A DNA stretch of 64,000 nt, taken from NCBI GenBank assembly GCA_016214905.1, contig JACRMQ010000006.1:62001-126000 (forward strand), read 5' to 3'. A program made the translations under genes and the position numbers. The notes below the pieces were generated by a model. The model had not been told where the DNA came from, ran no database searches, and saw nothing but the letters and a program-made list of their open reading frames with translations. Source of the DNA: Ignavibacteriales bacterium (lineage in GTDB: Bacteria; Bacteroidota; Ignavibacteria; UBA10030; SZUA-254). Of the stretch, positions 1 to 64,000 are shown piece after piece. Positions within the stretch are counted from its first letter, which is position 1. Each line of letters starts with the position of its first letter.

Positions 1-669
1 CAATTCAACGTATCCGGCTTCTCTCATTAATTCTAGAAATTCATTTTCGTCGGGGAATGCTTCAATCGATCGTGGAAGATAACTGTATGCGGAATTATGA
101 CGGGAAATGATTCTGCCGATAACAGGCAGAAGAAATTTCGCATGAAAGGAATAAAGCGCGGAGATGATTGGTGAACGGGGATGTGTGAGTTCCAGTATCA
201 CAGATATTCCGCCGGACTTCAGCACCCGATACATTTCTTTCAGCGATAATAACCTGTCTTCAAAATTACGAATACCGAACGCGACGATGGTTCCGTCGAA
301 TATCCCGGTTTGGAATGGAAGCTTATGCGCGTCCACTGCTGCACATTGAATAATATTATTATTCTCGCGTTGTTCAATTTTTTTCTTGCATTCCAACAGC
401 ATCTTCATGGAAAAATCTGTGGCTACAACGGACTGAGGATGAAGGCGTAATAATTCTAATGAAACATCACCGCTTCCGGCGGCGATGTCGAGAAAATCAC
501 CGTTGATTTTTTCCTTAAAAATAATTACCGCCCGCTTTCGCCAATTTCTATCAAGTCCGAAACTGATCAGTCGGTTTAGGAGATCATATGTAGGCGCAAT
601 TCCGTCAAACATTTTTCGGATGGCTGATGATTCTCTGTGCTGTATATCCTTCATGAGCGGCATCACCAT
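1..669 (-). CDS. ubiE: Demethylmenaquinone/ubiquinone C-methyltransferase, UbiE/MenG family (C-terminus cut by window edge)
   Basis: I translated this by reading the minus strand: 223 codons are open from ATG at 669 to the window edge, so only the last few residues of a family usually about 230-250 long are missing. Family signatures are visible. The N-terminal block YDLLNRLISFGLDRNW matches UbiE signature 1. DIAAGSGD is the SAM-binding loop. FGIRNFED and RVLKSGG match the conserved core and signature 2. By family knowledge the enzyme methylates the quinone ring in menaquinone (or ubiquinone) synthesis on the cytoplasmic side of the membrane; menaquinone is more likely for this lineage, which is inference. 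In-frame ATGs at 669 and 663 compete as the start. The gene is divergent from the DUF5916 gene at 814. Confidence 0.9.
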   Translation of the reverse strand, partial: MVMPLMKDIQHRESSAIRKMFDGIAPTYDLLNRLISFGLDRNWRKRAVIIFKEKINGDFLDIAAGSGDVSLELLRLHPQSVVATDFSMKMLLECKKKIEQRENNNIIQCAAVDAHKLPFQTGIFDGTIVAFGIRNFEDRLLSLKEMYRVLKSGGISVILELTHPRSPIISALYSFHAKFLLPVIGRIISRHNSAYSYLPRSIEAFPDENEFLELMREAGYVEL

Positions 670-738
670 TAATTTCTTCAATTTTGGGTGAATTTGCAAA
701 TCGGTATAAAAAATCTTACGAGAAAACGAAAAATAATC

Positions 739-769
739 TTGCTTTTAAATATACTTTCTTGTATGTTCA
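739..769 (+). promoter_or_regulatory. Candidate Bacteroidota-type promoter for the DUF5916 gene
   Basis: TTG at 739-741 is followed after 20 bases by TATGTTCA at 762-769. This fits the TTG/TAnnTT layout (-33/-7) known for Bacteroidota sigma factors. It lies 45 bases before the deduced start at 814. The match is by eye only and the region is AT-rich. Confidence 0.35.
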
Positions 770-813
770 AAATGGCAATAATTTAGGGCACGGATATCAG
801 CGGAGTCAAAAAT

Positions 814-3282
814 ATAAAAAAATGGATTTTACTTGCATTGATATTTCAAAATATAATCTTTGCAGGAACTTCAACAAAGAATATCGTAGCATCTCACACT
901 ACTGAATCAATTTCGATCGATGGTTTGCTGGCAGAACAATCATGGTCTGCGGCTGTGCAGGTTTCGGGATTTGTGCAATTCGACCCTGATGAAGGAGCTA
1001 TAGCCACCGAAGAAACATCTGTTCGCGTCTTGTACGATGACGACGCGCTGTATGTAGGTGTGTTTTGTTTCGATTCAGAACCTGATTTGATAGTTCACCA
1101 ATTGACGCGCCGTGACCGGAGCGTGCAGGCAGATAGATTTTCGGTGATGCTCGATTCGTATTATGATCATAATACCGCATTCTTGTTCAGCGGATCTGTA
1201 TCGGGAGTGAAATCGGACGGTGTATTGTCTCACGATGGTTTGGTGTACGATGTTCAGTGGGATGCTGTATGGGATTTCGCGTCGAATATTTTCGATCATG
1301 GCTGGACGGCGGAATTTAAAATTCCTTACAGCGCTCTTCGATTTTCGAATCAGGATACAGAATATGTTTGGGGTGTAAATTTCCGTCGTTACATCGCCCG
1401 GAAGAAAGAAACAGATGAATGGGTGATGATTCCCCGGGCAGAAGTTCCGCAAGGTACCATATCATCTGTATCAAAAATGGGCAATCTATCAGGTATCGCA
1501 AACATTCATCCTCCGCTTCATATTGAAGTTCTTCCGTATCATGTTTCCAAAGGAAGTTTTTTGAATCAGCCATCTCCATTTTCATTGCGCAAAGATTATG
1601 ATCTAAACTTTGGCGTCGATCTGAAATATGGAATAACGAACAATTTCACTCTCGATGTCGCCATAAATCCCGATTTCGGTCAGGTGGAAGTTGATAAAAA
1701 AGTATTAAACCTGACAGTCTTCGAAACGGAATATCCGGAAAAACGCCCTTTCTTCCTTGAGGGATCTCAAATATTTTCATTTGGAAATGGTTTCGATAAC
1801 AAGCCGTTACCGTTGCTTTATTCGCGCCGCATCGGGAAATACCCGTCTCAATATATTAATAAATATATATTCGGTGCAGATACTTTATACCCCGGATACA
1901 ACAGTACTTATGCTGACAAGCCGGAGGTAACAACAATTTTAGGCGCAGCTAAGTTTTCGGGCAGGACTGATGATGGTCTGGTAATTGGCGCGCTGACTGC
2001 CGTGACAGACCGTGAAGAAGCCGTTCTCGAAAATTTGGATGATAAAAAATTCCCGTCAATCATGGTTGAACCGAGAGCGAGTTATAACGCTATAAGACTT
2101 TGGAAGAATTTGTGGGATTGTGCCTCATCCGGATCTTTCGGTTTGATGGCAACAAGTTCATTGAAAGAAAACCAATCTCCATCGTACACCGGAGGAATTG
2201 ATTGGAATATTAATTTCGGTGATGGGGTTTACGGTATCGACGGTTATCTCGCCGGATCAGAATCAAAATTCTATACCGATAAAAATTTGTCTGGGTCAGC
2301 CGGAAAAATAGCTGTCGGAAAATTGCGAGGTGAAAACTGGTTCGCATTCACCGGATACGATTTCGCCACAAAAAATTTTAACATCAATGATCTCGGTTTT
2401 TATTCCAAGCCGAGAGAACATGGGGGTTATTTCCAATTATCATATAAAAATGATAGAGCGGAAACGCCATTATGGCGCTATGTGCTTACTGTGCAATCTA
2501 ATTACAGGTGGAACTGGAATGGCATCAACACAGTTAAAGAGTTTGAGATTGAACCTGTATTTGAGTTCAGAAATTTCTGGCGATTGAGTCTTGATTATTA
2601 TCATGAGATGCCGTCGTACGAAGACGAGAACCGCGGGATAATCGGATTATATAAAAAACCTCCCGGCAATAAAATATTCGGGATATTGCAAACCGATTCA
2701 CGTAAACCGATCAGCGCCACGCTGAACTGCGGGTTTATGAAATACAATAACGGTTCGCAAACGCTACAATCTGTAGTTGAAGCTACGATTCGCCCGCTAA
2801 GTTGGATAGAATTTGTTCCCGGCTTCACTTTCATGAAAACTGATAGAGAAGAGGCTTGGGTGGTTGGCGCTTATTCCGGCGGATATAATTTGTTCGGAGA
2901 TCGGGATGTTGATTATTTTGATTTATCTTTGAAAGGCACAGTGACATTTACGCCGAATGTAAGCTTCCAGTTTTTCAATCAGATAATGCTCGCGAAATGG
3001 AAATATGTAAATTTAAAAACTTTAATCGCCCCCGATCAACTTCCGTTACTTCCAATTGATCAACAATATTCACCTGAATATTTCATGAAAGTTTTTAATG
3101 CCAATATAGTTTTCAGATGGGAGTATTTACCAGGGAGTACATTCTTCTTGGTTTGGACACAAGGTCGGCAGGGATACGATGGTTTATATGAACAATCTGT
3201 AGGGAGAGATTTCCATGATGTGTTCAGTTTACCGATGGATAATGTGATTCTTGCCAAGATTAGCTATTGGTGGAGTTTTTGA
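814..3282 (+). CDS. DUF5916 outer-membrane beta-barrel protein with N-terminal CBM9-like domain; apparent ATA start
   Basis: About 822 residues. After the signal peptide comes a CBM9-like carbohydrate-binding fold (about residues 30-220, beginning SISIDGLLAEQSW), followed by a long beta-strand-rich barrel. The DUF5916 hallmarks YPEKRPFFLEG (near residue 306) and YSRRIG are present. The chain ends in aromatic residues (SYWWSF), as outer-membrane barrels do. Function is unknown for the family; an envelope role linked to glycans is inferred. The first standard start codon is TTG at 838, but that cuts the signal peptide in half. Reading upstream in frame gives KKWILLALIFQNIIFA, and GGAG (802-805) sits 8 bases before ATA at 814; an in-frame stop lies at 784. 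I therefore place the start at 814, with TTG 838 as the fallback. Confidence 0.85.
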   Translation: MKKWILLALIFQNIIFAGTSTKNIVASHTTESISIDGLLAEQSWSAAVQVSGFVQFDPDEGAIATEETSVRVLYDDDALYVGVFCFDSEPDLIVHQLTRRDRSVQADRFSVMLDSYYDHNTAFLFSGSVSGVKSDGVLSHDGLVYDVQWDAVWDFASNIFDHGWTAEFKIPYSALRFSNQDTEYVWGVNFRRYIARKKETDEWVMIPRAEVPQGTISSVSKMGNLSGIANIHPPLHIEVLPYHVSKGSFLNQPSPFSLRKDYDLNFGVDLKYGITNNFTLDVAINPDFGQVEVDKKVLNLTVFETEYPEKRPFFLEGSQIFSFGNGFDNKPLPLLYSRRIGKYPSQYINKYIFGADTLYPGYNSTYADKPEVTTILGAAKFSGRTDDGLVIGALTAVTDREEAVLENLDDKKFPSIMVEPRASYNAIRLWKNLWDCASSGSFGLMATSSLKENQSPSYTGGIDWNINFGDGVYGIDGYLAGSESKFYTDKNLSGSAGKIAVGKLRGENWFAFTGYDFATKNFNINDLGFYSKPREHGGYFQLSYKNDRAETPLWRYVLTVQSNYRWNWNGINTVKEFEIEPVFEFRNFWRLSLDYYHEMPSYEDENRGIIGLYKKPPGNKIFGILQTDSRKPISATLNCGFMKYNNGSQTLQSVVEATIRPLSWIEFVPGFTFMKTDREEAWVVGAYSGGYNLFGDRDVDYFDLSLKGTVTFTPNVSFQFFNQIMLAKWKYVNLKTLIAPDQLPLLPIDQQYSPEYFMKVFNANIVFRWEYLPGSTFFLVWTQGRQGYDGLYEQSVGRDFHDVFSLPMDNVILAKISYWWSF

Positions 3283-3582
3283 AATAAACATTCCTGGCGC
3301 AAAATTCTCTCTTGCCGGACCTGTTGCATAAAAAATCCCGAGGTCGCTATCATAATTTCTCGCTCTGAAGTTGTAAAGGTTAACATCAAAATTCCCGCAA
3401 AAAAGAATTGCGGGACAGGCAAATTCCTGTCCTGTAAACCTGTAAGCCATGTTTACGCCTATCGAACCACGCTGCAATGTGCCGTATGCATCGTAATCAT
3501 AAGTGGAGCTAACTGCACCATTTGAGTCTCTCACGGTTCTTGTACTTCCTTGAGAATCAATGTTTGTGTTGACCTTATTCCC
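3229..3582 (-). pseudogene. Remnant of an RHS repeat-associated core domain protein
   Basis: The minus strand reads NIDSQGSTRTVRDSNG, then YDYDAYGTLQ, YRFTGQEF, LYNFRARNYDSDLGIF: the typical order of an RHS repeat-associated core (a last YD repeat, then the FTGQE and ARNYD blocks). The full proteins run from several hundred to thousands of residues. Here the frame is closed by a stop at 3583-3585 and there is no start or N-terminus, so this is a truncated tail fragment. Its last residues run antisense into the end of the DUF5916 gene. A GTG at 3534 could be used as a start, but a functional product is unlikely. Confidence 0.65.
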
Positions 3583-3642
3583 CTATGAAGTTCTCATTTA
3601 ATAAAATATTTTTTCATTCCTTACAAATTCTATATTTGAAAA

Positions 3643-4041
3643 TTATTGTATTTGTTTTGTTCGTAAAAAAATGCCAATTAAGAAAGCAATAATGGTTAAA
3701 ATTAGATATATGAACATAAATACTTTACCTTTTTCAAACGCACTATCACTTATCTTAAACTCCATAATATCTTTTTTCTTAACTAGTAACTTTAAAATGA
3801 TATATCCGGGAATAATGTAATATAATCCGAATTTAACAAACATTGTTGCATTACTTCCATCAAATACTTTTAATATTTCATGTGCATCGAATATTATCAA
3901 AATAAAAATAATATTTAACCAGATCAATATTAATGCCGTAAAAATGGCAGATTCATATTCTATATCTTTTGAATTTTTTAGGTTTTCATGAAATTTGTAC
4001 AATATGAAAACCATAAATGTAAGTAGTCTCTTCATGATCAT
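3643..4041 (-). CDS. Small hypothetical membrane protein next to RHS remnant
   Basis: 132 residues with three to four hydrophobic segments: about residues 33-53 (FTALILIWLNIIFILIIF), 67-85 (FGLYYIIPGYIILKLL) and 108-127 (VFMFIYLILTIIAFLIGIF), plus a hydrophobic N-terminus. It has a basic, Lys/Ile-rich AT composition. I do not recognise the family. It lies on the same strand as the RHS fragment and about 60 bases upstream of it. In polymorphic-toxin loci small membrane proteins are often immunity proteins, so this could be an orphan immunity gene left after loss of the toxin. That is only inference from context. Confidence 0.55.
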   Translation of the reverse strand: MIMKRLLTFMVFILYKFHENLKNSKDIEYESAIFTALILIWLNIIFILIIFDAHEILKVFDGSNATMFVKFGLYYIIPGYIILKLLVKKKDIMEFKISDSAFEKGKVFMFIYLILTIIAFLIGIFLRTKQIQ

Positions 4042-4198
4042 CTATCACGCAAATTTTGAATCAAATTATTCTACCAATCATTTAGTTTGTTTTTAATATA
4101 ATACTTTATTTGGGTTACTTCAACCTACAAAATTTTATTAAGCAACGTAATCATCGCATTCATTACATAGTCGTAAACTTATTTAGGATGTCTTAGGT

Positions 4199-4268
4199 TA
4201 AATGTTCACGTTATTTGCATAACAGCGCAACCATCTCGTGGAAAAAACGGGGAGGAGGTTGCGGCTAC
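4199..4268 (+). repeat. Dispersed intergenic repeat, copy A (short, internally deleted form)
   Basis: Begins AAATGTTCACGTT and ends GGAGGAGGTTGCGGCTAC. Compared with copy B it shares both ends but lacks about 26 bases internally. GCAACCATCTC (4226-4236) and GAGGAGGTTGC (4252-4262) are near-perfect inverted repeats, so the transcript or single strand could fold into a hairpin. Confidence 0.55.
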
Positions 4269-4284
4269 TTAATGTTGTCAAAAT

Positions 4285-4380
4285 AAATGTTCACGTTGTA
4301 AGCCAAACGGTGCAATCATCTCTGGTTAAAGCCGGGAGGAGACGATGTTCTGAAGAGTTGTTCCGAAGGATTGTGGCTAC
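4285..4380 (+). repeat. Dispersed intergenic repeat, copy B (full length, about 96 bases)
   Basis: Begins AAATGTTCACGTTG and ends TCCGAAGGATTGTGGCTAC. It aligns along its whole length with copy C at 22850-22946, for example GCAATC-TCTC, GCCGG-AGGA, GTT-TGA-GAGTT and TCCGAAGGATTG-GGCTAC. Three copies in 64 kb of otherwise unique sequence point to a genome-wide repeat family. Confidence 0.65.
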
Positions 4381-4522
4381 GCGGGATAGTGGGGAGACGG
4401 CCGGGATTTGATTCATATCCAAACAAATTCTTTCATTTTTCGTACCAAAGTTATGTAATTGTCAACCTTTTATCCAAAAATATGTCTAATCAGCAGTACA
4501 AAAAGAAAAGGAAGCCCGATGC

Positions 4523-5077
4523 ATGAAAGCTGCAGATGAGCAGCAGTTAATCCTTCGGGTGCGAGAAGGAGACCATGAAGCGTTTCGCCTCCTGGTTGAA
4601 CGATATATGAAATATGCCTATAACATTGCCTATGGATTTGTCGGTGATCATGATGATGCCGAAGATATTGCTCAGGAATCGTTTGTTAAAGTGTACGAGG
4701 CAATCAAATCGTTCCGAGGCGATTCTGCGTTTAACACGTGGCTTTATCGCATAGTTACCAATTTGTCGCTCAACCGTGTCCGACAAAAAAAGATTAGCAT
4801 AACGAACATGAGCATTGTTGAAAATAGTGCGGTTCAAACTGGCGATTTCCTCAAGGTGCAGCATGCCGAGGAATCAAGAGCAATTATCGAGAAGGCGCTT
4901 CATGAACTTCCAACACTTCAGCGTGCCGTTGTAATTTTAAGGCATATTAATGGATTATCCACCAAACAGGTTGGCGAAATACTTCGCTGTTCCGAAGGTA
5001 CTGTTAAAACTCATCTGCATCGCGGCATTCTTAAAATGAGAACAAAAGTTGAAATTCTAAAAGATGAACTGGTATGA
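4523..5077 (+). CDS. ECF-type RNA polymerase sigma factor
   Basis: 184 residues, the usual size for group 4 (ECF) sigma factors. Region 2 spans about residues 22-90, with the core-binding pattern DDAEDIAQESFVKVYE and the -10-reading FNTWLYRIVTN. Region 4 spans about 125-175, with the helix-turn-helix LSTKQVGEILRCSEGTVKTHL. There is no region 3, as expected. The gene's 3' end overlaps by four bases (ATGA) with a membrane-anchored zinc-finger anti-sigma gene, so the pair is almost certainly a regulated sigma/anti-sigma module. The ATG start sits 7-13 bases after GGAAGC (4510-4515), a weak ribosome site. The inducing signal cannot be read from the sequence. Confidence 0.93.
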   Translation: MKAADEQQLILRVREGDHEAFRLLVERYMKYAYNIAYGFVGDHDDAEDIAQESFVKVYEAIKSFRGDSAFNTWLYRIVTNLSLNRVRQKKISITNMSIVENSAVQTGDFLKVQHAEESRAIIEKALHELPTLQRAVVILRHINGLSTKQVGEILRCSEGTVKTHLHRGILKMRTKVEILKDELV

Positions 5078-5880
5078 TCAGGCATAAGAAAATACAAATT
5101 CAATTGTATGATTATCTTCAAAATGCACTTCCGGAAAGTGATAGAAAAATTGTTGAAAATCATCTTCGGTCGTGCGAGGTATGTAAGCGTTCAGTTGAAG
5201 ATGTGAAAAAAGTGATAGATAAATTTGAATCCGTTACCGCTCCCGCTGATGAAAGGAATGCAGAGTATTGGAATAATTTCGCCATGAGTGTGGAGAGGAA
5301 AATTCACACTCGCCGGAATAAATTGATCGTTTCAAATATTATCGATCAGCTATATTCTCTTTTTGTCATAAATAAAAAAACGACTATCGCGTTTTCCACA
5401 GCGATGATTTTAATATTTGTTGTTGGATTATGGTACACGAATGAATTACGAACGATAAAGAGTCCGGCGTATAGGAGTTCTGCTGAAAATCAAGACACAA
5501 TTTTGGTGGAGAAACGTGTTGGAGATTATTTCAGGAAATCGAAAACATTGCTGGTAGGATTAACTAACCTTGAAGTGGATCAAGGGCAATCACTTGATCT
5601 CAATACCGAGCAAAATATTTCCAGGGAATTGATTAACGAATCGAGAAATCTTCGTCGGCAGCCGATAGATATCCGGTCGGCGGAATTGATCGGAGATATG
5701 GAAAATCTGCTTGTAAATTTTTCGGAAATCGGTTCACGGACAAACCATCCTGAGTTTGAAAATATCCGCCAAAAAATTTATCGCGACAATTTGTTATTCA
5801 AAATTAGAATGGCAGAGTTTGAATTCAGTGAAGCGATGCAATCACGTTTAAAGATTCACCCGAAGAACAAAATTCCATGA
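5074..5880 (+). CDS. Membrane-anchored anti-sigma factor with zinc-finger (zf-HC2-like) domain
   Basis: 268 residues. The N-terminal cytoplasmic domain carries the anti-sigma zinc motif H30-x3-C34-x2-C37 (NHLRSCEVCK). One membrane segment lies at about residues 104-121 (TIAFSTAMILIFVVGLWY), leaving a periplasmic part of about 145 residues with no domain I recognise. By family knowledge it holds the upstream sigma factor at the membrane until a signal releases it. It overlaps the sigma gene upstream and the HEAT-repeat gene downstream by four bases each, so translation is probably coupled across all three. Confidence 0.88.
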   Translation: MIRHKKIQIQLYDYLQNALPESDRKIVENHLRSCEVCKRSVEDVKKVIDKFESVTAPADERNAEYWNNFAMSVERKIHTRRNKLIVSNIIDQLYSLFVINKKTTIAFSTAMILIFVVGLWYTNELRTIKSPAYRSSAENQDTILVEKRVGDYFRKSKTLLVGLTNLEVDQGQSLDLNTEQNISRELINESRNLRRQPIDIRSAELIGDMENLLVNFSEIGSRTNHPEFENIRQKIYRDNLLFKIRMAEFEFSEAMQSRLKIHPKNKIP

Positions 5881-7085
5881 AAACTCTATTTTTAATTCCA
5901 GTATTATTTTCGGTAGTTTCAATCATCACATCATCAGCGGAATGCCATCCGCAAATGACAAATTATGATGTTGATTATAATCTGTTGGATGATTATGAAA
6001 ATGCTGTCGTGGAAAATGATCAGGATGATCCTGCTTATTCGTTATATAAAAATGCTTATACAGATATTTTACACGAAGATTGGCAGCGTGCTTATGAAAA
6101 GATGGATAAAATATTGCGTCACTTTCCTCAATCTTTCCTCAAAGATGATGCCGAATATTGGAGTGCTTATGCTTTGAGTTACCTCGATGAAAAAAAGGCA
6201 ATGTCGACATATGAAAATTTTATCAAACTAAATCGCGGCAGTCGATATTATACTGATGCGGTAGCCGATCTTACTGAATTAAGATTAAAAAATAAAAACA
6301 ATGCTTCAGCGAAATGGGATAATCGTCATATAAAAGTCTACGTAAAAAATGATGGTGAGATGGTAGGCGAGGGAATACGGAAGATTAAAATCAACACCGA
6401 TAAAATTGTCATCGGAGAAGGACCTGAGACTTTAATAGTTGGAAAGGGGAAAATAACGATACGCGGTGACGGGAATAGTTATTCGTATTCATATAATATT
6501 TCCTCGAAATTAAAATCGGTGGAGCGGGTTCTTCAGTATCACACCAAACGAATTAACCGGTTGCAAGAGATACAAGATCGGGTTGATCCAAAGCCTCTTA
6601 CAAAACAGAGAGAGATAAACGTTGTGGTGGATACTGATGAGATGAAAGAAAGTGAAAATAATTTCAGAAAATTAAGAAAAGTTGTTCTCGATTTAAACCA
6701 GCCGCTAGATGCAAGAGAAACAGCTCTGATGAATCTATCTGCATTTAAGAAAATAGATGTTCTTCCGGTTTTCGTCGATGTGGCAAAACGGGATACATCT
6801 GAAGATATTCAATTCATGGTCGTAGATATTTTGAGTAATAAGGAAAAGTCGATTTCTGTTTTAATAAATTTGTTTAATAATATTCCACCGGGCAGAAAAC
6901 AACAGCGTGAAATGGTTTTCTATCGAATAGCGGAGAATGGTGGAGAGGAAGCTGTTGATTTTCTGAAGGATATCGCTTTATCGAACGAAGAAAATGATTT
7001 TAAAAATCAAGCTATTTATTTTCTCGGCAGTATCGGAGGTTCCAAATCGCGAGAAGCATTGTTAGAGATATTAAATGGAAAGTAA
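5877..7085 (+). CDS. Exported protein with TPR-like N-terminal part and C-terminal HEAT repeats
   Basis: 402 residues starting with a signal peptide (about 1-23, ending SSAEC). Residues about 50-130 resemble a tetratricopeptide-like helical pair of the type in YbgF/outer-membrane assembly proteins (YKNAYTDILHEDWQRAYEKMDKIL). A Gly-rich beta region follows at about 150-210. The C-terminal 130 residues have HEAT-like repeats (LPVFVDVAKRDTSEDIQFMVVDIL; ALSNEENDFKNQAIYFLGSIGG). It is third in the sigma/anti-sigma operon with a four-base overlap, so it may be the periplasmic sensor or effector of that system (inference). Confidence 0.8.
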   Translation: MKTLFLIPVLFSVVSIITSSAECHPQMTNYDVDYNLLDDYENAVVENDQDDPAYSLYKNAYTDILHEDWQRAYEKMDKILRHFPQSFLKDDAEYWSAYALSYLDEKKAMSTYENFIKLNRGSRYYTDAVADLTELRLKNKNNASAKWDNRHIKVYVKNDGEMVGEGIRKIKINTDKIVIGEGPETLIVGKGKITIRGDGNSYSYSYNISSKLKSVERVLQYHTKRINRLQEIQDRVDPKPLTKQREINVVVDTDEMKESENNFRKLRKVVLDLNQPLDARETALMNLSAFKKIDVLPVFVDVAKRDTSEDIQFMVVDILSNKEKSISVLINLFNNIPPGRKQQREMVFYRIAENGGEEAVDFLKDIALSNEENDFKNQAIYFLGSIGGSKSREALLEILNGK

Positions 7086-7202
7086 ATATTTCAGTCATTG
7101 ATATTTCTCCGCGATCTCCGTTTCAACAAATGTTGATTCCCACCGAATAATTTCTTAGTTTCTGAAGTCATTTTAAACATTATCCCCAAAACAGGAGATT
7201 TT

Positions 7203-9128
7203 ATGAAGAAGATCTTTTTTATACTATTACCGTTCGCGATACTATTTCTTCAGGCACAGGAAAAGCAACAAAATAAGTCGGAAAAAATAAAAGTAGGTGA
7301 TTTGGTAAATATTAATTTTATCGGTTCGAATATCATATCTAAAAAAGCCGAACTTGTCATATGTGAAGCATATATTGATCGAACTGATCTTGAGCCGTTG
7401 TTGCTTGAAATTCCGATGACGAAGAGCGCATCTGGCTGGAGTTGCACTTTAGAACTCTCTGATCCAAAATCTCGATTTATAGTTTATAGATTTGTTTCGG
7501 GCGATCTGAAAGATGATAATAATGGAGAACCGAACATGATAACAGTTTACACTAAAGATGCCAAACCAATAGAAGGTTCCCATTTGTCCGCTGGAAATTT
7601 TTATTTAACGGGTAGATATTTTGAAATTAAAAGAAAAGCTGATCTGAAGGAAGCTCGTAAAGAATTTGAGTTGGAGAAAAAATATTATCCTCGTTCCTGG
7701 CAGGCAGCGTTAGGAATTATTGATGTCGATTTGAAAGAAAATTCATTCGATGAGAAAAAAACAAAAATTAAAAAAGCATTGGAAAAATTATACAAGTCTA
7801 ATATTGGCAATGAAGATGCCGTTACCGGGATCATCGGAATATACGAACGAATGAACGAAATAGTCAGAGCGGATGCGATACGAGGTGATGCAATCTCCAA
7901 AAGACCGAAAGGAAAGATTGCGCTCGCAAAAGAAGCAGCACAGTTAAGAGCTGAAAAAGATACAGAGAAAAGAGTAACACTTCTGGAAAATCTGTTGAAT
8001 GATTTCCCCGAGATGGAAAAAAATGTGAGACAATCGTATCAGCAAAATCTTGTGCGCGCATATCTTCAATTAAAGAATTATGAAAAAGCAGGTGAGTTAC
8101 TTTCAACGATTGAAAAACCGAATCCCACAATTTATAACTCTATCGCTTGGCCCCTGATTGAACAAGGTGATCAATTGGATAAAGGTATTTTGTTTGCCAA
8201 GCAGGGAGTAGATTTGCTGAGGGGCCAGACAATAGCGGATAAACCTTCATCTATGAGAGTAAAGGAGTGGAACGAAAATAACAAATACACTTTAGCGATG
8301 ATACTTGATACATACGGGACAGGATTACTGAAGGCGGGGAAAAATGATGAGGCGTTGACCGCGTTTGAAGAAGCATATCAACAATCCGACGGTTCGGATC
8401 CGGAGATGAATACCAATTATATTGGTGCTGTTTTAAAAAATCAGAAATATGAAAAGGTAATGGAATTAGGTTTCAGTTGTGTGAAGAAAGGGAAAGAAAC
8501 ACCGGCAATGCTGGATCATCTGAAGGCAGCATATTCATATTCTATAAAATCGGGCGTAAACTTCGATTCTCTTAATATTGAGGATAAGAAAAGATATGAA
8601 GAAATGCTTGCCGAGGCGAACAAAATCAAAGTTGAAGAGATGAGGAAGAAAATTCTGGCAAGTCGCATCAGTGTCCCTGCTGTTGATTTTACTTTGAAAG
8701 ATTTTAATGGATCATCTACAACCTTATCGGCGCTGAAAGGTAAAGTAGTGATAGTCGATTTTTGGGCAACATGGTGTGGTCCTTGTAAGATGTCTTTCCC
8801 GTATTTGCAAAAGGTTTACGAAAAATATCTAAACAATGAAAGTGTAAAATTTTTAGCCGTAAACAGTTGGGAACGGCAGAAAGATTATTCAGATCAATTG
8901 CTGAATGCGAAAAAATTCATTGAAGAAAATAAATATACATTCCCGGTTTTATTGGATGAAAAAACGGATGATCAATATAAAGTTATAAGTGATTATGATG
9001 TAGAGGGAATACCGACGAAATTTTTAATCGACAAATCTGGCAATATCGCTTTCAAAAGTGTTGGATTTGACGGACCAAGCATGGAAGAGGAATTGACTCA
9101 GCAAATCGAAATATTGCTTTCCGAATAG
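7203..9128 (+). CDS. Exported TPR-like protein with C-terminal thioredoxin/TlpA-type redoxin domain
   Basis: 641 residues. The signal peptide is about residues 1-18. A beta-rich domain (about 25-125) is followed by a long helical, TPR-like segment (about 130-480), then a redoxin domain (about 495-641). The active site is W524-C525-G-P-C528 (FWATWCGPCK), with the cis-Pro loop IPTKFLI. By family knowledge such proteins are periplasmic thiol-disulfide reductants, related to TlpA/ResA used in cytochrome c maturation or envelope stress. The TPR fusion suggests a protein-binding scaffold. AGGAG lies 7 bases before the ATG. The gene follows the sigma operon after 117 bases and has its own terminator at 9151-9188. 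Confidence 0.88.
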   Translation: MKKIFFILLPFAILFLQAQEKQQNKSEKIKVGDLVNINFIGSNIISKKAELVICEAYIDRTDLEPLLLEIPMTKSASGWSCTLELSDPKSRFIVYRFVSGDLKDDNNGEPNMITVYTKDAKPIEGSHLSAGNFYLTGRYFEIKRKADLKEARKEFELEKKYYPRSWQAALGIIDVDLKENSFDEKKTKIKKALEKLYKSNIGNEDAVTGIIGIYERMNEIVRADAIRGDAISKRPKGKIALAKEAAQLRAEKDTEKRVTLLENLLNDFPEMEKNVRQSYQQNLVRAYLQLKNYEKAGELLSTIEKPNPTIYNSIAWPLIEQGDQLDKGILFAKQGVDLLRGQTIADKPSSMRVKEWNENNKYTLAMILDTYGTGLLKAGKNDEALTAFEEAYQQSDGSDPEMNTNYIGAVLKNQKYEKVMELGFSCVKKGKETPAMLDHLKAAYSYSIKSGVNFDSLNIEDKKRYEEMLAEANKIKVEEMRKKILASRISVPAVDFTLKDFNGSSTTLSALKGKVVIVDFWATWCGPCKMSFPYLQKVYEKYLNNESVKFLAVNSWERQKDYSDQLLNAKKFIEENKYTFPVLLDEKTDDQYKVISDYDVEGIPTKFLIDKSGNIAFKSVGFDGPSMEEELTQQIEILLSE

Positions 9129-9150
9129 CGCTCATTTTCAGATGTTTTTG

Positions 9151-9188
9151 AAACAAAACAGCAACCAAAATCGGCTGCTGTTTTGTTT
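9151..9188 (+). terminator. Rho-independent terminator after the TPR-thioredoxin gene
   Basis: Perfect 13-base inverted repeat AAACAAAACAGCA (9151-9163) / TGCTGTTTTGTTT (9176-9188) with a 12-base loop and a T-rich 3' arm, 22 bases after the stop codon. Confidence 0.75.
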
Positions 9189-9229
9189 ATGTTGATCTGT
9201 TTATCCGGAGTTTGTTATCTGTAAATTAA

Positions 9230-9256
9230 AAAGGCGACCGAGTTGCAGTCGCCTTT
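9230..9256 (-). terminator. Rho-independent terminator of the W-rich protein gene
   Basis: Inverted repeat AAAGGCGAC (9230-9238) / GTCGCCTTT (9248-9256). Read on the minus strand the stem is followed by TTTTTAATTTAC. It lies about 20 bases beyond the minus-strand gene that ends at 9275. Confidence 0.75.
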
Positions 9257-9274
9257 ACTAATCCACCAACAATA

Positions 9275-10450
9275 TTATGGCCTTCTTCGATTTCTGTCTG
9301 TAGGCCTTGAATTATCCCTGCGTGGTTCAGACTGTGGTCGCTCTCTCATCTGTGGTTGACGAGGTTCTCGAATTTGAGGTGGTTGCCGATCGATCCGTGG
9401 TGCTTCCTGCATCCTCTTTTCAGATGGCCGCTCGTAGTGCGGTGGTCTATTTTGTTCTCTCTGGCTCTCGCGAACCTGACGATCCGGTACTTCTCTTCGC
9501 TCAAATCCCTGAATTCGTGAATCTCGTGGCGCAGAACTTCTATTCTTCTCTATTCCGCGCTCAGGACGTTCAATATCTCGTTTTTGAATCTGATATCTTT
9601 CTTCTTTTCGTTCCGCGGCTCGTTTACCTTCCGATTCTCTTTGATATTCTCTCGGTGATAATCTATCTAGTTGCTTTTTAGACAATCTGTTATCATCTCT
9701 CTGTTCACTAACGCGGGGTCTATACGCCTCTATCCGTTCTGTGTTGCCGTTACGGACTAATCTTTCACCACGGGCATTATCGCGATCAACTATCTCGGTT
9801 CTTCGTACGCGTGAATTGGTTCGCTGTTCAATCGTGCTCAAATCTATTCCACGATTTATTATTCTATTATCTTCACCCCGGATTCTGTATCCTTCATGCG
9901 TACCATTATATATCCTGCGCACCCGATCTATCGGTTGAATATATTCGGTGACTCTCTCGGATGTAAAATGTCTAAATGGAATAAAATTCCAGTAATGCAT
10001 CGGTGTAACCCAATGTCGAGAAAATGTTATACCTACACTTATGCTGAATGTCGCGATCGGTGGCAGAGGTGCCCAACCTATATAGTCGTCATCATATCTC
10101 CAGTCAACCCATGCAGGTCCCCATTCATTGTCCGGAACCCATATCCATCCATAATAATCGTCGTAATTCCATCTGCCATAATGATATGTTGCCCATCCAA
10201 ACGGTTCGTGCGATACCCAGTACCAGCCATAATCTGTCCAAATCCATCTGCCTTCGATGTAAGGACGCCAGCTATGTCGCATGTGCATTGGTCGCCACGC
10301 ATAACCCCAATCCGATTCTATCCATTCACCGTATCGAGCAAGAGGATTGTAAAATACTCCAATATTTACAGATAAATCAAATCGATGCTTAGATTCAGTA
10401 AGGTTCGATACTGCAATCAGGAGTCCGAATATCAAAATTATTTTTTTCAT
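9275..10450 (-). CDS. Exported Trp/Tyr-rich (DUF6600-like) protein with basic Arg/Gln/Pro tail
   Basis: 391 residues from the chosen ATG at 10450, which is preceded by AGGAAAACGCG; the frame also stays open upstream to 10483. A signal peptide (about 1-20) is followed by a striking aromatic segment (about 30-140) with repeated YG-W-W, GRWIWTDYGWYWV and WVPDNEWGPAWV motifs and ending WAPLPP. This is the pattern of the DUF6600 family, found in envelope proteins of several phyla. Residues from about 190 on are low-complexity and very rich in Arg, Glu, Gln and Pro, probably disordered. Function is unknown. Its biased composition creates long antisense frames on the plus strand that I do not regard as genes. 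Confidence 0.85.
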   Translation of the reverse strand: MKKIILIFGLLIAVSNLTESKHRFDLSVNIGVFYNPLARYGEWIESDWGYAWRPMHMRHSWRPYIEGRWIWTDYGWYWVSHEPFGWATYHYGRWNYDDYYGWIWVPDNEWGPAWVDWRYDDDYIGWAPLPPIATFSISVGITFSRHWVTPMHYWNFIPFRHFTSERVTEYIQPIDRVRRIYNGTHEGYRIRGEDNRIINRGIDLSTIEQRTNSRVRRTEIVDRDNARGERLVRNGNTERIEAYRPRVSEQRDDNRLSKKQLDRLSPREYQRESEGKRAAERKEERYQIQKRDIERPERGIEKNRSSAPRDSRIQGFERREVPDRQVRESQREQNRPPHYERPSEKRMQEAPRIDRQPPQIREPRQPQMRERPQSEPRRDNSRPTDRNRRRP

Positions 10451-10696
10451 CGCGTTTTCCTTTCCTTTTATACTGAAATTCATTTTCTAAATTAAATATT
10501 ACAATGTCTATGCCATCTGATTTTTGGTGAATATTCTTAAAATATTGGAATTTCATTTGGTTTTTGTCTAAAAAATCGATCATTAATGTCGATAATGCAA
10601 GACGTTTCTGGATTTACTTAGTTTGTGATATATGTGCTTGACTTTGCTTCAGCTTCTCATTATTTTACTGTACGTTGTATATAGATTTTCTCTCCC

Positions 10697-12445
10697 TTGT
10701 TTTATTTCAATAAGCCAAAAATTGTGAATATTACCATTAAATATTTCCTATTGTTCGGGATGATCTCTATTTTGTTGATCCCAACCATCGTTGTTAGTCA
10801 GAGATCTCAACCCGATAATTTTCGTGGGTATCTTGAGGAAACTTTGGTAAAACTTCCCGGTGTAAACTCCGGAATTTATCTTCAACCCAAAGAAGATGAT
10901 TTAATGCACTGGAGTAAGATCATCCATTCAATCCGGATGAATTTATTAGATAGCTGCCGTGATTTATTGACTAATTACAATTATGAATTAGTCCAATTTA
11001 AAGATGCAGTCACCGAAAATGTTTATGACATAATTCGAGAAAAATATCCAATCCAATACGGATGGGGGACGTACATTTATAATCACGGCCATAAAAGAAG
11101 ATTACATATTGAAATCAATCACCCGTTCGATGATCCTCAAGCACTTATAATCGGTGGAGAATTATTTCGACGTCTGAACTGTGAGTGGATGCTCATCGGC
11201 GGTACAAGCCGGAAAGCTTTAGCCGGTAATTTAAATGCAGATATGGGACGGATGAGACAGACAGTTTTTGAGCGATGGCACGAAACACTATCAAATCTAA
11301 CTTATGTTACACTCTCGATTCATAGTTACGATGAAACCGTATTTCCGCAACCGATTAATTCTACCGATGTTATAGTTAGTAATGGCTCTACATCCGATCA
11401 ACAATGGGGAATATCTCAATTAAGTTTGGCATTCCGCGATACGATGCGAGCCGCAGGGTACTGGTGCGGACTTGCCATGTACGATTCCGGCTATGCGCGA
11501 CTTGCCGGTGGATGGAATACGCAAGGAACATTTTCAAACGACAGCATGGGATTCGGGCACTGGTTATATTTGGAGATTTCGAAAAAGATAAGATTGAAGA
11601 TGTGGGAATATCCGAAGCTTGTTGCCGCATTGGAGAGAGCTCTGGACCTCACAGGGAGGAAAATATCTCAGCAGGTTAATAAGGGTTTTGGGCTCGTTTC
11701 ACCCCGGATCATAAAACTTGATTCTTCAAGGAAATTATTTTTCCCGCAAAGTCCGTCTGATACATACAGGATTGTTTCATTTGATCCGAAGAAAAAAATA
11801 ACCGATACCCTCACTGGTAGGATGGGACAATGGCGGAATGTTTTCGGTAAGAAAAACGGTTCGTCTGTAACTATACTCGATTCTTCACAACGCGATTTTC
11901 TGAGGGCTCTCACTCGATCGAGTCAAAATAAAATGGTTTCAAAAATTATCGAATCACCGAGACAAGCATCATCTATTATTCGATTGAAGGATCAAGTGCA
12001 AGATACTTCATCGTACGACACGGATGAAGAAAGTCGGGAAGAACCTATTCAGGTACATCGTATTCCGCTGGAACCTGTTTTTGAAAATACATTTGTCTCT
12101 CAAACCGAACTCGCCCCGTATAAATGGGAAGGCGTTATTACCGGATGGTTTGCCCCTTCTATACCAACGTTTGATTTATCTGAAGGAAGCGTGACCGAGG
12201 GGTTACATCTGCCTCGGTTTTTGATTCCATTAGTTAATAGTTCATTCTCTAATGGTAAAAAATCGTTTCTTGGTATTCAGATGACTACTTATCTCGTTGA
12301 TGAGATTGCCCGGCTCGTGAACGAATATGAAATCACAGACCGCGATATCGGCTTGATAGCGGAACAATCATCTTCCGGAGAGTATTACATTCGCATAATT
12401 CCCACCGGGGAACCAGAAACAGAGATTGCGGAAGCAATCAAATAA
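10697..12445 (+). CDS. Exported protein of unknown function with a possible metallohydrolase-like core
   Basis: 582 residues from TTG at 10697; an ATG at 10760 is an alternative start. The N-terminus holds a long hydrophobic segment (about 15-34), so the protein is exported or membrane-anchored. The central part has conserved-looking histidines and acids: H137-I-E139-x2-H142-P (LHIEINHPFDD), then MLIGGTSRKA, and SIHSYDE with H209. This resembles the layout of metal-dependent amidase or N-formylglutamate-amidohydrolase-like enzymes, but I cannot assign it to a family. The C-terminal 150 residues show no domain I recognise. It stands alone, between the divergent DUF6600 gene and the S24 repressor gene. 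Confidence 0.7.
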   Translation: MFYFNKPKIVNITIKYFLLFGMISILLIPTIVVSQRSQPDNFRGYLEETLVKLPGVNSGIYLQPKEDDLMHWSKIIHSIRMNLLDSCRDLLTNYNYELVQFKDAVTENVYDIIREKYPIQYGWGTYIYNHGHKRRLHIEINHPFDDPQALIIGGELFRRLNCEWMLIGGTSRKALAGNLNADMGRMRQTVFERWHETLSNLTYVTLSIHSYDETVFPQPINSTDVIVSNGSTSDQQWGISQLSLAFRDTMRAAGYWCGLAMYDSGYARLAGGWNTQGTFSNDSMGFGHWLYLEISKKIRLKMWEYPKLVAALERALDLTGRKISQQVNKGFGLVSPRIIKLDSSRKLFFPQSPSDTYRIVSFDPKKKITDTLTGRMGQWRNVFGKKNGSSVTILDSSQRDFLRALTRSSQNKMVSKIIESPRQASSIIRLKDQVQDTSSYDTDEESREEPIQVHRIPLEPVFENTFVSQTELAPYKWEGVITGWFAPSIPTFDLSEGSVTEGLHLPRFLIPLVNSSFSNGKKSFLGIQMTTYLVDEIARLVNEYEITDRDIGLIAEQSSSGEYYIRIIPTGEPETEIAEAIK

Positions 12446-12573
12446 TAGAATTCCTTCCATCTTAGTTAATTATCTCTACTTGACTCCTTCAATAAATTGT
12501 TTTATATTCATTTTGTGACATAAATGTCTAATAGCCACATAATCAAGACATTAATGGCGTGAAAGGACTAAAT

Positions 12574-13227
12574 ATGAAAATAAACATAGCAGAACGTATC
12601 CGCTTGGCTCGTGAAAACAAAGGATACGATCAAATAACTCTCGCAAAAAAGGTCGATGTTGCTTCAAGGACCGTACAAAGATGGGAAGGGGGATTGCAGG
12701 TCCCCGATAGCAACTATCTCATTAAATTAGCAAAACATACTAATGTTCGTCCAGAGTGGCTCCTCACAGGTGATGGAGAGATGTATTATCCTCCTCAACC
12801 AAAAGGAAAGGTTATTCCGTTTAATCAGGAAGCACTACTGAGAAAAGTAACAATGGTCGATCTTCCTGTGTTATCGACTGTTCCTGCAGGAAAAACCGCG
12901 GCAATTTTTCATCCAGAATATGTTGAGAAATATATAACCGTCGATAACATCAAAGATCCTCGGGCTTTTGCGCTTATCGTAAAAGGAAAGAGCATGTTTC
13001 CTATGATTGAAGATGGAGACATCGTTGTTGTAAGTCCTCAGCAAGAAGTTCGGAGTGGAGATATCTGCGTAATCCGCGTGAATGATGAAGATGTTCTAAA
13101 AAAAATTAAGATCGATGATGATTTTGTCCATCTTATTCCTATCAACACAAGTTTTGAACCGATTTCTGTCCGAAAACGTGATGTAACATTTCTCTGGAAA
13201 GTCGTCAGAGTGATCAAAAATCTTTAA
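12574..13227 (+). CDS. XRE-family repressor with S24 (LexA/CI-type) self-cleaving peptidase domain
   Basis: 217 residues from ATG 12574, which has AAAGGA just upstream; an in-frame GTG at 12559 is less likely. The N-terminal helix-turn-helix (about 5-65) reads LAKKVDVASRTVQRWEGG. The C-terminal S24 domain has the scissile pair A105-G106 (VPAGKTA), nucleophile S140 (KGKSMFPMI) and general base K176 (DEDVLKK). These are the elements of RecA-stimulated autocleavage in LexA and phage CI proteins. No prophage genes are nearby, so it is more likely a chromosomal stress or SOS-like regulator than a phage repressor. Its target operators are not identifiable here. Confidence 0.9.
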   Translation: MKINIAERIRLARENKGYDQITLAKKVDVASRTVQRWEGGLQVPDSNYLIKLAKHTNVRPEWLLTGDGEMYYPPQPKGKVIPFNQEALLRKVTMVDLPVLSTVPAGKTAAIFHPEYVEKYITVDNIKDPRAFALIVKGKSMFPMIEDGDIVVVSPQQEVRSGDICVIRVNDEDVLKKIKIDDDFVHLIPINTSFEPISVRKRDVTFLWKVVRVIKNL

Positions 13228-13355
13228 ATAACGCATCTTTCATTTCTGATTCAAATCACACCTACATAGAACGGTGATAGTAATCACTCGTTCATCCTCA
13301 TTCTACCTGTATATTACACCAAGTAAATTTTCCCCCACAATATCCAGGTATAATC

Positions 13356-14006
13356 ATGGTTGAGTACAGACAAAGTACAAACGGTATTAAATTGTCAACG
13401 GTTCATCGTAAACCAATGAATGTTGGATTAGTTGCCAAAATATGTCAGGTAAGCAAGAAGACTGTCTTAAACTGGATATACCGCGATGCACTGAAAGCGT
13501 TCACAACTTATGGTGGTCATTACCGTGTTTGGCCCGGCGATTTGAAAGAATTTATTACCAAGGCGGGAATTAATGTTCCTTTTAATTTTGTGGATGAGCG
13601 TCAAACAACTTTCCTCGTAGTCGATGATGATCAGGGTTTCTCACTTCTGTTGAAGGAAATAATTTGTTCAGAATTTCCGGATGCGAATGTTATTTTAACA
13701 GATGATGGTTATGAAGCGCTACTTCTAATCGGTGAGAGGAAACCACATATTGTACTTCTTGATTTGCGAATGCCGAAAATCGATGGTTTTCAAGTTCTTG
13801 ATTTGTTAAAAGCCCGTAAGCGAGATCATACACCAAAAATTATTGTACTCTCGGGGTATCTTGATTCCGATTCAAGGCAAAAACTTGCCGGTTCAATTGC
13901 CGAAGAAGTCTGGGAAAAAGGTAAGAGCATAAGCGATATGCGCGAGGGCTTACGAAAACTTTTAAACTCCACCCCGATTCGAAAAAAACTTGCTGTATCT
14001 CTATAA
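13356..14006 (+). CDS. Response regulator with N-terminal excisionase/MerR-like HTH and C-terminal receiver
   Basis: 216 residues. The N-terminal part (about 24-72) is a helix-turn-helix of the excisionase/MerR-like HTH_17 type (VGLVAKICQVSKKTVLNWI followed by GGHYRVWPGDLKEFI). The C-terminal half is a receiver (about 84-205) with the acidic pair in VVDDDQG, phosphorylation site D136 (VLLDLRMPKIDG) and the switch region IIVLSGYLD. This domain order is the reverse of common response regulators. The next gene, 30 bases downstream, encodes a receiver-like/HisKA protein, so the two probably act in one phosphorelay (inference). Confidence 0.85.
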   Translation: MVEYRQSTNGIKLSTVHRKPMNVGLVAKICQVSKKTVLNWIYRDALKAFTTYGGHYRVWPGDLKEFITKAGINVPFNFVDERQTTFLVVDDDQGFSLLLKEIICSEFPDANVILTDDGYEALLLIGERKPHIVLLDLRMPKIDGFQVLDLLKARKRDHTPKIIVLSGYLDSDSRQKLAGSIAEEVWEKGKSISDMREGLRKLLNSTPIRKKLAVSL

Positions 14007-14036
14007 CCATTAACTCCGTTTATTTTAAATAATAAC

Positions 14037-14735
14037 ATGAGAATCCTCCGAATTTTTTTAGTAGAAAATACTATCGCGCGAGCCGATAATATCCGAAAAA
14101 AATTAGCGCAGATAGAGACCATTCGTTTTTCGGTAACTACGTCGATCGTGAAAGATACCGAAGAAACATTTAAAGATGTTGCCGATCAGATCGATGTTAT
14201 CCTGTTCGGAGAAAAAGTCAGGCCATCGCGGATTATTGAATTGACTAAATTGTTCAGATCATATAATACCGTAATACCGATATTTTTGCTTACCAATCAA
14301 AGCGAAGCACGGGTTCAAAGAAAATACCGCATTGCCGGTGTGGATGATACACTAAATATATCGGAGATTGAAACGCCGCTTTTCCAATGGACATTCACAA
14401 GCACGGTTGAACACGCAGTCTTGAAAAAGAAAGCAAAAGAGTATGATGTTTTAAACAACCGCCTGAGGAGCATAAATGAATCGCTCGCGACTTTCATGCA
14501 CGACATGAATAACCCGATTAGCGTGATACGTCTTGCAATGTACCATCTCGATAACCCTGATGTCGCGAATGATAAAAGGGAAACATTTTTGAAAATTCTT
14601 GTTTCAAATGTTGAGAAGTTAGATCTTCAGATGCAAGATTTAAGGAATATCCGCAGGCAGTTGAGCGATAAAAAATCGCAAACCGCTAAAATTCTATCTC
14701 TTAAAAATACACTGCCGCTCTCGGCAATTCATTAA
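14037..14735 (+). CDS. Receiver-like protein with histidine-kinase dimerization domain but no ATPase domain
   Basis: 232 residues. The N-terminal 125 residues resemble a degenerate receiver (LRIFLVENTIARADNIRKKL; DVILFGEK; IPIFLLTNQ) in which the usual phospho-acceptor Asp is replaced. A coiled linker (about 125-150) leads to a HisKA-type segment with the H-box MHDMNNPISVIR; the candidate phospho-acceptor is H155. The protein ends soon after the dimerization helices, and no N, G1 or G2 ATP-binding boxes follow in this frame or beyond the stop. It could be a phosphotransfer protein, a decoy dimer partner, or a truncated kinase. It lies directly after the response-regulator gene. Confidence 0.72.
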   Translation: MRILRIFLVENTIARADNIRKKLAQIETIRFSVTTSIVKDTEETFKDVADQIDVILFGEKVRPSRIIELTKLFRSYNTVIPIFLLTNQSEARVQRKYRIAGVDDTLNISEIETPLFQWTFTSTVEHAVLKKKAKEYDVLNNRLRSINESLATFMHDMNNPISVIRLAMYHLDNPDVANDKRETFLKILVSNVEKLDLQMQDLRNIRRQLSDKKSQTAKILSLKNTLPLSAIH

Positions 14736-14815
14736 CCAGTTCCTTTTTTATTTCAATCTGATTTTCTTTACATTCTGGTGAATTATTCTTCTTAATTCAT
14801 ACAGAATGTGTTATT

Positions 14816-15910
14816 ATGGGATTCAAATGTGGAATCGTTGGACTGCCGAATGTCGGCAAGTCTACTCTCTTCAACGCAATTACAGCCGCAGGAGCGCGGG
14901 TTGCCAATTATCCATTCACAACTATTGAACCACAAGTAGGGGTTGTTGCTGTTCCTGATAAGCGCCTCGATGATCTTGCGAAAATATTCAAACCACCCAA
15001 AGTAATCCCAACCACGATTGAATTTGTTGATATTGCCGGACTTGTAAAGAACGCAAACAAAGGGGAGGGACTTGGGAATCAATTTCTTTCTCACATACGC
15101 GAGGTTGATGCGATTGTTCATGTTGTCCGTTGTTTTAAGAATGATGATGTCAGCCATGTTGAGAGTGATCTTAATTCAAAACGCGATATTGAAATAATCG
15201 AAACCGAATTACTTTTAAAAGACCTGGACACCGTAGAGAAAAAACAACACGAGACCGAAAAGAAAGCAAAGAGCGGTGATAAGAAAATAAAAAATGAGGT
15301 TGATTTTTATACAAGATTGAAAATATATCTGGGAGAAGGTAAACCGGCTCGTTCGTTCAATGTTTCTGAAAATGAAAAGGAATATTTTGCCAATCTCCAT
15401 TTACTTTCGGTTAAGCCGGTTATGTTTGTGGCAAACGTTGATGAAGATGGATTGACTGGTAAGGGTGACTACTTGAATCCGGTTCGTGAGGTGGCTAAAA
15501 GTGAAAACGCGACTGCTATTTTAATTGATGCCGAGATGGAAGCCGAAATTGCCTCAATGGAATATTCGGAGAGAGAAGAATTCTTGAAAGATCTTGGTGT
15601 TCCTGAATCGGGATTGGATAAAGTAATACACCAGGGGTATGCACTCTTAAATCTAATTACCTTTTTCACACACAACGAAAAAGAGCTGCGCGCATGGACT
15701 ATTACAAAAGGGACAAAAGCCCCGCAAGCCGCCGGAAAAATACACACCGATTTTGAGCGTGGTTTTATACGTGCAGAAGTTTTAAAATATGGAGATTTAC
15801 TTAAGTTCGGCTCAGAACACGCCGCAAGAGAGAAAGGACACTTCGCAGTTCACGGTCACGATTATGATGTTGAGGATGGAGATATTATTTTTTTCAGGTT
15901 TAATGTATAG
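14816..15910 (+). CDS. ychF: Ribosome-associated ATPase YchF (OBG family)
   Basis: 364 residues, the standard length. The G1 loop is GLPNVGKST (residues 8-16), with G3 in FVDIAGLVKNANKGEGLGN. The G4 position reads NVDE in place of the NKxD of true GTPases, the hallmark that makes YchF prefer ATP. A helical insertion (about 125-200) and the C-terminal TGS domain (about 280-364, AWTITKGTKAPQAAGKIH) complete the family layout. By family knowledge it binds ribosomes and takes part in translation and stress response. It is a single gene with no obvious operon partner. Confidence 0.96.
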   Translation: MGFKCGIVGLPNVGKSTLFNAITAAGARVANYPFTTIEPQVGVVAVPDKRLDDLAKIFKPPKVIPTTIEFVDIAGLVKNANKGEGLGNQFLSHIREVDAIVHVVRCFKNDDVSHVESDLNSKRDIEIIETELLLKDLDTVEKKQHETEKKAKSGDKKIKNEVDFYTRLKIYLGEGKPARSFNVSENEKEYFANLHLLSVKPVMFVANVDEDGLTGKGDYLNPVREVAKSENATAILIDAEMEAEIASMEYSEREEFLKDLGVPESGLDKVIHQGYALLNLITFFTHNEKELRAWTITKGTKAPQAAGKIHTDFERGFIRAEVLKYGDLLKFGSEHAAREKGHFAVHGHDYDVEDGDIIFFRFNV

Positions 15911-16032
15911 TATATCCCGATGTTGCTATTATAGATTCTCTTGGTTATTCAATTAACAACATATATGATTAATAATATAATAAATCCAAATCCGCCCCCT
16001 TTCTCAGTATAAAGAAAAATATATAATAAATC

Positions 16033-16452
16033 CTAACATACCCAATCAATACATAGAACTTTACCTGTTTGGGAGTCAATATATATACAAACACCACCAT
16101 CCAATCCCATTGTTTTAGTTCTGCATTTACCTATCCAAAAAATCTTATCTCTAAAGCTTTTTATTAAACCCCAATACCCTTTATCCCAACTAGGATCGTT
16201 TGGGCGATACAAACCCTTCGCGGAATCAAGTGTGATCGGATTATTATCAATTTCAATGATCCACTCATCAGGATCTTTTTTATGTGTTCTTAATTCTTTT
16301 ACACATATTTCATATGCTTGTTCTTTTGTAATAGTTGCATCTTTTTGTGAACATCCATTAATAAAAAATTCAATTCCACACAGAAGAAATATGCTGATTA
16401 TCCCAATTTTCAATTTTATCCGAATCTTATTATTTTGTAAAAGATAATTCAA
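16033..16452 (-). CDS. Hypothetical lipoprotein or exported protein
   Basis: 139 residues. A basic N-terminus and hydrophobic stretch (about 15-33, IGIISIFLLCGIEFFINGC) end at Cys34 in a weak lipobox (INGC). The mature part begins SQKDATITKEQAYEICVKEL, which looks like the start of a PepSY-like fold (helix, then short strands), and ends in GKVLCIDWVC. I do not recognise a specific family. It lies 17 bases after the stop of the DUF59 gene on the same strand, so the two may be co-transcribed. Confidence 0.65.
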   Translation of the reverse strand: MNYLLQNNKIRIKLKIGIISIFLLCGIEFFINGCSQKDATITKEQAYEICVKELRTHKKDPDEWIIEIDNNPITLDSAKGLYRPNDPSWDKGYWGLIKSFRDKIFWIGKCRTKTMGLDGGVCIYIDSQTGKVLCIDWVC

Positions 16453-16468
16453 TTAACAGTCTTTCTAT

Positions 16469-16801
16469 TTATTGAAAACCCAATCTCTTCCTCGCCTCTT
16501 CTGTCATCATCGATTTATTCCACTGAGGTTCCCAAATTATTTTTACTTCCGCTTCGTGAATGCCCGGAATGGAAAGCAATTTCTCTTTCACATCATTTGC
16601 AATATAACCACCCATTCCACAGCCGGGAGTTGTTAGCGTCATTGTAATTCCAACCCAATCGCCTTTTATTTTTATCTGGTAAATAAGTCCAAGATCAACA
16701 ATGTTAACGGGAATTTCAGGATCGTTGCATCTTCGTAATACCTCGTATATTCGCTCTACGGTTATCTCGGGTTTCATTTCGGCTGTTTTAGAATCGTTCA
16801 T
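16469..16801 (-). CDS. DUF59/MIP18-family iron-sulfur cluster assembly protein (SufT/PaaD-like)
   Basis: 110 residues from ATG 16801. An ATG at 16807 also exists but is only one base after AAGGAG, while 16801 has the right spacing (7). The signature NDPEIPVNIVDLGLIY and the Cys-containing TLTTPGCGMG are diagnostic of the DUF59 (MIP18) family. By family knowledge such proteins help deliver or mature Fe-S clusters on target proteins, acting with the SUF machinery. No suf genes are in the window. It is divergent from the SDR gene at 16935. Confidence 0.88.
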   Translation of the reverse strand: MNDSKTAEMKPEITVERIYEVLRRCNDPEIPVNIVDLGLIYQIKIKGDWVGITMTLTTPGCGMGGYIANDVKEKLLSIPGIHEAEVKIIWEPQWNKSMMTEEARKRLGFQ

Positions 16802-16934
16802 TTTCATTCTCCTTCTTTGTAAAGTTAAGATTTTTCATCAATGATTGCAACATACGACTATATATATTTGAATTATTTCATCATTTCTCATACATTAATC
16901 GCAGTCAAATTTAGAACTAATTGAAAAGGATAAT

Positions 16935-17693
16935 ATGATAGATCTCTCAAATAGGGTAGCACTTGTTACCGGCGGTTCACGTGGAATTGGTGCTGCAATC
17001 GCTGTTATGCTGGCGAAAGCCGGAGCCGACGTTGCAATATTATATCGTAACAATACAAAATCGGCGAATGCCGTTGTAAATATGATAAAGAAATTAAATA
17101 GAACTGGATTAGCACTTCGTGGAAACGTGGAAGATTATGATCAATGTAAATTTTGTATAGATGCTGTAGTTAAAAAATTTAGACGTATCGATATTTTGGT
17201 GAATAACGCCGGTATCTGGGAATATGGTGAAATTGGAAGAATGACTGCCAAACAATGGCGAAAAACTATTGATATCAATCTTACAGGTACATTCAATATG
17301 TGCAATGTTGTTGCTTCGTTTATGAAAAAACAAGAATATGGCAAGATAATAAATATTGCAAGCACTGCTGGTCAACGCGGAGAAGCGTTTTATTCTCATT
17401 ATGCCGCATCCAAAGGTGGAGTGATTGCATTTACCAAATCAATTGCTGCTGAATTAATAAAAAAAGGAATTTGGGTTAATTGTGTGGCTCCCGGTTGGAT
17501 AAAAACCGATATGGTAATGCCAGAATATCAAAATCTAAAAATCAAAAAAGAGATTTTACGCTCAATACCGCGCGGAAAAATTGGATTACCTGATGAAATT
17601 GCAGGACCTGTTCTATTTCTCTCATCAAGTCTTGCCGATAACATTGTAGGCGAAATTTTGAATGTAAACGGTGGAAGTGTGTTGTGCGGGTAG
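16935..17693 (+). CDS. Short-chain dehydrogenase/reductase, FabG-like
   Basis: 252 residues, classical SDR size. The cofactor loop is TGGSRGIG (12-19), the structural motif is NNAGI, and the catalytic pair is Y156-x3-K160 (HYAASKGG) with the upstream Ser region NIASTAGQ. The C-terminal motif LNVNGGSVLCG matches 3-oxoacyl-ACP reductases. It is most likely an NADP(H)-dependent beta-ketoacyl reductase or a relative with another alcohol/ketone substrate. The gene stands alone rather than in a fatty-acid cluster, so I give no symbol. Confidence 0.9.
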   Translation: MIDLSNRVALVTGGSRGIGAAIAVMLAKAGADVAILYRNNTKSANAVVNMIKKLNRTGLALRGNVEDYDQCKFCIDAVVKKFRRIDILVNNAGIWEYGEIGRMTAKQWRKTIDINLTGTFNMCNVVASFMKKQEYGKIINIASTAGQRGEAFYSHYAASKGGVIAFTKSIAAELIKKGIWVNCVAPGWIKTDMVMPEYQNLKIKKEILRSIPRGKIGLPDEIAGPVLFLSSSLADNIVGEILNVNGGSVLCG

Positions 17694-17771
17694 AAAAAAT
17701 CCTTCGAATTTTAATCATTTTCGCCATTATTTGAAAACCCTTGAAAATCTTTGTTTTTTTGAAGATTTTCC

Positions 17772-17803
17772 TTGCATTTTTCTTATGAAAATTTGTATAT
17801 TTT
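17772..17803 (+). promoter_or_regulatory. Candidate Bacteroidota-type promoter of the deoxyhypusine-synthase-like gene
   Basis: TTG (17772-17774) is followed after 21 bases by TATATTTT (17796-17803), matching the TTG/TAnnTTTG layout. The likely transcription start falls within a few bases of the ATG at 17811, so the mRNA would have almost no leader; this agrees with the lack of a ribosome site there. Confidence 0.45.
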
Positions 17804-17810
17804 AGCCGTT

Positions 17811-18920
17811 ATGAAGAAGCGTGCAAATAACTTTCTTAGCGGTAAGCAAATCGTTACAAAGCCGATTCCGAAAAATATTTCTGTAAAACAGCTTGTTGAA
17901 GAATATTTTCAAGCATACAATGCAGGACGATTGCGCGAGGCGAGCCAACTTCTAAAAGAAAAGATGCTTAAAGAGAATGTAACAATCGGAATGAGCTTAA
18001 CCGGAGCTTTAACTCCTGCGGGTTTAGGTGGTTCGTGCGTTGTTCCTGTTATCGAAGCCGGATTTGTTGATTGGATAGTAACAACCGGAGCTAATTTGTA
18101 TCATGACACTCATTTTTCAATAGGATGTTCACTCCACCGCGGTACACCATTCATAGATGACCGCGTACTCCGCGCGGCAAAAGTAATACGCATCTACGAT
18201 ATTTTGTTCGATTACGATGTTTTATTATCGACAGATGCATTTTTTAGAAAATTATTACGATTAAAAGAATTCCAGAAAGAAATGGGGACAGCTGAACTTC
18301 ATAATCGTCTTGGAAAATATGTGGCAGAGCGTGAGAAGATCTTAAAAATCAAAAATACAAGCATCCTCGCATCTGCATATAAATACGGTGTTCCAATTTA
18401 CACATCATCACCGGGCGATAGCTCGATTGGGATGAATATAGCAGAAACCTCATTGGATGGATATAAAATAAAATTAGATGTTTTGTTGGATGTAAATGAA
18501 ACTGCGGCAATTGTTCTCAACGCCAAACGAAAAGGCGGTAAAAGCGGTGTTTTCATACTTGGCGGCGGATCTCCAAAGAATTTTATGCTTCAAACTGAAC
18601 CACAAATACAAGAAGTGCTTGGAATTGACGAAGCTGGTCACGATTATTTTCTCCAGATTACAGATGCGCGTCCCGATACAGGCGGTTTATCAGGTGCCAC
18701 GCCATCCGAGGCAGTATCGTGGGGTAAGATAGACCCGAATACGCTTCCCGATGCCGTGGTGGCTTATGTGGATACAACAATCGCGCTACCGATTCTCACT
18801 TCGTATGCGCTTGGAACAGTTAAACCAAGAAAACCGAAACGATTATACGACCACCGCGAAGCATTGCTTAGCAGTTTGTACAAAGAATATGTAAAAGTAA
18901 AGAAACGAAAGAATAAATAA
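17811..18920 (+). CDS. Deoxyhypusine-synthase-like protein
   Basis: 369 residues from ATG 17811; the frame extends back to a TTG at 17772, but that codon lies inside the candidate promoter. Family features are clear: [15 protein letters not shown] near the N-terminus, [21 protein letters not shown], and the block EAVSWGKI, whose lysine (K306) corresponds to the catalytic lysine of deoxyhypusine synthase. In eukaryotes and archaea the enzyme moves a butylamine group from spermidine to a lysine of eIF5A. Bacteria lack that substrate, and bacterial members are thought to act in polyamine metabolism, for example homospermidine formation. The exact reaction is open. Confidence 0.88.
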
Positions 18921-18957
18921 CTAAATCACTAACTATACCATTACCATGGAGGGTATT

Positions 18958-19164
18958 ATGAGCCGATTCACAGAACTGAAAGATTTGTTAAACAGTTTCG
19001 AGAAAGACTTTATTAAGTTCTACGAAAAAGGAAACAAATCAGCCGGAACACGCGTTCGAAAAGAAATGAACGAACTTCGCCGCAAAGCGCAAGATGTCCG
19101 TAAAGAAATTCAGGATATCAAGCAAAAAGCGAAAGAAGCCGAAGGCGGAAACGCACCAGCGTAA
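18958..19164 (+). CDS. Small basic Hc1-like (histone H1-like) DNA-binding protein
   Basis: 68 residues from ATG 18958, which is preceded by GGAGGG with a spacing of about five; an upstream ATG at 18946 overlaps that site and is rejected. The sequence is helical, Lys/Arg-rich and without Trp: FTELKDLLNSFEKDFIKFYE, then AGTRVRKEMNELRRKAQDVR. This matches the N-terminal part of the Hc1 family of histone H1-like proteins, first known from Chlamydia and common in Bacteroidota, which bind and compact DNA. The strong ribosome site and a dedicated terminator suggest high expression. Confidence 0.82.
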   Translation: MSRFTELKDLLNSFEKDFIKFYEKGNKSAGTRVRKEMNELRRKAQDVRKEIQDIKQKAKEAEGGNAPA

Positions 19165-19188
19165 CGCCGTTTTTCTGACTAGTTGAAA

Positions 19189-19229
19189 GACTCCGAGAAT
19201 TTCTTCATTGGAATAATCGGAGTCTTTTA
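19189..19229 (+). terminator. Rho-independent terminator after the Hc1-like gene
   Basis: Inverted repeat GACTCCGA (19189-19196) / TCGGAGTC (19217-19224) followed by TTTTATTTTTG. Confidence 0.8.
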
Positions 19230-19254
19230 TTTTTGTAAACCAATATTTTAAGTA

Positions 19255-20439
19255 ATGAAATATTTCCTCGGATTAATATTATTTACTTTCATCATATCTA
19301 TGATCGGTTTTCAAATTCAAACCGATTATAGAAATATTCATTTTAATTCCATCGTTATCGACACCCATAACGATGTTGTTGGTAGGGTTATGGACGGAGA
19401 AGATATCTCAGTTAAAACCAATGCCGGTCATTCAGACCTGCCGCGTTTTTTGGAGGGGGGCGTAGATGCTCAGATATTCTCAATTTTTGTATCCCCCGGT
19501 AAGCCGAAAAAAGAATATTATTCCATTGCTAACCGTCAAATAGATTCCATAGATAATTTCGTCAGAAAGAATGAAGGCAGAGTTGTCTTGGGTAGATCGG
19601 TAAATGAAATCAGGAATCAGGTTTCAGTGGGTGAATTTGTAGTGATGCTCGGTATCGAAGGCGGTCATGCTATTCAAGATGATATCACTAAACTCGATCA
19701 TTTTTATAAACGCGGCGTGCGGTATATGACATTGACATGGAATAATTCTACCACTTGGGCAACATCAGCCAGAGATGAAAATAAAGTAGGTGGGAAGCGA
19801 AAGAAAAAAGGACTTTCCAAACTAGGTACGCAAATCGTCAAACATATGAATGAAATTGGTATGATAATCGATATATCGCATGCCGGTGAGAAAACATTTT
19901 GGGATGTTATTGACTTAACAACGAAACCGATTATTGCTTCCCATTCATCAGTCTATTCCATTTGTCCAAACGGGCGCAATTTAAAAAACGAGCAGATCCG
20001 TGCTATTGCGAAAAATGGTGGAGTGATTTGTGTAAACTTCGCGCCATTTTTCATCGACAGCGGTTTCGCGGCTAATGAAAAATTAATGCTTAAAAATAAT
20101 AAACGTAGAGTTGAAGAATTCCGCACACAACAAAAAGCTGATATTAAACTGAAAGACAAAACAGTGTTACAGCTTTTGGAAAAAGAATATTCGGAAATTC
20201 TTCCATCTGTTAAGAAATTGGTGGATCATATCGATTATATTGCAAAGTTAGTCGGAGTTGATTATGTTGGTCTCGGATCCGATTATGACGGAATTCAGGT
20301 TGCACCTCTCGGGATGGAAGATGTTACTTGCTACCCCAAAATTACGGAAGAGTTAGTTCGACGAGGATATTCAGAATCCGACATTAAAAAAATATTGGGA
20401 GAAAATTTTTTGCGTGTGTTAAAACACAATGAAGGTTGA
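19255..20439 (+). CDS. Exported membrane dipeptidase, peptidase family M19
   Basis: 394 residues with a hydrophobic N-terminal signal (about 1-20). The M19 zinc site motifs are present: IDTHND near residue 36, the bridging Glu in MLGIEGGHAI, IDISHAG, IIASHSS and LGSDYDGI. By family knowledge this is a dizinc hydrolase of dipeptides (renal dipeptidase family), here probably periplasmic and used in peptide or cell-wall peptide turnover. It starts 25 bases after the preceding terminator and is followed after 54 bases by a type IX cargo gene. Confidence 0.92.
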   Translation: MKYFLGLILFTFIISMIGFQIQTDYRNIHFNSIVIDTHNDVVGRVMDGEDISVKTNAGHSDLPRFLEGGVDAQIFSIFVSPGKPKKEYYSIANRQIDSIDNFVRKNEGRVVLGRSVNEIRNQVSVGEFVVMLGIEGGHAIQDDITKLDHFYKRGVRYMTLTWNNSTTWATSARDENKVGGKRKKKGLSKLGTQIVKHMNEIGMIIDISHAGEKTFWDVIDLTTKPIIASHSSVYSICPNGRNLKNEQIRAIAKNGGVICVNFAPFFIDSGFAANEKLMLKNNKRRVEEFRTQQKADIKLKDKTVLQLLEKEYSEILPSVKKLVDHIDYIAKLVGVDYVGLGSDYDGIQVAPLGMEDVTCYPKITEELVRRGYSESDIKKILGENFLRVLKHNEG

Positions 20440-20493
20440 AATTGTCAAATTAATAATCTATTATTCATATCACTAAATTGAAAGGATTTATCA

Positions 20494-22698
20494 ATGAGAT
20501 TTTTTGCTATCATATTGTTATTTTGCCTGATCTTCACGGTTACTGAAGCGGGAAGTTTTGGGAAGATATTCCCGACTTTAAAGCACGATAAAGCGAAGGT
20601 TACCACAGGAACAGGAAATATTACTTTTGTAAAATTTTCTAATTCAGTCAATGGTCCATTTACATCACCGGCAACACTCAATAATGGGGATTCATTATTT
20701 CTTCAGGTCGATGTTTCTTTGTTGGGAACGGTATATCTTACATTTAATCTTGACCTCAATCAAAATGGCATTCTGGATACGTTTGACTTGTCGATTGGAG
20801 ATGCGAACCTTATCGATAATGGGGGTACGGGTAAAGATGTTGATCTAAACCCGAACGCAGGTATAATTGTTGTTTATCTTGAAACGGGAGAAACACCTCA
20901 GATGGATGTTGTTGCTGTTGGAACCGAAGGTGCCACGTCTGCCGTTGGTGTTCTTCATTTTCAAAACACACCTTTGACTTATACATTAAGCGGCCATGTT
21001 TACACTTCAGTCGGTGATCCGATTGGCGGGGCAATGGTATTTGTGCAAGATTCTTCAATGAATATGCTCGGCGATGTCTCTGATTTAACAGGATATTTTT
21101 CTGTCCCTATCGAAGCTGGTACACATGGTATTCATCTTCAAGATTGGGCAGGCCGTTACAGTTCGTTCGATACGATGATGATATTCACAGGCAACACTGT
21201 TCACGATTTCACTTTAAAGGTTCTTTCATCCTATATTCGCGGCTATGTGAGAGATGAATTGTCAAATCCACTTCCCAATATTCGAGTTTGGGCGGGCAGA
21301 AATAGCAGTGCCATGACCGATTCAACGGGTATGTATAAAATTATGGTAGCGCCGGGCAGCGATAATGTTGGTGTTGAATGGGAGAGTGTTCTCCCAAACT
21401 ATATGCAACCCAATTCGCATTATTATTCAATCGCAGATAACGATTCCATAGTTGATAATTCAGTCTCAAATTTTACATGCTATTCAACTAATGCTACAAT
21501 TACCGGTAAGGTAACTGAAAACGGCGGTACTGCAACGCGCCAATATATGGTGAACGGATGGTGTGGTCCCCTTGAATCATCCACAATGGGATTGACCGAT
21601 GTGAATGGCGATTATACTTTGCACATTCATAGCTCTGTTGCTATGGAACAATACGGTGTGAATTTAACAGATTGGGGCGGCAATTATCCTTTTCCGTCCG
21701 GTATGTATCCTGATACAAATTATTGGGGATTAACAGCCGGAGCGGTTGCTAACTTTAATCTGATAGGTGCGCTCACATCTTATGAAGATCATTTTACCGG
21801 GAATGGTGGTTACCTCGGTCCGATGTGGAACACATATAATTACGGTAATCCATGGGGAATGAATTCAACGGTTACTTTAGAGAACGATAGATTGAAAGTC
21901 GAGTGCAACAGCAACGATGTTCTCTCGGGCTTGGGTGTAATTTCGATGAAGCCGTTCAGTCTCAGTAACCGTGAATTCAGGATTTTCGCCGATCCGACTA
22001 GTATGATGAATTCCAATAATACCATTAAAATTATTCTCACAGATGTATCGTGGAACTGGCAGCACCCGCAAAACTTTGAAAATTCTTTGCAGTTGATTTG
22101 GGAAAAAAGCCCGGCCGGTTACAGGCAGTGGAGATTGGTGAAATCTCAAAACGGTATCTTCACCGATCTTTGCACCTCACAAGACAGCACAGGACAACAT
22201 ATACTTTTCCAATTCACCGATCCTGATTCATTGAAATTGATTATTCGCGGTGATGTGTGCTTCAATGGCCAGTGGGGCAATATGCTCTCTATGGCATATG
22301 TGTACCTTACGCAGTTCAATTTAAATCCCGAAGAATCAACTCCCGTTTACTTCGATGAGTTTGTTTGGGATGCCATAGGTACAGTTGGAGTGAAAGAAAT
22401 CGGTGGAGTATTGCCGAAGACTTTTGCACTTGATCAGAATTATCCCAATCCGTTCAATCCTGCAACCAGTATTAAATATCATATCCCTGTTAGCAGTTAT
22501 GTCACGCTGAAAGTTTTCAACCAGCTTGGGCAGGAAGTGAAATCTCTTGTCAATCAGCAGCAAGCGGCAGGGAATTATGAAGTATCTTTCGAAGCGGCAC
22601 AACAACCAAGCGGTATTTATTATTATCAACTCACCGCTGTTGATGATGGAGGGAAATTATTAACCAGATGCAGCATGAAAGCGCTTTTGTTGAAGTAG
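20494..22698 (+). CDS. Secreted multidomain protein with carboxypeptidase-regulatory-like repeats and type IX sorting domain
   Basis: 734 residues: signal peptide (about 1-20), then several beta-sandwich modules. Two or three are carboxypeptidase regulatory-like (for example SGHVYTSVGDPIGGAMVFV near 165 and IRGYVRDELSNPLPNIRVW near 248), with a possible LamG-like domain at about 430-610. The last 85 residues are a type IX (Por) secretion sorting domain with NYPNPFNPATSIKY, LKVFNQLGQEV and SGIYYYQL. It should be exported across the outer membrane and attached or released at the surface. No catalytic motif is visible. It has AAAGGA before the ATG and its own terminator. Confidence 0.88.
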   Translation: MRFFAIILLFCLIFTVTEAGSFGKIFPTLKHDKAKVTTGTGNITFVKFSNSVNGPFTSPATLNNGDSLFLQVDVSLLGTVYLTFNLDLNQNGILDTFDLSIGDANLIDNGGTGKDVDLNPNAGIIVVYLETGETPQMDVVAVGTEGATSAVGVLHFQNTPLTYTLSGHVYTSVGDPIGGAMVFVQDSSMNMLGDVSDLTGYFSVPIEAGTHGIHLQDWAGRYSSFDTMMIFTGNTVHDFTLKVLSSYIRGYVRDELSNPLPNIRVWAGRNSSAMTDSTGMYKIMVAPGSDNVGVEWESVLPNYMQPNSHYYSIADNDSIVDNSVSNFTCYSTNATITGKVTENGGTATRQYMVNGWCGPLESSTMGLTDVNGDYTLHIHSSVAMEQYGVNLTDWGGNYPFPSGMYPDTNYWGLTAGAVANFNLIGALTSYEDHFTGNGGYLGPMWNTYNYGNPWGMNSTVTLENDRLKVECNSNDVLSGLGVISMKPFSLSNREFRIFADPTSMMNSNNTIKIILTDVSWNWQHPQNFENSLQLIWEKSPAGYRQWRLVKSQNGIFTDLCTSQDSTGQHILFQFTDPDSLKLIIRGDVCFNGQWGNMLSMAYVYLTQFNLNPEESTPVYFDEFVWDAIGTVGVKEIGGVLPKTFALDQNYPNPFNPATSIKYHIPVSSYVTLKVFNQLGQEVKSLVNQQQAAGNYEVSFEAAQQPSGIYYYQLTAVDDGGKLLTRCSMKALLLK

Positions 22699-22719
22699 AA
22701 TAAATTCCACGTAATTATA

Positions 22720-22754
22720 GCCCGCTCTGTGAATAACTGAGCGGGCTTTTTTTA
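22720..22754 (+). terminator. Rho-independent terminator after the type IX cargo gene
   Basis: Perfect GC-rich stem AGCCCGCTC (22720-22728) / GAGCGGGCT (22739-22747) followed by seven further T residues. Confidence 0.9.
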
Positions 22755-23146
22755 TACACACGACTGGGAGGGAGTTCCGACTCCCGAATCAAGGTTGACC
22801 AATAAGCAAGCATTGTTGTAGTCGCGGACATTCATCGGGTGTCTAAATGTAAATGTCCGCGCTGATTGGCATGATATGCAATCGTCTCGCGTAATCGCCG
22901 GAAGGAAACATTGTCTTGAGGAGTTACTCCGAAGGATTGCGGCTACATGATGGTTACATTTGACATTTTGACGAATGTTTTATAATTTACACACAATGGA
23001 TAACACGTTGCAATAAGACGCAAGGAATCTTATTCATAGAAGTGCAACATTTTTATTTATGGAAATTAGAATCATAAGTTCACAATAATATTTCATTATT
23101 TTGTGAGGCGTTAATTGCCACATTGTTCCAACTCACATTATCTTTT
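22755..23146. other. Gene-free region holding a hairpin and repeat copy C
   Basis: No supported gene. CGCGGACATT (22823-22832) and AATGTCCGCG (22852-22861) form a perfect 10-base stem with a 19-base loop, directly at the left end of repeat copy C. The rest is AT-rich. Confidence 0.6.
22850..22946 (+). repeat. Dispersed intergenic repeat, copy C
   Basis: Full-length relative of copy B at 4285-4380. It begins AAATGTCCGCG and ends TCCGAAGGATTGCGGCTAC. Its left end lies within the right arm of the hairpin described for this region. Confidence 0.65.
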
Positions 23147-24122
23147 ATGCAAATTAAACTAATAATATTAACCTTCATTTCTATCATAAATTTGTATGGC
23201 TCCGATAGGGATAATGATTCCTCCTCAATAACAAAATACTGGGACTTGCCAACCGGTTCCCATATAGCCTATGCTGAATTCTTGGCTAACAATTCTGATA
23301 CAGCTACACCACTAATATTTCTTCATGGTGGACCGGGAGGATACCATGTATCTTCTTCTGCTGACGAGGATCGTAGAGCTCGATATAGGAAATTATCGGA
23401 TTTGGGATTCAATGTATATCTCTACGATCAAATTGGAGGAGGTTTGTCATCAAGACTGAATGATCCGACGAACTATACTGTGGATCGGCATGTTAAGGAT
23501 TTAGAATGCATTCGAGTAATTATAGGTAATAAACCGTGCATCCTAATTGGTGGCTCATGGGGGGCAACACTTGCATCGCATTACATCTCAAGATATCCCG
23601 CAAACGTGACCAAAGCAATTTTTATCTCACCAAAAAACATTGATTATTGTGATTTAACCGATAAGCCGGATACTATGATATCCCTATCTGATGTCCTTGC
23701 TGACGATTTAGACAAAATTCATCGCCGATTCGGTGAGAATAGATTTAAACGATATTCAAAACTCTTGGAGTTAATGAAGTTGGACATTCGGGAGGCGTAT
23801 TCCTATTCTGGTGATACAGAGATGGATGAGCTAGCAGACTCACTCTTTTCTGCATCCTCGGTGAAAGCTTTCGTCCATAAGAAAGAGGTACTCAAAGATT
23901 TCCGCTCCCATGGTACAGGTTGGTGGTCATTTGTGATGACTGGTTGGAATGCCATTAGCGTTAGAATATATATCAGTTTTTCAAAATTCTAGATTCATAA
24001 GTATTCCTGAGTGCGGTCACCTCGTGGGTTTGGAAAAACCTCAAATTCTTTACTATGAAATTGAGCGATTTCTCACTAATAGATCAGACAACACAGTTCC
24101 AAACACCAACAAAAATGAATAA
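23147..24122 (+). pseudogene. Decayed alpha/beta hydrolase, prolyl aminopeptidase (S33)-like
   Basis: The N-terminal 270 residues are a good S33-type hydrolase: signal-like start (MQIKLIILTFISIINLYGS), oxyanion loop FLHGGPGG, YDQIGGG, and nucleophile elbow IGGSWGA. The frame then runs through FVMTGWNAIS and stops at 23990-23992. The missing end is in another frame: ISIPECGHLVGLEKPQ, with the catalytic His, continues to a stop at 24120-24122. Between the two the stretch that normally carries the catalytic Asp is absent. So the gene has suffered a deletion plus frameshift and should not make an active enzyme. The start is uncertain; the frame also opens at TTG 23123. Confidence 0.75.
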
Positions 24123-24265
24123 TTACTTCACACATAAAATTTGTTTTTAAGAGCTCGCTTCGCAACAGTATTTTTGTTGCGTCTAATACTTTATAAAGTC
24201 AAAATCACAAATGTAATTCCTGAGATAAAAGAAAAGTATTCTATTAACTCTATAGCTCAACAAAT

Positions 24266-24547
24266 ATGCTCTCAAAAAAGAAATACGCAAACGGACAAAA
24301 ATTATATGAACTTAAGGGGAAAAAGTTAACTTACTTTTACAAAAACGGGATAGTGAAGGCTGTTGGTATATATACAAATAAAAAGATGGAAGGGGAGTGG
24401 ATATTTTACCGCGAAACAGGTCAGCTATGGCAGATCGCTAACTTCAAAGACGGGAAGAAACATGGTTCGTGGAAACGTTTTAAACGGAATAATAAAATAG
24501 AGTATAACGAAAATTTCGAGAGTGATAAATTAATCAAACGGAAATAA
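24266..24547 (+). CDS. Small MORN-variant repeat protein (YwqK-like)
   Basis: 93 residues with two to three repeats of the MORN_2 type: KLTYFYKNGIVKAVGIYTN, KKMEGEWIFYRETGQLWQ, NFKDGKKHGSWKRF. Annotation systems often call such proteins 'YwqK family antitoxin', but that role rests on weak grounds. No toxin gene is adjacent. No secretion signal is visible. It is short, Lys-rich and stands alone; the function is unknown. Confidence 0.68.
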   Translation: MLSKKKYANGQKLYELKGKKLTYFYKNGIVKAVGIYTNKKMEGEWIFYRETGQLWQIANFKDGKKHGSWKRFKRNNKIEYNENFESDKLIKRK

Positions 24548-25090
24548 GCATTTGCCTAAAAATACTTTGACTCCCAAACAAAGTTAAACTTAAACAAAAG
24601 TTGATGTTCAGCATTACACACTTGATCGGGTTAGGGAACTTTAGAACCTATTAGTTCACAACCTCTCATACTGTTTGAATAGTTATGGAATATGAAAGAT
24701 GTATACTTTTACTTTCTCTTTGAAGAGTCACAAAGTGATGCCTTCAGCAAAAGTAACTCCGCCAGAGGCGGATGAGCCTTTAGCTCAAAAGAGAACTTCC
24801 GCAATCATAAATGGTGGCGGAGGAGAGCAGGCAACATTTAAGGCGATTCCATTTCTTGAGTTAAACGATCTTAAAATGGAATCGCAAAGCGGAATTTGGT
24901 ATCGGCTAATTAACAGCACGATGATTGTGGAAACCGAAATAAAAGGACTGATACTGTATCGATCATTTTTTCCTTCGTACGGTTCAGAAAGACTTTACTC
25001 TACAACTTCTATGTCGCGTACCGAGAGAACCTTTTCCAGAAGGAGAAAAAATCATAACATTGGCGGGTGAGTCAACATTTACAACCATAA
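24548..25090. other. Probable decayed coding sequence with a palindrome
   Basis: A 123-codon plus-strand frame at 24699-25070 exists but looks composite: its last third is Arg/Ser-rich, while another frame at about 25020-25110 reads PREPFPEGEKIITLAG, which looks more protein-like. No RBS or family match is visible. The perfect palindrome TCCGCC-AGA-GGCGGA sits at 24758-24772. I take the region as intergenic debris, possibly a frameshifted gene remnant, with low certainty. Confidence 0.35.
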
Positions 25091-25091
25091 T

Positions 25092-25127
25092 AAAAAAACC
25101 TCCCGAGCAGATATCACTCAGGAGGTT
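25092..25127 (-). terminator. Rho-independent terminator of the subtilase gene
   Basis: AACCTCCCGAG (25097-25107) pairs with CTCAGGAGGTT (25117-25127) with one mismatch. On the minus strand the stem runs into TTTTTTTATTA. Confidence 0.75.
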
Positions 25128-25186
25128 CTTTATAATTACGAATATCAAATATCTAACATCGCATATCTAATATCCCACATCCGTTT

Positions 25187-28100
25187 CTACCGCATCAGCA
25201 CCATCTTCTTAACCTCGCTGAATTTATCGGCAGTCATTTTGTAAATATATGTTCCGCTCGGTAAATTGCTTGCGTCGAAATCAAACGAATATTTGCCCGC
25301 TTCTTTGTATCCGTTAACAAGCGTGGCAACTTCCTGTCCCAGTGCATTGTAAACTTTAAGTGTCACAAAGTTATCAACCGGCAAATCGAAGCTGACTATT
25401 GTTGTCGGGTTGAACGGATTCGGATAATTTTGATCTAAAGAGTACTCAGTCGGGATTTCTATACCTTTGTTGAGCACCGAAATAGATTTCACTCCGTTTA
25501 AAACGATATGATTATTTTCGTCAAAGAGATACTGACGTCCGGCATCATCAACAAACGCGATGGAAGGGCCGTTGTGTTGTTCCAACGATGCGTTAACGAC
25601 TACATAACCTGATAATGATTGTATGTTGATTGTTTGAGATGAGTTTTTATCAAGCACCTCAAGCATAGAGCCCGAAGCGAATCGCACATCGAAACTACCC
25701 TCGGGTGCCGGTGGAGGCAGTTTGTAGAAACTGATATCTCGTGTTGGTTTCTTACCTACACTGAAGTAAAGCGTTTGCTTGTTGCCAGCTTCATCCGAGA
25801 AAGTTAAGCTGTTAAAGTCGGATAGTTGATCGAGTGCCAATGTTTTTGCCGGAGGAGGCATACTCCCCGACAGTATGATTTTACCTGCATCGTTCGTTTT
25901 AACCCAGTAACCTTTTCCGGCGTAAAGCGTATCGGCAAATTCATAGCCATGGTCGAAGCCGAAGAAATTAGATATGATTAAATCTGGTGGTTCTGTTGTA
26001 ACAGTGTTTGCGAGAATCGTGCTTGATAAAACGCCAATCATTTGCCATCCGCTTGTAACATATAAAGTTTCTGAACTAAATACATATCCGGTCATAGGGA
26101 ATGTTTCAGGAGCCGCGAACTTGAGCCAATATCCTGAGCCGGGGTACAAACTATCTTTTGCTTTGTAGCTTCCATCGTACGCCCATGCATTGCTAAGCGC
26201 TGATGGATAGAGGGATGTTTTCCGGTTGTCGATTGCAATAACCGGTAATGATACGATGTTCCAGAAATCTGTGACATCGGTGGAGACAATTTTTTGTGTA
26301 CCGACATACAAACTTACGGGTATTGTATAACTCTCTGTCTGAGTATCATTATGCTCAATCACGACGGTTGAATAATAATTATCGCGAGGGAGGTCTACTT
26401 CGTTTAAGGTTAAATGTACCTTTAAACTGTCACCGGGCAATATAGATCCATCAACCGGATCAATTACTAACCAGTTAGGAAGGTTCTTGCCTGTATCGGC
26501 AATTGAAAAGGTGAGGGGGATATGACCGGTATTCCAAATGTAAAACGAATCTTCTACAATCTCACCTAAATCTATACCGTATGTATGTTGAGATATTGAC
26601 TTGTGGGCTGTTGAGCCGAGTGTGTTTAAATTGACCGTGACAATATCAGGAGTTGTTGTGGAATCATTATGTTCGATTGTGATTGTACTGTTATATTCAG
26701 TCCATGTATCGAGAGAATTAGGTTGAATCTCAAATTTGATGTATCCTGAATCGAGAGATGCAATCGCGATCGAGTCATCTTCTAACACCAACCATCCCTG
26801 ATCTACTAATGGAACAGATAGCTTCAATATCAATAGCGAGTCGCCTAAGTTTTTTATTTTTACAGAATCATGGACAACGCTATCAGGGATCATAGTATAT
26901 CCATAGCTTGATCCGTATGAAGCAAAAACAGGACCTAAGTTTTTACCATTCCCGCTAACTACGAAAGAAACATATTGTGAACCTCCTGTTAAAGTACCTT
27001 TGTTTGTAATTTGGACAGTATAAACAGATCGCTCTGTAGGTGAGATTGAAATTTGTTCTGTGTTATCTCTAATATTATCACCTGTGGTTGCGGCGGCAGT
27101 AGGTGATGTTGGATTGAGTATCCAAGGATTATAAACATTATTATCTCTGGGTTTGGTAATTCGAAGATCCAGATCGTTTTTCAGCATTATATTGGTTGGA
27201 TCGAGTGCGGGCGCGACAGGCGTTCCGGCCGGATCGGTCCAGCAAATAGATGCTCTGATCGGAGATGTGCCATCACTTAGAATATTGAAACGAATGGTGT
27301 CGCCTTGACTCAGTAATAATTCTCTGATATGCGAATTAGCTCCATCAATGCTGTCTTGAGTCATAAGTTGAGCAGCTTTGAGTGTATTCATCAATCCCCA
27401 ACCGTTCATATAATCTGGTCCGGGGTTTGGACCAGCTTCATCAGCAGTATTCAAAATAATTGCTTTCATTGTGGAAGAACGCAATAGTGTGCTGCCATGC
27501 AAGCGTTGTTGATGATGCAGCAACAAACCAATTGAACCTGATGCGTTGGGTGTTGCCATCGATGTGCCGCTCATTGAACCATAAGCGGAATCGGTAGCGC
27601 GGAGTGTTGAATATAATCCCACGCCATTTGCAACTATATCTGGTTTTATTCTGCCATCATCTGCAGGTCCCCAGCAACTGAAACTCGACATAACCACACC
27701 GGATGGGTTGTTATATCCACCAGTAATATCCTCGACAGCACCGACGGTAAGAATATTTTTTGCAACACCCGCGTCACCGATACAATCATAACCGTCATTT
27801 CCGTCTCTACTGCGGGTCGCGGTTTCAATTACCCACACACCATTTTTCCTCACATAGTGTGTAGTTTGATATGAAGACCCTTCATCACGATCATTTCCGG
27901 CAGATTTGCAAATGAGGTAGTAAGGATTGTTGATTGATATCTGGTCGAAATCGCGGGCGTCGGCATCATAAAATCCGAATCTGTAATCTTCAAAGGTGCT
28001 GATTGTTACATCTCCCCACCAATTCCATGCGCCGGCATTTGGGTATCCGTAGCGCCAACCGGTGATTGCTCCATAAGAATGGTTCGAAACCAAAACACCT

Positions 28101-28639
28101 GCCGTATCCATTTCTGTAACGTCGTAATCCCAGTTGAATGCTTTCAAAGATCCGAGATAAGACATCCCCTTCGCATTCGCGCTTAAACCTGTTCCAATCA
28201 TCGTACCAGCGACATGTGTGGAGTGGTCGCTGTTGCTGCCTTGGGTTTTAAGTATTCTTCCGGTTAATTCTTTGTGCGTAGATCTCGGAGCACCTTCGTC
28301 CCATTCCCCTAGTATAATACCTTCACCAGTCAGTGCCAAACCGTTACCGCCTGTAGGCCAAACTTTATTTGTTGAGATGGTTTTTGCTGCATTAATATTA
28401 TCAGTTATTCTGTAAATCAATAAACCATTTTGAACTCGATGGACTGCAACACCGGCTCCATCTTCAAGTGTGGCTCTTAATGGCATTTTTAATTTCACAG
28501 CGAGAGATTCTGCTTCAGCAAGTTCTTGACGAATTTCTAAACCACGTCGTTGTGCAAAGTTTTTTTGAGGTTGTGCGATAGCAGTTTGTACTGCTGATAT
28601 TATAAATATGAGCGATATAATTGTTAATAATTTTTGCAT
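25187..28639 (-). CDS. Secreted subtilisin-like serine protease (S8) with type IX sorting domain
   Basis: 1150 residues. A signal peptide (about 1-22) and short propeptide-like segment precede a subtilase domain (about 100-430) with the triad D114 (LGEWDEG), H142 (DHSTHVAGTM) and S360 (MSGTSMATPNASG). Beta-sandwich modules follow: a P-domain-like segment and two or three repeats with EHND and IPV-L motifs (about 565-780). The C-terminal 85 residues are a type IX sorting domain (NYPNPFNPTTIVSF; VYNALGQEV; SGTYIYKM). It should be secreted to or beyond the cell surface to degrade external protein. It is monocistronic, with a terminator downstream. Confidence 0.93.
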   Translation of the reverse strand: MQKLLTIISLIFIISAVQTAIAQPQKNFAQRRGLEIRQELAEAESLAVKLKMPLRATLEDGAGVAVHRVQNGLLIYRITDNINAAKTISTNKVWPTGGNGLALTGEGIILGEWDEGAPRSTHKELTGRILKTQGSNSDHSTHVAGTMIGTGLSANAKGMSYLGSLKAFNWDYDVTEMDTAGVLVSNHSYGAITGWRYGYPNAGAWNWWGDVTISTFEDYRFGFYDADARDFDQISINNPYYLICKSAGNDRDEGSSYQTTHYVRKNGVWVIETATRSRDGNDGYDCIGDAGVAKNILTVGAVEDITGGYNNPSGVVMSSFSCWGPADDGRIKPDIVANGVGLYSTLRATDSAYGSMSGTSMATPNASGSIGLLLHHQQRLHGSTLLRSSTMKAIILNTADEAGPNPGPDYMNGWGLMNTLKAAQLMTQDSIDGANSHIRELLLSQGDTIRFNILSDGTSPIRASICWTDPAGTPVAPALDPTNIMLKNDLDLRITKPRDNNVYNPWILNPTSPTAAATTGDNIRDNTEQISISPTERSVYTVQITNKGTLTGGSQYVSFVVSGNGKNLGPVFASYGSSYGYTMIPDSVVHDSVKIKNLGDSLLILKLSVPLVDQGWLVLEDDSIAIASLDSGYIKFEIQPNSLDTWTEYNSTITIEHNDSTTTPDIVTVNLNTLGSTAHKSISQHTYGIDLGEIVEDSFYIWNTGHIPLTFSIADTGKNLPNWLVIDPVDGSILPGDSLKVHLTLNEVDLPRDNYYSTVVIEHNDTQTESYTIPVSLYVGTQKIVSTDVTDFWNIVSLPVIAIDNRKTSLYPSALSNAWAYDGSYKAKDSLYPGSGYWLKFAAPETFPMTGYVFSSETLYVTSGWQMIGVLSSTILANTVTTEPPDLIISNFFGFDHGYEFADTLYAGKGYWVKTNDAGKIILSGSMPPPAKTLALDQLSDFNSLTFSDEAGNKQTLYFSVGKKPTRDISFYKLPPPAPEGSFDVRFASGSMLEVLDKNSSQTINIQSLSGYVVVNASLEQHNGPSIAFVDDAGRQYLFDENNHIVLNGVKSISVLNKGIEIPTEYSLDQNYPNPFNPTTIVSFDLPVDNFVTLKVYNALGQEVATLVNGYKEAGKYSFDFDASNLPSGTYIYKMTADKFSEVKKMVLMR

Positions 28640-28739
28640 ACAGAGAACTCCGGAATAAGGTGACGGTTCATTGAGGTGTTTATTACTCTAATGTATAAAA
28701 TTACTATTATTGTATCAAGTGGTTAGTATGAAATTCTCA

Positions 28740-28770
28740 TTGATTATAACAAAAAAATATCGTATTTTGA
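28740..28770 (+). promoter_or_regulatory. Candidate Bacteroidota-type promoter at the head of the polysaccharide cluster
   Basis: TTG (28740-28742), 20-base spacer, TATTTTGA (28763-28770): close to TTG-N20-TAnnTTTG. It lies 21 bases before the first gene of the cluster, whose ribosome site is AGGAGAAG at 28783-28790. Confidence 0.45.
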
Positions 28771-28791
28771 CTCAAATTAAATAGGAGAAGA

Positions 28792-29955
28792 ATGGAAAAT
28801 CAAGATAATATGCATGAAAATGACAGGGAGAGAGAACAGATACCAGTGAATCCACCTCAAAATGAAAATTTTGCCACACCTGCCGCAGAATCGCAAACAC
28901 CTTCCCGCCCACAACAAAGTCAACAACAGACGAGACAAAAACAGGAAGAACGGGGAAGGGAACGGCATAACAGATATCGCAGACAGCGTCCTCAGGGAAC
29001 AGATACAGAAAGGCAACAAGATACGGCGAGAGAGCTTTCGATTCTGATTCCATTGTTCAATGAAGAACAATCTCTGAGAGAACTCTATGATAAAATTAGA
29101 AATGCCTTAAACCGGAATCAAAGATTTGAAATCATCTTTGTTGATGATGGCAGTACTGATAACTCGATGCGCATACTTCATGATCTGCGACATAGGGATA
29201 GAAGGATAAAAATTATTCGCTTCAGAAGGAATTATGGAAAATCGGCAGCACTCAGCGTAGGATTTAATCATGCGAAGGGTGATATTATTATTACGATGGA
29301 TGCCGATTTGCAAGATGATCCAAATGAGATTCCGAATCTTGTCAACGAAATTAAAAAAGGATTCGACCTCGTTTCCGGGTGGAAGAAGAAACGGCGAGAC
29401 CCAATCACCAAAACGATTCCATCAAAGTTTTTCAATTTTGTTGTATCGAAGATGACCGGAATAAAACTTCACGATTTCAATTGCGGATTAAAAGCGTACA
29501 GAAAAGAAGTAGTCAAGGAAATTGAAATTTACGGAGAACTGCACCGTTATATCCCGGTTCTTGCACACTGGCGCGGATTTAAAATTGGTGAGATTGTTGT
29601 CCAACACTATGCAAGAAAATTTGGTAAAACAAAATACGGTCTCGGAAGATTTTGGAAAGGATTTCTTGATTTGGTGACCACACTATTCACCACGAGATAT
29701 CTGCAACGTCCGCTTCATTTCTTTGGATTATGGGGATTGGTCTTCTTCCTCATCGGTATCGGTATTGATGCATACCTTGTAGCTTTAAAATTTGTTGAAG
29801 GGATTGCTCTAAGCAACAGACCGCTTTTCTTAGGAGGAATTCTCTTAACGATAGTAGGTGTTCAAATTATTTCAATCGGATTATTGGGAGAGATGATTGC
29901 AAAAACCCGACCTGTAAACGAGAAAGAGTACTCCATAAAAGAATTTTGGAAATGA
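28792..29955 (+). CDS. Family 2 glycosyltransferase, polyprenyl-phosphate sugar transferase type (GtrB/DPM1-like)
   Basis: 387 residues. An unusual N-terminal extension of about 80 residues is very rich in Gln, Arg, Glu and Pro and probably disordered. The GT-A domain (about 82-310) shows LSILIPLFNEEQSL, IIFVDDGSTDNS and the metal-binding MDADLQDDP. Two membrane helices lie near the C-terminus (about 312-332 and 348-368). This is the layout of enzymes that load glucose or a similar sugar onto a polyprenyl phosphate at the inner face of the membrane for later transfer outside. First gene of a long plus-strand cluster. Confidence 0.88.
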   Translation: MENQDNMHENDREREQIPVNPPQNENFATPAAESQTPSRPQQSQQQTRQKQEERGRERHNRYRRQRPQGTDTERQQDTARELSILIPLFNEEQSLRELYDKIRNALNRNQRFEIIFVDDGSTDNSMRILHDLRHRDRRIKIIRFRRNYGKSAALSVGFNHAKGDIIITMDADLQDDPNEIPNLVNEIKKGFDLVSGWKKKRRDPITKTIPSKFFNFVVSKMTGIKLHDFNCGLKAYRKEVVKEIEIYGELHRYIPVLAHWRGFKIGEIVVQHYARKFGKTKYGLGRFWKGFLDLVTTLFTTRYLQRPLHFFGLWGLVFFLIGIGIDAYLVALKFVEGIALSNRPLFLGGILLTIVGVQIISIGLLGEMIAKTRPVNEKEYSIKEFWK

Positions 29956-29976
29956 GGCGATCAGATCAGAAATAAA

Positions 29977-31071
29977 ATGAAACAATTTTCCTCCAAACAA
30001 ATTAAATCTGATTGTCGGTATTTCCGCGGTGATATTCCTTGTAAGCCCCATAAGCTGAATGGAGTTCATTGTGTCGATTCAAAAGGTAAATCCTGCAAAC
30101 ATTATGAACCGACCGACAAACGGATTCTAATAATAAAATTGGGAGCTATCGGAGATGTAATCCGAACGACACCACTATTACACAAATTGAAAGCAGTTGA
30201 ACCATCTGCAGAAATTTGGTGGCTCACCCTTACACCCGATGTTGTACCCGGGTCGGTTGATGTAATATTGCCGCTCAACGTTCAATCGATCGCGATATTA
30301 AGGTCGGTTTCTTTCGATCTATTATTCAATCTGGATAAAGATAAAGAAGCTTGTGCACTTGCCAATCAAATCTCAGCTCGTGTTAAAAAAGGTTTTATAT
30401 TGCGAGAAGGCAAATGTGTGCCGATCGATAATGATGCAGACCATAAATATCTCACCGGTGTTTTCGACGATTTGAGTAAGTCTAACACAAAAAGTTATCA
30501 GGAAGAAATTTTCGAAATATGCGGTTACAAATTCTCGAATGAAGAATATATAATGCCTTCTTTGATAAATTATAACTGGAAATTACCTAAGAATAAAAAG
30601 ATTATAGGTTTGAACACGGGTTGCGGAGGCAGATGGACTTCCAGACTATGGGCAGAGAAAAATTGGATTTCACTCGCGAAAAAACTGAAGAAAGCAGGAT
30701 ATATTCCGTTGATGTTGGGCGGTGAACAGGAACATCTGAAGAATCAAAGACTCGCGCGCGAAAGTGGGGCGCTTTACTTCGGGCATTTCCCTCTGAATAA
30801 ATTTATGAGCGAAGTGAATCAATGCGATCTGGTTGTTACTGCCGTAACAATGGCGATGCATCTTACAATCGGTTTACGAAAAAAGATAGTGCTGTTCAAC
30901 AATATTTTCAATAAACATGAATTCGATTTATACGGGCGGGGCGAAGTTTTAGAACCGGATTTTGATTGCAATTGTTTCTATTCGCCAACCTGTGCTAATG
31001 ATTGCATGCAATACCTCAAAGTTGACAAAGTTTTCGATGCCTGTGTTCGCCTCCTCGAATCAAAAAAATAG
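29977..31071 (+). CDS. Family 9 glycosyltransferase (heptosyltransferase-like) with N-terminal Cys motif
   Basis: 364 residues. The GT-B fold of the ADP-heptose:LPS heptosyltransferase family is shown by ILIIKLGAIGDVIRTTPLL (about residue 49) and the C-terminal nucleotide-binding GLNTGCGGRW and LGGEQEHLKN. Before the catalytic domain, residues 13-40 hold four Cys and two His (C13, C22, H25, H31, C32, C40), which looks like a small metal-binding knuckle. More Cys lie at the C-terminus (DCNCFYSPTCANDC). Catalytically it probably adds a heptose or related sugar to a surface glycan. It starts 22 bases after the GT2 gene. Confidence 0.85.
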   Translation: MKQFSSKQIKSDCRYFRGDIPCKPHKLNGVHCVDSKGKSCKHYEPTDKRILIIKLGAIGDVIRTTPLLHKLKAVEPSAEIWWLTLTPDVVPGSVDVILPLNVQSIAILRSVSFDLLFNLDKDKEACALANQISARVKKGFILREGKCVPIDNDADHKYLTGVFDDLSKSNTKSYQEEIFEICGYKFSNEEYIMPSLINYNWKLPKNKKIIGLNTGCGGRWTSRLWAEKNWISLAKKLKKAGYIPLMLGGEQEHLKNQRLARESGALYFGHFPLNKFMSEVNQCDLVVTAVTMAMHLTIGLRKKIVLFNNIFNKHEFDLYGRGEVLEPDFDCNCFYSPTCANDCMQYLKVDKVFDACVRLLESKK

Positions 31072-31083
31072 ATTTTGGTGGAT

Positions 31084-33345
31084 ATGACGAAAGGCAAAAC
31101 TAAAACTTCGATTGGTATGCCTCATATTAAAGATTGGCACGCCGTAATTATAATTTGTTCACTTGTGGCGATATTCTTCCGTGATATTCTCCTTCAAAAG
31201 GCATTTTTCTGGGATGATTTTTTATATCAATATTATCCGTACCGAAATTTTTCCGCCGTATCGTTGTCGGGCGGCGAGTTGCCGCTGTGGAATCCTTACA
31301 CATTCAGCGGTTCTCCTTTCCAGGCAGACATTCAATCAGCAGTTTTTTATATACCCAATTTGATACTTACACTGTTTGTTGCCGGAGGAAAGTTGAATTT
31401 CTATTGGCTAGAAATTCAAATTATCATACACATGATGATTGCCGGAGTGAGTATTTATTTTTTGGCGAAGGAGTTCGGCCTCTTAAACTTTGCCGCTCTG
31501 TTCACCGGTGTGATTTTCTCATTGTCTGGATTCATGATCTCTCATGTAATCCACCATACAATCATCTGTCATATTGCATGGCTTCCTCTTATAATACTTC
31601 TTTTCCGTCGTGCCGTTCTACAACACTCTCTTATTACAATGATTTTAGGTGGAATGGTGCTCGGTAATGTGATACTCGCCGGTTCACCGCAGGTATCTTT
31701 ATACATTATGTTTTTTCTTCTCATCTATTTTATCTTCGAACTGTTGAATGGTTGGAAAGAAAACTCTATTTCTGGCTCGGTTAAGAAAAGTTCAATCGCA
31801 ATCGGATTTGTTATAATCGCTCTCGCCTTCACCGCAATACAGTTGTTACCGACGATTGAATTAGCTCCATTATCGCAGCGTGCTGAAATTACATATGAAA
31901 AATCACAGGAAGGCCAGCTTGTTTGGCAGCAGTTAATTACTTTCATCATTCCTAAATATTTTGGATCAAGCGGCGCTGAGGGTTCGACTTATTGGGGAAA
32001 TGGGGCATACTGGGTTTACTGGGAAACATGTTTTTATCTTGGTATTCCGGCATTTATTCTGATTATATTCTCGATGACCAGATTTCGGGCAAATCGTTAT
32101 ATCATTTTCTTTTTCAGCATAGGGATATTTTCTGTACTTTATGCATTGGGAGATAATTTTATTCTGCATAATTTCTTCTTTCATTATATACCGGGGTTCG
32201 ATAAGTTTCGCAGTGTGGGGCGCATTATGCTGATATCGGCTTTTAGTTTTTCGCTACTGGCTGGTTTTGGAATCCAGGCAATGTTCGATCTTATTAATCA
32301 ATCGCCTCAAAAATTTAAAAAGATTTTGATCGGGATAGGTGCCATCGTGATAATCCTATTTCTTCTAAGCCTGGCAGGGTGGATGCAAGGCGGTGTTGAC
32401 CGCAGAGTGGCAGATCAAATACATGCGAATACCGTTGAAGCATCGACTTCAATGTTGCTAATTTCGTTAACATCTGTTGGTTTAATATTTTTGATAAGCC
32501 GACGGTTTTCAGCGTTTATAATGTTAGGCGCTTTGTTGATCGTTCTATTTATTGATATCAATCTATTCGGTTTTAACCATAACAATGGAACGACTAATCC
32601 CGACGAATATTACCGCAGGACTGAAAGTTTGGTGCGATCGCTGCGAGAAGCGGGACAACAAGAATATTTCAGGGTCAATTCGCGCCGCGAGAATACCATG
32701 ATACTGGATAGAAACCAGGGAATGATTGACCGTATCTTTATGATGGAAGGATATACACCGCTCTCGCTTCAAAGAAATTATCCTATCGTGAAAGACTTCG
32801 ATCGTGCGTGCGATTTACTGAACGCAAAGTATCAGCTCGTTGTTGATGAATCACGCCGATTAATGGACCTCGTTCCTTCTAAAACATATTTACCTCGCGT
32901 TTTTTTCGTTTATGATTCAAAGATAATCACCAACGAAGATTCTGCCCGTGCGTATATGATTCGTGATGAATTCAATCCACGATCTACAGCAGTGTTTGAG
33001 CGAGATCCTCAATTTACAGTTGATGGAATTTCCGGAGATGGAAAGGCGGTTATCACATCATACTCTTTGAATAAAATTTCAGTTCAAGCAGAAACTCCGA
33101 AAAATGGATTATTAATTCTAAGTGAAATATTTTATCCAGGATGGAATGCATATATCGACGGTACGCTTACGCCAATTCATAGGGTTGATTGGTGTTTAAG
33201 AGCAATACCGGTGAAATCGGGGAGACATGAAATAGTTTTACGTTTTGAACCCGAGAGTTTTCGCATAGGTTCATTGATAACATTTTCAACGCTGTTGATA
33301 TCAGTAGTGTCTATTCTGTTTATCCAAATCAAGAAGAAAAAGTAA
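31084..33345 (+). CDS. Multi-spanning YfhO-family membrane protein
   Basis: About 753 residues from ATG 31084; TTG 31075 is also possible. A first membrane helix is followed by the periplasmic loop with the YfhO/GT-C hallmark FFWDDFLYQYYPYR and LPLWNPYTFSGSPF. About 10-12 further helices follow (to about residue 490), then a soluble C-terminal part ending in one more helix. The C-terminal block ILSEIFYPGWNAYIDG is typical of YfhO. By family knowledge these are GT-C-like proteins, in some Gram-positives needed to add sugars to lipoteichoic acid. Here it probably uses a polyprenyl-phosphate sugar made by the neighbouring GT2 enzymes (inference). It shares this layout with the gene at 48221. Confidence 0.86.
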   Translation: MTKGKTKTSIGMPHIKDWHAVIIICSLVAIFFRDILLQKAFFWDDFLYQYYPYRNFSAVSLSGGELPLWNPYTFSGSPFQADIQSAVFYIPNLILTLFVAGGKLNFYWLEIQIIIHMMIAGVSIYFLAKEFGLLNFAALFTGVIFSLSGFMISHVIHHTIICHIAWLPLIILLFRRAVLQHSLITMILGGMVLGNVILAGSPQVSLYIMFFLLIYFIFELLNGWKENSISGSVKKSSIAIGFVIIALAFTAIQLLPTIELAPLSQRAEITYEKSQEGQLVWQQLITFIIPKYFGSSGAEGSTYWGNGAYWVYWETCFYLGIPAFILIIFSMTRFRANRYIIFFFSIGIFSVLYALGDNFILHNFFFHYIPGFDKFRSVGRIMLISAFSFSLLAGFGIQAMFDLINQSPQKFKKILIGIGAIVIILFLLSLAGWMQGGVDRRVADQIHANTVEASTSMLLISLTSVGLIFLISRRFSAFIMLGALLIVLFIDINLFGFNHNNGTTNPDEYYRRTESLVRSLREAGQQEYFRVNSRRENTMILDRNQGMIDRIFMMEGYTPLSLQRNYPIVKDFDRACDLLNAKYQLVVDESRRLMDLVPSKTYLPRVFFVYDSKIITNEDSARAYMIRDEFNPRSTAVFERDPQFTVDGISGDGKAVITSYSLNKISVQAETPKNGLLILSEIFYPGWNAYIDGTLTPIHRVDWCLRAIPVKSGRHEIVLRFEPESFRIGSLITFSTLLISVVSILFIQIKKKK

Positions 33346-33369
33346 ATTAGAACATCCGGAAAAACAATA

Positions 33370-34290
33370 ATGAAATATTCAATTATCATCCCAGTTTATA
33401 ACGAAGAGGCGATTATCCCGGAGTTATCTCGCCGCTTGAAACTAATTCTTGATAGAATGAATATGGAGGCAGAAATAATATTTGTTGACGACTGCAGCGT
33501 CGATAAAACTTTTAGTATGATTGAATCACTTCATCAAACAGATTCCCGTTTTAAAGTAATTCGTCTTGCGCGCAATTTCGGACATCAGATAGCTATTACC
33601 GCCGGAATGGAATTCACGGAAGGAGAAGCGGTGATACTTATGGATGGAGATCTTCAAGATCCTCCTGAATTATTACCTGATTTGTTAGCAAAGTGGTCTG
33701 AAGGTTACGATGTAGTCTATACGATAAAAAGGAGCAGAAAAGAAAACGCCTTAAAATGGTTAGCATTCACGTCTTTTTACAGGGTGATGCATATATTTTC
33801 TTCGATATCAATTCCTATGGAAGCCGGTAATTTTTCTCTTATGGACCGGAAAGTTGTTGATGTAATACGATCCATGCCTGAAAGGAATCGATATATAAGC
33901 GGAATGCGTGCGTGGGCCGGTTTTAGGCAAACAGGCGTAGAATTCGATCGCGAAGCACGCTATGCTGGTAAACCGAAAATGTCTATTAGAAAACTTATTG
34001 ATCTCGCCTTGGATGGATTGATATCGTTTTCGAATGCGCCTCTGCGGCTTGCAATTTACGTGGGACTTGCTGTTGCGGTAATCTCATTCATCGGCGGCTT
34101 ATATGTTATCTATGAAAAATTATTCACTGATAAGGCAATCCTCGGTTGGGCATCTACAATTGTTGCAATCACTTTCATAGGCAGCATGGTTTTGCTTACG
34201 CTCGGAGTGATCGGAGAATATATCGGGCGTATTTACGATGAAGTAAAGCACCGCCCTATTTACATTGTGAAAGATAAAGTAGGTATTTGA
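33370..34290 (+). CDS. Family 2 glycosyltransferase, GtrB-like, with two C-terminal membrane helices
   Basis: 306 residues, the typical GtrB size. The GT-A domain shows YSIIIPVYNEEAIIPEL, IIFVDDCSVDKTFS and the metal site MDGDLQDPP, followed by the acceptor region with RNRYISGMRAWAGFRQ. Two helices at the end (about 225-247 and 262-285) anchor it in the membrane. It likely makes a polyprenyl-phosphate-linked sugar used by the YfhO-like protein just upstream or the GT39-like protein just downstream (inference). Confidence 0.9.
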   Translation: MKYSIIIPVYNEEAIIPELSRRLKLILDRMNMEAEIIFVDDCSVDKTFSMIESLHQTDSRFKVIRLARNFGHQIAITAGMEFTEGEAVILMDGDLQDPPELLPDLLAKWSEGYDVVYTIKRSRKENALKWLAFTSFYRVMHIFSSISIPMEAGNFSLMDRKVVDVIRSMPERNRYISGMRAWAGFRQTGVEFDREARYAGKPKMSIRKLIDLALDGLISFSNAPLRLAIYVGLAVAVISFIGGLYVIYEKLFTDKAILGWASTIVAITFIGSMVLLTLGVIGEYIGRIYDEVKHRPIYIVKDKVGI

Positions 34291-34353
34291 TTGGTGACGT
34301 TCTAAACGAGAAATATTCTTACGCAATTTTAATCTTTCTTCTTATTCATTGAC

Positions 34354-35955
34354 TTGGCAGCAGAGCATAATATCAATTACCTGAAGTGGGATGTTTTAAG
34401 AAAATACACTCCGTCTTGGATACGACTGAAGTATTTCCCATATCTCATCGGCATCATTTATATGATTTCGATAATTGTAATTGCCATGATCTGGCACAAG
34501 ATAGGTGATTACAGCGTCGAGACAGATTTTTACTGGACATACGCGCCTCAGGCGGCAAAATTATCTAGCGGTGAACTTACAATCGATGATTTTAAAGGTC
34601 CAGGATATACAATCCTTCTTTCCATCGTAAACTTGTTGACAGCGGATTATTTTATTGCCGGGATATTTATTTCCGCGATCTCTGCCGGAATAGTTTTAAT
34701 CATGTTGTACAAATTGCTTGCTAAATATTTCAGTTACGATGTTAGCTTGCTGGTCGTATTGATGACAATTGCCAATAAAATATTTGTGCAATACTCTTAC
34801 ACAGCGAGCACCGATATGGTATTTTATGCTTTAATAATGATTTCTATCTACGTATTTTGGTCCAATCAGAAATTGTCCGGAAACCGATTCGCGTTTTGCG
34901 GGGCGCTGAGCGGATTTACATATCTTGTGAGATACAATGGCGTATTTTTACTTTTCGTTTTTGTATTCTTAATTTTGCTAATGAATATATTCAATGAATC
35001 GATCAAAAAACGCTTATACTATATTTTATTTTTTATTTCAGGATATTTATCGGTGGTATTACCTTGGTCACTACTTTTGTATATCAATACCGGAGATATG
35101 TTTTATCAAAAGAATTACCTAAACATAGCATTTGAACTTTACGGTAAAAGGTATTTTTCATGGGATGATTGGTGGACACAAGAGTCTTACAAATATAAAT
35201 CGTTCGCAGGGGTCATCTTTCATGAACCGCTGACATTTTTCAAGGTTTCTTTAATGAATGTTTATTATCACCTGCTTGATGATCTTGTCTTCTTAATTGA
35301 TTACTGGATCGGATTGTTTTCTTTATTAGCAATCATCATGCTGAAAATATTCAAGCTCGAGAAAAAACAACTTGCAATAATTATTTTCGGAGTAGCTTAT
35401 TTTACTTCCTTGCTACCTGTTTTCTATGCAGAAAGATTTACACTCCCACTCATGTCAATATATTTCCTGCTTGCCGTTATCTTTTTCGCTTGGGTAGTGT
35501 CAAAGAAATTTAAGATTATGAATCATACAATTATTTTAGCAATAATTTCAATTTTACTCCTGCTATCTGCATTTTATACAGTATATTACAATGCTGGACA
35601 GATAGTTCTGGGACCCAAAGATGTTTTGAATATTTCCTCGGATTTTTATAAAAACTTTTCGTCAAGCGAAAAAGGAAAAGTTATCATTGCGAGGAAGCCC
35701 CAAATTGCCTATCAACTCCAGATGAAATTTGAGCAATTTCCAAATGTGACAGATATAAACCAATTGGTTTCAGAAATTCGAAAAAAGCGTGTAGATTATT
35801 TATATTTTAGTTCTATTGAAGCAAAAATGAGACCTCAATTTAAAAAAATTTTCAGAGGTGATGCAGCTCCCCCCGGATTTGAATTGGTTGCGATATCGAA
35901 GAATCCTGTCGCCCTGTTATACAAAATTAATTTGGATAGACTTTTAATAGAATGA
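34354..35955 (+). CDS. GT39/ArnT-like membrane glycosyltransferase
   Basis: 533 residues. About ten membrane helices start at about residue 28. The first periplasmic loop has the acidic pattern VETDFYWTYAP and DDFKGPGYTILL seen in GT-C enzymes of the GT39/ArnT type, where the acidic residues act in catalysis. A C-terminal soluble part of about 100 residues follows the last helix. The start is TTG with no clear ribosome site, and the real start could be a little downstream. It is coupled by a four-base overlap to the next gene. Probable role: transfer of a polyprenyl-phosphate sugar to a glycan or lipid on the outer side of the inner membrane. Confidence 0.78.
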   Translation: MAAEHNINYLKWDVLRKYTPSWIRLKYFPYLIGIIYMISIIVIAMIWHKIGDYSVETDFYWTYAPQAAKLSSGELTIDDFKGPGYTILLSIVNLLTADYFIAGIFISAISAGIVLIMLYKLLAKYFSYDVSLLVVLMTIANKIFVQYSYTASTDMVFYALIMISIYVFWSNQKLSGNRFAFCGALSGFTYLVRYNGVFLLFVFVFLILLMNIFNESIKKRLYYILFFISGYLSVVLPWSLLLYINTGDMFYQKNYLNIAFELYGKRYFSWDDWWTQESYKYKSFAGVIFHEPLTFFKVSLMNVYYHLLDDLVFLIDYWIGLFSLLAIIMLKIFKLEKKQLAIIIFGVAYFTSLLPVFYAERFTLPLMSIYFLLAVIFFAWVVSKKFKIMNHTIILAIISILLLLSAFYTVYYNAGQIVLGPKDVLNISSDFYKNFSSSEKGKVIIARKPQIAYQLQMKFEQFPNVTDINQLVSEIRKKRVDYLYFSSIEAKMRPQFKKIFRGDAAPPGFELVAISKNPVALLYKINLDRLLIE

Positions 35956-37868
35956 TTGGTATTAACTCAAATATTTCAACCAGTGATCAATCCGAAAAAG
36001 TTTTGGGATTATTCATATTGGGCATAGTGATTATCTATGGTTTTGCTTCATTTTTCCCCGATTCATTCATGTGGGGAATCAATCATCTGGCATTTCTTCC
36101 AGTTTCGATGCGGATAGTATTTCTCTTGATTGCATTGTCCATCGGATTCCTTTTAATATCAAGAAATATTCAATTTTTTATCGATGATAAAATTCATTTT
36201 CTTTCTTATTCTCTCATAGTTCGCATTTTAATCCTGTCTCTGATTGCAATTTCAGGAACAGCTATATTTTATTCTTACCGAATCCGTACCGAGATGTACG
36301 GAGATACCTTGACTCTTTTAAGTTTGTTATCAGAAAAACGATATGCGCTTGCGGATTTGTTCGACCTTAGTGATAAAGAGCCGTTAACTCGTATGATCCA
36401 TCAATCTCTGTCATCAAAATTTGGTGTGGATCAAAAATCGATGTTCCAAATTGTGAGTGCCGTTAGCGGGGGAATATTTTTAGTTTTAATAACTGTCTTC
36501 ATAGTGAACAGGAATAATACAAGATCATGGAAATTGCTCGCACTAATCGTTTTCTTTTTTGCCGGTGCCAACCAATTGTTCTTTGGACATGTGGAAGATT
36601 ATACTCTTGTTTATTTGGCTATCACCGTGTTCCTTATTCTTGCCTGGAATTTATTTGATGGAAAAAAAGTGTTTGGTTGGATGATCATTGTATTCCTTAT
36701 CGGATCAAGACTTCATATCGAAATGATTTTATTGCTGCCGGCGCTACTCTATGCGGGTGCTTTTTTGGTGGAACAAAGGCAAGGGAAATTGAACCGTTGG
36801 TTGAAGCCGCGGAATATTATGTTTCTTATATTAGCTTCCATGGTTGGCTCATTCTTTGTCTATCTTTTTTATTTTGATGCGTATCGGTATTCAGTTGGTG
36901 ACCAGAAAGAAATAATGACGAAAATATTTCTTCCGGTTGTAAATCCGCTACAGCAACCGCATTCGTATTCTCTTATTTCTTTAAATCATTTCTCTGATGT
37001 TATTCAGCAATTATTTTTTATCGCGTCACCTGCGCTCGTGTTATTGACGATGGCCATCGTTGGCTATGGTAAAAATATTCGGTGGAAAGAACCCCGTTTA
37101 ATATTTTCGCTCATTGCTCTGTTTTATTTTATCATATTTAATTTCACGATCAATCCGATGCTGTCGATGCCGCGCGATTGGGATATGTTGTCTCCCACTG
37201 CGGCAGCTATTAATTTTGCTTCTATTGCAATAACTTTTCAACTATTTAAAAATTCAAGAATCAGATTCTATTATTCGAAAATAATTGGTGCCGTTGGTGC
37301 TGCTGCAATATTATCCGGTACATTATTTATCATAAACGCAGATGAACAAATGTCGGCTTTACGTCTGGAAGGTGTTGGTAAGTGGGTTTTCAAAAGTTAT
37401 TATAACGGTTCTACCTATATTATAAATATGGGGGAGAAGATGATGGGTGATTCACAGAAACAAATCGAACATAGAGAACAAACGATTAAAGATTTGTTGC
37501 CGTACACTTCTAAACCTGACCTGAATATCAGCATGTTATATTATAAACTGGCTGTTCTTTATTATCAACAACGCGATTTTGAAAATTCCGGTAATCGTAG
37601 TGCCGATGCTCTTCAGTATGATTCACAAAATGCTTCGGCGCTTAAAACTTTGGGATTATCTAAGATACAACTGAAACAATTCGATAAAGCAATTAATCTT
37701 TTTTCTTTTTATAATAAGAATATCAATAATCGGGATATTAACGATGCGCAGGGAATGTTACTGGAAGAAAGTGCCCGATTATTGGCAGTTATGAGTTTAA
37801 AGGAGGATAAAAAAACGGAAATTCAAAATAAATTAGACGAAATATATCGTCTGATATTGGTAAAATGA
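35952..37868 (+). CDS. Membrane protein with C-terminal TPR-like tail (paralogue 1 of 3)
   Basis: 638 residues: about 11-12 membrane helices (to about 465) followed by a soluble tail with TPR-like helices (about 520-620, YYKLAVLYYQQRDFENSGN and ALKTLGLSKIQLKQFDKA). Characteristic motifs are LFFGHVEDYTLVY near residue 215 and MPRDWDMLSP near residue 408. The same two motifs recur in the proteins at 52087 and 54062, so these are three members of one family. I cannot name the family; the layout suggests a GT-C-like transferase. It overlaps the preceding gene by four bases. Confidence 0.75.
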   Translation: MIGINSNISTSDQSEKVLGLFILGIVIIYGFASFFPDSFMWGINHLAFLPVSMRIVFLLIALSIGFLLISRNIQFFIDDKIHFLSYSLIVRILILSLIAISGTAIFYSYRIRTEMYGDTLTLLSLLSEKRYALADLFDLSDKEPLTRMIHQSLSSKFGVDQKSMFQIVSAVSGGIFLVLITVFIVNRNNTRSWKLLALIVFFFAGANQLFFGHVEDYTLVYLAITVFLILAWNLFDGKKVFGWMIIVFLIGSRLHIEMILLLPALLYAGAFLVEQRQGKLNRWLKPRNIMFLILASMVGSFFVYLFYFDAYRYSVGDQKEIMTKIFLPVVNPLQQPHSYSLISLNHFSDVIQQLFFIASPALVLLTMAIVGYGKNIRWKEPRLIFSLIALFYFIIFNFTINPMLSMPRDWDMLSPTAAAINFASIAITFQLFKNSRIRFYYSKIIGAVGAAAILSGTLFIINADEQMSALRLEGVGKWVFKSYYNGSTYIINMGEKMMGDSQKQIEHREQTIKDLLPYTSKPDLNISMLYYKLAVLYYQQRDFENSGNRSADALQYDSQNASALKTLGLSKIQLKQFDKAINLFSFYNKNINNRDINDAQGMLLEESARLLAVMSLKEDKKTEIQNKLDEIYRLILVK

Positions 37869-37875
37869 TAAATTT

Positions 37876-39000
37876 ATGAAAATAGTAATTGTTGGAACAG
37901 CATATCCTCTTCGTGGTGGAATAGCGCATTTCAATGCTTTGCTCGCCAAACATCTTGGTATTCACCACACGGTTGAGACAGTTACTTTTAAACGTCAATA
38001 TCCGAAATTCCTATTCCCCGGCAAAACACAGGATGAGGCGGGTGCACCGATTGACGTTGCAGAAGCTCCGCAGTTGGTAGATTCGATTAATCCATTAAAC
38101 TGGCTCAAGGTTGCAAAAATCATAAAAGAAAAAAAACCTGATTTGCTTATCTTCAAATACTGGCTTCCGTTTTTTGGTCCTTGCTTCGGTACGATTGCAA
38201 AATTGGTCAAACGTAAATCTAACACAAAAGTACTTTTTATTTGCGATAATATTATTCCTCACGAACGCCGGTTTGGTGATGTCGTTTTTACAAAGTATGC
38301 ATTCAAACAGGCAAATTATTTTATAGTTCAGTCCGATGCGGTCGAACGGGATCTGCGAAAGTATTTTCCTATTGCACATTACTGCAAAGTTCCACATCCG
38401 GTTTATGAAAATTTCGGTGAACCAATGAATAAAGAAACAGCCAGAACTAATCTCGGAATTAATTCTAAAAAGGTTATACTTTATTTCGGATACGTCAGAG
38501 CGTATAAAGGATTGCTTGTTCTATTCGATGCTATGAAACAATTAGATGATGTCCAATTATTAGCGGTCGGGGAATACTATGATGATCAAAAGAAATACGT
38601 TGATAAGGTTAAATCATTCGGACTTGAATCTCGAATAAAATTTTATCCCGATTACATACCAAACGATCAGGTAGCGCTTTATTTCAGTGCTGCCGATATA
38701 GTTGTGCTGCCTTATTTATCTGCCACTCAAAGCGGAATAACACAGATTGCATATAATTTTGATAAACCGGTTATAGCAACAAACGTAGGCGGATTGGCGG
38801 AAGTTGTGATTGATGGACGGACTGGGTACGTAGTTCCTCCAAACGATGCGGCTGCTTTAGCGAGCGCGATTAAAAGATTTTATACGGAAAAAAATGAGCA
38901 GGAATTTGTTGCCATGGTGAAAATAGAAAAAACTAAATATTCGTGGGAGAATTTTATACGAGCGATTGAAGGATTAATGGAAACTCATGAACGAAAGTAA
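37876..39000 (+). CDS. Family 4 glycosyltransferase
   Basis: 374 residues, GT-B fold. The N-terminal acceptor domain begins IVIVGTAYPLRGGIAHFNALLAKHL. The C-terminal nucleotide-sugar domain shows KVILYFGYVRAYKG and PYLSATQSGITQIAYNF. At the place where most GT4 enzymes have E-x7-E, the first Glu is replaced (ATQSGITQIAY), a known variation. It would transfer a sugar from a nucleotide donor to a lipid-linked glycan on the cytoplasmic side. Its 3' end overlaps the next gene by 14 bases. Confidence 0.88.
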   Translation: MKIVIVGTAYPLRGGIAHFNALLAKHLGIHHTVETVTFKRQYPKFLFPGKTQDEAGAPIDVAEAPQLVDSINPLNWLKVAKIIKEKKPDLLIFKYWLPFFGPCFGTIAKLVKRKSNTKVLFICDNIIPHERRFGDVVFTKYAFKQANYFIVQSDAVERDLRKYFPIAHYCKVPHPVYENFGEPMNKETARTNLGINSKKVILYFGYVRAYKGLLVLFDAMKQLDDVQLLAVGEYYDDQKKYVDKVKSFGLESRIKFYPDYIPNDQVALYFSAADIVVLPYLSATQSGITQIAYNFDKPVIATNVGGLAEVVIDGRTGYVVPPNDAAALASAIKRFYTEKNEQEFVAMVKIEKTKYSWENFIRAIEGLMETHERK

Positions 39001-39883
39001 TTTACTATGCCCTGTTTGTGGTAACCGAAATTTAGGTGCAAAACCGTTCGGGTATCTCTTTAAAAATCGCTGGTTAAATGCTGTTGAATGTAAAAAATGT
39101 ACAATAATTTTCATCAACCCTCAACCTACGAATCAGGAAATCGCTTCTTTATATTCCAAAGAATATTTTGAACACGATTTTCGCTGCGGTCATACCGGAA
39201 GTTATTTCGATGAATCTGCCCTTGCTTCGCTTGGCGAAGATAAATTGTTGGTTCAATTCAAGAAATTTAAAGATAAAGGGACGTTTTTAGAAATTGGATG
39301 TGCCGGTGGTGCTTTTTTAAACACACTTCGCGAAGCAGGATACTCGGTTCAGGGAGTCGAATATTCTTCTGAGGCAACTCAATTTGCGAAAGAAAGATTC
39401 AATCTAAATATTCACACCGGCGATCTTTTATCGGCGAAGTTTGACGACAACATGTTCGACCTGGTTTATATGGGAGATGTGCTTGAACATCTGCCTGATC
39501 CAAACGCTACTTTAGGTGAGATTCACAGAATAATGAAACAGGGCGGAGTTTTGGGAATTCGCTGTCCAATGCAAACGAATACACTGTATTCTCGTATTGG
39601 CTTCATGGTTTATACCTTGCTCAGGAAAAGGGCGACGGTGCATTTACCGCCGTATCATCTTTTTGAATACAGAGCTAAAAGCATAAAATATTTGTTGAAT
39701 TCTCACCAATTCAAAATTGAATTGTTAAACCAGACCATAATGCCTGTGGCGGATATATCACTCCGCGGATCGGCATTGCAGAAGCTGATGAAAAAATTGT
39801 TTCAATATCCGAATGTATTCCTCACCCGCACGCTGAAAGTTTTCGGCGATAGAATTGAAATCTTCGCATCAAAGGAGAAATGA
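38987..39883 (+). CDS. SAM-dependent methyltransferase with N-terminal zinc ribbon
   Basis: 298 residues. The N-terminus has a C-x2-C...C-x2-C zinc ribbon (CPVCGNRN and CKKCT, residues about 8-39). The class I methyltransferase core follows with motif I FLEIGCAGGAFL (about 103), VEYSSEA and the Methyltransf_11 block YMGDVLEHLPDPNATL. Such zinc-ribbon methyltransferases are frequent in nucleotide-sugar and O-antigen clusters, where they methylate sugars. It overlaps the GT4 gene upstream by 14 bases. Confidence 0.88.
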   Translation: MNESNLLCPVCGNRNLGAKPFGYLFKNRWLNAVECKKCTIIFINPQPTNQEIASLYSKEYFEHDFRCGHTGSYFDESALASLGEDKLLVQFKKFKDKGTFLEIGCAGGAFLNTLREAGYSVQGVEYSSEATQFAKERFNLNIHTGDLLSAKFDDNMFDLVYMGDVLEHLPDPNATLGEIHRIMKQGGVLGIRCPMQTNTLYSRIGFMVYTLLRKRATVHLPPYHLFEYRAKSIKYLLNSHQFKIELLNQTIMPVADISLRGSALQKLMKKLFQYPNVFLTRTLKVFGDRIEIFASKEK

Positions 39884-39887
39884 ATTA

Positions 39888-40994
39888 ATGAAAATCGCAA
39901 TCGTGTTCGGGACTCGTCCAGAAGCCATAAAAATGGCTCCGGTAGTTAAGGAGGTTGAAAAACGCGGATTACAACCGCTCGTTATAGTTACCGCACAGCA
40001 TCGTGAAATGCTCGATCAAAAATTAGATGTTTTTAAAATCAAACCGGATTATGATCTGGACATAATGAAACATAATCAAGACTTATTCCATGTAATGAGC
40101 GCTGTGTTGGATGAAATCAAACCGGTTCTTCAAAAAGAAAAACCTGATGTGCTATTGGTGCAAGGGGATACAACAACAACATTCGCGGCAAGTCTTGCCG
40201 CTTTTTATCTGAAAATTCCGGTCGGACATGTTGAGGCGGGGCTGAGAACTTGGAACAAGACAAATCCTTTCCCTGAGGAAATGAATCGACAGATTACCAC
40301 ACGCCTTACCGAATATCATTTTGCACCCACACCGTGGGCAAAACAAAATTTAGTGAGAGAAGGTATCAACGAGGAAAATATTTTTGTAACCGGTAACACA
40401 GTAATCGACGCATTGCTGATGATTGTTGATCCGAATTTTGAATTCAAAGAATCTCCACTGAATCAAATCGATTATTCCGGAAAGAAAGTAATTCTCCTAA
40501 CATCGCACCGCCGTGAGAATTTCGGAGAACCGATGGGGCGGGTATTTTCAGCATGCCGATATATCGTTGAAAATAATTCAGACGTTGAGATGATCTATCC
40601 CGTTCATCCAAACCCGAATGTACGCCAAAAAGCTGATGAGATACTTGCCGGTGTCCCAAGAATTCATTTGATAGAGCCGTTGGATTATCGTCCATTCGTT
40701 CAATTGATGAATAAATCGTATCTGATTCTTACAGATTCGGGCGGGGTTCAGGAAGAAGCCCCCTCGCTCGGTAAACCGGTTTTAGTATTGCGAACTACAA
40801 CTGAGAGACCTGAAGCAATCGATGCTGGAACCAGTAAACTTGTTGGAACGGATTATCAAACTATCGTGACCGAAGCGCAGAAATTACTCTCGGATAAGAA
40901 GGCATATCAAGATATGTCGACAAAAACAAATCCGTACGGAGATGGAAAAGCTGCTGAACGCATTGTGAATATCCTCCTCGAAAAGGTAAAATAG
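39888..40994 (+). CDS. wecB: UDP-N-acetylglucosamine 2-epimerase (non-hydrolysing)
   Basis: 368 residues from ATG 39888, with AAAGGAG about ten bases upstream; the frame also opens at 39855, inside the previous gene. The family start IAIVFGTRPEAIKMAPV is followed by VQGDTTTTFAASLAAF, GHVEAGLRTW, PFPEEMNRQ, LTSHRRENFG, LTDSGGVQEEAPSLGKPVLVLR and ERPEAIDAG. It interconverts UDP-GlcNAc and UDP-ManNAc, feeding ManNAc or its uronic acid into surface polysaccharide. It overlaps the next gene's GTG by one base. Confidence 0.96.
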   Translation: MKIAIVFGTRPEAIKMAPVVKEVEKRGLQPLVIVTAQHREMLDQKLDVFKIKPDYDLDIMKHNQDLFHVMSAVLDEIKPVLQKEKPDVLLVQGDTTTTFAASLAAFYLKIPVGHVEAGLRTWNKTNPFPEEMNRQITTRLTEYHFAPTPWAKQNLVREGINEENIFVTGNTVIDALLMIVDPNFEFKESPLNQIDYSGKKVILLTSHRRENFGEPMGRVFSACRYIVENNSDVEMIYPVHPNPNVRQKADEILAGVPRIHLIEPLDYRPFVQLMNKSYLILTDSGGVQEEAPSLGKPVLVLRTTTERPEAIDAGTSKLVGTDYQTIVTEAQKLLSDKKAYQDMSTKTNPYGDGKAAERIVNILLEKVK

Positions 40995-41833
40995 TGATCC
41001 ATCCACCGTTGGTATATATAATTGTTCTCACCTGGAACGGGAAAGCCGATACCCTTGAGTGTTTACAATCTCTTCAGAAACTATCTTATTCTAATTATAA
41101 GATTATTGTGGTTGACAACGCATCCACCGATAGTACCGCAGAAGAAGTTCGACATCTTTATCCGTCTGTTGAGGTTATCAGAAATTCATCGAACCTTAGG
41201 TTCGCAGGTGGCAATAACATCGGAATAAAAACTGCGCTTAATAATAAAGCTGATTATATTTTATTGTTGAATAACGACACGATAGTTGCAGAAAATTTTC
41301 TTTCTCACCTTGTAGAAGCTGCAGAATCAGATGAACGGATTGGAATGACGGGACCAAAAATATATTATCATTCCGATCCGAAACGGATCTGGTATGCTGG
41401 TGGTGTAATTGATTGGTGGACTGGATCAACATCTCATCTGGGAGTCCGGGAAATCGACATCGGACAATTCGAAAAAATAAAAACGACTGATTATGTCACA
41501 GGATGTAGTATGCTGGTTAAAAAGAGTGTAATCGAACAGATTGGCGTCCTGGATGAATCATATTATATTTATGGAGAGGATGCAGATTGGAGTTTAAGAG
41601 CCGTTCGCGCCGGATTCAAATTACTATTTGTACCTCAGGCATTAGTGTGGCATAAGGTATCGGTTAGCACCGGTGGTCATTTTTCGTGGTTTAAAAATTG
41701 GAACAAATTGAAAAGTCAGTTACGTTTTCTCGTTCGCTATGCAAAACCATTTCATTGGTTTACCATACCTTTCTTAATGCCTTTGAATATCTTGTTTACA
41801 ATTTATAGATCGAAGCAAAACGATATCCAATAA
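40994..41833 (+). CDS. Family 2 glycosyltransferase, rhamnosyltransferase-like
   Basis: 279 residues with GTG start overlapping the wecB stop. GT-A features: VYIIVLTWNGKADTLECL, VVDNASTDST, FAGGNNIGIK, ILLLNNDTIV (metal-binding) and the late acceptor motif YGEDADWSLRAVRAGF with the catalytic-base region. This pattern matches the large group that includes dTDP-rhamnosyltransferases, and an rfbC gene follows 70 bases downstream. The sugar is inferred from that context only. Confidence 0.9.
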   Translation: MIHPPLVYIIVLTWNGKADTLECLQSLQKLSYSNYKIIVVDNASTDSTAEEVRHLYPSVEVIRNSSNLRFAGGNNIGIKTALNNKADYILLLNNDTIVAENFLSHLVEAAESDERIGMTGPKIYYHSDPKRIWYAGGVIDWWTGSTSHLGVREIDIGQFEKIKTTDYVTGCSMLVKKSVIEQIGVLDESYYIYGEDADWSLRAVRAGFKLLFVPQALVWHKVSVSTGGHFSWFKNWNKLKSQLRFLVRYAKPFHWFTIPFLMPLNILFTIYRSKQNDIQ

Positions 41834-41902
41834 TTGTTCTTCATAAAAATTTTAATTATTATTTTACAATCAGTTTAATAATCATCAACCAAACATCAGC
41901 TT

Positions 41903-42469
41903 ATGCCGTTCACTATTTTATCGAAACATTTAAATGGAATCGTTGTTCTTAAAACCGAAATTTTCAAGGATGATCGTGGATATTTTATGGAGGTGTTTCG
42001 TGAAGATACATTTAAGGCGTTAGGAATCCCATCTTATTTTCCGCAGGATAATCATTCACGGTCTGCAAAAGATGTTGTGCGAGGATTGCATTTTCAATGG
42101 AATCCCGCTATGGGGAAATTAATGCGCGTTATAGTCGGAACCGCATTTCTTGTCGCAGTCGATATAAGAAAAAATTCTCCAACACTTGGTAAATGGTTCG
42201 GTATCGAGGCATCGGCGGAAAATAAATTGCAGGTTTGGGCTCCTCCGGGTTTTGCACGCGGATTTTGTGTTCTTTCCGATGTCGCCGAACTACAATATAA
42301 ATGTACCGGTATTTATAATCCGAACGGGGAATCTAACATACTTTGGAACGATCCGGATATTGGAATTGATTGGCCGACAAAAAATCCCGTACTTTCACAA
42401 CGCGATTCAACAGCTCGAACTTTAGCTCAATGGCTCACTTCATCTGAATCTGATAATTTCAGGTATTGA
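41903..42469 (+). CDS. rfbC: dTDP-4-dehydrorhamnose 3,5-epimerase
   Basis: 188 residues, the normal size. Family motifs: FKDDRGYFMEVFRED, FPQDNHSRS, and the catalytic VVRGLHFQ (His) with the later AVDIRKNSPTLGKW and PPGFARGFCVLSD. The enzyme epimerises dTDP-4-keto-6-deoxyglucose at C3 and C5 on the way to dTDP-L-rhamnose. The other genes of that path (rfbA, rfbB, rfbD) are not in the window, so they must lie elsewhere, or the product feeds another 6-deoxysugar. Confidence 0.95.
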   Translation: MPFTILSKHLNGIVVLKTEIFKDDRGYFMEVFREDTFKALGIPSYFPQDNHSRSAKDVVRGLHFQWNPAMGKLMRVIVGTAFLVAVDIRKNSPTLGKWFGIEASAENKLQVWAPPGFARGFCVLSDVAELQYKCTGIYNPNGESNILWNDPDIGIDWPTKNPVLSQRDSTARTLAQWLTSSESDNFRY

Positions 42470-42480
42470 TATTCATTCAG

Positions 42481-43938
42481 ATGGCAACGCAGACAAAAAA
42501 AATAACTCTTGATACAGCAGCGATATTTTTCGGAAAGGTTGTTGGCCTCATTTTCGGAATGATGCGATTAAGCTATCTCGCAGCAAATCTTGGAGTGGCA
42601 AATTTCGGTATTTTGAATTTTGCATTGTATTTTTGTTCACTCTTTCAAGTGCTATTCGATTTCGGCATGTCCCAGCTTCTTACCAGAGAAATTGCGCGTG
42701 ACTTATCAAAAAGTACCGGTCTCGTTGGCAGAATAATCTATTTAAAGATTATTGTTGTTCTTATTGCTGGTTTGGTGGTTGGATTGGCTGGTATAGTTTT
42801 ACATTTTGATAATCAAACTAACTGGGCAGTTCTTTTAACTACAGTCGTATTTGCCATTAACGGAATATCGATGATATTTTTAAGCGCTTTTCAAGCACAC
42901 CGTAAAATGACCATTGTCTCGGTTTCAAATATTTTGAATGATTTGCTCTTATCGGTATTTGTAGTTCTTCTTATTAAAGCGAGTCCATATGTAATAACGG
43001 TATTGATTTTAAGTATTATCGTTGCTCTTGCAAACATGATTTTCTTGTATTTTAAGTATTCGAGTACGATCGGTATTCCCGAATATTCCATCGATAAAAA
43101 AATATGGAGAAGTTTCCTGAATGACAGCACACCAATCGCGATGAATTCACTTGGAGCCTCAATGTATATGTTTATAGGTCCTACAGTGCTAAAATATACG
43201 CGAGGTGATATCGAGGTCGGGATCTATACCGCGGGGTATAAATTGATTTCGATATTGATGATGATTCCAACGGCTTATTCACAGGTTGTTTATCCAATAT
43301 TTTCAGAATTCTACACTACTGCAGCAAATAAATTATCAAAAGCTTTAAACGATTCTCTTCGTATTATGCTGATTATAGCTTTTCCTGTGGCGACCGGAAT
43401 AATTATACTCGCACCTAAATTATTTGCCATTATATTCACCACTGAATTTAATCCAGGCATTATTGTTCTCCAATTGGGAATAATCTCGATTATCATTTCA
43501 TATTTGAACTGGGTTACTGCAACATTTCTTATGGCAATTAACCGACAAACTTTATTAATGTTTTTATCAATAATTATTGGTTTGGCAACTACCGCGTTTT
43601 CCGTAGTCATAGTGCCCAAGTATGGTTACATCGTTTTGCCGTTAACGATGATTGGTGTTGAGTTCTTGATTTTTATTGTTCACCGTTTGTATCTTCAAAA
43701 AATATCTTATGGAAATTTATCGATCATCTCTATCATTAAACCGTTTGTCGCGGCACTATTAATGGGTACTCTCTTAGTCTTATTATCGGGATTGAATTTC
43801 TTTTTAATTGTTTTGTTAGGTGCTGTTTCCTATTTGATAGTTTTATATTTCATTGGTGGATTTGGAGAACAAGAAATGGAACTTGCGGCGAAATTATTCC
43901 GGATACCATTACAAAATAAATCCGTGGATAGCCGATGA
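42481..43938 (+). CDS. Polysaccharide flippase, Wzx/MATE-like
   Basis: 485 residues from ATG 42481; a TTG at 42466 lies inside rfbC and is less likely. About 12-14 membrane helices cover the length, with the family start TAAIFFGKVVGLIFGMMRLSYLA and FGILNFALYFCSLF. Members of the polysaccharide biosynthesis (oligosaccharidyl-lipid flippase) family move undecaprenyl-linked repeat units to the periplasm. No Wzy or Wzz gene is recognisable near it. It overlaps the next gene by four bases. Confidence 0.9.
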   Translation: MATQTKKITLDTAAIFFGKVVGLIFGMMRLSYLAANLGVANFGILNFALYFCSLFQVLFDFGMSQLLTREIARDLSKSTGLVGRIIYLKIIVVLIAGLVVGLAGIVLHFDNQTNWAVLLTTVVFAINGISMIFLSAFQAHRKMTIVSVSNILNDLLLSVFVVLLIKASPYVITVLILSIIVALANMIFLYFKYSSTIGIPEYSIDKKIWRSFLNDSTPIAMNSLGASMYMFIGPTVLKYTRGDIEVGIYTAGYKLISILMMIPTAYSQVVYPIFSEFYTTAANKLSKALNDSLRIMLIIAFPVATGIIILAPKLFAIIFTTEFNPGIIVLQLGIISIIISYLNWVTATFLMAINRQTLLMFLSIIIGLATTAFSVVIVPKYGYIVLPLTMIGVEFLIFIVHRLYLQKISYGNLSIISIIKPFVAALLMGTLLVLLSGLNFFLIVLLGAVSYLIVLYFIGGFGEQEMELAAKLFRIPLQNKSVDSR

Positions 43939-45095
43939 AGAGTATTTTCCTATATTCACCATATTGGGGAACGTTTGGCGGAGGGGAGAAATATCTTCTC
44001 GGTATCGCTGAAGCGTTATCGGAGAATCCCGTGCATGATGCCACGATTGTTTCCTCGGATGCGTCGATCAGTAAGATGCAACTGGAAAAATTCTCTCATA
44101 TCGATCTCTCAAAGGTACACTTTAAGCATGCAGCCAGAATGAGTGATGTTCCGGAAGTGGTTGGTGATGCCGACTGTTTTATATTTCAGTCGAATGTAAG
44201 AAAGATTGTCACAAGAGCGCGTTCACACGTCCAAATCATCCAAATCCCGTATAGGGAAATTACACCGCTTTCGGTCGCAACGAAAGTATGCCGGGGTCAG
44301 ATACGAGAGGGCGGAAAAGATATTCTCCGGTTGCGGTTGATGTCGTTTGCCCGGAGACAGGCGTCTGTTGTGCTGGTATACTCTCAGTTTGTTCAAGATA
44401 TCCTGAAGAGGAATTATGATATCGAGAGCTGTATTCTTTATCCACCCATTCAGGATTTGTATGAACCGGGTATATCCAAGAAAAATATTATCCTGAGTGT
44501 GGGACGATTCTTCAAAGGGTTGTATAATAATAAACGGTATGATGTGTTAACGGCTGCATTCCGAATGTTGTACGACGCCGGTCTACACGACTGGGAATAT
44601 CATCTGGTCGGAAGTGCCTCAACTGATAGCGATTCGAGGGAGATGATTCGTCAATTGGAAGTAGATAATAAAAATTATCCGGTTATATTCCACGTCAATG
44701 AATCGTTTGATACAATGCGGCGGATGTATAATGAAGCAACGATATTCTGGCATGGCGCGGGGTACGGAATTGACGAGGAGCGGAATCCTGAAAACGCCGA
44801 ACATTTCGGAATGACCACCGTTGAGGCAATGTCTGCGCGGTGTATTCCGGTCGTTATTGCAAAGGGAGGACAGCGGGAAATTATCACACATGGAATGAAT
44901 GGATTTTTGTGGGATACAATTGATGATTTGATGAAATTATCGACCAGGATTATCCATGGGGAGGTTGACATCAGTGTAGGAGAACGTGCACGTAATCGCT
45001 TTCATGATTTTGTATACCCCGTGTTCAGAAAACGGGTGAATGAAATTATTACGATCGAGAATTTAAAAAAAAGGAATATCAATGAAATTATTTGA
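43935..45095 (+). CDS. Family 4 glycosyltransferase
   Basis: 386 residues, GT-B fold. It begins SIFLYSPYWGTFGGGEKYLLGIAEAL; the Gly-rich loop after the first strand is typical of GT4. The donor domain shows IILSVGRFFKGLYNNKRY, FWHGAGYG and the E-x7-E site EHFGMTTVEA. It is closest in style to mannosyl- or glucosyltransferases of O-antigen loci. Upstream it overlaps the flippase by four bases and downstream a methyltransferase by 14 bases, so all three are co-translated. Confidence 0.88.
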   Translation: MKSIFLYSPYWGTFGGGEKYLLGIAEALSENPVHDATIVSSDASISKMQLEKFSHIDLSKVHFKHAARMSDVPEVVGDADCFIFQSNVRKIVTRARSHVQIIQIPYREITPLSVATKVCRGQIREGGKDILRLRLMSFARRQASVVLVYSQFVQDILKRNYDIESCILYPPIQDLYEPGISKKNIILSVGRFFKGLYNNKRYDVLTAAFRMLYDAGLHDWEYHLVGSASTDSDSREMIRQLEVDNKNYPVIFHVNESFDTMRRMYNEATIFWHGAGYGIDEERNPENAEHFGMTTVEAMSARCIPVVIAKGGQREIITHGMNGFLWDTIDDLMKLSTRIIHGEVDISVGERARNRFHDFVYPVFRKRVNEIITIENLKKRNINEII

Positions 45096-45672
45096 CAGAG
45101 GATTTAAGACTAAAGAAACACTCCGGGATATACCATTCGCACATGAAGTAATTTTTTCACCCGATCTAAATCAAAGGAACCGTTTAAAACACTATCTGAA
45201 AATGATAGAAAAAATTAGTGAACCATGTCTTGATATCAGCGATCCTAATTGGATAGGCGAACAAATTTCAAAACAACACAACATCAAAATCGAGAATACA
45301 TTAAAATCTGATTTTAATGATTCTATCAAGACTAAAAGTGAAAAATACGAAACGATTCTATGTTTTGAAGTCTTGGAACATGTTATGAATCCGTCTCACT
45401 TTTTAAAAGAAATTCACAAATTGTTGACTCCCAGCGGTGTATTATATCTTTCGACGCCGAAACTCGCAGTTATCCCCATATATCAAACCGATGCTCACTT
45501 TATCGAATATAAAGAGCATGGTCTATCTCGAATGTTTGATTATTGCGGTTTCAAAATAGTAAACTCGGAGATATTCAGTCCATTTCCTGCTTGGTGGGCA
45601 GTAACAGGTTTTCGGCCTTTTTTCAGAACGGCTTTTCATAGAATTCAACTTTATAAACTTGTGAAGGTTTAA
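45082..45672 (+). CDS. Class I SAM-dependent methyltransferase (Methyltransf_11-like)
   Basis: 196 residues, short for the family. The usual Gly-rich motif I is replaced by CLDISDPNWIGEQ, but the later block is clear: YETILCFEVLEHVMNPSHFL and LLTPSGVLYLSTPK. It may methylate a sugar of the glycan made by this cluster. It is the last gene of the plus-strand run and is followed by a strong terminator. Confidence 0.8.
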   Translation: MKLFDRGFKTKETLRDIPFAHEVIFSPDLNQRNRLKHYLKMIEKISEPCLDISDPNWIGEQISKQHNIKIENTLKSDFNDSIKTKSEKYETILCFEVLEHVMNPSHFLKEIHKLLTPSGVLYLSTPKLAVIPIYQTDAHFIEYKEHGLSRMFDYCGFKIVNSEIFSPFPAWWAVTGFRPFFRTAFHRIQLYKLVKV

Positions 45673-45711
45673 ATTTATTTTATCACCTGCCACGAGCTTG
45701 CTTGTAAAATA

Positions 45712-45743
45712 AAACCGCCGGTGCATTGACCGGCGGTTTGTTT
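45712..45743. terminator. Bidirectional Rho-independent terminator at the end of the polysaccharide cluster
   Basis: Perfect 11-base stem AAACCGCCGGT (45712-45722) / ACCGGCGGTTT (45729-45739) with GTTTG after it on the plus strand and TATTTTACAAG on the minus strand. It separates convergent genes. Confidence 0.85.
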
Positions 45744-45771
45744 GTAGTTCAGAATTAAATAGTTTAGAATA

Positions 45772-46701
45772 TCATTTTACCAATAACATTTTTTTGACAT
45801 CGGTAAATTTATCGGTTTGTAATCGATAAAAATAAAAACCGGATGGCAGGTCTTCTCCATTGAATGTGATTTCTTTATACCCTGCCGATTGATATTCATT
45901 AACAATAGTTTTAATCTCCTCACCTAAAACATTGAATATTTTAAAGGATACCCTTGTATCTTCCGGTATTTGATATTTTATTTTTGTTATTGGATTGAAC
46001 GGGTTTGGATAGTTTTGTTGAAGACGAAATGTGGTTGGGGTTGTGTTCTCAATTGTTTTTACAGATGTATTTATTATACCGGAAATAACTATATCATCAA
46101 AAGCAGTTAAATCGGTTTCTCCATTAGCACCAATCTCTATGTATCCATCCTGTCTCCAATCAGGTGAAATGATAACGTTATGAATGAGCTCATTGTTGAC
46201 ATAGATTTTTGCACTATCACCAGAGTCAACTATCTTTATTGTATTCATACTATCGCGAAGATACTGCCCGACAAACTTTCTTTCTTGTCGGAGAATAGAG
46301 CCGTTATGATATTGGTGATCGTATCCAGACCAAACAGCTTCATCATAATCTAAATATTCTGCTGAAGAACCTGCCGATCCAATAAGAACTGCTTTCCCAC
46401 TATAAGCATTAGTTGATCCCCGCCATAGAAAAACCCACCACCCTTGGGCTTTAAATTCGTATGTCCCAGTACCGTTTGTAAAGCCATCGTTGTAATAAAA
46501 AACAAAACCTGGTGTAGTGCGTTTAAATTGTCCATCAACAACCTCAAAAACACCACCACCTCGGTAATCTTGTGTATGATGCCAGTTACCTGATGATGTA
46601 ACACTATCAAAGTGGTCTTCAAATGTAAACAAGCTTTGACTGAGTGAAAGACTCGCAAAAAGAAAAAGGATACCGAATATACAAAAAATCCGGATTACCA
46701 T
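45772..46701 (-). CDS. Secreted LamG-like beta-sandwich protein with type IX sorting domain
   Basis: 309 residues from ATG 46701, which has AGGAG five bases upstream and begins a clean signal peptide (MVIRIFCIFGILFLFASLSLS); the frame is open further up to 46779. The main domain (about 25-205) is a beta-sandwich of concanavalin/LamG style: WHHTQDYRGGG, GTGTYEFKAQG, YSGKAVLIG, NGSILRQE, DGYIEIGANG. The C-terminal 85 residues are a type IX sorting domain (NYPNPFNPITKIKY; SGFYFYRL). The middle domain is clearly related to that of the divergent lipoprotein at 47131. It is probably a surface glycan-binding protein (inference). Confidence 0.85.
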   Translation of the reverse strand: MVIRIFCIFGILFLFASLSLSQSLFTFEDHFDSVTSSGNWHHTQDYRGGGVFEVVDGQFKRTTPGFVFYYNDGFTNGTGTYEFKAQGWWVFLWRGSTNAYSGKAVLIGSAGSSAEYLDYDEAVWSGYDHQYHNGSILRQERKFVGQYLRDSMNTIKIVDSGDSAKIYVNNELIHNVIISPDWRQDGYIEIGANGETDLTAFDDIVISGIINTSVKTIENTTPTTFRLQQNYPNPFNPITKIKYQIPEDTRVSFKIFNVLGEEIKTIVNEYQSAGYKEITFNGEDLPSGFYFYRLQTDKFTDVKKMLLVK

Positions 46702-47130
46702 ATTAGCTCCTATGAATGATTTTATAAAGTTTATAAGTTGTTTTCCCAAAATGATAAATCTCCTAATAAAAGTACTCAATTTAAACGATTATGTCAATAG
46801 GGAAATTCCTGATAAGATCTTTAGAAATACTAAGATATACAAAATCTACCATGCAAGCGCACTCGATAATCAGATGTAACACAAGTGCAGAGAAAGAGGA
46901 TTTAAGCAAACGTTTTTGTATTGACTATTATTGAATAAATCAGTAATTTATTCTTGAATTAACTGATTAAAACATTGAGCTAACTGAAAGATCGATTGGA
47001 AGGGTGATTATTTTTAATCGAACCAAAATAATTTCGAATGGTTTTGATTATATCAGATCAAATACTTTTCTTTTCAAACAATCATTTAGAAATCTCAAAA
47101 CATAATATATTTTTTATCCAAGGAGGATCT
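46702..47130. other. Divergent intergenic region of about 430 bases
   Basis: Lies between two divergently transcribed genes with related products, so it should hold both promoters. It is AT-rich with no gene. TCGATT/AATCGA pairs occur around 46991-47020, but I cannot single out a promoter or operator. Confidence 0.55.
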
Positions 47131-48102
47131 ATGCTTTCCTATAGGTTTATTTTATTTATTTTATTTGTTTCTCTTTTCTCAAGTTGTAGCAAAAATGAAG
47201 AGACAATAATTGGCCCTGGAGTTGACAAGCTTGGTAAAGTAGCTTTCAGTTTAAGCGACATTCCCAACGGTATAAAATCGATTCGAGCATGTATAACTCG
47301 CACGGGATTTGAGAGTGATACGATATTTTTATCGATCTCTGATACGGGTATTTCTGCTAATGGAAAGTTTGAAAATATTATCGTAGGCCGATGGCATTTG
47401 TTGATAGATGCATTTGATAGCTCGGATATCATTTGTTACTATGGTGAAGCTGATTTAGATGTTATAGAAGGCCAGACAACACTGATTGAACTTAATATGG
47501 TTGCAATTACTGGTGATATCGAGATTAAAGCAATTTGGCCAAGTAACACAATTTTTCCCAATAATTTGCTTTGGGAATGGACGCGCGATGCAAGGGGTGG
47601 CGGGTCGCAAGATAAGATTTTATTTCAGAACAATATAATATCTATTTCCCCGGTTAATCATGTCCACTTTATAAACAAGACAGTCAACCAAGGAGAGGGT
47701 GCGTATAGTTTCAAATTTAAAGGGGACAATTTTAAATTTGCTTGGAGAATTTCACCTCAAGACTCATTACTCGGTAAAGCATTGATCCTGCAATGGGTTT
47801 ATCCGAGTACGTTCATTCTTGCACATATAAATTGGAATGGTTTTTACTATGGGTGGCCTAATGGCTCATATTTTTACAATCAAGTTAGTCTCCCAATCGA
47901 CACAACAATATGGCATTCAATAGAAATTCAGGACAAAAATAATACATTAAAAATATTTTATGATGGTTCTGAAATTGACATATTTACCGGGCAACACCCC
48001 GCAACCGAATTTCTTGCCGATGTTCAAAAAGGGTATATAGGAATCGGAAATGAGAATATGTCAACAATTCAATACAAAGATTTTCGAGTCATGGTTAAAT
48101 AA
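47131..48102 (+). CDS. Lipoprotein with LamG-like beta-sandwich domain
   Basis: 323 residues from ATG 47131, which is preceded by AAGGAGGA; the frame extends to 47038 but without a ribosome site. Signal peptide MLSYRFILFILFVSLFSSC with a lipobox ending at Cys19 predicts a lipid-anchored envelope protein. An N-terminal beta domain (about 35-135) precedes a LamG-like domain (about 140-323) with WTRDARGGG, GEGAYSFKFKG, LLGKALIL, NGSYFYNQ, KGYIGIGNEN. The same order of motifs occurs in the divergent type IX protein. The two may bind the same ligand from different anchors (inference). Confidence 0.82.
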   Translation: MLSYRFILFILFVSLFSSCSKNEETIIGPGVDKLGKVAFSLSDIPNGIKSIRACITRTGFESDTIFLSISDTGISANGKFENIIVGRWHLLIDAFDSSDIICYYGEADLDVIEGQTTLIELNMVAITGDIEIKAIWPSNTIFPNNLLWEWTRDARGGGSQDKILFQNNIISISPVNHVHFINKTVNQGEGAYSFKFKGDNFKFAWRISPQDSLLGKALILQWVYPSTFILAHINWNGFYYGWPNGSYFYNQVSLPIDTTIWHSIEIQDKNNTLKIFYDGSEIDIFTGQHPATEFLADVQKGYIGIGNENMSTIQYKDFRVMVK

Positions 48103-48128
48103 ATATTTTCCGATCAGATACAGTTTGA

Positions 48129-48158
48129 AGGGGTGTCATTCGGCACCCTTGTTAATTC
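48129..48158 (+). terminator. Probable Rho-independent terminator of the lipoprotein gene
   Basis: AGGGGTG (48129-48135) pairs with CACCCTT (48144-48150) with one G-T wobble, followed by a T-rich run. Confidence 0.55.
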
Positions 48159-48220
48159 TTTCCCTTTTTTTCCGTATATTCATTCCTGTCAATGGAAAAC
48201 AATAACGATTGAAAGTCTAT

Positions 48221-50779
48221 ATGTCAACCAAATCTAAATTATCAAGCACAAAAAGTTCGTTTAATTTAAAACCGACATGGTTCGATAATCTTTCTTCTGT
48301 GAAAAAAGATATATTCAGTATAGCTGTTCTTTTTGTACTGCTGTATATTCTTTTCTTCAAGATTATTACATCTGATATGATGTTCGCAGATTCTGGTGAT
48401 ACTGCTTCGGTCCGTAGCTGGGATAAGGCGATGGAACATATCAGAACTACAGAAAAAGTAGACCCGTTCTGGATACCGTACATCTTCAGTGGTTTGCCGG
48501 TTGCAAGCGCAATGATTTTTTCCCGCGATCTCAACTATCCCGAAATCATTTTACTATTTATTGGTAAACCTCTTTTCTTCGGTGGTGAGATGTCGTGGTT
48601 TATTCTTCACTATTTCCTAATGGGTATATTCACCTACTTCCTTGCGCGTCAATTGAAATTTCTCCACCTTCCATCCCTATTCGCTGCGATAACTATGATG
48701 CTGAATCCGTACGCAATCGGTTTGGCACAATCGGGACACGGATCTAAGATGATGACACTGACTTTCGTACCATTGGTGTTTCTTTTAGCTGTTTCGTTAT
48801 TTCAGCGTAGAGATATCCTAAGTCTTGGTTTGCTCGGTGCTGCCACCGGTACAATGCTTCTGAATAAACATCCCCAGATTGCATTATACGGATTACTTTT
48901 AATTGGGATTTATTTTCTATACGAATCCATACTCGACATTAAAACACAACCAGTGATTGTTGCAAAAAGATTCGCCTTATTTGCAGCCGCTATGGCGATC
49001 GGTTTCGCGATATTCACGTATCAATATTTCCCCACCGAGCAGTACAAACCACATTCAATCCGAGGCAGTTTAACTTATGAATATGCCACAAGCTGGTCTA
49101 ACCATCCGTTAGAGATGCTCACATTTATTCACCCGTCATTTTTCGGTTTCTCAAATAATTATATCACGGAGATCCAGGGGGCAGAGCAGGCTTTGCCGCT
49201 TTACTGGGGTTGGATGCCGTTTGTGGAAGGACCTGTTTATGTCGGCATTATACCTGCGTTGCTTATGGTGTTCGCGTTTATATATAAGCGAAACCGCCTC
49301 ACATGGTTCTTGACAATTTTCACCATTTTCATTTTATTCCTATCGTTCGGAAATCATTTGGGTCTTATCTACAATCTATTTTTTGATTATCTACCTTACT
49401 TCAATTCGTTACGCGCGCCTGCCATGATTCTATCGCTGGTTTCACTGACGTGCGGGTTGATTGCGGCTTTCGGTGTTTCATTTTTAATGGAATTGCACCA
49501 GCGTGGCAAAGAAATCGATCTTGAAAAAATAAATAAAAATATTCTTAAGTGGATAGCAATCATCGGTGCTGTGATCGTATTCTCACTAGTGGGTAAATCT
49601 TTTCTCCAAAGTTTTCTATCGGATTTTATGTTCTCCAAAGAAGGGGAGTTGAGGGAATTTATCCAGCAAGCCGGACAACAAGGTGCTCTGCAATATCAAA
49701 CACTCCTTAAAGAAAAACGTTTTGATGTATTTTGGGGTGACATGATAAAAATGTTTGTCCTCTCAGGTGCATTGCTGGGATTAATTTATTTTTATATCAA
49801 GGGAAGGAAATCGCCGACACTTGCCGCCGCCGGAATGATTTTACTTGTGACTGTTGATCTGGCAGCGGTGGATGTTAAATTTGTCAATCCCCGTCCGAGA
49901 ACATCCTTCGAAGAACCACAAGCAGACGCGACTGTACAGTATCTGAATAATGATTCCTCGCTTTATAGGATATTCCCTCTCGGACGCGATGGGTCCGGTC
50001 AGGATTTATTTCAAAATAATTCTTTCATGTATCATCAACTATCATCCATTGGGGGTTACAGCCCGGCGAAAATCAGAATATATCAAGATCTGATTGAGTC
50101 AGCCCTTTATAACGGAGCCGATCCGCAATTTCCAATCAATATGAACGTTGTAAATATGCTTAACGTAAAATACCTTATAGCGCCCGGTCAATTACCCGCA
50201 AATAAGTTCCAGATGGTAAACTTCGATCAGACGAAGAAAATGTTAACTTACATAAATCCGGGTTGCTTACCGAGAGCTTGGTTTGTTGATACCGCGATTG
50301 TCGCATCATCCAAAAATGCAGTTTTTCTCCATCTTAACTCACCCGATTGGAATCCACACAAAACAGCAATTCTTGAAACTGCGCTTCCATCCGCAATCTT
50401 AAAATCTGATTCAACGAGGGTATCTGACATTCAATATCAATCCCAAAAACTGAGCATGAAAGTATTTACTGCTCAAAGCGCACTGTTGGTGGTGAGCGAA
50501 ATATATTATCCTCCGGGGTGGAAAGCATTTATTGACGGGAATACTGTGGAGATTTATAAAACGAATTATGTTTTGCGTTCACTTATTATACCTGCAGGTG
50601 AGCACACAGTAGAGTTCCGGTTCGATGCTTCTATTTATGAAACCGGTTTAGCAATTACGAATGCCGGTTGGGGCATCAGCCTGTTGTTGGTTTTAGTAGG
50701 GTTGATCCAGATTCCGGCAATTAAAAAGCGAATCGGATTAGGAAAGAAAATACAGATTACCGATAATAAATCTGTTTGA
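48221..50779 (+). CDS. Large YfhO-family multi-spanning membrane protein
   Basis: 852 residues from ATG 48221; the frame also opens at TTG 48209. The first helix (about 32-52) is followed by the periplasmic loop MFADSGDTASVRSWDKAM and FWIPYIFSGLPVASAM. Some 12 further helices reach about residue 570, then a soluble C-terminal domain (RIFPLGRDGSGQDLFQN; VVSEIYYPPGWKAFIDG) and a last helix. This order matches the YfhO family and the protein at 31084. It probably is a GT-C-type transferase using lipid-linked sugars. Such large YfhO-like proteins are common in Bacteroidota but uncharacterised there. It stands alone, with a terminator shared with rpsU. Confidence 0.86.
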   Translation: MSTKSKLSSTKSSFNLKPTWFDNLSSVKKDIFSIAVLFVLLYILFFKIITSDMMFADSGDTASVRSWDKAMEHIRTTEKVDPFWIPYIFSGLPVASAMIFSRDLNYPEIILLFIGKPLFFGGEMSWFILHYFLMGIFTYFLARQLKFLHLPSLFAAITMMLNPYAIGLAQSGHGSKMMTLTFVPLVFLLAVSLFQRRDILSLGLLGAATGTMLLNKHPQIALYGLLLIGIYFLYESILDIKTQPVIVAKRFALFAAAMAIGFAIFTYQYFPTEQYKPHSIRGSLTYEYATSWSNHPLEMLTFIHPSFFGFSNNYITEIQGAEQALPLYWGWMPFVEGPVYVGIIPALLMVFAFIYKRNRLTWFLTIFTIFILFLSFGNHLGLIYNLFFDYLPYFNSLRAPAMILSLVSLTCGLIAAFGVSFLMELHQRGKEIDLEKINKNILKWIAIIGAVIVFSLVGKSFLQSFLSDFMFSKEGELREFIQQAGQQGALQYQTLLKEKRFDVFWGDMIKMFVLSGALLGLIYFYIKGRKSPTLAAAGMILLVTVDLAAVDVKFVNPRPRTSFEEPQADATVQYLNNDSSLYRIFPLGRDGSGQDLFQNNSFMYHQLSSIGGYSPAKIRIYQDLIESALYNGADPQFPINMNVVNMLNVKYLIAPGQLPANKFQMVNFDQTKKMLTYINPGCLPRAWFVDTAIVASSKNAVFLHLNSPDWNPHKTAILETALPSAILKSDSTRVSDIQYQSQKLSMKVFTAQSALLVVSEIYYPPGWKAFIDGNTVEIYKTNYVLRSLIIPAGEHTVEFRFDASIYETGLAITNAGWGISLLLVLVGLIQIPAIKKRIGLGKKIQITDNKSV

Positions 50780-50806
50780 GAAAAGTTTATTAGAATGGGG
50801 AATAAA

Positions 50807-50838
50807 AAAGGGTCGGTAGCAATACCGGCCCTTTAATT
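50807..50838. terminator. Bidirectional terminator between the YfhO-like gene and rpsU
   Basis: Perfect 12-base stem with one G-T type exchange: AAAGGGTCGGTA (50807-50818) / TACCGGCCCTTT (50823-50834), T-rich on both strands, with convergent genes on each side. Confidence 0.85.
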
Positions 50839-50856
50839 ATTCTGTGCAAACGGATT

Positions 50857-51051
50857 TTACATCTCTTCCATATTTGTGCGATAGGCACGGCGCACGGCTT
50901 TAATTTTCTCCATGCGTTTCTTCACGGAAGGTTTGGTGAAGTATGAACGTTTCTTCACTTCTTTCAGGATACCTGAGCGTTCATATTTCTTTTTGAATCT
51001 TCGGATCGCACGGTCAATGTTTTCATTTTCATTTACAACAATACCGACCAT
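50857..51051 (-). CDS. rpsU: 30S ribosomal protein S21
   Basis: 64 residues from ATG 51051; an in-frame GTG at 51060 is part of the strong ribosome site GGAAGGAGGTG and is rejected. Sequence features of S21 are present: VGIVVNENENIDRAIRRFKKK, YERSGILKEVKKR and a basic C-terminus. It is part of the small ribosomal subunit platform near the 3' end of 16S rRNA. It forms a pair with the zinc-ribbon gene upstream (51088-51480) with a gap of 36 bases. Confidence 0.95.
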   Translation of the reverse strand: MVGIVVNENENIDRAIRRFKKKYERSGILKEVKKRSYFTKPSVKKRMEKIKAVRRAYRTNMEEM

Positions 51052-51087
51052 TCGATTCACCTCCTTCCGATCTTAGTAACAAACGAA

Positions 51088-51480
51088 TTACGATACAATT
51101 TCGCTTTCTACCGGTTCTTCCGGCTTTAAATTTTCGATCAGCCGCCGCTGACCCGCGATTTCGAACGACACTACAATTGCTTGATTGCCGTCCGACATTT
51201 TTATTTTAGATAGAACTTTTCCTACTTCATTCCATTCTTGATGAAATATCGATTCACCAATATGGAATGATTGCCATGGATTGTACACCCTTGCTTGTGA
51301 AGGCTCGAGTTCAGCTTGCGCTTTATCAACAGACTCTTCTTCTAACAAAGCTGCATGATGACACCGTGTACAACGGAACCAAGTTTTACCTTGAATTCCT
51401 TCCATTGTACCAACCTGCACCATCCGTGTTTCTTTGTTGCAATATGCACAGAAACGTCCAGAATATTTTGTACGTCCCAT
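51088..51480 (-). CDS. Zinc-ribbon protein with CarD-like/Tudor-type C-terminal domain
   Basis: 130 residues. The N-terminal zinc ribbon has C11-x2-C14 (FCAYCNKET) and a second C-x2-C (FRCTRCHHA). After an acidic linker, residues about 65-120 read YNPWQSFHIGESIFHQEW, then GKVLSKIKM and VVSFEIAGQRRLIENL. This resembles the small SH3/Tudor-like fold of CarD-type RNA-polymerase-binding proteins (pattern H-x-xx-x-G-V...V-F-x-G-x-R-x-L). A transcription or translation role is inferred from this and the link to rpsU. I do not recognise an exact family. Confidence 0.72.
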   Translation of the reverse strand: MGRTKYSGRFCAYCNKETRMVQVGTMEGIQGKTWFRCTRCHHAALLEEESVDKAQAELEPSQARVYNPWQSFHIGESIFHQEWNEVGKVLSKIKMSDGNQAIVVSFEIAGQRRLIENLKPEEPVESEIVS

Positions 51481-51718
51481 TCGTACTCCCCAATTGGTTC
51501 ATTGGAAAATTAGTTAACTTCTGAGATGTACCGAAGATATGAACGAGGTTTCTATTACACGTTCCCAAGATTCAGTTACCGAACACCTACATCACAGCAT
51601 ATACAATATATGAAATTCTTTCAAATGAGTCAATTATAAAGATTTTTGATTATTTTTCTTTGAAATTTGACAAAATAGTGATATATTTATCAAGATTTAT
51701 AAACGTTTTGTTATTTAA

Positions 51719-51792
51719 GGGCCCTTAGCTCAGTTGGTTAGAGCAGCAGACTCATAATCTGCGGGTCGTAGGTTCAAGTCCTACAGGGCCCA
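51719..51792 (+). tRNA. tRNA with CAU anticodon (tRNA-Ile2 or elongator tRNA-Met)
   Basis: A complete cloverleaf: acceptor GGGCCCT (51719-51725) / AGGGCCC (51785-51791), D-arm AGCTCAG, anticodon loop CTCATAA, T-loop GGTTCAAGTCC and discriminator A at 51792; CCA is not encoded. The initiator features (C1-A72 mismatch, GGG/CCC anticodon stem) are absent. The acceptor and T-arm resemble E. coli tRNA-Ile2, whose CAU is changed to lysidine-AU by TilS, so I lean to Ile2; elongator Met cannot be excluded. A TTGACA lies 46 bases upstream (51667-51672), but no clear matching -10 element is seen. Confidence 0.93.
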
Positions 51793-51793
51793 C

Positions 51794-51833
51794 AAACCAC
51801 AAGTATCATCCAGATGTTTGTGGTTTTTATTTT
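51794..51833 (+). terminator. Terminator after the tRNA gene
   Basis: AAACCACAA (51794-51802) pairs with TTGTGGTTT (51818-51826), followed by TTATTTTA. Confidence 0.75.
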
Positions 51834-51853
51834 ACTAATTTAAAGTGATAATA

Positions 51854-52051
51854 ATGAATCAAAATGTTGAACCAGATCTGCAACAGAAAAACAGCACCGC
51901 AATGATTAGGGGTGTCGCCCTTGGTGTTGCCCTGTCGGGTGCAATCGGTGTGGCACTTGGTGATCTTCTTCTCGGACTTTCAATAGGAATTCCAATCGGA
52001 ATCGCTCTGGGGATCTCTTTCAAGAGAAAAGAAAATAATAAAAAATGTTGA
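51854..52051 (+). CDS. Small Gly-rich membrane protein
   Basis: 65 residues from ATG 51854; the frame also opens at GTG 51845. Two hydrophobic Gly/Ala segments (about 19-35, GVALGVALSGAIGVALG, and 38-55, LLLGLSIGIPIGIALGI) resemble a glycine zipper, with a charged tail KRKENNKK. No family is recognised. No strong ribosome site is visible. It could be a small membrane peptide downstream of the tRNA. Coding is likely because hydrophobic segments and tail are well shaped, but this remains uncertain. Confidence 0.55.
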   Translation: MNQNVEPDLQQKNSTAMIRGVALGVALSGAIGVALGDLLLGLSIGIPIGIALGISFKRKENNKKC

Positions 52052-52086
52052 TCTCTATAACTTGCATTTAGCCGAACTTAATTAAT

Positions 52087-54048
52087 TTATTTTTTCCCTC
52101 TCGATAAATATTCATACATTTTATCTCTTAACGCGCGCAACCGCTTATCGTTCGGATTATTTAAAAGATATGTGTCGTAATTCGTAATTGCACGCTGTAA
52201 ATCTCCTACCCGTGTTGCACAATCGCCTGCATACAGAAACAAAAGCGGCTCACGCATTCCTAGGTCAATAGCCGCTCTGAAATGTTTATCAGCCGTTGCA
52301 AAATCATTTTTTGCTGAATACAAGATTCCTAAATTCGCGTGCGCGCGCGAACTATTGCCATTCATTTGGATGGCACGCTCGTTAAACTCGATTGCTTTCA
52401 GTGTATCACCGCGTGTTGCGTATTCAACACCTAAATTGGAATAGATACCCGGATCCGGACTGTTTGCTTCAGCAGCACGTTTTAGTTGATAGAAATATTT
52501 TTCCTTCTCACCTAATTTCCTGTAAACGTCTGAAATGTTTCCGATGATGCGCGGATTTGCCGAATCAATCACCATGTAAAGTTCATAGTAGCTCCTTGCA
52601 TCGGCATATCGTTGGTTATCAAAAAAATAATTTGCCAAAGCTTCACTATGTACCAACTGAGCTGTTTTTGATAACAACAGTGAACTATTAAGCATTTGCA
52701 TTCTGGTTAAGTGCTTCTCAGCTGATGCATTGACTCCGATCCATGGAGCAGTATGCAAAATTGACACTAGTGCAATTAGAAAAAGAATGTTTCTACGTAA
52801 TTGGATCTCGAGGGGCTGCAATAATAAATATATTGGTAGCACAATGAGTGGGACAAAAAAACTTGCAAATAGATCCCAATCTCTAGCAAGACCTAGTGCA
52901 CTGTTTATAACCCAAGTGAAAAATATTCCGCAGAAAACGGCAGTCAATAAAAACAAAAATATCGGATTATTCCATCTTTTTTCCGGTGATAGCGCCGGGA
53001 TCAGAATAATTGTTAGGAATAAACCAAAAGGCGCAACCAGCATGATGGCGTTAAACCAATCTAGCAAATGAGCGAAAGAAAACATCGCATATGGAAAGTT
53101 TCCGCCTTCTGCAATAAAAGGTTGAAGGAAATCGACCGACCCTGATCTCAGAGGGCGGATTATATTCATTAAATTGAATCCGATAAAATACATCATCGAG
53201 ATCCCGATAATACCAATCCCGGCGATCAATCCGATGGCGATAATCCGTTTTTTCTTCCATTTAAAGATAAGCAGTAATAGTAAGCTCGGCAGAAATACTA
53301 ACGATCCAAAGTGTAAAAGCACCATCAAGATGAAACATAAAATCGGAACAATTATCGAAATCCGTTTTTCTAACGCTAACCATCCGGTGATTAAATATGT
53401 CGTTGTAGCCACATATAACAAAACATAATTTTCTACATATCCGAAGAAAAATTGGCTTCCTCCCGCAAAAGCAAAGAAACATCCCAATAATACCCGCTCC
53501 ACAAACGGTTGCTGAGATGATCTTAAGCTCCAAAACACTAAAGCTAAAAAACAAAGGAATGCGACAATATCAATTGTATAATAGACGGTGTAAGGATTTG
53601 GTGCACTTTCAAACGGATGAAGTTTCATCGCCAAACGATAAATCCAGAACATAAGCGGTTGATTGCGGAAACTTAATGTGATCTCATCACCCATAATACC
53701 GCTCGGCACGGAGCGAAGTAGTACTGCACCGTCTCCGAGAAGATGAAGCTTAGCCGGAAAGAAGTAGATTGCGATAATAATTATTCCAGATGTCAAACCG
53801 AAAATTACAATCCATGGCAATCTTCTTATAGCTCGTGCGAATCGGTCTATGTTATTAATTATCGATGATTGAATCTTAGGAATTGAGCAAAGCAAAACCA
53901 GCCCGATTGCAGACACAGCGATCCATTTTTCGTAAAATCCCCAAAAATGAAATCCCCAATTCGCATGAGATGGATAGATCGCCGCCCATCCATGCAGCGC
54001 CACAATAATGAAGATCGAAATTAAAATATAAAGAGTCGTTCTCGGCAT
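52087..54048 (-). CDS. Membrane protein with C-terminal TPR repeats (paralogue 2 of 3)
   Basis: 653 residues. About 11-12 membrane helices (to about residue 450) are followed by four or five TPR units (about 465-645; for example GIYSNLGVEYATRGDTLKAI and RAHANLGILYSAKNDFATA). Motifs FFFGYVENYVLLY (near residue 195) and LARDWDLFASFF (near residue 383) are shared with the next gene upstream and with 35952-37868. The family is unnamed to me; a GT-C-like transferase or assembly protein of surface glycans is plausible. It lies 13 bases after its paralogue in the same direction, evidently a tandem duplicate. Confidence 0.78.
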   Translation of the reverse strand: MPRTTLYILISIFIIVALHGWAAIYPSHANWGFHFWGFYEKWIAVSAIGLVLLCSIPKIQSSIINNIDRFARAIRRLPWIVIFGLTSGIIIIAIYFFPAKLHLLGDGAVLLRSVPSGIMGDEITLSFRNQPLMFWIYRLAMKLHPFESAPNPYTVYYTIDIVAFLCFLALVFWSLRSSQQPFVERVLLGCFFAFAGGSQFFFGYVENYVLLYVATTTYLITGWLALEKRISIIVPILCFILMVLLHFGSLVFLPSLLLLLIFKWKKKRIIAIGLIAGIGIIGISMMYFIGFNLMNIIRPLRSGSVDFLQPFIAEGGNFPYAMFSFAHLLDWFNAIMLVAPFGLFLTIILIPALSPEKRWNNPIFLFLLTAVFCGIFFTWVINSALGLARDWDLFASFFVPLIVLPIYLLLQPLEIQLRRNILFLIALVSILHTAPWIGVNASAEKHLTRMQMLNSSLLLSKTAQLVHSEALANYFFDNQRYADARSYYELYMVIDSANPRIIGNISDVYRKLGEKEKYFYQLKRAAEANSPDPGIYSNLGVEYATRGDTLKAIEFNERAIQMNGNSSRAHANLGILYSAKNDFATADKHFRAAIDLGMREPLLFLYAGDCATRVGDLQRAITNYDTYLLNNPNDKRLRALRDKMYEYLSRGKK

Positions 54049-54061
54049 CGAATTAATTATC

Positions 54062-56029
54062 TTATTTTTGGTTTGTAAAATTCTTTTTCAATGTACTAAA
54101 ATTTATCAATTTATTTGAAATTGCGGTATCATTCGGTATCAAGGATAAATATTTCGTATAGATGCTGAACGCTTTACCATTGTTCCCCTTTTCTTCATAC
54201 GCCTCGCCAAGAGCACGAAGAAGTTTCGGATCTGACTTCCCGAGTTTGAGTGCCGTTTCAATATGATTGATAGCATCATCCATTTTTCTTGTTTGAAGAT
54301 ACATTAATCCTAAGTTTGCGTGTCCGACCGCATAATCCGGATAAAGTGTTATAGTTGTTTCTGCCAGAGCAATTGCCTCATCAATCTTATCATGTCTGAA
54401 TAGCTCCACCGATAAGTTGACTGATACTTTCGGATCGCGGTTCCCTAATTCTACCGATCTCTTCAGCATTCTGTATACATTTTCGTTCTCATTGAGTTTA
54501 CGGTACACATCCGAAAGATTCGCGATGATGCGTGGATTGGAACTGTCGATGATCGTATATCTTTCATACCATTGTTTTGCCTTCGCGTAATCTTTCCTTT
54601 CCCAAAATATATTTGCTAACCGGTCATAGTATAACTGTTGCGCAAACGGGCTGAGTAATGCAGGTTGAGCCATAATCTCCACGCTACTGACGTGTTTATC
54701 CGGGTTCGAATTAATTCCGACTCTGGCTGCAATATGTAGAATAGATATAATCGTTACAATGGTAATTACTTGTTTGCGTATGTTCCCGTTGAAATAGTTA
54801 ATAAAGAGGAACCATGAAAGTATTATCAGTGGGATAAAGAAACTTGCCATTAGATCCCAATCTCGAAACATACCTAAAGCTGGCGTCATTATGAATGTAA
54901 AAATGAGTCCACAAATGGTTGCAGGTAATAGAAAGAGAAGCTCTTTATTACCCTGCCAAATTTGCTTGTAATTTGCTGTCAAGATAATTATTGCCGGAAT
55001 TAATCCCAATGGTACAACCAGAAAATTTAAATTTATCCACTCAACAAAATGCGTCAGCGAAAATAGAGTGTATGGGATTCCGTTGGCTGGTTGTGAGAAT
55101 GGCAAAAAATCATATTTGAATGCTTCCTGAATCCGGATTATTAACCTATCCACGCCGTAGTCACTCAGGTAAATTAATAACAGAAATAATGCAGGGAGGA
55201 GGAGGGTGAGAACAATAGAAGTCCGCTTGTTGTTTTGCCACGAAAGAATCAGAAGCACTATCACGCTTGGGAGGTATATCATGGCACCCAGATGCAATCC
55301 AACAATTCCAAGGAAAAATAATACAGGAAAGATGATCGAAATTCTTTTTTGCAGCATAAATAATGCTGTTATTACATAACCGGCTGTAAATGCGTAAAGC
55401 AGCGCGTAGTTTTCTATATATCCGAAGAAAAACTGCACACCACCACCCGCAAATAAAAACAGGCCGCTGAGTAGTTTTTCAGTATTGGATATTTTCTCCT
55501 TCGACAGAAATAAATAAACGATCCCGAGGAAAATAATCCCGGCGAGAATATCTGTCAAGATATAAATATTCTGTAATCCATCGATACCAATGAAAGCCAG
55601 TACGCTTTTCATGCCGTGCAGAGATCCAAGAACTAGAGGTTGATTTCTGAAGTTTGCCGATTCAAGTGGATTGGATGGAAGTTCGCTTGTAGTAAGAAGT
55701 ATTAACTTACTGTCGCCAAGTAATAACCCACGTGCGGGAAATTGAAATGACAAAAAGATTAACAAAGTTACGCAGCAAAGAAAAATAACAAGAGACGGTA
55801 AAGATGAGAATAGTGTACTCACTCGTTCAAAAACCCTTATCCAAAAACGCAAAACCGATGGAATGAAGAATGTTAAGGCAATTAACAAAACAATCGCCGA
55901 TGTGGTGATGTCATAATATGCGAATGATTGAAATCCCCACTTCATATATGATGGGTTGCCAGCACCCCAAACGTGGAGTAGGATAAGAATAAAACAAAAA
56001 ATAAAAATTATTTTTCCAAGAGTATTCAT
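54062..56029 (-). CDS. Membrane protein with C-terminal TPR repeats (paralogue 3 of 3)
   Basis: 655 residues, with the same plan as its neighbour: about 12 helices, then TPR units (about 465-640; HANLGLMYLQTRKMDDAINHI and LRALGEAYEEKGNNGKA). Shared motifs are GGVQFFFGYIENYALLY and MFRDWDLMASFF. Within the TPR part the two neighbours share the phrase YDRLANIFWERKDYAKAK versus LANYFFDNQRYADARS. The N-termini match too (VWGAGNPSYMKWGF versus GWAAIYPSHANWGF). It is first in the two-gene minus-strand unit and divergent from the GT4 gene at 56288. Confidence 0.78.
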   Translation of the reverse strand: MNTLGKIIFIFCFILILLHVWGAGNPSYMKWGFQSFAYYDITTSAIVLLIALTFFIPSVLRFWIRVFERVSTLFSSLPSLVIFLCCVTLLIFLSFQFPARGLLLGDSKLILLTTSELPSNPLESANFRNQPLVLGSLHGMKSVLAFIGIDGLQNIYILTDILAGIIFLGIVYLFLSKEKISNTEKLLSGLFLFAGGGVQFFFGYIENYALLYAFTAGYVITALFMLQKRISIIFPVLFFLGIVGLHLGAMIYLPSVIVLLILSWQNNKRTSIVLTLLLPALFLLLIYLSDYGVDRLIIRIQEAFKYDFLPFSQPANGIPYTLFSLTHFVEWINLNFLVVPLGLIPAIIILTANYKQIWQGNKELLFLLPATICGLIFTFIMTPALGMFRDWDLMASFFIPLIILSWFLFINYFNGNIRKQVITIVTIISILHIAARVGINSNPDKHVSSVEIMAQPALLSPFAQQLYYDRLANIFWERKDYAKAKQWYERYTIIDSSNPRIIANLSDVYRKLNENENVYRMLKRSVELGNRDPKVSVNLSVELFRHDKIDEAIALAETTITLYPDYAVGHANLGLMYLQTRKMDDAINHIETALKLGKSDPKLLRALGEAYEEKGNNGKAFSIYTKYLSLIPNDTAISNKLINFSTLKKNFTNQK

Positions 56030-56287
56030 ATGTCATGAAAATATACAATAAAGAATGAATATGATGCAATTATTTTTTCCTTTTAGTTCAATGTACACCC
56101 ACTTGAATAAAATTAATCGGTATTGTTAAGTTGCTATCGGTAGTTGAGGATTAAAATAAATCATCAATCTTGACTATAAGCATAATATTCTGTAACTTTT
56201 ATGAAAAATTGAGCAATTATACTCACCTAATATCTCCGAATCGTAGATTTATAAATAATAGAATGGAGATATATATCCGGACAGCGC

Positions 56288-57460
56288 GTGAATGTTAAAA
56301 AAATAAAAATATTGTACTTCAATCTTTTTACCTGGCTCGGAGGCGGCGAGTATTCGATTTACTATCTTGCAAAAAATATCGACCGCTCGCGTTTTGACCC
56401 GATCTTGCTTTTCAATAAAAATGGACCGTTTGTTGATAAAGCAAAAGAAAACGGGATTGAATCTGTCATTATCCCTTTTGTCGTTACTCATCCTCTGGCG
56501 CTTCTTAAACCGGGAAATATTATTGAAAATATAAAAGCCTCGGGAAAAATCACACGGTTACTTAAACAGCGGGAGGTTGATGTTGTGCAATGCAGCGATG
56601 TCTTTTCGCTTCTCCTGCTTATACCGGCACTGATTCGTTTTCGTCTGCCGGTTGTTTACAGCGTTATCGTTTTTTATAGCACTGTTCGTTGCTGGTTCTT
56701 CAATATTCTTGCCTTATTGTTTGTGGATCGCATCGTTGCTAATTCGGATTCTGTGAAGAATCATCTTCTGAATAAAACGGTAGGACTTGATGAAATATCA
56801 GAAGTCGCCTACAATGGGGTTGACACTTCATTGTTTTTCATTCGCAGCAGAGAGGAAAAGAATAAAATCAGAACGAAGCTCACTCTGCCTCTTCAAAAAA
56901 AAATTATTGGACTTGTCGGCCGGTATGAAGTATGGAAGGGCCATCTTACCTTTCTTGATGCTGCGAAACGCCTTCTTCAGAAACGGGATGATCTTGTTTT
57001 TATGATAGTCGGTGGCGCTATTACTAGTGAAGTCGCTCCTGAGGTCGAACGATTCAAATCGCGTGTTCTTCGCCGGATTGACGATCTGAATCTCAGATCA
57101 TTTTTCGTGCTGTATGATCATCGGGATGATATTCCGGAAATAATGGCTGCGCTAGATGTGTGTGTGTGTCCATCGGATTACGAACCATACGGTTTGGTTG
57201 TGCTCGAGGCGTACGAGAGTGGTATACCCGTAGTGGCAAGCAGGACGGTAGGTGCGCTCGAAGTTTTGCGTGATAATCGAGGTGTATTTATTGCCGAGCC
57301 GATGGATCCTGATTCGTTCGCATACGCGATATCAATGGCTCTCGATTTCAATGAATCGGTTTTTGCCTCTGCTGCCGGGCAAACTTTCTCTGAAAAAGTC
57401 AATTGGAAAACATACGCGCAGTCCTTTGAGGATCTATACGAAAAAGTCGAACGGAAATAA
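56288..57460 (+). CDS. Family 4 glycosyltransferase (tandem copy 1)
   Basis: 390 residues with a GTG start; the ribosome site is weak. GT-B features: LYFNLFTWLGGGEYSIYYLA near the N-terminus, IIGLVGRYEVWKGHLTF for the donor domain, and E-x7-E in PYGLVVLEAYESG, followed by VVASRTVGALEVL. It closely parallels the next gene over its whole length, so the two come from a tandem duplication. It opens the second surface-polysaccharide locus, whose exporter genes follow. Confidence 0.86.
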   Translation: MNVKKIKILYFNLFTWLGGGEYSIYYLAKNIDRSRFDPILLFNKNGPFVDKAKENGIESVIIPFVVTHPLALLKPGNIIENIKASGKITRLLKQREVDVVQCSDVFSLLLLIPALIRFRLPVVYSVIVFYSTVRCWFFNILALLFVDRIVANSDSVKNHLLNKTVGLDEISEVAYNGVDTSLFFIRSREEKNKIRTKLTLPLQKKIIGLVGRYEVWKGHLTFLDAAKRLLQKRDDLVFMIVGGAITSEVAPEVERFKSRVLRRIDDLNLRSFFVLYDHRDDIPEIMAALDVCVCPSDYEPYGLVVLEAYESGIPVVASRTVGALEVLRDNRGVFIAEPMDPDSFAYAISMALDFNESVFASAAGQTFSEKVNWKTYAQSFEDLYEKVERK

Positions 57461-58640
57461 CCGGAAAACAATTGCGTTCATAAACCTCTACACCGAAATG
57501 GGGGGTGGTGAATATGCTTTATATAACCTTCTTAGTGGAATCGACCGTGAGAAAATAAAACCCATTATGATTTTCAACCGACATGGGGAATTTGTCGAGA
57601 AAATCGAATCGCTTGGTGTTGAAACTGTTATTCTCCCGTTTCAAAATGTTATGCTGAAAACGCTTATCTATCCTAAGAGATTTTGGAAATTGATTAAAGA
57701 TTCATTCACATTGTACGGCTTTATTAAGAAGTATAGACCGGATCTAATTCAGATCAGCGATGTTCTATCTCTGATGATGGTTGCCCCCTCGGTTCTGAGG
57801 TTTCGCATTCCTGTTTTCTATAGTCTGATCTTCTTTTATGAACCGGCGCGGATGATTCTCTTCAATCTGCTAGCTCCGGTTCTTGTAAAGAAAATAATTG
57901 TCAATTCAATAGCTATCAAAAAAGATGTTATCACGAGGACGATATTTCTATCGCATCGAATCGAAGTAATTTATCTCGGTGTCGATCTGAATCGATTCAA
58001 ACCAAGGAATGCCAGAGACCCGAATTTATTGCGGAAAGAACTTGGATTGGATCCATCCGTTAAATTGATAGGTATGATCGGTAGGTTTGAACCGATGAAA
58101 GGTCATAAATATTTTTTAAAAGCTGTTCCGCATGTTAAAAGTATCAGACACGATATGAAGTTTTTAATTATTGGCGGAGTCTTGTTTCAGGATGTCTTTC
58201 TTTTTTTTAAAAAATATCATGAAGAAATTCTTGAATGTTATAATAACTTGAATCTTCATGATTCTGTTCGTTTTTTACCCAATCAAAAAAGTATCGAGAA
58301 CATCGTGAGAGATTTAGACATCCTCGTTTGCCCATCGCTGTATGAAGGTTTTGGACTTGTGATTCTTGAGGGTCTTGCAAGTGGCGTTCCTGTTGTAGCA
58401 AGCAGAACCGTGGGGGCATTAGAGATTGTACATGATCTCCCGGGTGTGTTTATTTCTGAACCCGCTGATGAGGCATCTTTAGCAAAAGCAATCCTAAATG
58501 CGGTTAGTTTTGCCGATCAGAAAAATCAAAATAATTTGTACGATCTCGAATTCCATAAAACACTTGATGCGGTAAAACAATATGATTGGTCATACTATAG
58601 AAATCAAATGGAACGGATATACCTCGAGGAAGCAACATGA
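57426..58640 (+). CDS. Family 4 glycosyltransferase (tandem copy 2)
   Basis: 404 residues if started at TTG 57426. The GT4 homology starts at about 57465 (KTIAFINLYTEMGGGEYALY), just after the stop of the previous gene at 57460, so any start lies inside that gene. There is no in-frame ATG between 57354 and the homology start. The frame is open back to 57252. Donor-domain motifs: IGMIGRFEPMKGHKYF, EGFGLVILEG (E-x7-E) and VVASRTVGALEIV. Translation is probably coupled to copy 1. The start is the least certain part of the call. Confidence 0.82.
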   Translation: MRIYTKKSNGNNRKTIAFINLYTEMGGGEYALYNLLSGIDREKIKPIMIFNRHGEFVEKIESLGVETVILPFQNVMLKTLIYPKRFWKLIKDSFTLYGFIKKYRPDLIQISDVLSLMMVAPSVLRFRIPVFYSLIFFYEPARMILFNLLAPVLVKKIIVNSIAIKKDVITRTIFLSHRIEVIYLGVDLNRFKPRNARDPNLLRKELGLDPSVKLIGMIGRFEPMKGHKYFLKAVPHVKSIRHDMKFLIIGGVLFQDVFLFFKKYHEEILECYNNLNLHDSVRFLPNQKSIENIVRDLDILVCPSLYEGFGLVILEGLASGVPVVASRTVGALEIVHDLPGVFISEPADEASLAKAILNAVSFADQKNQNNLYDLEFHKTLDAVKQYDWSYYRNQMERIYLEEAT

Positions 58641-58688
58641 AGAAAAATTTATTATATTCTTAATGGTTTTTATTAAAATAAGACACGC

Positions 58689-59534
58689 ATGGTAACTCGG
58701 ATCCTCAAATTTCCAATAATTCATCACCCATTCTGGGCTATGATCAATATGGGCAGAGATTTTAAAAATCTCTGGGCGCACCGTGAACTTTTGTTAACCC
58801 TTACGAAAAGAGAGATTGTAGCAAGATACAAACAAACCTTTTTCGGGCTTGGCTGGTCTTTAATGCAACCTATTTTGCAAACGGTTGTTTATACTATCGC
58901 TTTTTCAGTTATTTTAAAAAGTCCCAGCGCTGAAGGTATCCCTTACGCGATTTTTGTTTTCGCTAACCTTACTCTATGGACCTACTTTGCAACGACAACA
59001 ATCAATGCGATGAACAGCTTACGGGCTAACTCTGCGCTCATTACAAAGGTTTCTTTCCCCAGAGAAATTATTCCTATCTCGGTTATCCTCTCAGGGCTGT
59101 TCGATTTCATTGTAACATTCATTGTTCTCGTTGTCTTAAATCTCTTCTTCGGTTTCTATCCTAATTGGAGGTTCATTTATATACCTGCGATCCTTTTTGT
59201 TGAGATTTTATTTATTTTGAACCTTTCGCTCATTCTAAGCGTGCTCACGGTTGCTCGAAGAGACTTGACCTACGTAGTCACCTTTTTTATAACTCTCTAT
59301 ATGTTTCTTACACCCGTATTTTTCCCGCTCACTGCTTTACCGGAATCTATCCGCCAGTATTATTTTCTTAGTCCGATGGGAGCTATAATAGATGCATTCA
59401 AAAATGCGGTATTCTACAATTACGAACCGAAGTGGTATTCACTGCTTATTGCCTCAACATTACTCATAGTTTTGTTCATTCCTTCATATAAATTCTTTAA
59501 GCGGGCGGAAAAACTCTTCGCCGATGTGTTATGA
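58689..59534 (+). CDS. wzm: ABC-2 type polysaccharide exporter, permease subunit (Wzm-like)
   Basis: 281 residues with six membrane helices (about 55-75, 83-103, 128-150, 158-180, 190-210, 250-270). The cytoplasmic N-terminus REIVARYKQTFFGLGWSLMQPIL is the hallmark of O-antigen/teichoic-acid export permeases. By family knowledge it pairs with the ATPase encoded next to move a finished polyprenyl-linked polysaccharide to the periplasm. It overlaps the wzt gene by four bases. Confidence 0.92.
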   Translation: MVTRILKFPIIHHPFWAMINMGRDFKNLWAHRELLLTLTKREIVARYKQTFFGLGWSLMQPILQTVVYTIAFSVILKSPSAEGIPYAIFVFANLTLWTYFATTTINAMNSLRANSALITKVSFPREIIPISVILSGLFDFIVTFIVLVVLNLFFGFYPNWRFIYIPAILFVEILFILNLSLILSVLTVARRDLTYVVTFFITLYMFLTPVFFPLTALPESIRQYYFLSPMGAIIDAFKNAVFYNYEPKWYSLLIASTLLIVLFIPSYKFFKRAEKLFADVL

Positions 59535-60856
59535 CAGCCATCCGTTTCGATAACGTTTCTAAAGCATACGATCTTCAAGCCGGAAGACGAACCATGCTCT
59601 CGGCAATCAAGCTTGTCACAGGTGGAAATGCATCAAAAGAATTATTCTACGCCTTGAAAGATGTAAGTTTCGAAATTAAAAAGGGAGAAGCATTCGGTAT
59701 CATCGGAAGAAACGGCGCGGGCAAAAGCACCATTCTTAAAATAATTGCCGGTATTACAAAAGCAACATCCGGTTCTGTTGAAGTGAATGGACTCGTCTCT
59801 TCGCTTATAGAACTTGGCGCAGGCTTTCATCCCGACATGACCGGCAGAGAAAATGTTTACATGAGTGCTGCCATACTTGGTATTCCAAAAAAATTTATCG
59901 ACCAGAAATTTAAAGAGATTGTCGATTTTGCAGAGTTGTGGGACTTCATCGATGTACCCGTGAAAAAATATTCCTCCGGTATGTATGCCCGTCTCGGTTT
60001 CGCGGTTGCGATATCGGTTGAACCGGAGATACTTATTGTCGATGAGATACTTTCCGTAGGAGATATATTCTTCCAACAAAAATGTTTTACAAAGATGAGA
60101 GAAATAATAGCCAAAGGTGTTACGTTTATATTTGTAACACACGATTTACCAGGTATCCAAAATCTTTGTGACCGTGCCCTTTTACTTGATCATGGACGGA
60201 CAGAGTATCTAGGAACAGCTACCGAGGCAGTAAGCCTCTATCGCACTACAATGGGAAAAAAACCGAGTAATAGTACGATTGGTTCATCCAAGATGATTGA
60301 TACTCCGAATTCTTCTGACGGACAAGCAATGTCTTTGGATGAAATTCGTAAACATTCTATTTTGAAAATTAGTAAAAATCGCCATGGACGAAGAGGGATT
60401 GAAATAGAAGCAGCCCGCATTACAACCGAAAGTGGAATTGATACCATGATGGTAGAGATGGATCACCAACTTACTATTACTTTACTTCTTAAAGCGAATT
60501 CTTATATTGAACAGCCATCCTGTGGTATACATCTCTATAATCGAATGGGTGTGTTGGTGTTTGCATCTGGTACACGTCAATTAAAGCTGCATTTACCAGC
60601 GATGGAATCTGGCCAATATTTAACTGTTAGTTTTAACCTAACATTTAGTATCGAACCTGGCGAGTATACATTTAGCCTAGGTTCTGGAGAACCGTCGGCT
60701 GACGGTGAAGCAAATGTTGGATACATACATGATCAGCATGAAATGTTGGGACCTATTATTGTATTTTGTGACCACAGTAGAGTTCTACCATTTTACGGTA
60801 TAGCTAAAATTCCATTAGAAATATTTGTAGGTCAACTACAAAAAAAGATGGGATAG
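59531..60856 (+). CDS. wzt: ABC polysaccharide exporter ATPase with C-terminal glycan-binding domain (Wzt-like)
   Basis: 441 residues. The ATPase (about 1-245) has Walker A GRNGAGKST (59-67), signature YSSGMYARLGFA, Walker B EILIVDEILSVGD and the switch HD. An extra domain of about 170 residues (about 275-441) follows after a linker, with the beta-sandwich pattern of the Wzt C-terminal domain (CGIHLYNRMGVLVFASGT; LTFSIEPGEYTFSLG). In E. coli O9a and relatives this domain recognises the chemically capped end of the glycan. Its presence here predicts that the exported polymer carries a terminal modification. Confidence 0.93.
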   Translation: MTAIRFDNVSKAYDLQAGRRTMLSAIKLVTGGNASKELFYALKDVSFEIKKGEAFGIIGRNGAGKSTILKIIAGITKATSGSVEVNGLVSSLIELGAGFHPDMTGRENVYMSAAILGIPKKFIDQKFKEIVDFAELWDFIDVPVKKYSSGMYARLGFAVAISVEPEILIVDEILSVGDIFFQQKCFTKMREIIAKGVTFIFVTHDLPGIQNLCDRALLLDHGRTEYLGTATEAVSLYRTTMGKKPSNSTIGSSKMIDTPNSSDGQAMSLDEIRKHSILKISKNRHGRRGIEIEAARITTESGIDTMMVEMDHQLTITLLLKANSYIEQPSCGIHLYNRMGVLVFASGTRQLKLHLPAMESGQYLTVSFNLTFSIEPGEYTFSLGSGEPSADGEANVGYIHDQHEMLGPIIVFCDHSRVLPFYGIAKIPLEIFVGQLQKKMG

Positions 60857-61035
60857 CTCTGGTAGTTCTGTCAAGGAAAAAAAAGATACACCCTCCTAAA
60901 TCAGTTAGAATAAGGCAAATCGATTGCTTCTAAGTGTTTTTTTTAATACTTTATGCTTAATGTCCAACGAAATCAAGCATTGTATAACCGTTCATCAGGA
61001 TTTATTCTCCATTTTTAGATCATAAAAACTTACAA

Positions 61036-63894
61036 ATGAAAATAACAGGGGAAAATAATAAAATATTAGAATCCATAGACAAAGATATACTGGATCAGGG
61101 GATAGTCCAAGCTGTGTTGGATGATGGCGGCAATTTTAAGAAGGATAAAAACCTTTTGCCTATCTTCAATCTACTTAGTGAAAGGAATATTACAAAGCAA
61201 CCATATTGGGAGCTCCGGTGTATCATTCGATGGATAGCCCGCCGACTTAGGGCAAATAAATATCTTGAAATAGGTGTTCGTACAGGATGGAGCCTTGTGC
61301 AAGCAGTTAGTGAATGTCCAAATATCATGGTAACAGGATTTGATCTTTGGCTAGAGAATTATGCCGATATCTCTAATAGCAATCCAACTGAAGTAAGAAA
61401 ACTCTTACAAGAAATTGGACACAAGGGTAATACATTTCTTATCTCAGGTGATTCCCACATTACACTACCTGCATTTTTGTTTGGTTCGCAATCGACACAA
61501 TCAAGAACTGTTGGAGCTTTTGACATCGTTACGGTTGATGGTGATCATTCGCGTGATGGGGCAATGCAAGACTTGGAAATATGTGCACCTTTAGTTAAAC
61601 CAGGTGGGGCTATTGTATTCGATGATCTCATACACGAGGATCATGAATATTTACTAGACGTTTGGAAAACATTTGCAAAAGCTCATCCAGAATTTTTGTG
61701 TATTGAAAACATTCGCGATTATCCGGGGACAGGGATTGGCTTCCGCCTTCCATTTAACTCTAACATAGCAAAAATCATTGGTGGCAAATCGGAAAAGTAT
61801 TACACTTTCACTCCACATGATTCAGTTTTGACCACACAAATACAGGCAATCGAACAGATTGGCTATCGGCAAAATATTATTAAACAGCAACATGTTGTTG
61901 ATGAAATTGCATTCAATAGAATCTCTTCCGAGTTAAACGCAATTCAATCCGATCGTCTAGCCAAACAGGCTGTAGTTGATCACCTAGTTAAAGAATTGGA
62001 TGGAGTTCGGTCTGACCGTGCCGATAAACAGGAAATTGTTGACCGTCTTGTTAAAGAGTTGGATGGCGTTCGATCAGACCGTGCAGCCAAGCAAGAGATT
62101 GTTGATCGTTTAGCTAAGGAACTTGAAGAAATTCGATCAGATCGTGCAGCTAAACAGGAAGTTGTTGATCGGCTCGTTAAAGAGTTGGATGGGATTCGAT
62201 CTGGCCTTGTGGTTAAACAAGAAACTGTTGACCGTCTTGTTAAAGAATTGGATGGTGTTAGATCTGACCGTTCAGCTAAACAGGAAATTGTTGATCGACT
62301 CGTTAAAGAACTGGATGGAGTTCAATCGGACCGCTCTGCTAAACAGGATGTTATCGATCGCCTTATTAAAGAGTTGGACACTATTCGATCAGATCGTGCA
62401 GCCAAACAGGAGGTTGTTGACCGACTTCTTAGAGAACTGAACGAAGTTCGGGCAGATAATTTAATAAAGAAGGTGCTAGTAGAAAAACTTCGTGGATTGA
62501 TCCAAGCAAAAAATTCAGCTATAAACCAACTCGGCAAAGAATTAGCAGAGTATAGAAAATTGGGTTGGGGATTGATAAATTCCATCATGCGAATTCGACA
62601 ATCCCTGCGTAAACTTTTTGATCCCGCGAAGAATATAGAGGTGTCTCAAAATCGAGAACCTCAATCCACACAAAAGAAAGTATCTGATTCGGGTGGTATC
62701 CATGTTGCTTTAGATGTTGTTCAAATCGAATTCGGGATATCGGGTGGTGTTGAGATATACATGAAGACATTAGTCCATGCTCTCATGTCTCACACTGATG
62801 ATGTTAGAATAAGTTTAATACTCAACACAAAACAATTGCCACAATTGGAAAATTTATTTGGTAAGAGAGTGAATTACCATGTTCTGGATCGTATACCTAC
62901 GGTAAGTTTTGGACTCAAAGTTAAAAAAGCATTCTTTTCCAAAACCGAGGCGATTGATTATAGGAGCACTAATCTGACGTTTGCTAATCTTAGAGAAAAA
63001 TTAGGAGTAGATATAGTGCATAGCCCGGTTCAAATCTTTTCCCAAATTGATTTTACTGTGCCGGGGATATTGAATCTACATGATCTTCAGCATCTACATC
63101 ATCCTGAGAATTTTACCGCTGGTGACCTGGAGGCACGATACAATTTATATGGACAATCAGCAACGCTTGCTTCAGCGATCATAGCATCATCCGATTTTGT
63201 TCGGAATGATATTATCCAGAAAATGGGAATTCCGGAATGGAAAGTTTATAAAATTCAACCTGCATGCAATCCAGAAGTTGCTAAAGGGTTGGAATCATTT
63301 ACACCCCAAATGGCTCGAGATATATATCATCTTCCTGAAAAATTTGGTTTTTATCCTGCTCAATTCTGGATTCATAAAAATCACGCTCGCTTAGCAGAAG
63401 CATTGGCAATTGTTAGATCACGTGTACCAAAGCATGATTTTAAAATTGTTTTTAGCGGATATCGTGGACTTACTGGTTGGCCCAATTTAGAGAAAGTACT
63501 AGATCAGTACAATCTACGAGACCATATTATGTTTTTGGATTATATACCAACTGAACATTTAGGTGCTATTTATAAATCAGCAACTTACTGTGTTGTTCCT
63601 TCACTCTTTGAAGCATCAAGTTACCCGGTCATTGAAGCTCAAACGTTGGGCTGCCCCGCGATGTGTTCAAATATTGAATCATTGACTGAGCTAATGGTGG
63701 ATGGCGCCGGCTTGGTTTTCGATCCGATCTCTGTTGAAGATATTGCTGATAAAATGGTGTCTTGGCTTGAATATCCAGAACAAAGAAATATGTGTGCAGA
63801 ACGTGGCCGCGAGAGGGCTTTACGCGATAATTCACTTAAGCAATATGCAATAAAGGTGTTTGACCTTTATCGAAGTGTCAAAGAAACTAATTAA
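61036..63894 (+). CDS. Methyltransferase / 21-residue-repeat coiled coil / family 4 glycosyltransferase fusion
   Basis: 952 residues in three parts. Residues 1-265 are a Methyltransf_24/cephalosporin-hydroxylase-like methyltransferase: SAM motif YLEIGVRTG (76-84), VDGDHSRDGAMQDL (D168) and PGGAIVFDDL. Residues about 285-515 are a long coiled coil; 293-481 consist of nine 21-residue units of the form VDRLVKELDGVRSDRAAKQEI. Residues about 560-952 are a GT4 enzyme with the loop FGISGGVEIYMKTL and the E-x7-E site EASSYPVIEA. It lies 180 bases after wzt. A chain-capping ruler role is inferred from this layout and context; no kinase domain is seen. Confidence 0.88.
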   Translation: MKITGENNKILESIDKDILDQGIVQAVLDDGGNFKKDKNLLPIFNLLSERNITKQPYWELRCIIRWIARRLRANKYLEIGVRTGWSLVQAVSECPNIMVTGFDLWLENYADISNSNPTEVRKLLQEIGHKGNTFLISGDSHITLPAFLFGSQSTQSRTVGAFDIVTVDGDHSRDGAMQDLEICAPLVKPGGAIVFDDLIHEDHEYLLDVWKTFAKAHPEFLCIENIRDYPGTGIGFRLPFNSNIAKIIGGKSEKYYTFTPHDSVLTTQIQAIEQIGYRQNIIKQQHVVDEIAFNRISSELNAIQSDRLAKQAVVDHLVKELDGVRSDRADKQEIVDRLVKELDGVRSDRAAKQEIVDRLAKELEEIRSDRAAKQEVVDRLVKELDGIRSGLVVKQETVDRLVKELDGVRSDRSAKQEIVDRLVKELDGVQSDRSAKQDVIDRLIKELDTIRSDRAAKQEVVDRLLRELNEVRADNLIKKVLVEKLRGLIQAKNSAINQLGKELAEYRKLGWGLINSIMRIRQSLRKLFDPAKNIEVSQNREPQSTQKKVSDSGGIHVALDVVQIEFGISGGVEIYMKTLVHALMSHTDDVRISLILNTKQLPQLENLFGKRVNYHVLDRIPTVSFGLKVKKAFFSKTEAIDYRSTNLTFANLREKLGVDIVHSPVQIFSQIDFTVPGILNLHDLQHLHHPENFTAGDLEARYNLYGQSATLASAIIASSDFVRNDIIQKMGIPEWKVYKIQPACNPEVAKGLESFTPQMARDIYHLPEKFGFYPAQFWIHKNHARLAEALAIVRSRVPKHDFKIVFSGYRGLTGWPNLEKVLDQYNLRDHIMFLDYIPTEHLGAIYKSATYCVVPSLFEASSYPVIEAQTLGCPAMCSNIESLTELMVDGAGLVFDPISVEDIADKMVSWLEYPEQRNMCAERGRERALRDNSLKQYAIKVFDLYRSVKETN
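61912..62478 (+). repeat. Nine in-frame 63-base tandem repeats encoding the coiled coil
   Basis: Units start at 61912, 61975, 62038, 62101, 62164, 62227, 62290, 62353 and 62416. Seven middle units are highly alike in protein (RL-KEL--IRSDR-AKQE-VD) while the two outer ones are diverged. Many differences between units are silent: for example, units 62038 and 62227 differ at numerous third positions but in only one residue. Confidence 0.9.
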
Positions 63895-63904
63895 AAGGAT
63901 TTAA

Positions 63905-64000
63905 ATGCAGAAATCACCAATTCATTATCCGGTCTCACAACCACTCTTAGCCGGGAAGGAAAAACAATATGTAAATGATGCTATCGATGCTGGTTGGATT
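63905..64000 (+). CDS. DegT/DnrJ/EryC1/StrS-family aminotransferase (N-terminus only, cut by window end)
   Basis: The last 96 bases encode 32 residues from ATG 63905, with AAAGGA upstream: HYPVSQPLLAGKEKQYVNDA then AIDAGWI. The pattern PVSQPxLxGxExxYVxxAIDxGWI is the N-terminus of sugar aminotransferases such as perosamine synthetase, which use PLP to aminate a keto-sugar nucleotide. It starts ten bases after the fusion gene, so it belongs to the same operon and suggests that an amino-deoxy sugar is part of the glycan. Confidence 0.85.
   Translation, partial: MQKSPIHYPVSQPLLAGKEKQYVNDAIDAGWI

Follow-up and report, generated by a model that had tools for sequence, protein, structure and literature searches.

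The window analysed here, a stretch of 64,000 nucleotides from an Ignavibacteriales bacterium, encodes three membrane proteins, W1 to W3, which are probably GT-C glycosyltransferases. W1 (35952..37868, plus strand, 638 aa, with a weak TPR tail) is defined by its ORF, a model of residues 1-472 and fold comparison; W2 (52087..54048, minus strand, 653 aa) and W3 (54062..56029, minus strand, 655 aa) both carry a TPR tail, stand in tandem and are defined by their ORFs and mutual paralogy, W3 also by a model. The first-pass annotation had regarded the three as paralogues, and this is confirmed: the ORFs occupy exactly these coordinates, W2 and W3 are 35% identical over 638 aligned columns (E 1e-122), W1 and W3 are 24% identical over 386 columns (E 4e-20), and the two motifs it had named, FFG.[VI]E[ND]Y.L.Y and RDWD[LM], are common to all three, starting at residues 210 and 408 in W1 and at residues 201 and 389 in W2 and W3.

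W1 is surrounded by GT2, GT4, GT9, UDP-GlcNAc 2-epimerase, dTDP-sugar isomerase and Wzx-type genes; the vicinity of W2 and W3 encodes an ABC-2 permease and a Wzt-type ATPase. Directly upstream of W1 is the gene of a PMT_2 GT-C protein from a separate family (34354..35955, plus strand; PF13231, 8.3e-10), and two genes upstream is a GT2 (33370..34290, plus strand) resembling polyprenyl-phosphate-sugar synthases such as PgfS (PgfS model at 2.7e-80 with 269.9 bits, below its cut-off of 500). A second GT2 of this synthase type (28792..29955, plus strand) is ArnC-like (ArnC model at 2.2e-62 with 210.9 bits, below its cut-off of 529). In four of five W1-type loci, the next glycosyltransferase gene upstream of the W1 orthologue is of synthase type, adjacent to the orthologue in L027, L028 and L031 and separated from it by a 135-aa ORF in L030; the fifth locus, L029, has neither a synthase upstream of the W1 orthologue nor the W1 gene cluster. 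At the W2/W3-type loci, no neighbour clusters with the synthase. From its model match and synteny, the PgfS-like GT2 is the probable donor maker, and W1 is probably served by it.

Family members were collected with the motif pattern, which yielded 80 loci (5 fragments dropped); alignment A2 comprises 72 of these loci, whereas A3/A4 comprise 74 of them together with the three window proteins (77 sequences). The A2 reference sequences are one residue short at the end, and some start codons (e.g. in L030 and L031) were probably placed too far downstream. Since the loci were found by the motif pattern, conservation of FFG-x-[VI]-E-x-Y in this main set is biased, and a set not chosen by motif (35 proteins at first, 18 after the removal of 17 copies) was also used. 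The mapping called for by the first-pass annotation found the Glu and Tyr of the second outer loop motif in 77/77 sequences, a figure subject to the search-pattern bias, and in 18/18 of the set not chosen by motif; this motif is FFGHVEDY in W1 (residues 210-217; 36579..36602, plus strand), FFGYVENY in W2 (201-208; 53425..53448, minus strand) and FFGYIENY in W3 (201-208; 55406..55429, minus strand). The fifth outer loop carries RDWDM in W1 (408-412; 37173..37187, plus strand) and RDWDL in W2 (389-393; 52870..52884, minus strand) and W3 (389-393; 54851..54865, minus strand); its Trp and second Asp are present in 77/77, and its first position (389, a late outer loop) is Arg in 63/77 and Lys in 10/77. 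The motif search located the W2 and W3 copies of both motifs. Two further motifs common to W1-W3 had gone unmentioned: the first outer loop has a G-D pair, and the large loop has Y-x3-S-x2-H-x2-[DE]. The G-D pair (G117-D118 in W1, 36300..36305, plus strand; G105-D106 in W3, 55712..55717, minus strand) lies at the GT-C acidic position, with Gly in 77/77, Asp in 76/77 and both in 18/18 of the set not chosen by motif; this loop thus has one conserved Asp and no D-D, D-E or D-x-D. The large-loop His, in YSLISLNHFSD of W1 (339-349; 36966..36998, plus strand), is present in 77/77. In profile alignments, a third-loop His (H255 of W1, 36714..36716, plus strand) aligns with a His of TMEM260-like proteins and with the Lys/Arg of PMT_2 enzymes.

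The membrane domain of W1 (residues 1-472) was modelled with pLDDT 91 and pTM 0.92, and full-length W3 with pLDDT 95.4 and pTM 0.91. About 12 helices had been estimated; 13 are counted in the model, as two extra N-terminal helices and an 11-helix domain. Whole-protein structure searches and a PDB-sequence profile search were wholly or mostly swamped by the TPRs and were rerun with the membrane domain alone, whose profile matched no PDB sequence at E ≤ 10. In structure comparison of the W1 membrane-domain model, 43 of the 47 best matches are entries for GT-C glycosyltransferases and the other 4 are for GPI transamidase, which has a GT-C-like subunit; Z runs from 17.3 to 7.3 over these 47, and the next match is at 4.3; the GT-C-type fold suggested by the first-pass annotation is thereby upheld at the level of the models. 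ArnT matches the W1 model with Z 16.3 and the full-length W3 model with Z 17.0 over 336 residues; Foldseek used alone gave weak E-values (best 0.013). With helix and loop limits set by the analyst from the W3 model for both the topology and the conservation count, Lys/Arg density is higher in the predicted inner than outer loops in 77/77 members, so that by the positive-inside rule the motif loops are all predicted to lie outside, on one membrane face. Neither of the two outcomes that the first-pass annotation had named as refuting its reading, a fold unlike GT-C or motifs on different faces, was thus observed. In this predicted topology, the invariant residues face the periplasm. The fold, the acidic residue of loop 1 and the basic residue of a late loop are all present, and the family very probably belongs to the GT-C superfamily (subclass A type).

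The soluble TPR tail described by the first-pass annotation is strong in W2 (residues 461-653, 52090..52668, minus strand; TPR_2, 1e-11; start taken from the W3 model) and W3 (461-655, 54065..54649, minus strand; TPR_2, 3.6e-16, and model) and weak in W1, whose degenerate tail (37377..37865, plus strand) scores 19.3 bits with TPR_1, below the cut-off of 27.8. In the predicted topology, the W2/W3 array is on the outer side. One Chloroflexota clade lacks the tail; ten of its members end at a stop codon without any tail, ten being the certain number because L097, first counted as tailless, runs off its contig end.

Among the 77 Pfam-scanned members, no known Pfam family fits the membrane domain, one weak TMEM260-like match aside: PF11028 has no match in W1-W3 at E ≤ 1 and matches one of the 77 at 0.0018, PF13231 matches neither W1-W3 nor any of the 77, and DUF1736 (PF08409) is found nowhere in the bacterium's own genome and in none of the 77 at E ≤ 1. 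The NCBIfam scan covered the window proteins, and PHROGs was searched with W1, which had no match, and W3, which had two weak matches, both within the TPR part. The published titles and abstract openings found in literature searches contain no description of the family.

Profile comparisons reach further. Global hhalign aligned the family with bacterial TMEM260-like proteins (PF11028, GT117) at 1.5e-8 over 371 columns with the motifs in register, and with PMT_2 at 6.2e-7; the local alignments are weaker (3.6e-6 over 64 columns and 3.4e-5, respectively), as were the first profile comparisons (0.0018, 8.1e-5 and 2.7e-5). Controls with Wzx, ABC2 (three sequences each), YfhO and reversed alignments gave 0.024 or worse; YfhO as kin of the family is unsupported (0.22-0.47). 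The TMEM260-like and PMT_2 profiles match each other at 1.3e-19, far closer than either is to the family, and, judged by these profiles, the family is a distant outgroup to both. It shares with the TMEM260-like proteins the Asp of loop 1, E-x-Y of loop 2, the His of loop 3 and D-x-D of loop 5 in register, and with PMT_2/ArnT-type enzymes (PF13231) the GT-C fold, the global profile match and the aligned third-loop position. The bacterial PF11028 proteins compared (21, at least three starting late) have D-S-G-E and H-P-x-G-Y-P motifs that the family lacks, and the family differs from them in having FFG, W-G, R-D-W-D and the two extra N-terminal helices; the own genome also encodes two true PF11028 proteins. 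Human TMEM260 is described as carrying TPRs (PMC11292533). TMTC1-4 (GT105) and their bacterial homologues, full-length prokaryotic examples of which are published (PMC7801869), likewise combine a GT-C core with C-terminal TPRs on the outer side, an arrangement predicted for W2 and W3 and weakly developed in W1. TMTC membership, considered at first because of this architecture, was rejected: TMTC has a DD motif in loop 1 and DUF1736 whereas the family has G-D and no PF08409, and a bacterial TMTC-type profile (10 proteins, some cut) that matches PMT_2 at 2.5e-20 and TMEM260-like proteins at 1.2e-6 matches the family at E 0.57 (local) and 0.77 (global).

In trees of W2 and W3, the catalytic core groups with another genus but the TPR tail stays within its own (bootstrap 100 each), and AU tests reject a common history with p from 7e-5 to 1.4e-3, values from tests run after the conflict had been seen and therefore not those of a blind hypothesis. 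The exchanged core spans about residues 31-491 of W2 (52576..53958, minus strand), whose first 30 residues, like its tail, group differently, and about residues 1-484 of W3 (54578..56029, minus strand). Read from these trees, the W2/W3 core was swapped between species while the tail stayed. An assembly chimera may lie behind the mosaic; against this, such a chimera was reckoned to require three or more joins inside 4 kb, placed alike in the two genes. Core and tail distances usually co-vary (r 0.91, 1431 pairs), and strong conflict is confined to 3 of 54 proteins, all from a single event, so core/tail modularity was rejected as a general rule.

The own genome carries two further copies. One, on contig C5, lies 3' of a vWA/YfbK-type gene, with apparent glycogen genes further away, and an ABC permease gene and a short ORF precede the other, on contig C7 (judged by eye over 10.5 and 13 kb for these copies). 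Each of 15 genomes of the same taxonomic family has one to seven matches, some of them fragments, and eight NCBI phylum labels bear the family. In a sample of 198 Bacteroidota genomes, matches were found in at least four (the own genome included, one of the four being a fragment), a lower bound because no more than 8 candidates were scored in each genome; the family is thus unlikely to be the missing O-oligosaccharyltransferase of Bacteroidota.

We propose, with a probability of roughly 0.7, that W1-W3 are inner-membrane GT-C transferases that would use a polyprenyl-phosphate-linked sugar on the periplasmic side and carry a docking tail. The two extra N-terminal helices would precede an 11-helix GT-C core, in which the Asp of G-D may bind acceptor and/or metal, E-x-Y may bind the acceptor, the third-loop His and the Arg/Lys of R-D-W-D may bind the phosphate of the donor lipid, and Y-S-H-D of the large loop may form the rim of the active site. 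The PgfS-like synthase probably supplies W1 with the polyprenyl-phosphate sugar. The periplasmic TPR superhelix would dock a partner, for which the acceptor or its carrier is the likeliest candidate. The joint exchange of the W2 and W3 cores, with the tails left in place, makes it probable that the two proteins work as a pair. The suggestion of the first-pass annotation that the tail recruits a protein for glycosylation is plausible by analogy, the TPRs of TMTC and TMEM260 being thought to recruit substrate (PMC11292533). The retention of the W2/W3 tails during the core swap speaks for protein recruitment; the position of W1, with its degenerate tail, in a polysaccharide-type cluster and the ten tailless Chloroflexota members speak against claiming it firmly.

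The acceptor could instead be a surface polysaccharide or lipid-linked glycan, decorated in the manner of Gtr or ArnT enzymes, with the tail docking polysaccharide machinery; we hold this to be a serious possibility, if somewhat short of even odds. The gene surroundings of W1 and of W2/W3 and the weak W1 tail agree with it, as does the published three-component decoration by GT-C enzymes, which extends to ABC-exported O-antigens (PMC11127046). Those GtrA/GtrB/Gtr and GT136 systems resemble the W1 cluster in having a polyprenyl-phosphate-sugar synthase-type gene near the GT-C gene, but they have a carbohydrate-binding tail instead of TPRs, and a donor flippase is not among the genes assigned at W1. 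The C5 and C7 copies, moreover, lie outside surface-glycan clusters over the stretches viewed by eye, and where the acceptor of a TPR-tailed GT-C enzyme is known, as for TMTC and TMEM260, it is described as protein (PMC11292533).

The same kind of locus would also suit a lipid-diphosphate-dependent polymerase or ligase of GT-CB type (Wzy, O-antigen ligase or PglL), and PglL-type ligases may carry TPRs; we consider this improbable, as the structure matches listed for the W1 model are of OST/PMT/ArnT/ALG/Emb/Aft kinds, GPI transamidase and PimE, with no GT-CB entry listed (absence from such a list being no proof), and Wzy_C is unmatched among the 77 members at E ≤ 1. That the proteins are catalytically dead scaffolds or sensors, as the many copies per genome (fragments included) might hint, is very improbable, given that the acidic and aromatic loop residues vary little or not at all from phylum to phylum.

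A bolder version of the transferase reading is a bacterial protein-glycosylation system parallel to animal TMTC/TMEM260, in which the TPR arm would recruit a folded protein to the GT-C core, W2 and W3 would form an obligate pair, as Pmt1 and Pmt2 do, and lineages would change sugar or linkage by exchanging both cores together between genera and retaining the tails with which they grip their own substrates. We regard this full scheme as speculative and rather unlikely as it stands. That TPRs set the choice of acceptor has been proposed for the human enzymes (PMC11292533), and the natural core/tail chimeras in the tandem pair would offer a direct test of it. A GT-C core joined to a TPR arm was already known in human TMTC and TMEM260; the present family, in which no TMTC kinship of the core is detectable, is a further case of this architecture and adds an unnamed family to the GT-C enzymes, with a distinct residue set of G-D, E-x-Y, His, Y-S-H-D and R-D-W-D.

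The three open reading frames that the first-pass annotation had grouped as one family are present at positions 35952-37868 (W1, forward strand), 52087-54048 (W2) and 54062-56029 (W3), the latter two forming a tandem pair on the reverse strand, and are homologous to one another. The 3.3-Mb genome (10 contigs) holds two additional copies, C7:304141 and C5:196561, giving a family total of five, also with the membrane domain alone as query. Significant Pfam and NCBIfam matches of the window proteins are TPRs; without their tails, 77 members give scattered weak Pfam matches only (E<=1), the strongest being TMEM260-like (E 0.0018, one member). Searching the genome_contigs collection for the conserved peptide FFG-[YH]-[VI]-E-[NDT]-Y returned 263 stretches; 190 encode relatives, and 80 of these were kept. 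Titles and NCBI labels place the members in Ignavibacteriota, Zixiibacteriota, Gemmatimonadota, Latescibacterota, Chloroflexota, Auribacterota, Bacteroidota (Aquimarina, Kapaibacterium) and Chlorobiota, the last being the label of a single MAG of the window's genus. Of the genomes searched, every one of the 15 from the window's taxonomic family carries 1-7 matches, fragments included; the family also occurs in 32 of 98 from its order and in at least 4 of 198 sampled across its phylum. Tandem arrays are common, with at least 21 extra members near matches in 16 of 80 loci.

AlphaFold2 models of W3 (pLDDT 95.4, pTM 0.91) and of W1 residues 1-472 (pLDDT 91.2, pTM 0.92) were obtained. In structural comparison of the W1 membrane domain, the first 47 entries (Z 17.3 to 7.3) comprise 43 GT-C glycosyltransferases or complexes with one (OST, Pmt, ArnT, AglB, PglB, ALG12/9/3/6, AftA/B/D, Emb, DPY19 and PimE) and four GPI transamidase entries, three of them chain U, which we take to be the GT-C-like PIG-U; the 48th is ferroportin (Z 4.3). 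Foldseek alone gave ArnT as top match, though at an E value of only 0.013. Almost every structural match starts within residues 72-94 (one starts at 47), which marks the first two helices as extra. In the W3 model, the helices place G-D, FFGYVENY, H246, Y-S-H-D and RDWD on one side of the membrane, and the tail on that side too. Loops on the motif side have a K+R density of 0.08, against 0.23 in the opposite loops, a bias of the same direction in 77/77 sequences; the prediction is accordingly that the motifs face the periplasm. G105, F201, E206, Y208, H327, W391 and D392 (W3 numbering) are invariant across 77 members; D106 is present in 76, D390 in 74, H246, S324 and Asp at position 330 in 73 each, and Y320 in 71, while position 389 carries R in 63 members and K in 10. 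Because the scan itself used the FFG pattern, a second set of 18 members, recovered by profile search or taken from the own genome, was also checked: G105, D106, E206, Y208, H327, D390 and W391 are found in 18/18, and D392 and H246 in 17 each.

Global profile comparison matched the membrane domain to bacterial TMEM260-like proteins (21 short PF11028 sequences; E 1.5e-8, probability 94.6, 371 columns), PMT_2 (15 sequences; 6.2e-7) and long PF11028 proteins (1.5e-5). Local alignment gave weaker values (3.6e-6 over 64 columns, 3.4e-5 and 5.1e-5, respectively), and no control (Wzx and ABC2, each of 3 sequences; YfhO, 9; reversed alignments) did better than 0.024 in either mode. A bacterial TMTC-type profile, built from ten proteins of five genomes that possess both families, did not match (E 0.57 local, 0.77 global). 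In the TMEM260-like alignment, D106 corresponds to the Asp of D-S-G-E, E206-x-Y208 to E-V-Y, H246 to the His of N-H, P254 to a Pro and RDWD to H-D-I-D; in the PMT_2 alignment, H246 corresponds to a Lys/Arg. In ArnT, K203 lies in the third loop and is salt-bridged to D158 in the second (PMC7801869). Since the PMT_2 and TMEM260-like profiles match mutually at 1.3e-19, we read the present family, from these profiles, as an outgroup to both. Membership in GT117, GT105 or PMT_2 was rejected by the Pfam models of those families; the likeness to them lies in fold and motif placement. TMEM260-like (PF11028) proteins are encoded in 80/80 sampled genomes of the phylum versus 1/14 control genomes, including C7:1151368 and C1:133469 of the own genome (G000) and loci L217 and L218. 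The term DUF2723 was found in no paper of the literature searched; PMC8729774 calls the Tannerella forsythia O-oligosaccharyltransferase unknown, and the TMEM260-like family therefore merits consideration there.

The W1 cluster encodes two GT2 proteins matching polyprenyl-phosphate-sugar synthase models (ArnC, 2.2e-62; PgfS, 2.7e-80; both under those models' own cut-offs), together with GT9, YfhO, PMT_2 and GT4 proteins, a UDP-GlcNAc 2-epimerase, a dTDP-sugar isomerase and a Wzx-type protein. The window order is second GT2 gene, PMT_2 gene, W1. Four of the five W1-type loci (L027, L028, L030 and L031, but not L029) have a synthase-type gene of the same cluster upstream of the family gene, adjoining it in three and separated by a 135-aa ORF in L030; in these four, YfhO precedes the synthase and no PMT_2 gene intervenes. 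Among W2/W3-type loci, L044 (same genus, G001) and L077 (another genus, G006) carry pairs and L103 a W2-type gene, and all three retain the 51091-type and YfhO genes and the 56288-type GT4. The two YfhO-type genes of the window (31075-33345 and 48209-50779), which encode large membrane proteins, are retained near W1 and W2/W3 orthologues, and the glycan region also encodes a protein with a type IX secretion sorting tail (45772-46779). A 130-aa ORF at 51088-51480, with no Pfam family at E<=0.001, is retained beside W2-type genes; its identity to the same-genus relative (92%, third positions 88%) far exceeds that of the other genes compared. By eye, the C5 and C7 copies seem to lie outside surface-glycan clusters. 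A vWA/YfbK-type gene precedes the C5 copy in the own genome and G001 and lies two ORFs upstream of the C5-type paralogue in L060; it was not seen before this paralogue in G004 and G012. A sigma-factor-like gene (by eye) and a vWA/YfbK protein with a carboxypeptidase-regulatory domain (Pfam assignment from L060) are upstream of the C5-type paralogue in three of five genomes examined (L252 3054-5729; L249 3313-6003; L060 4067-6694). The vWA/YfbK protein is a possible acceptor.

Eleven Chloroflexota members (of 80 sequences) have 0-5 residues past the last helix; L097 runs off its contig, and the other ten close with a stop codon, so the core can stand alone. They form one clade (SH-aLRT 100) amid TPR-bearing members of a midpoint-rooted tree, a nesting that suggests tail loss.

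In W2 and W3, core and tail disagree. The W3 core is 73% identical to L077 and 47% to L044 (L044-L077, 48%), and its tail 52% and 72% (48%); for W2 the same comparisons give 81%, 59% and 60% in the core and 64%, 77% and 62% in the tail. The site patterns switch at residue 485 of W3 and residue 492 of W2, and the N-terminal 30 residues of W2 likewise group with G001 (12 sites versus 2). Trees of 18 rows unite W3 with L077 and W2 with L077_1 for the cores (100/100), and W3 with L044 and W2 with L044_1 for the tails (100/99); alternative groupings were all rejected (AU p 6.8e-5, 1.4e-3, 1.1e-3 and 4.3e-4). Third-position identity of the cores to G006 is 49 and 54% versus 36-41% in four other genes, and to G001 36 and 34% versus 56-66% in five of six other gene pairs (the sixth, 51091, 88%); tails give 51 and 52% to G001 and 34 and 45% to G006. 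Two genes past W2 show the species pattern (G001 87 and 92%, G006 43 and 65%). Given this conflict in trees, site patterns and third positions, both catalytic cores appear to have been transferred between lineages while both tails were retained. Core and tail otherwise agree over 54 members (r 0.91), strong conflict being confined to three, all from the W2/W3 event. Neither the GT-C fold nor its combination with TPRs is new; the literature searches turned up no account of the family or its set of residues, of its placement as outgroup or of the double core swap.

Most likely, a GT2 synthase would charge polyprenyl phosphate with a sugar, a putative flippase would turn the charged lipid over, and the GT-C core would then, on the periplasmic side, pass the sugar to an acceptor gripped by the TPR tail. 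We put the probability that this acceptor is a protein at about 0.5; a glycan is only slightly less likely. The apparent joint transfer of the two cores without their tails suggests that the cores belong together, as a pair or as two steps on one glycan, and that the tails match something specific to the host.
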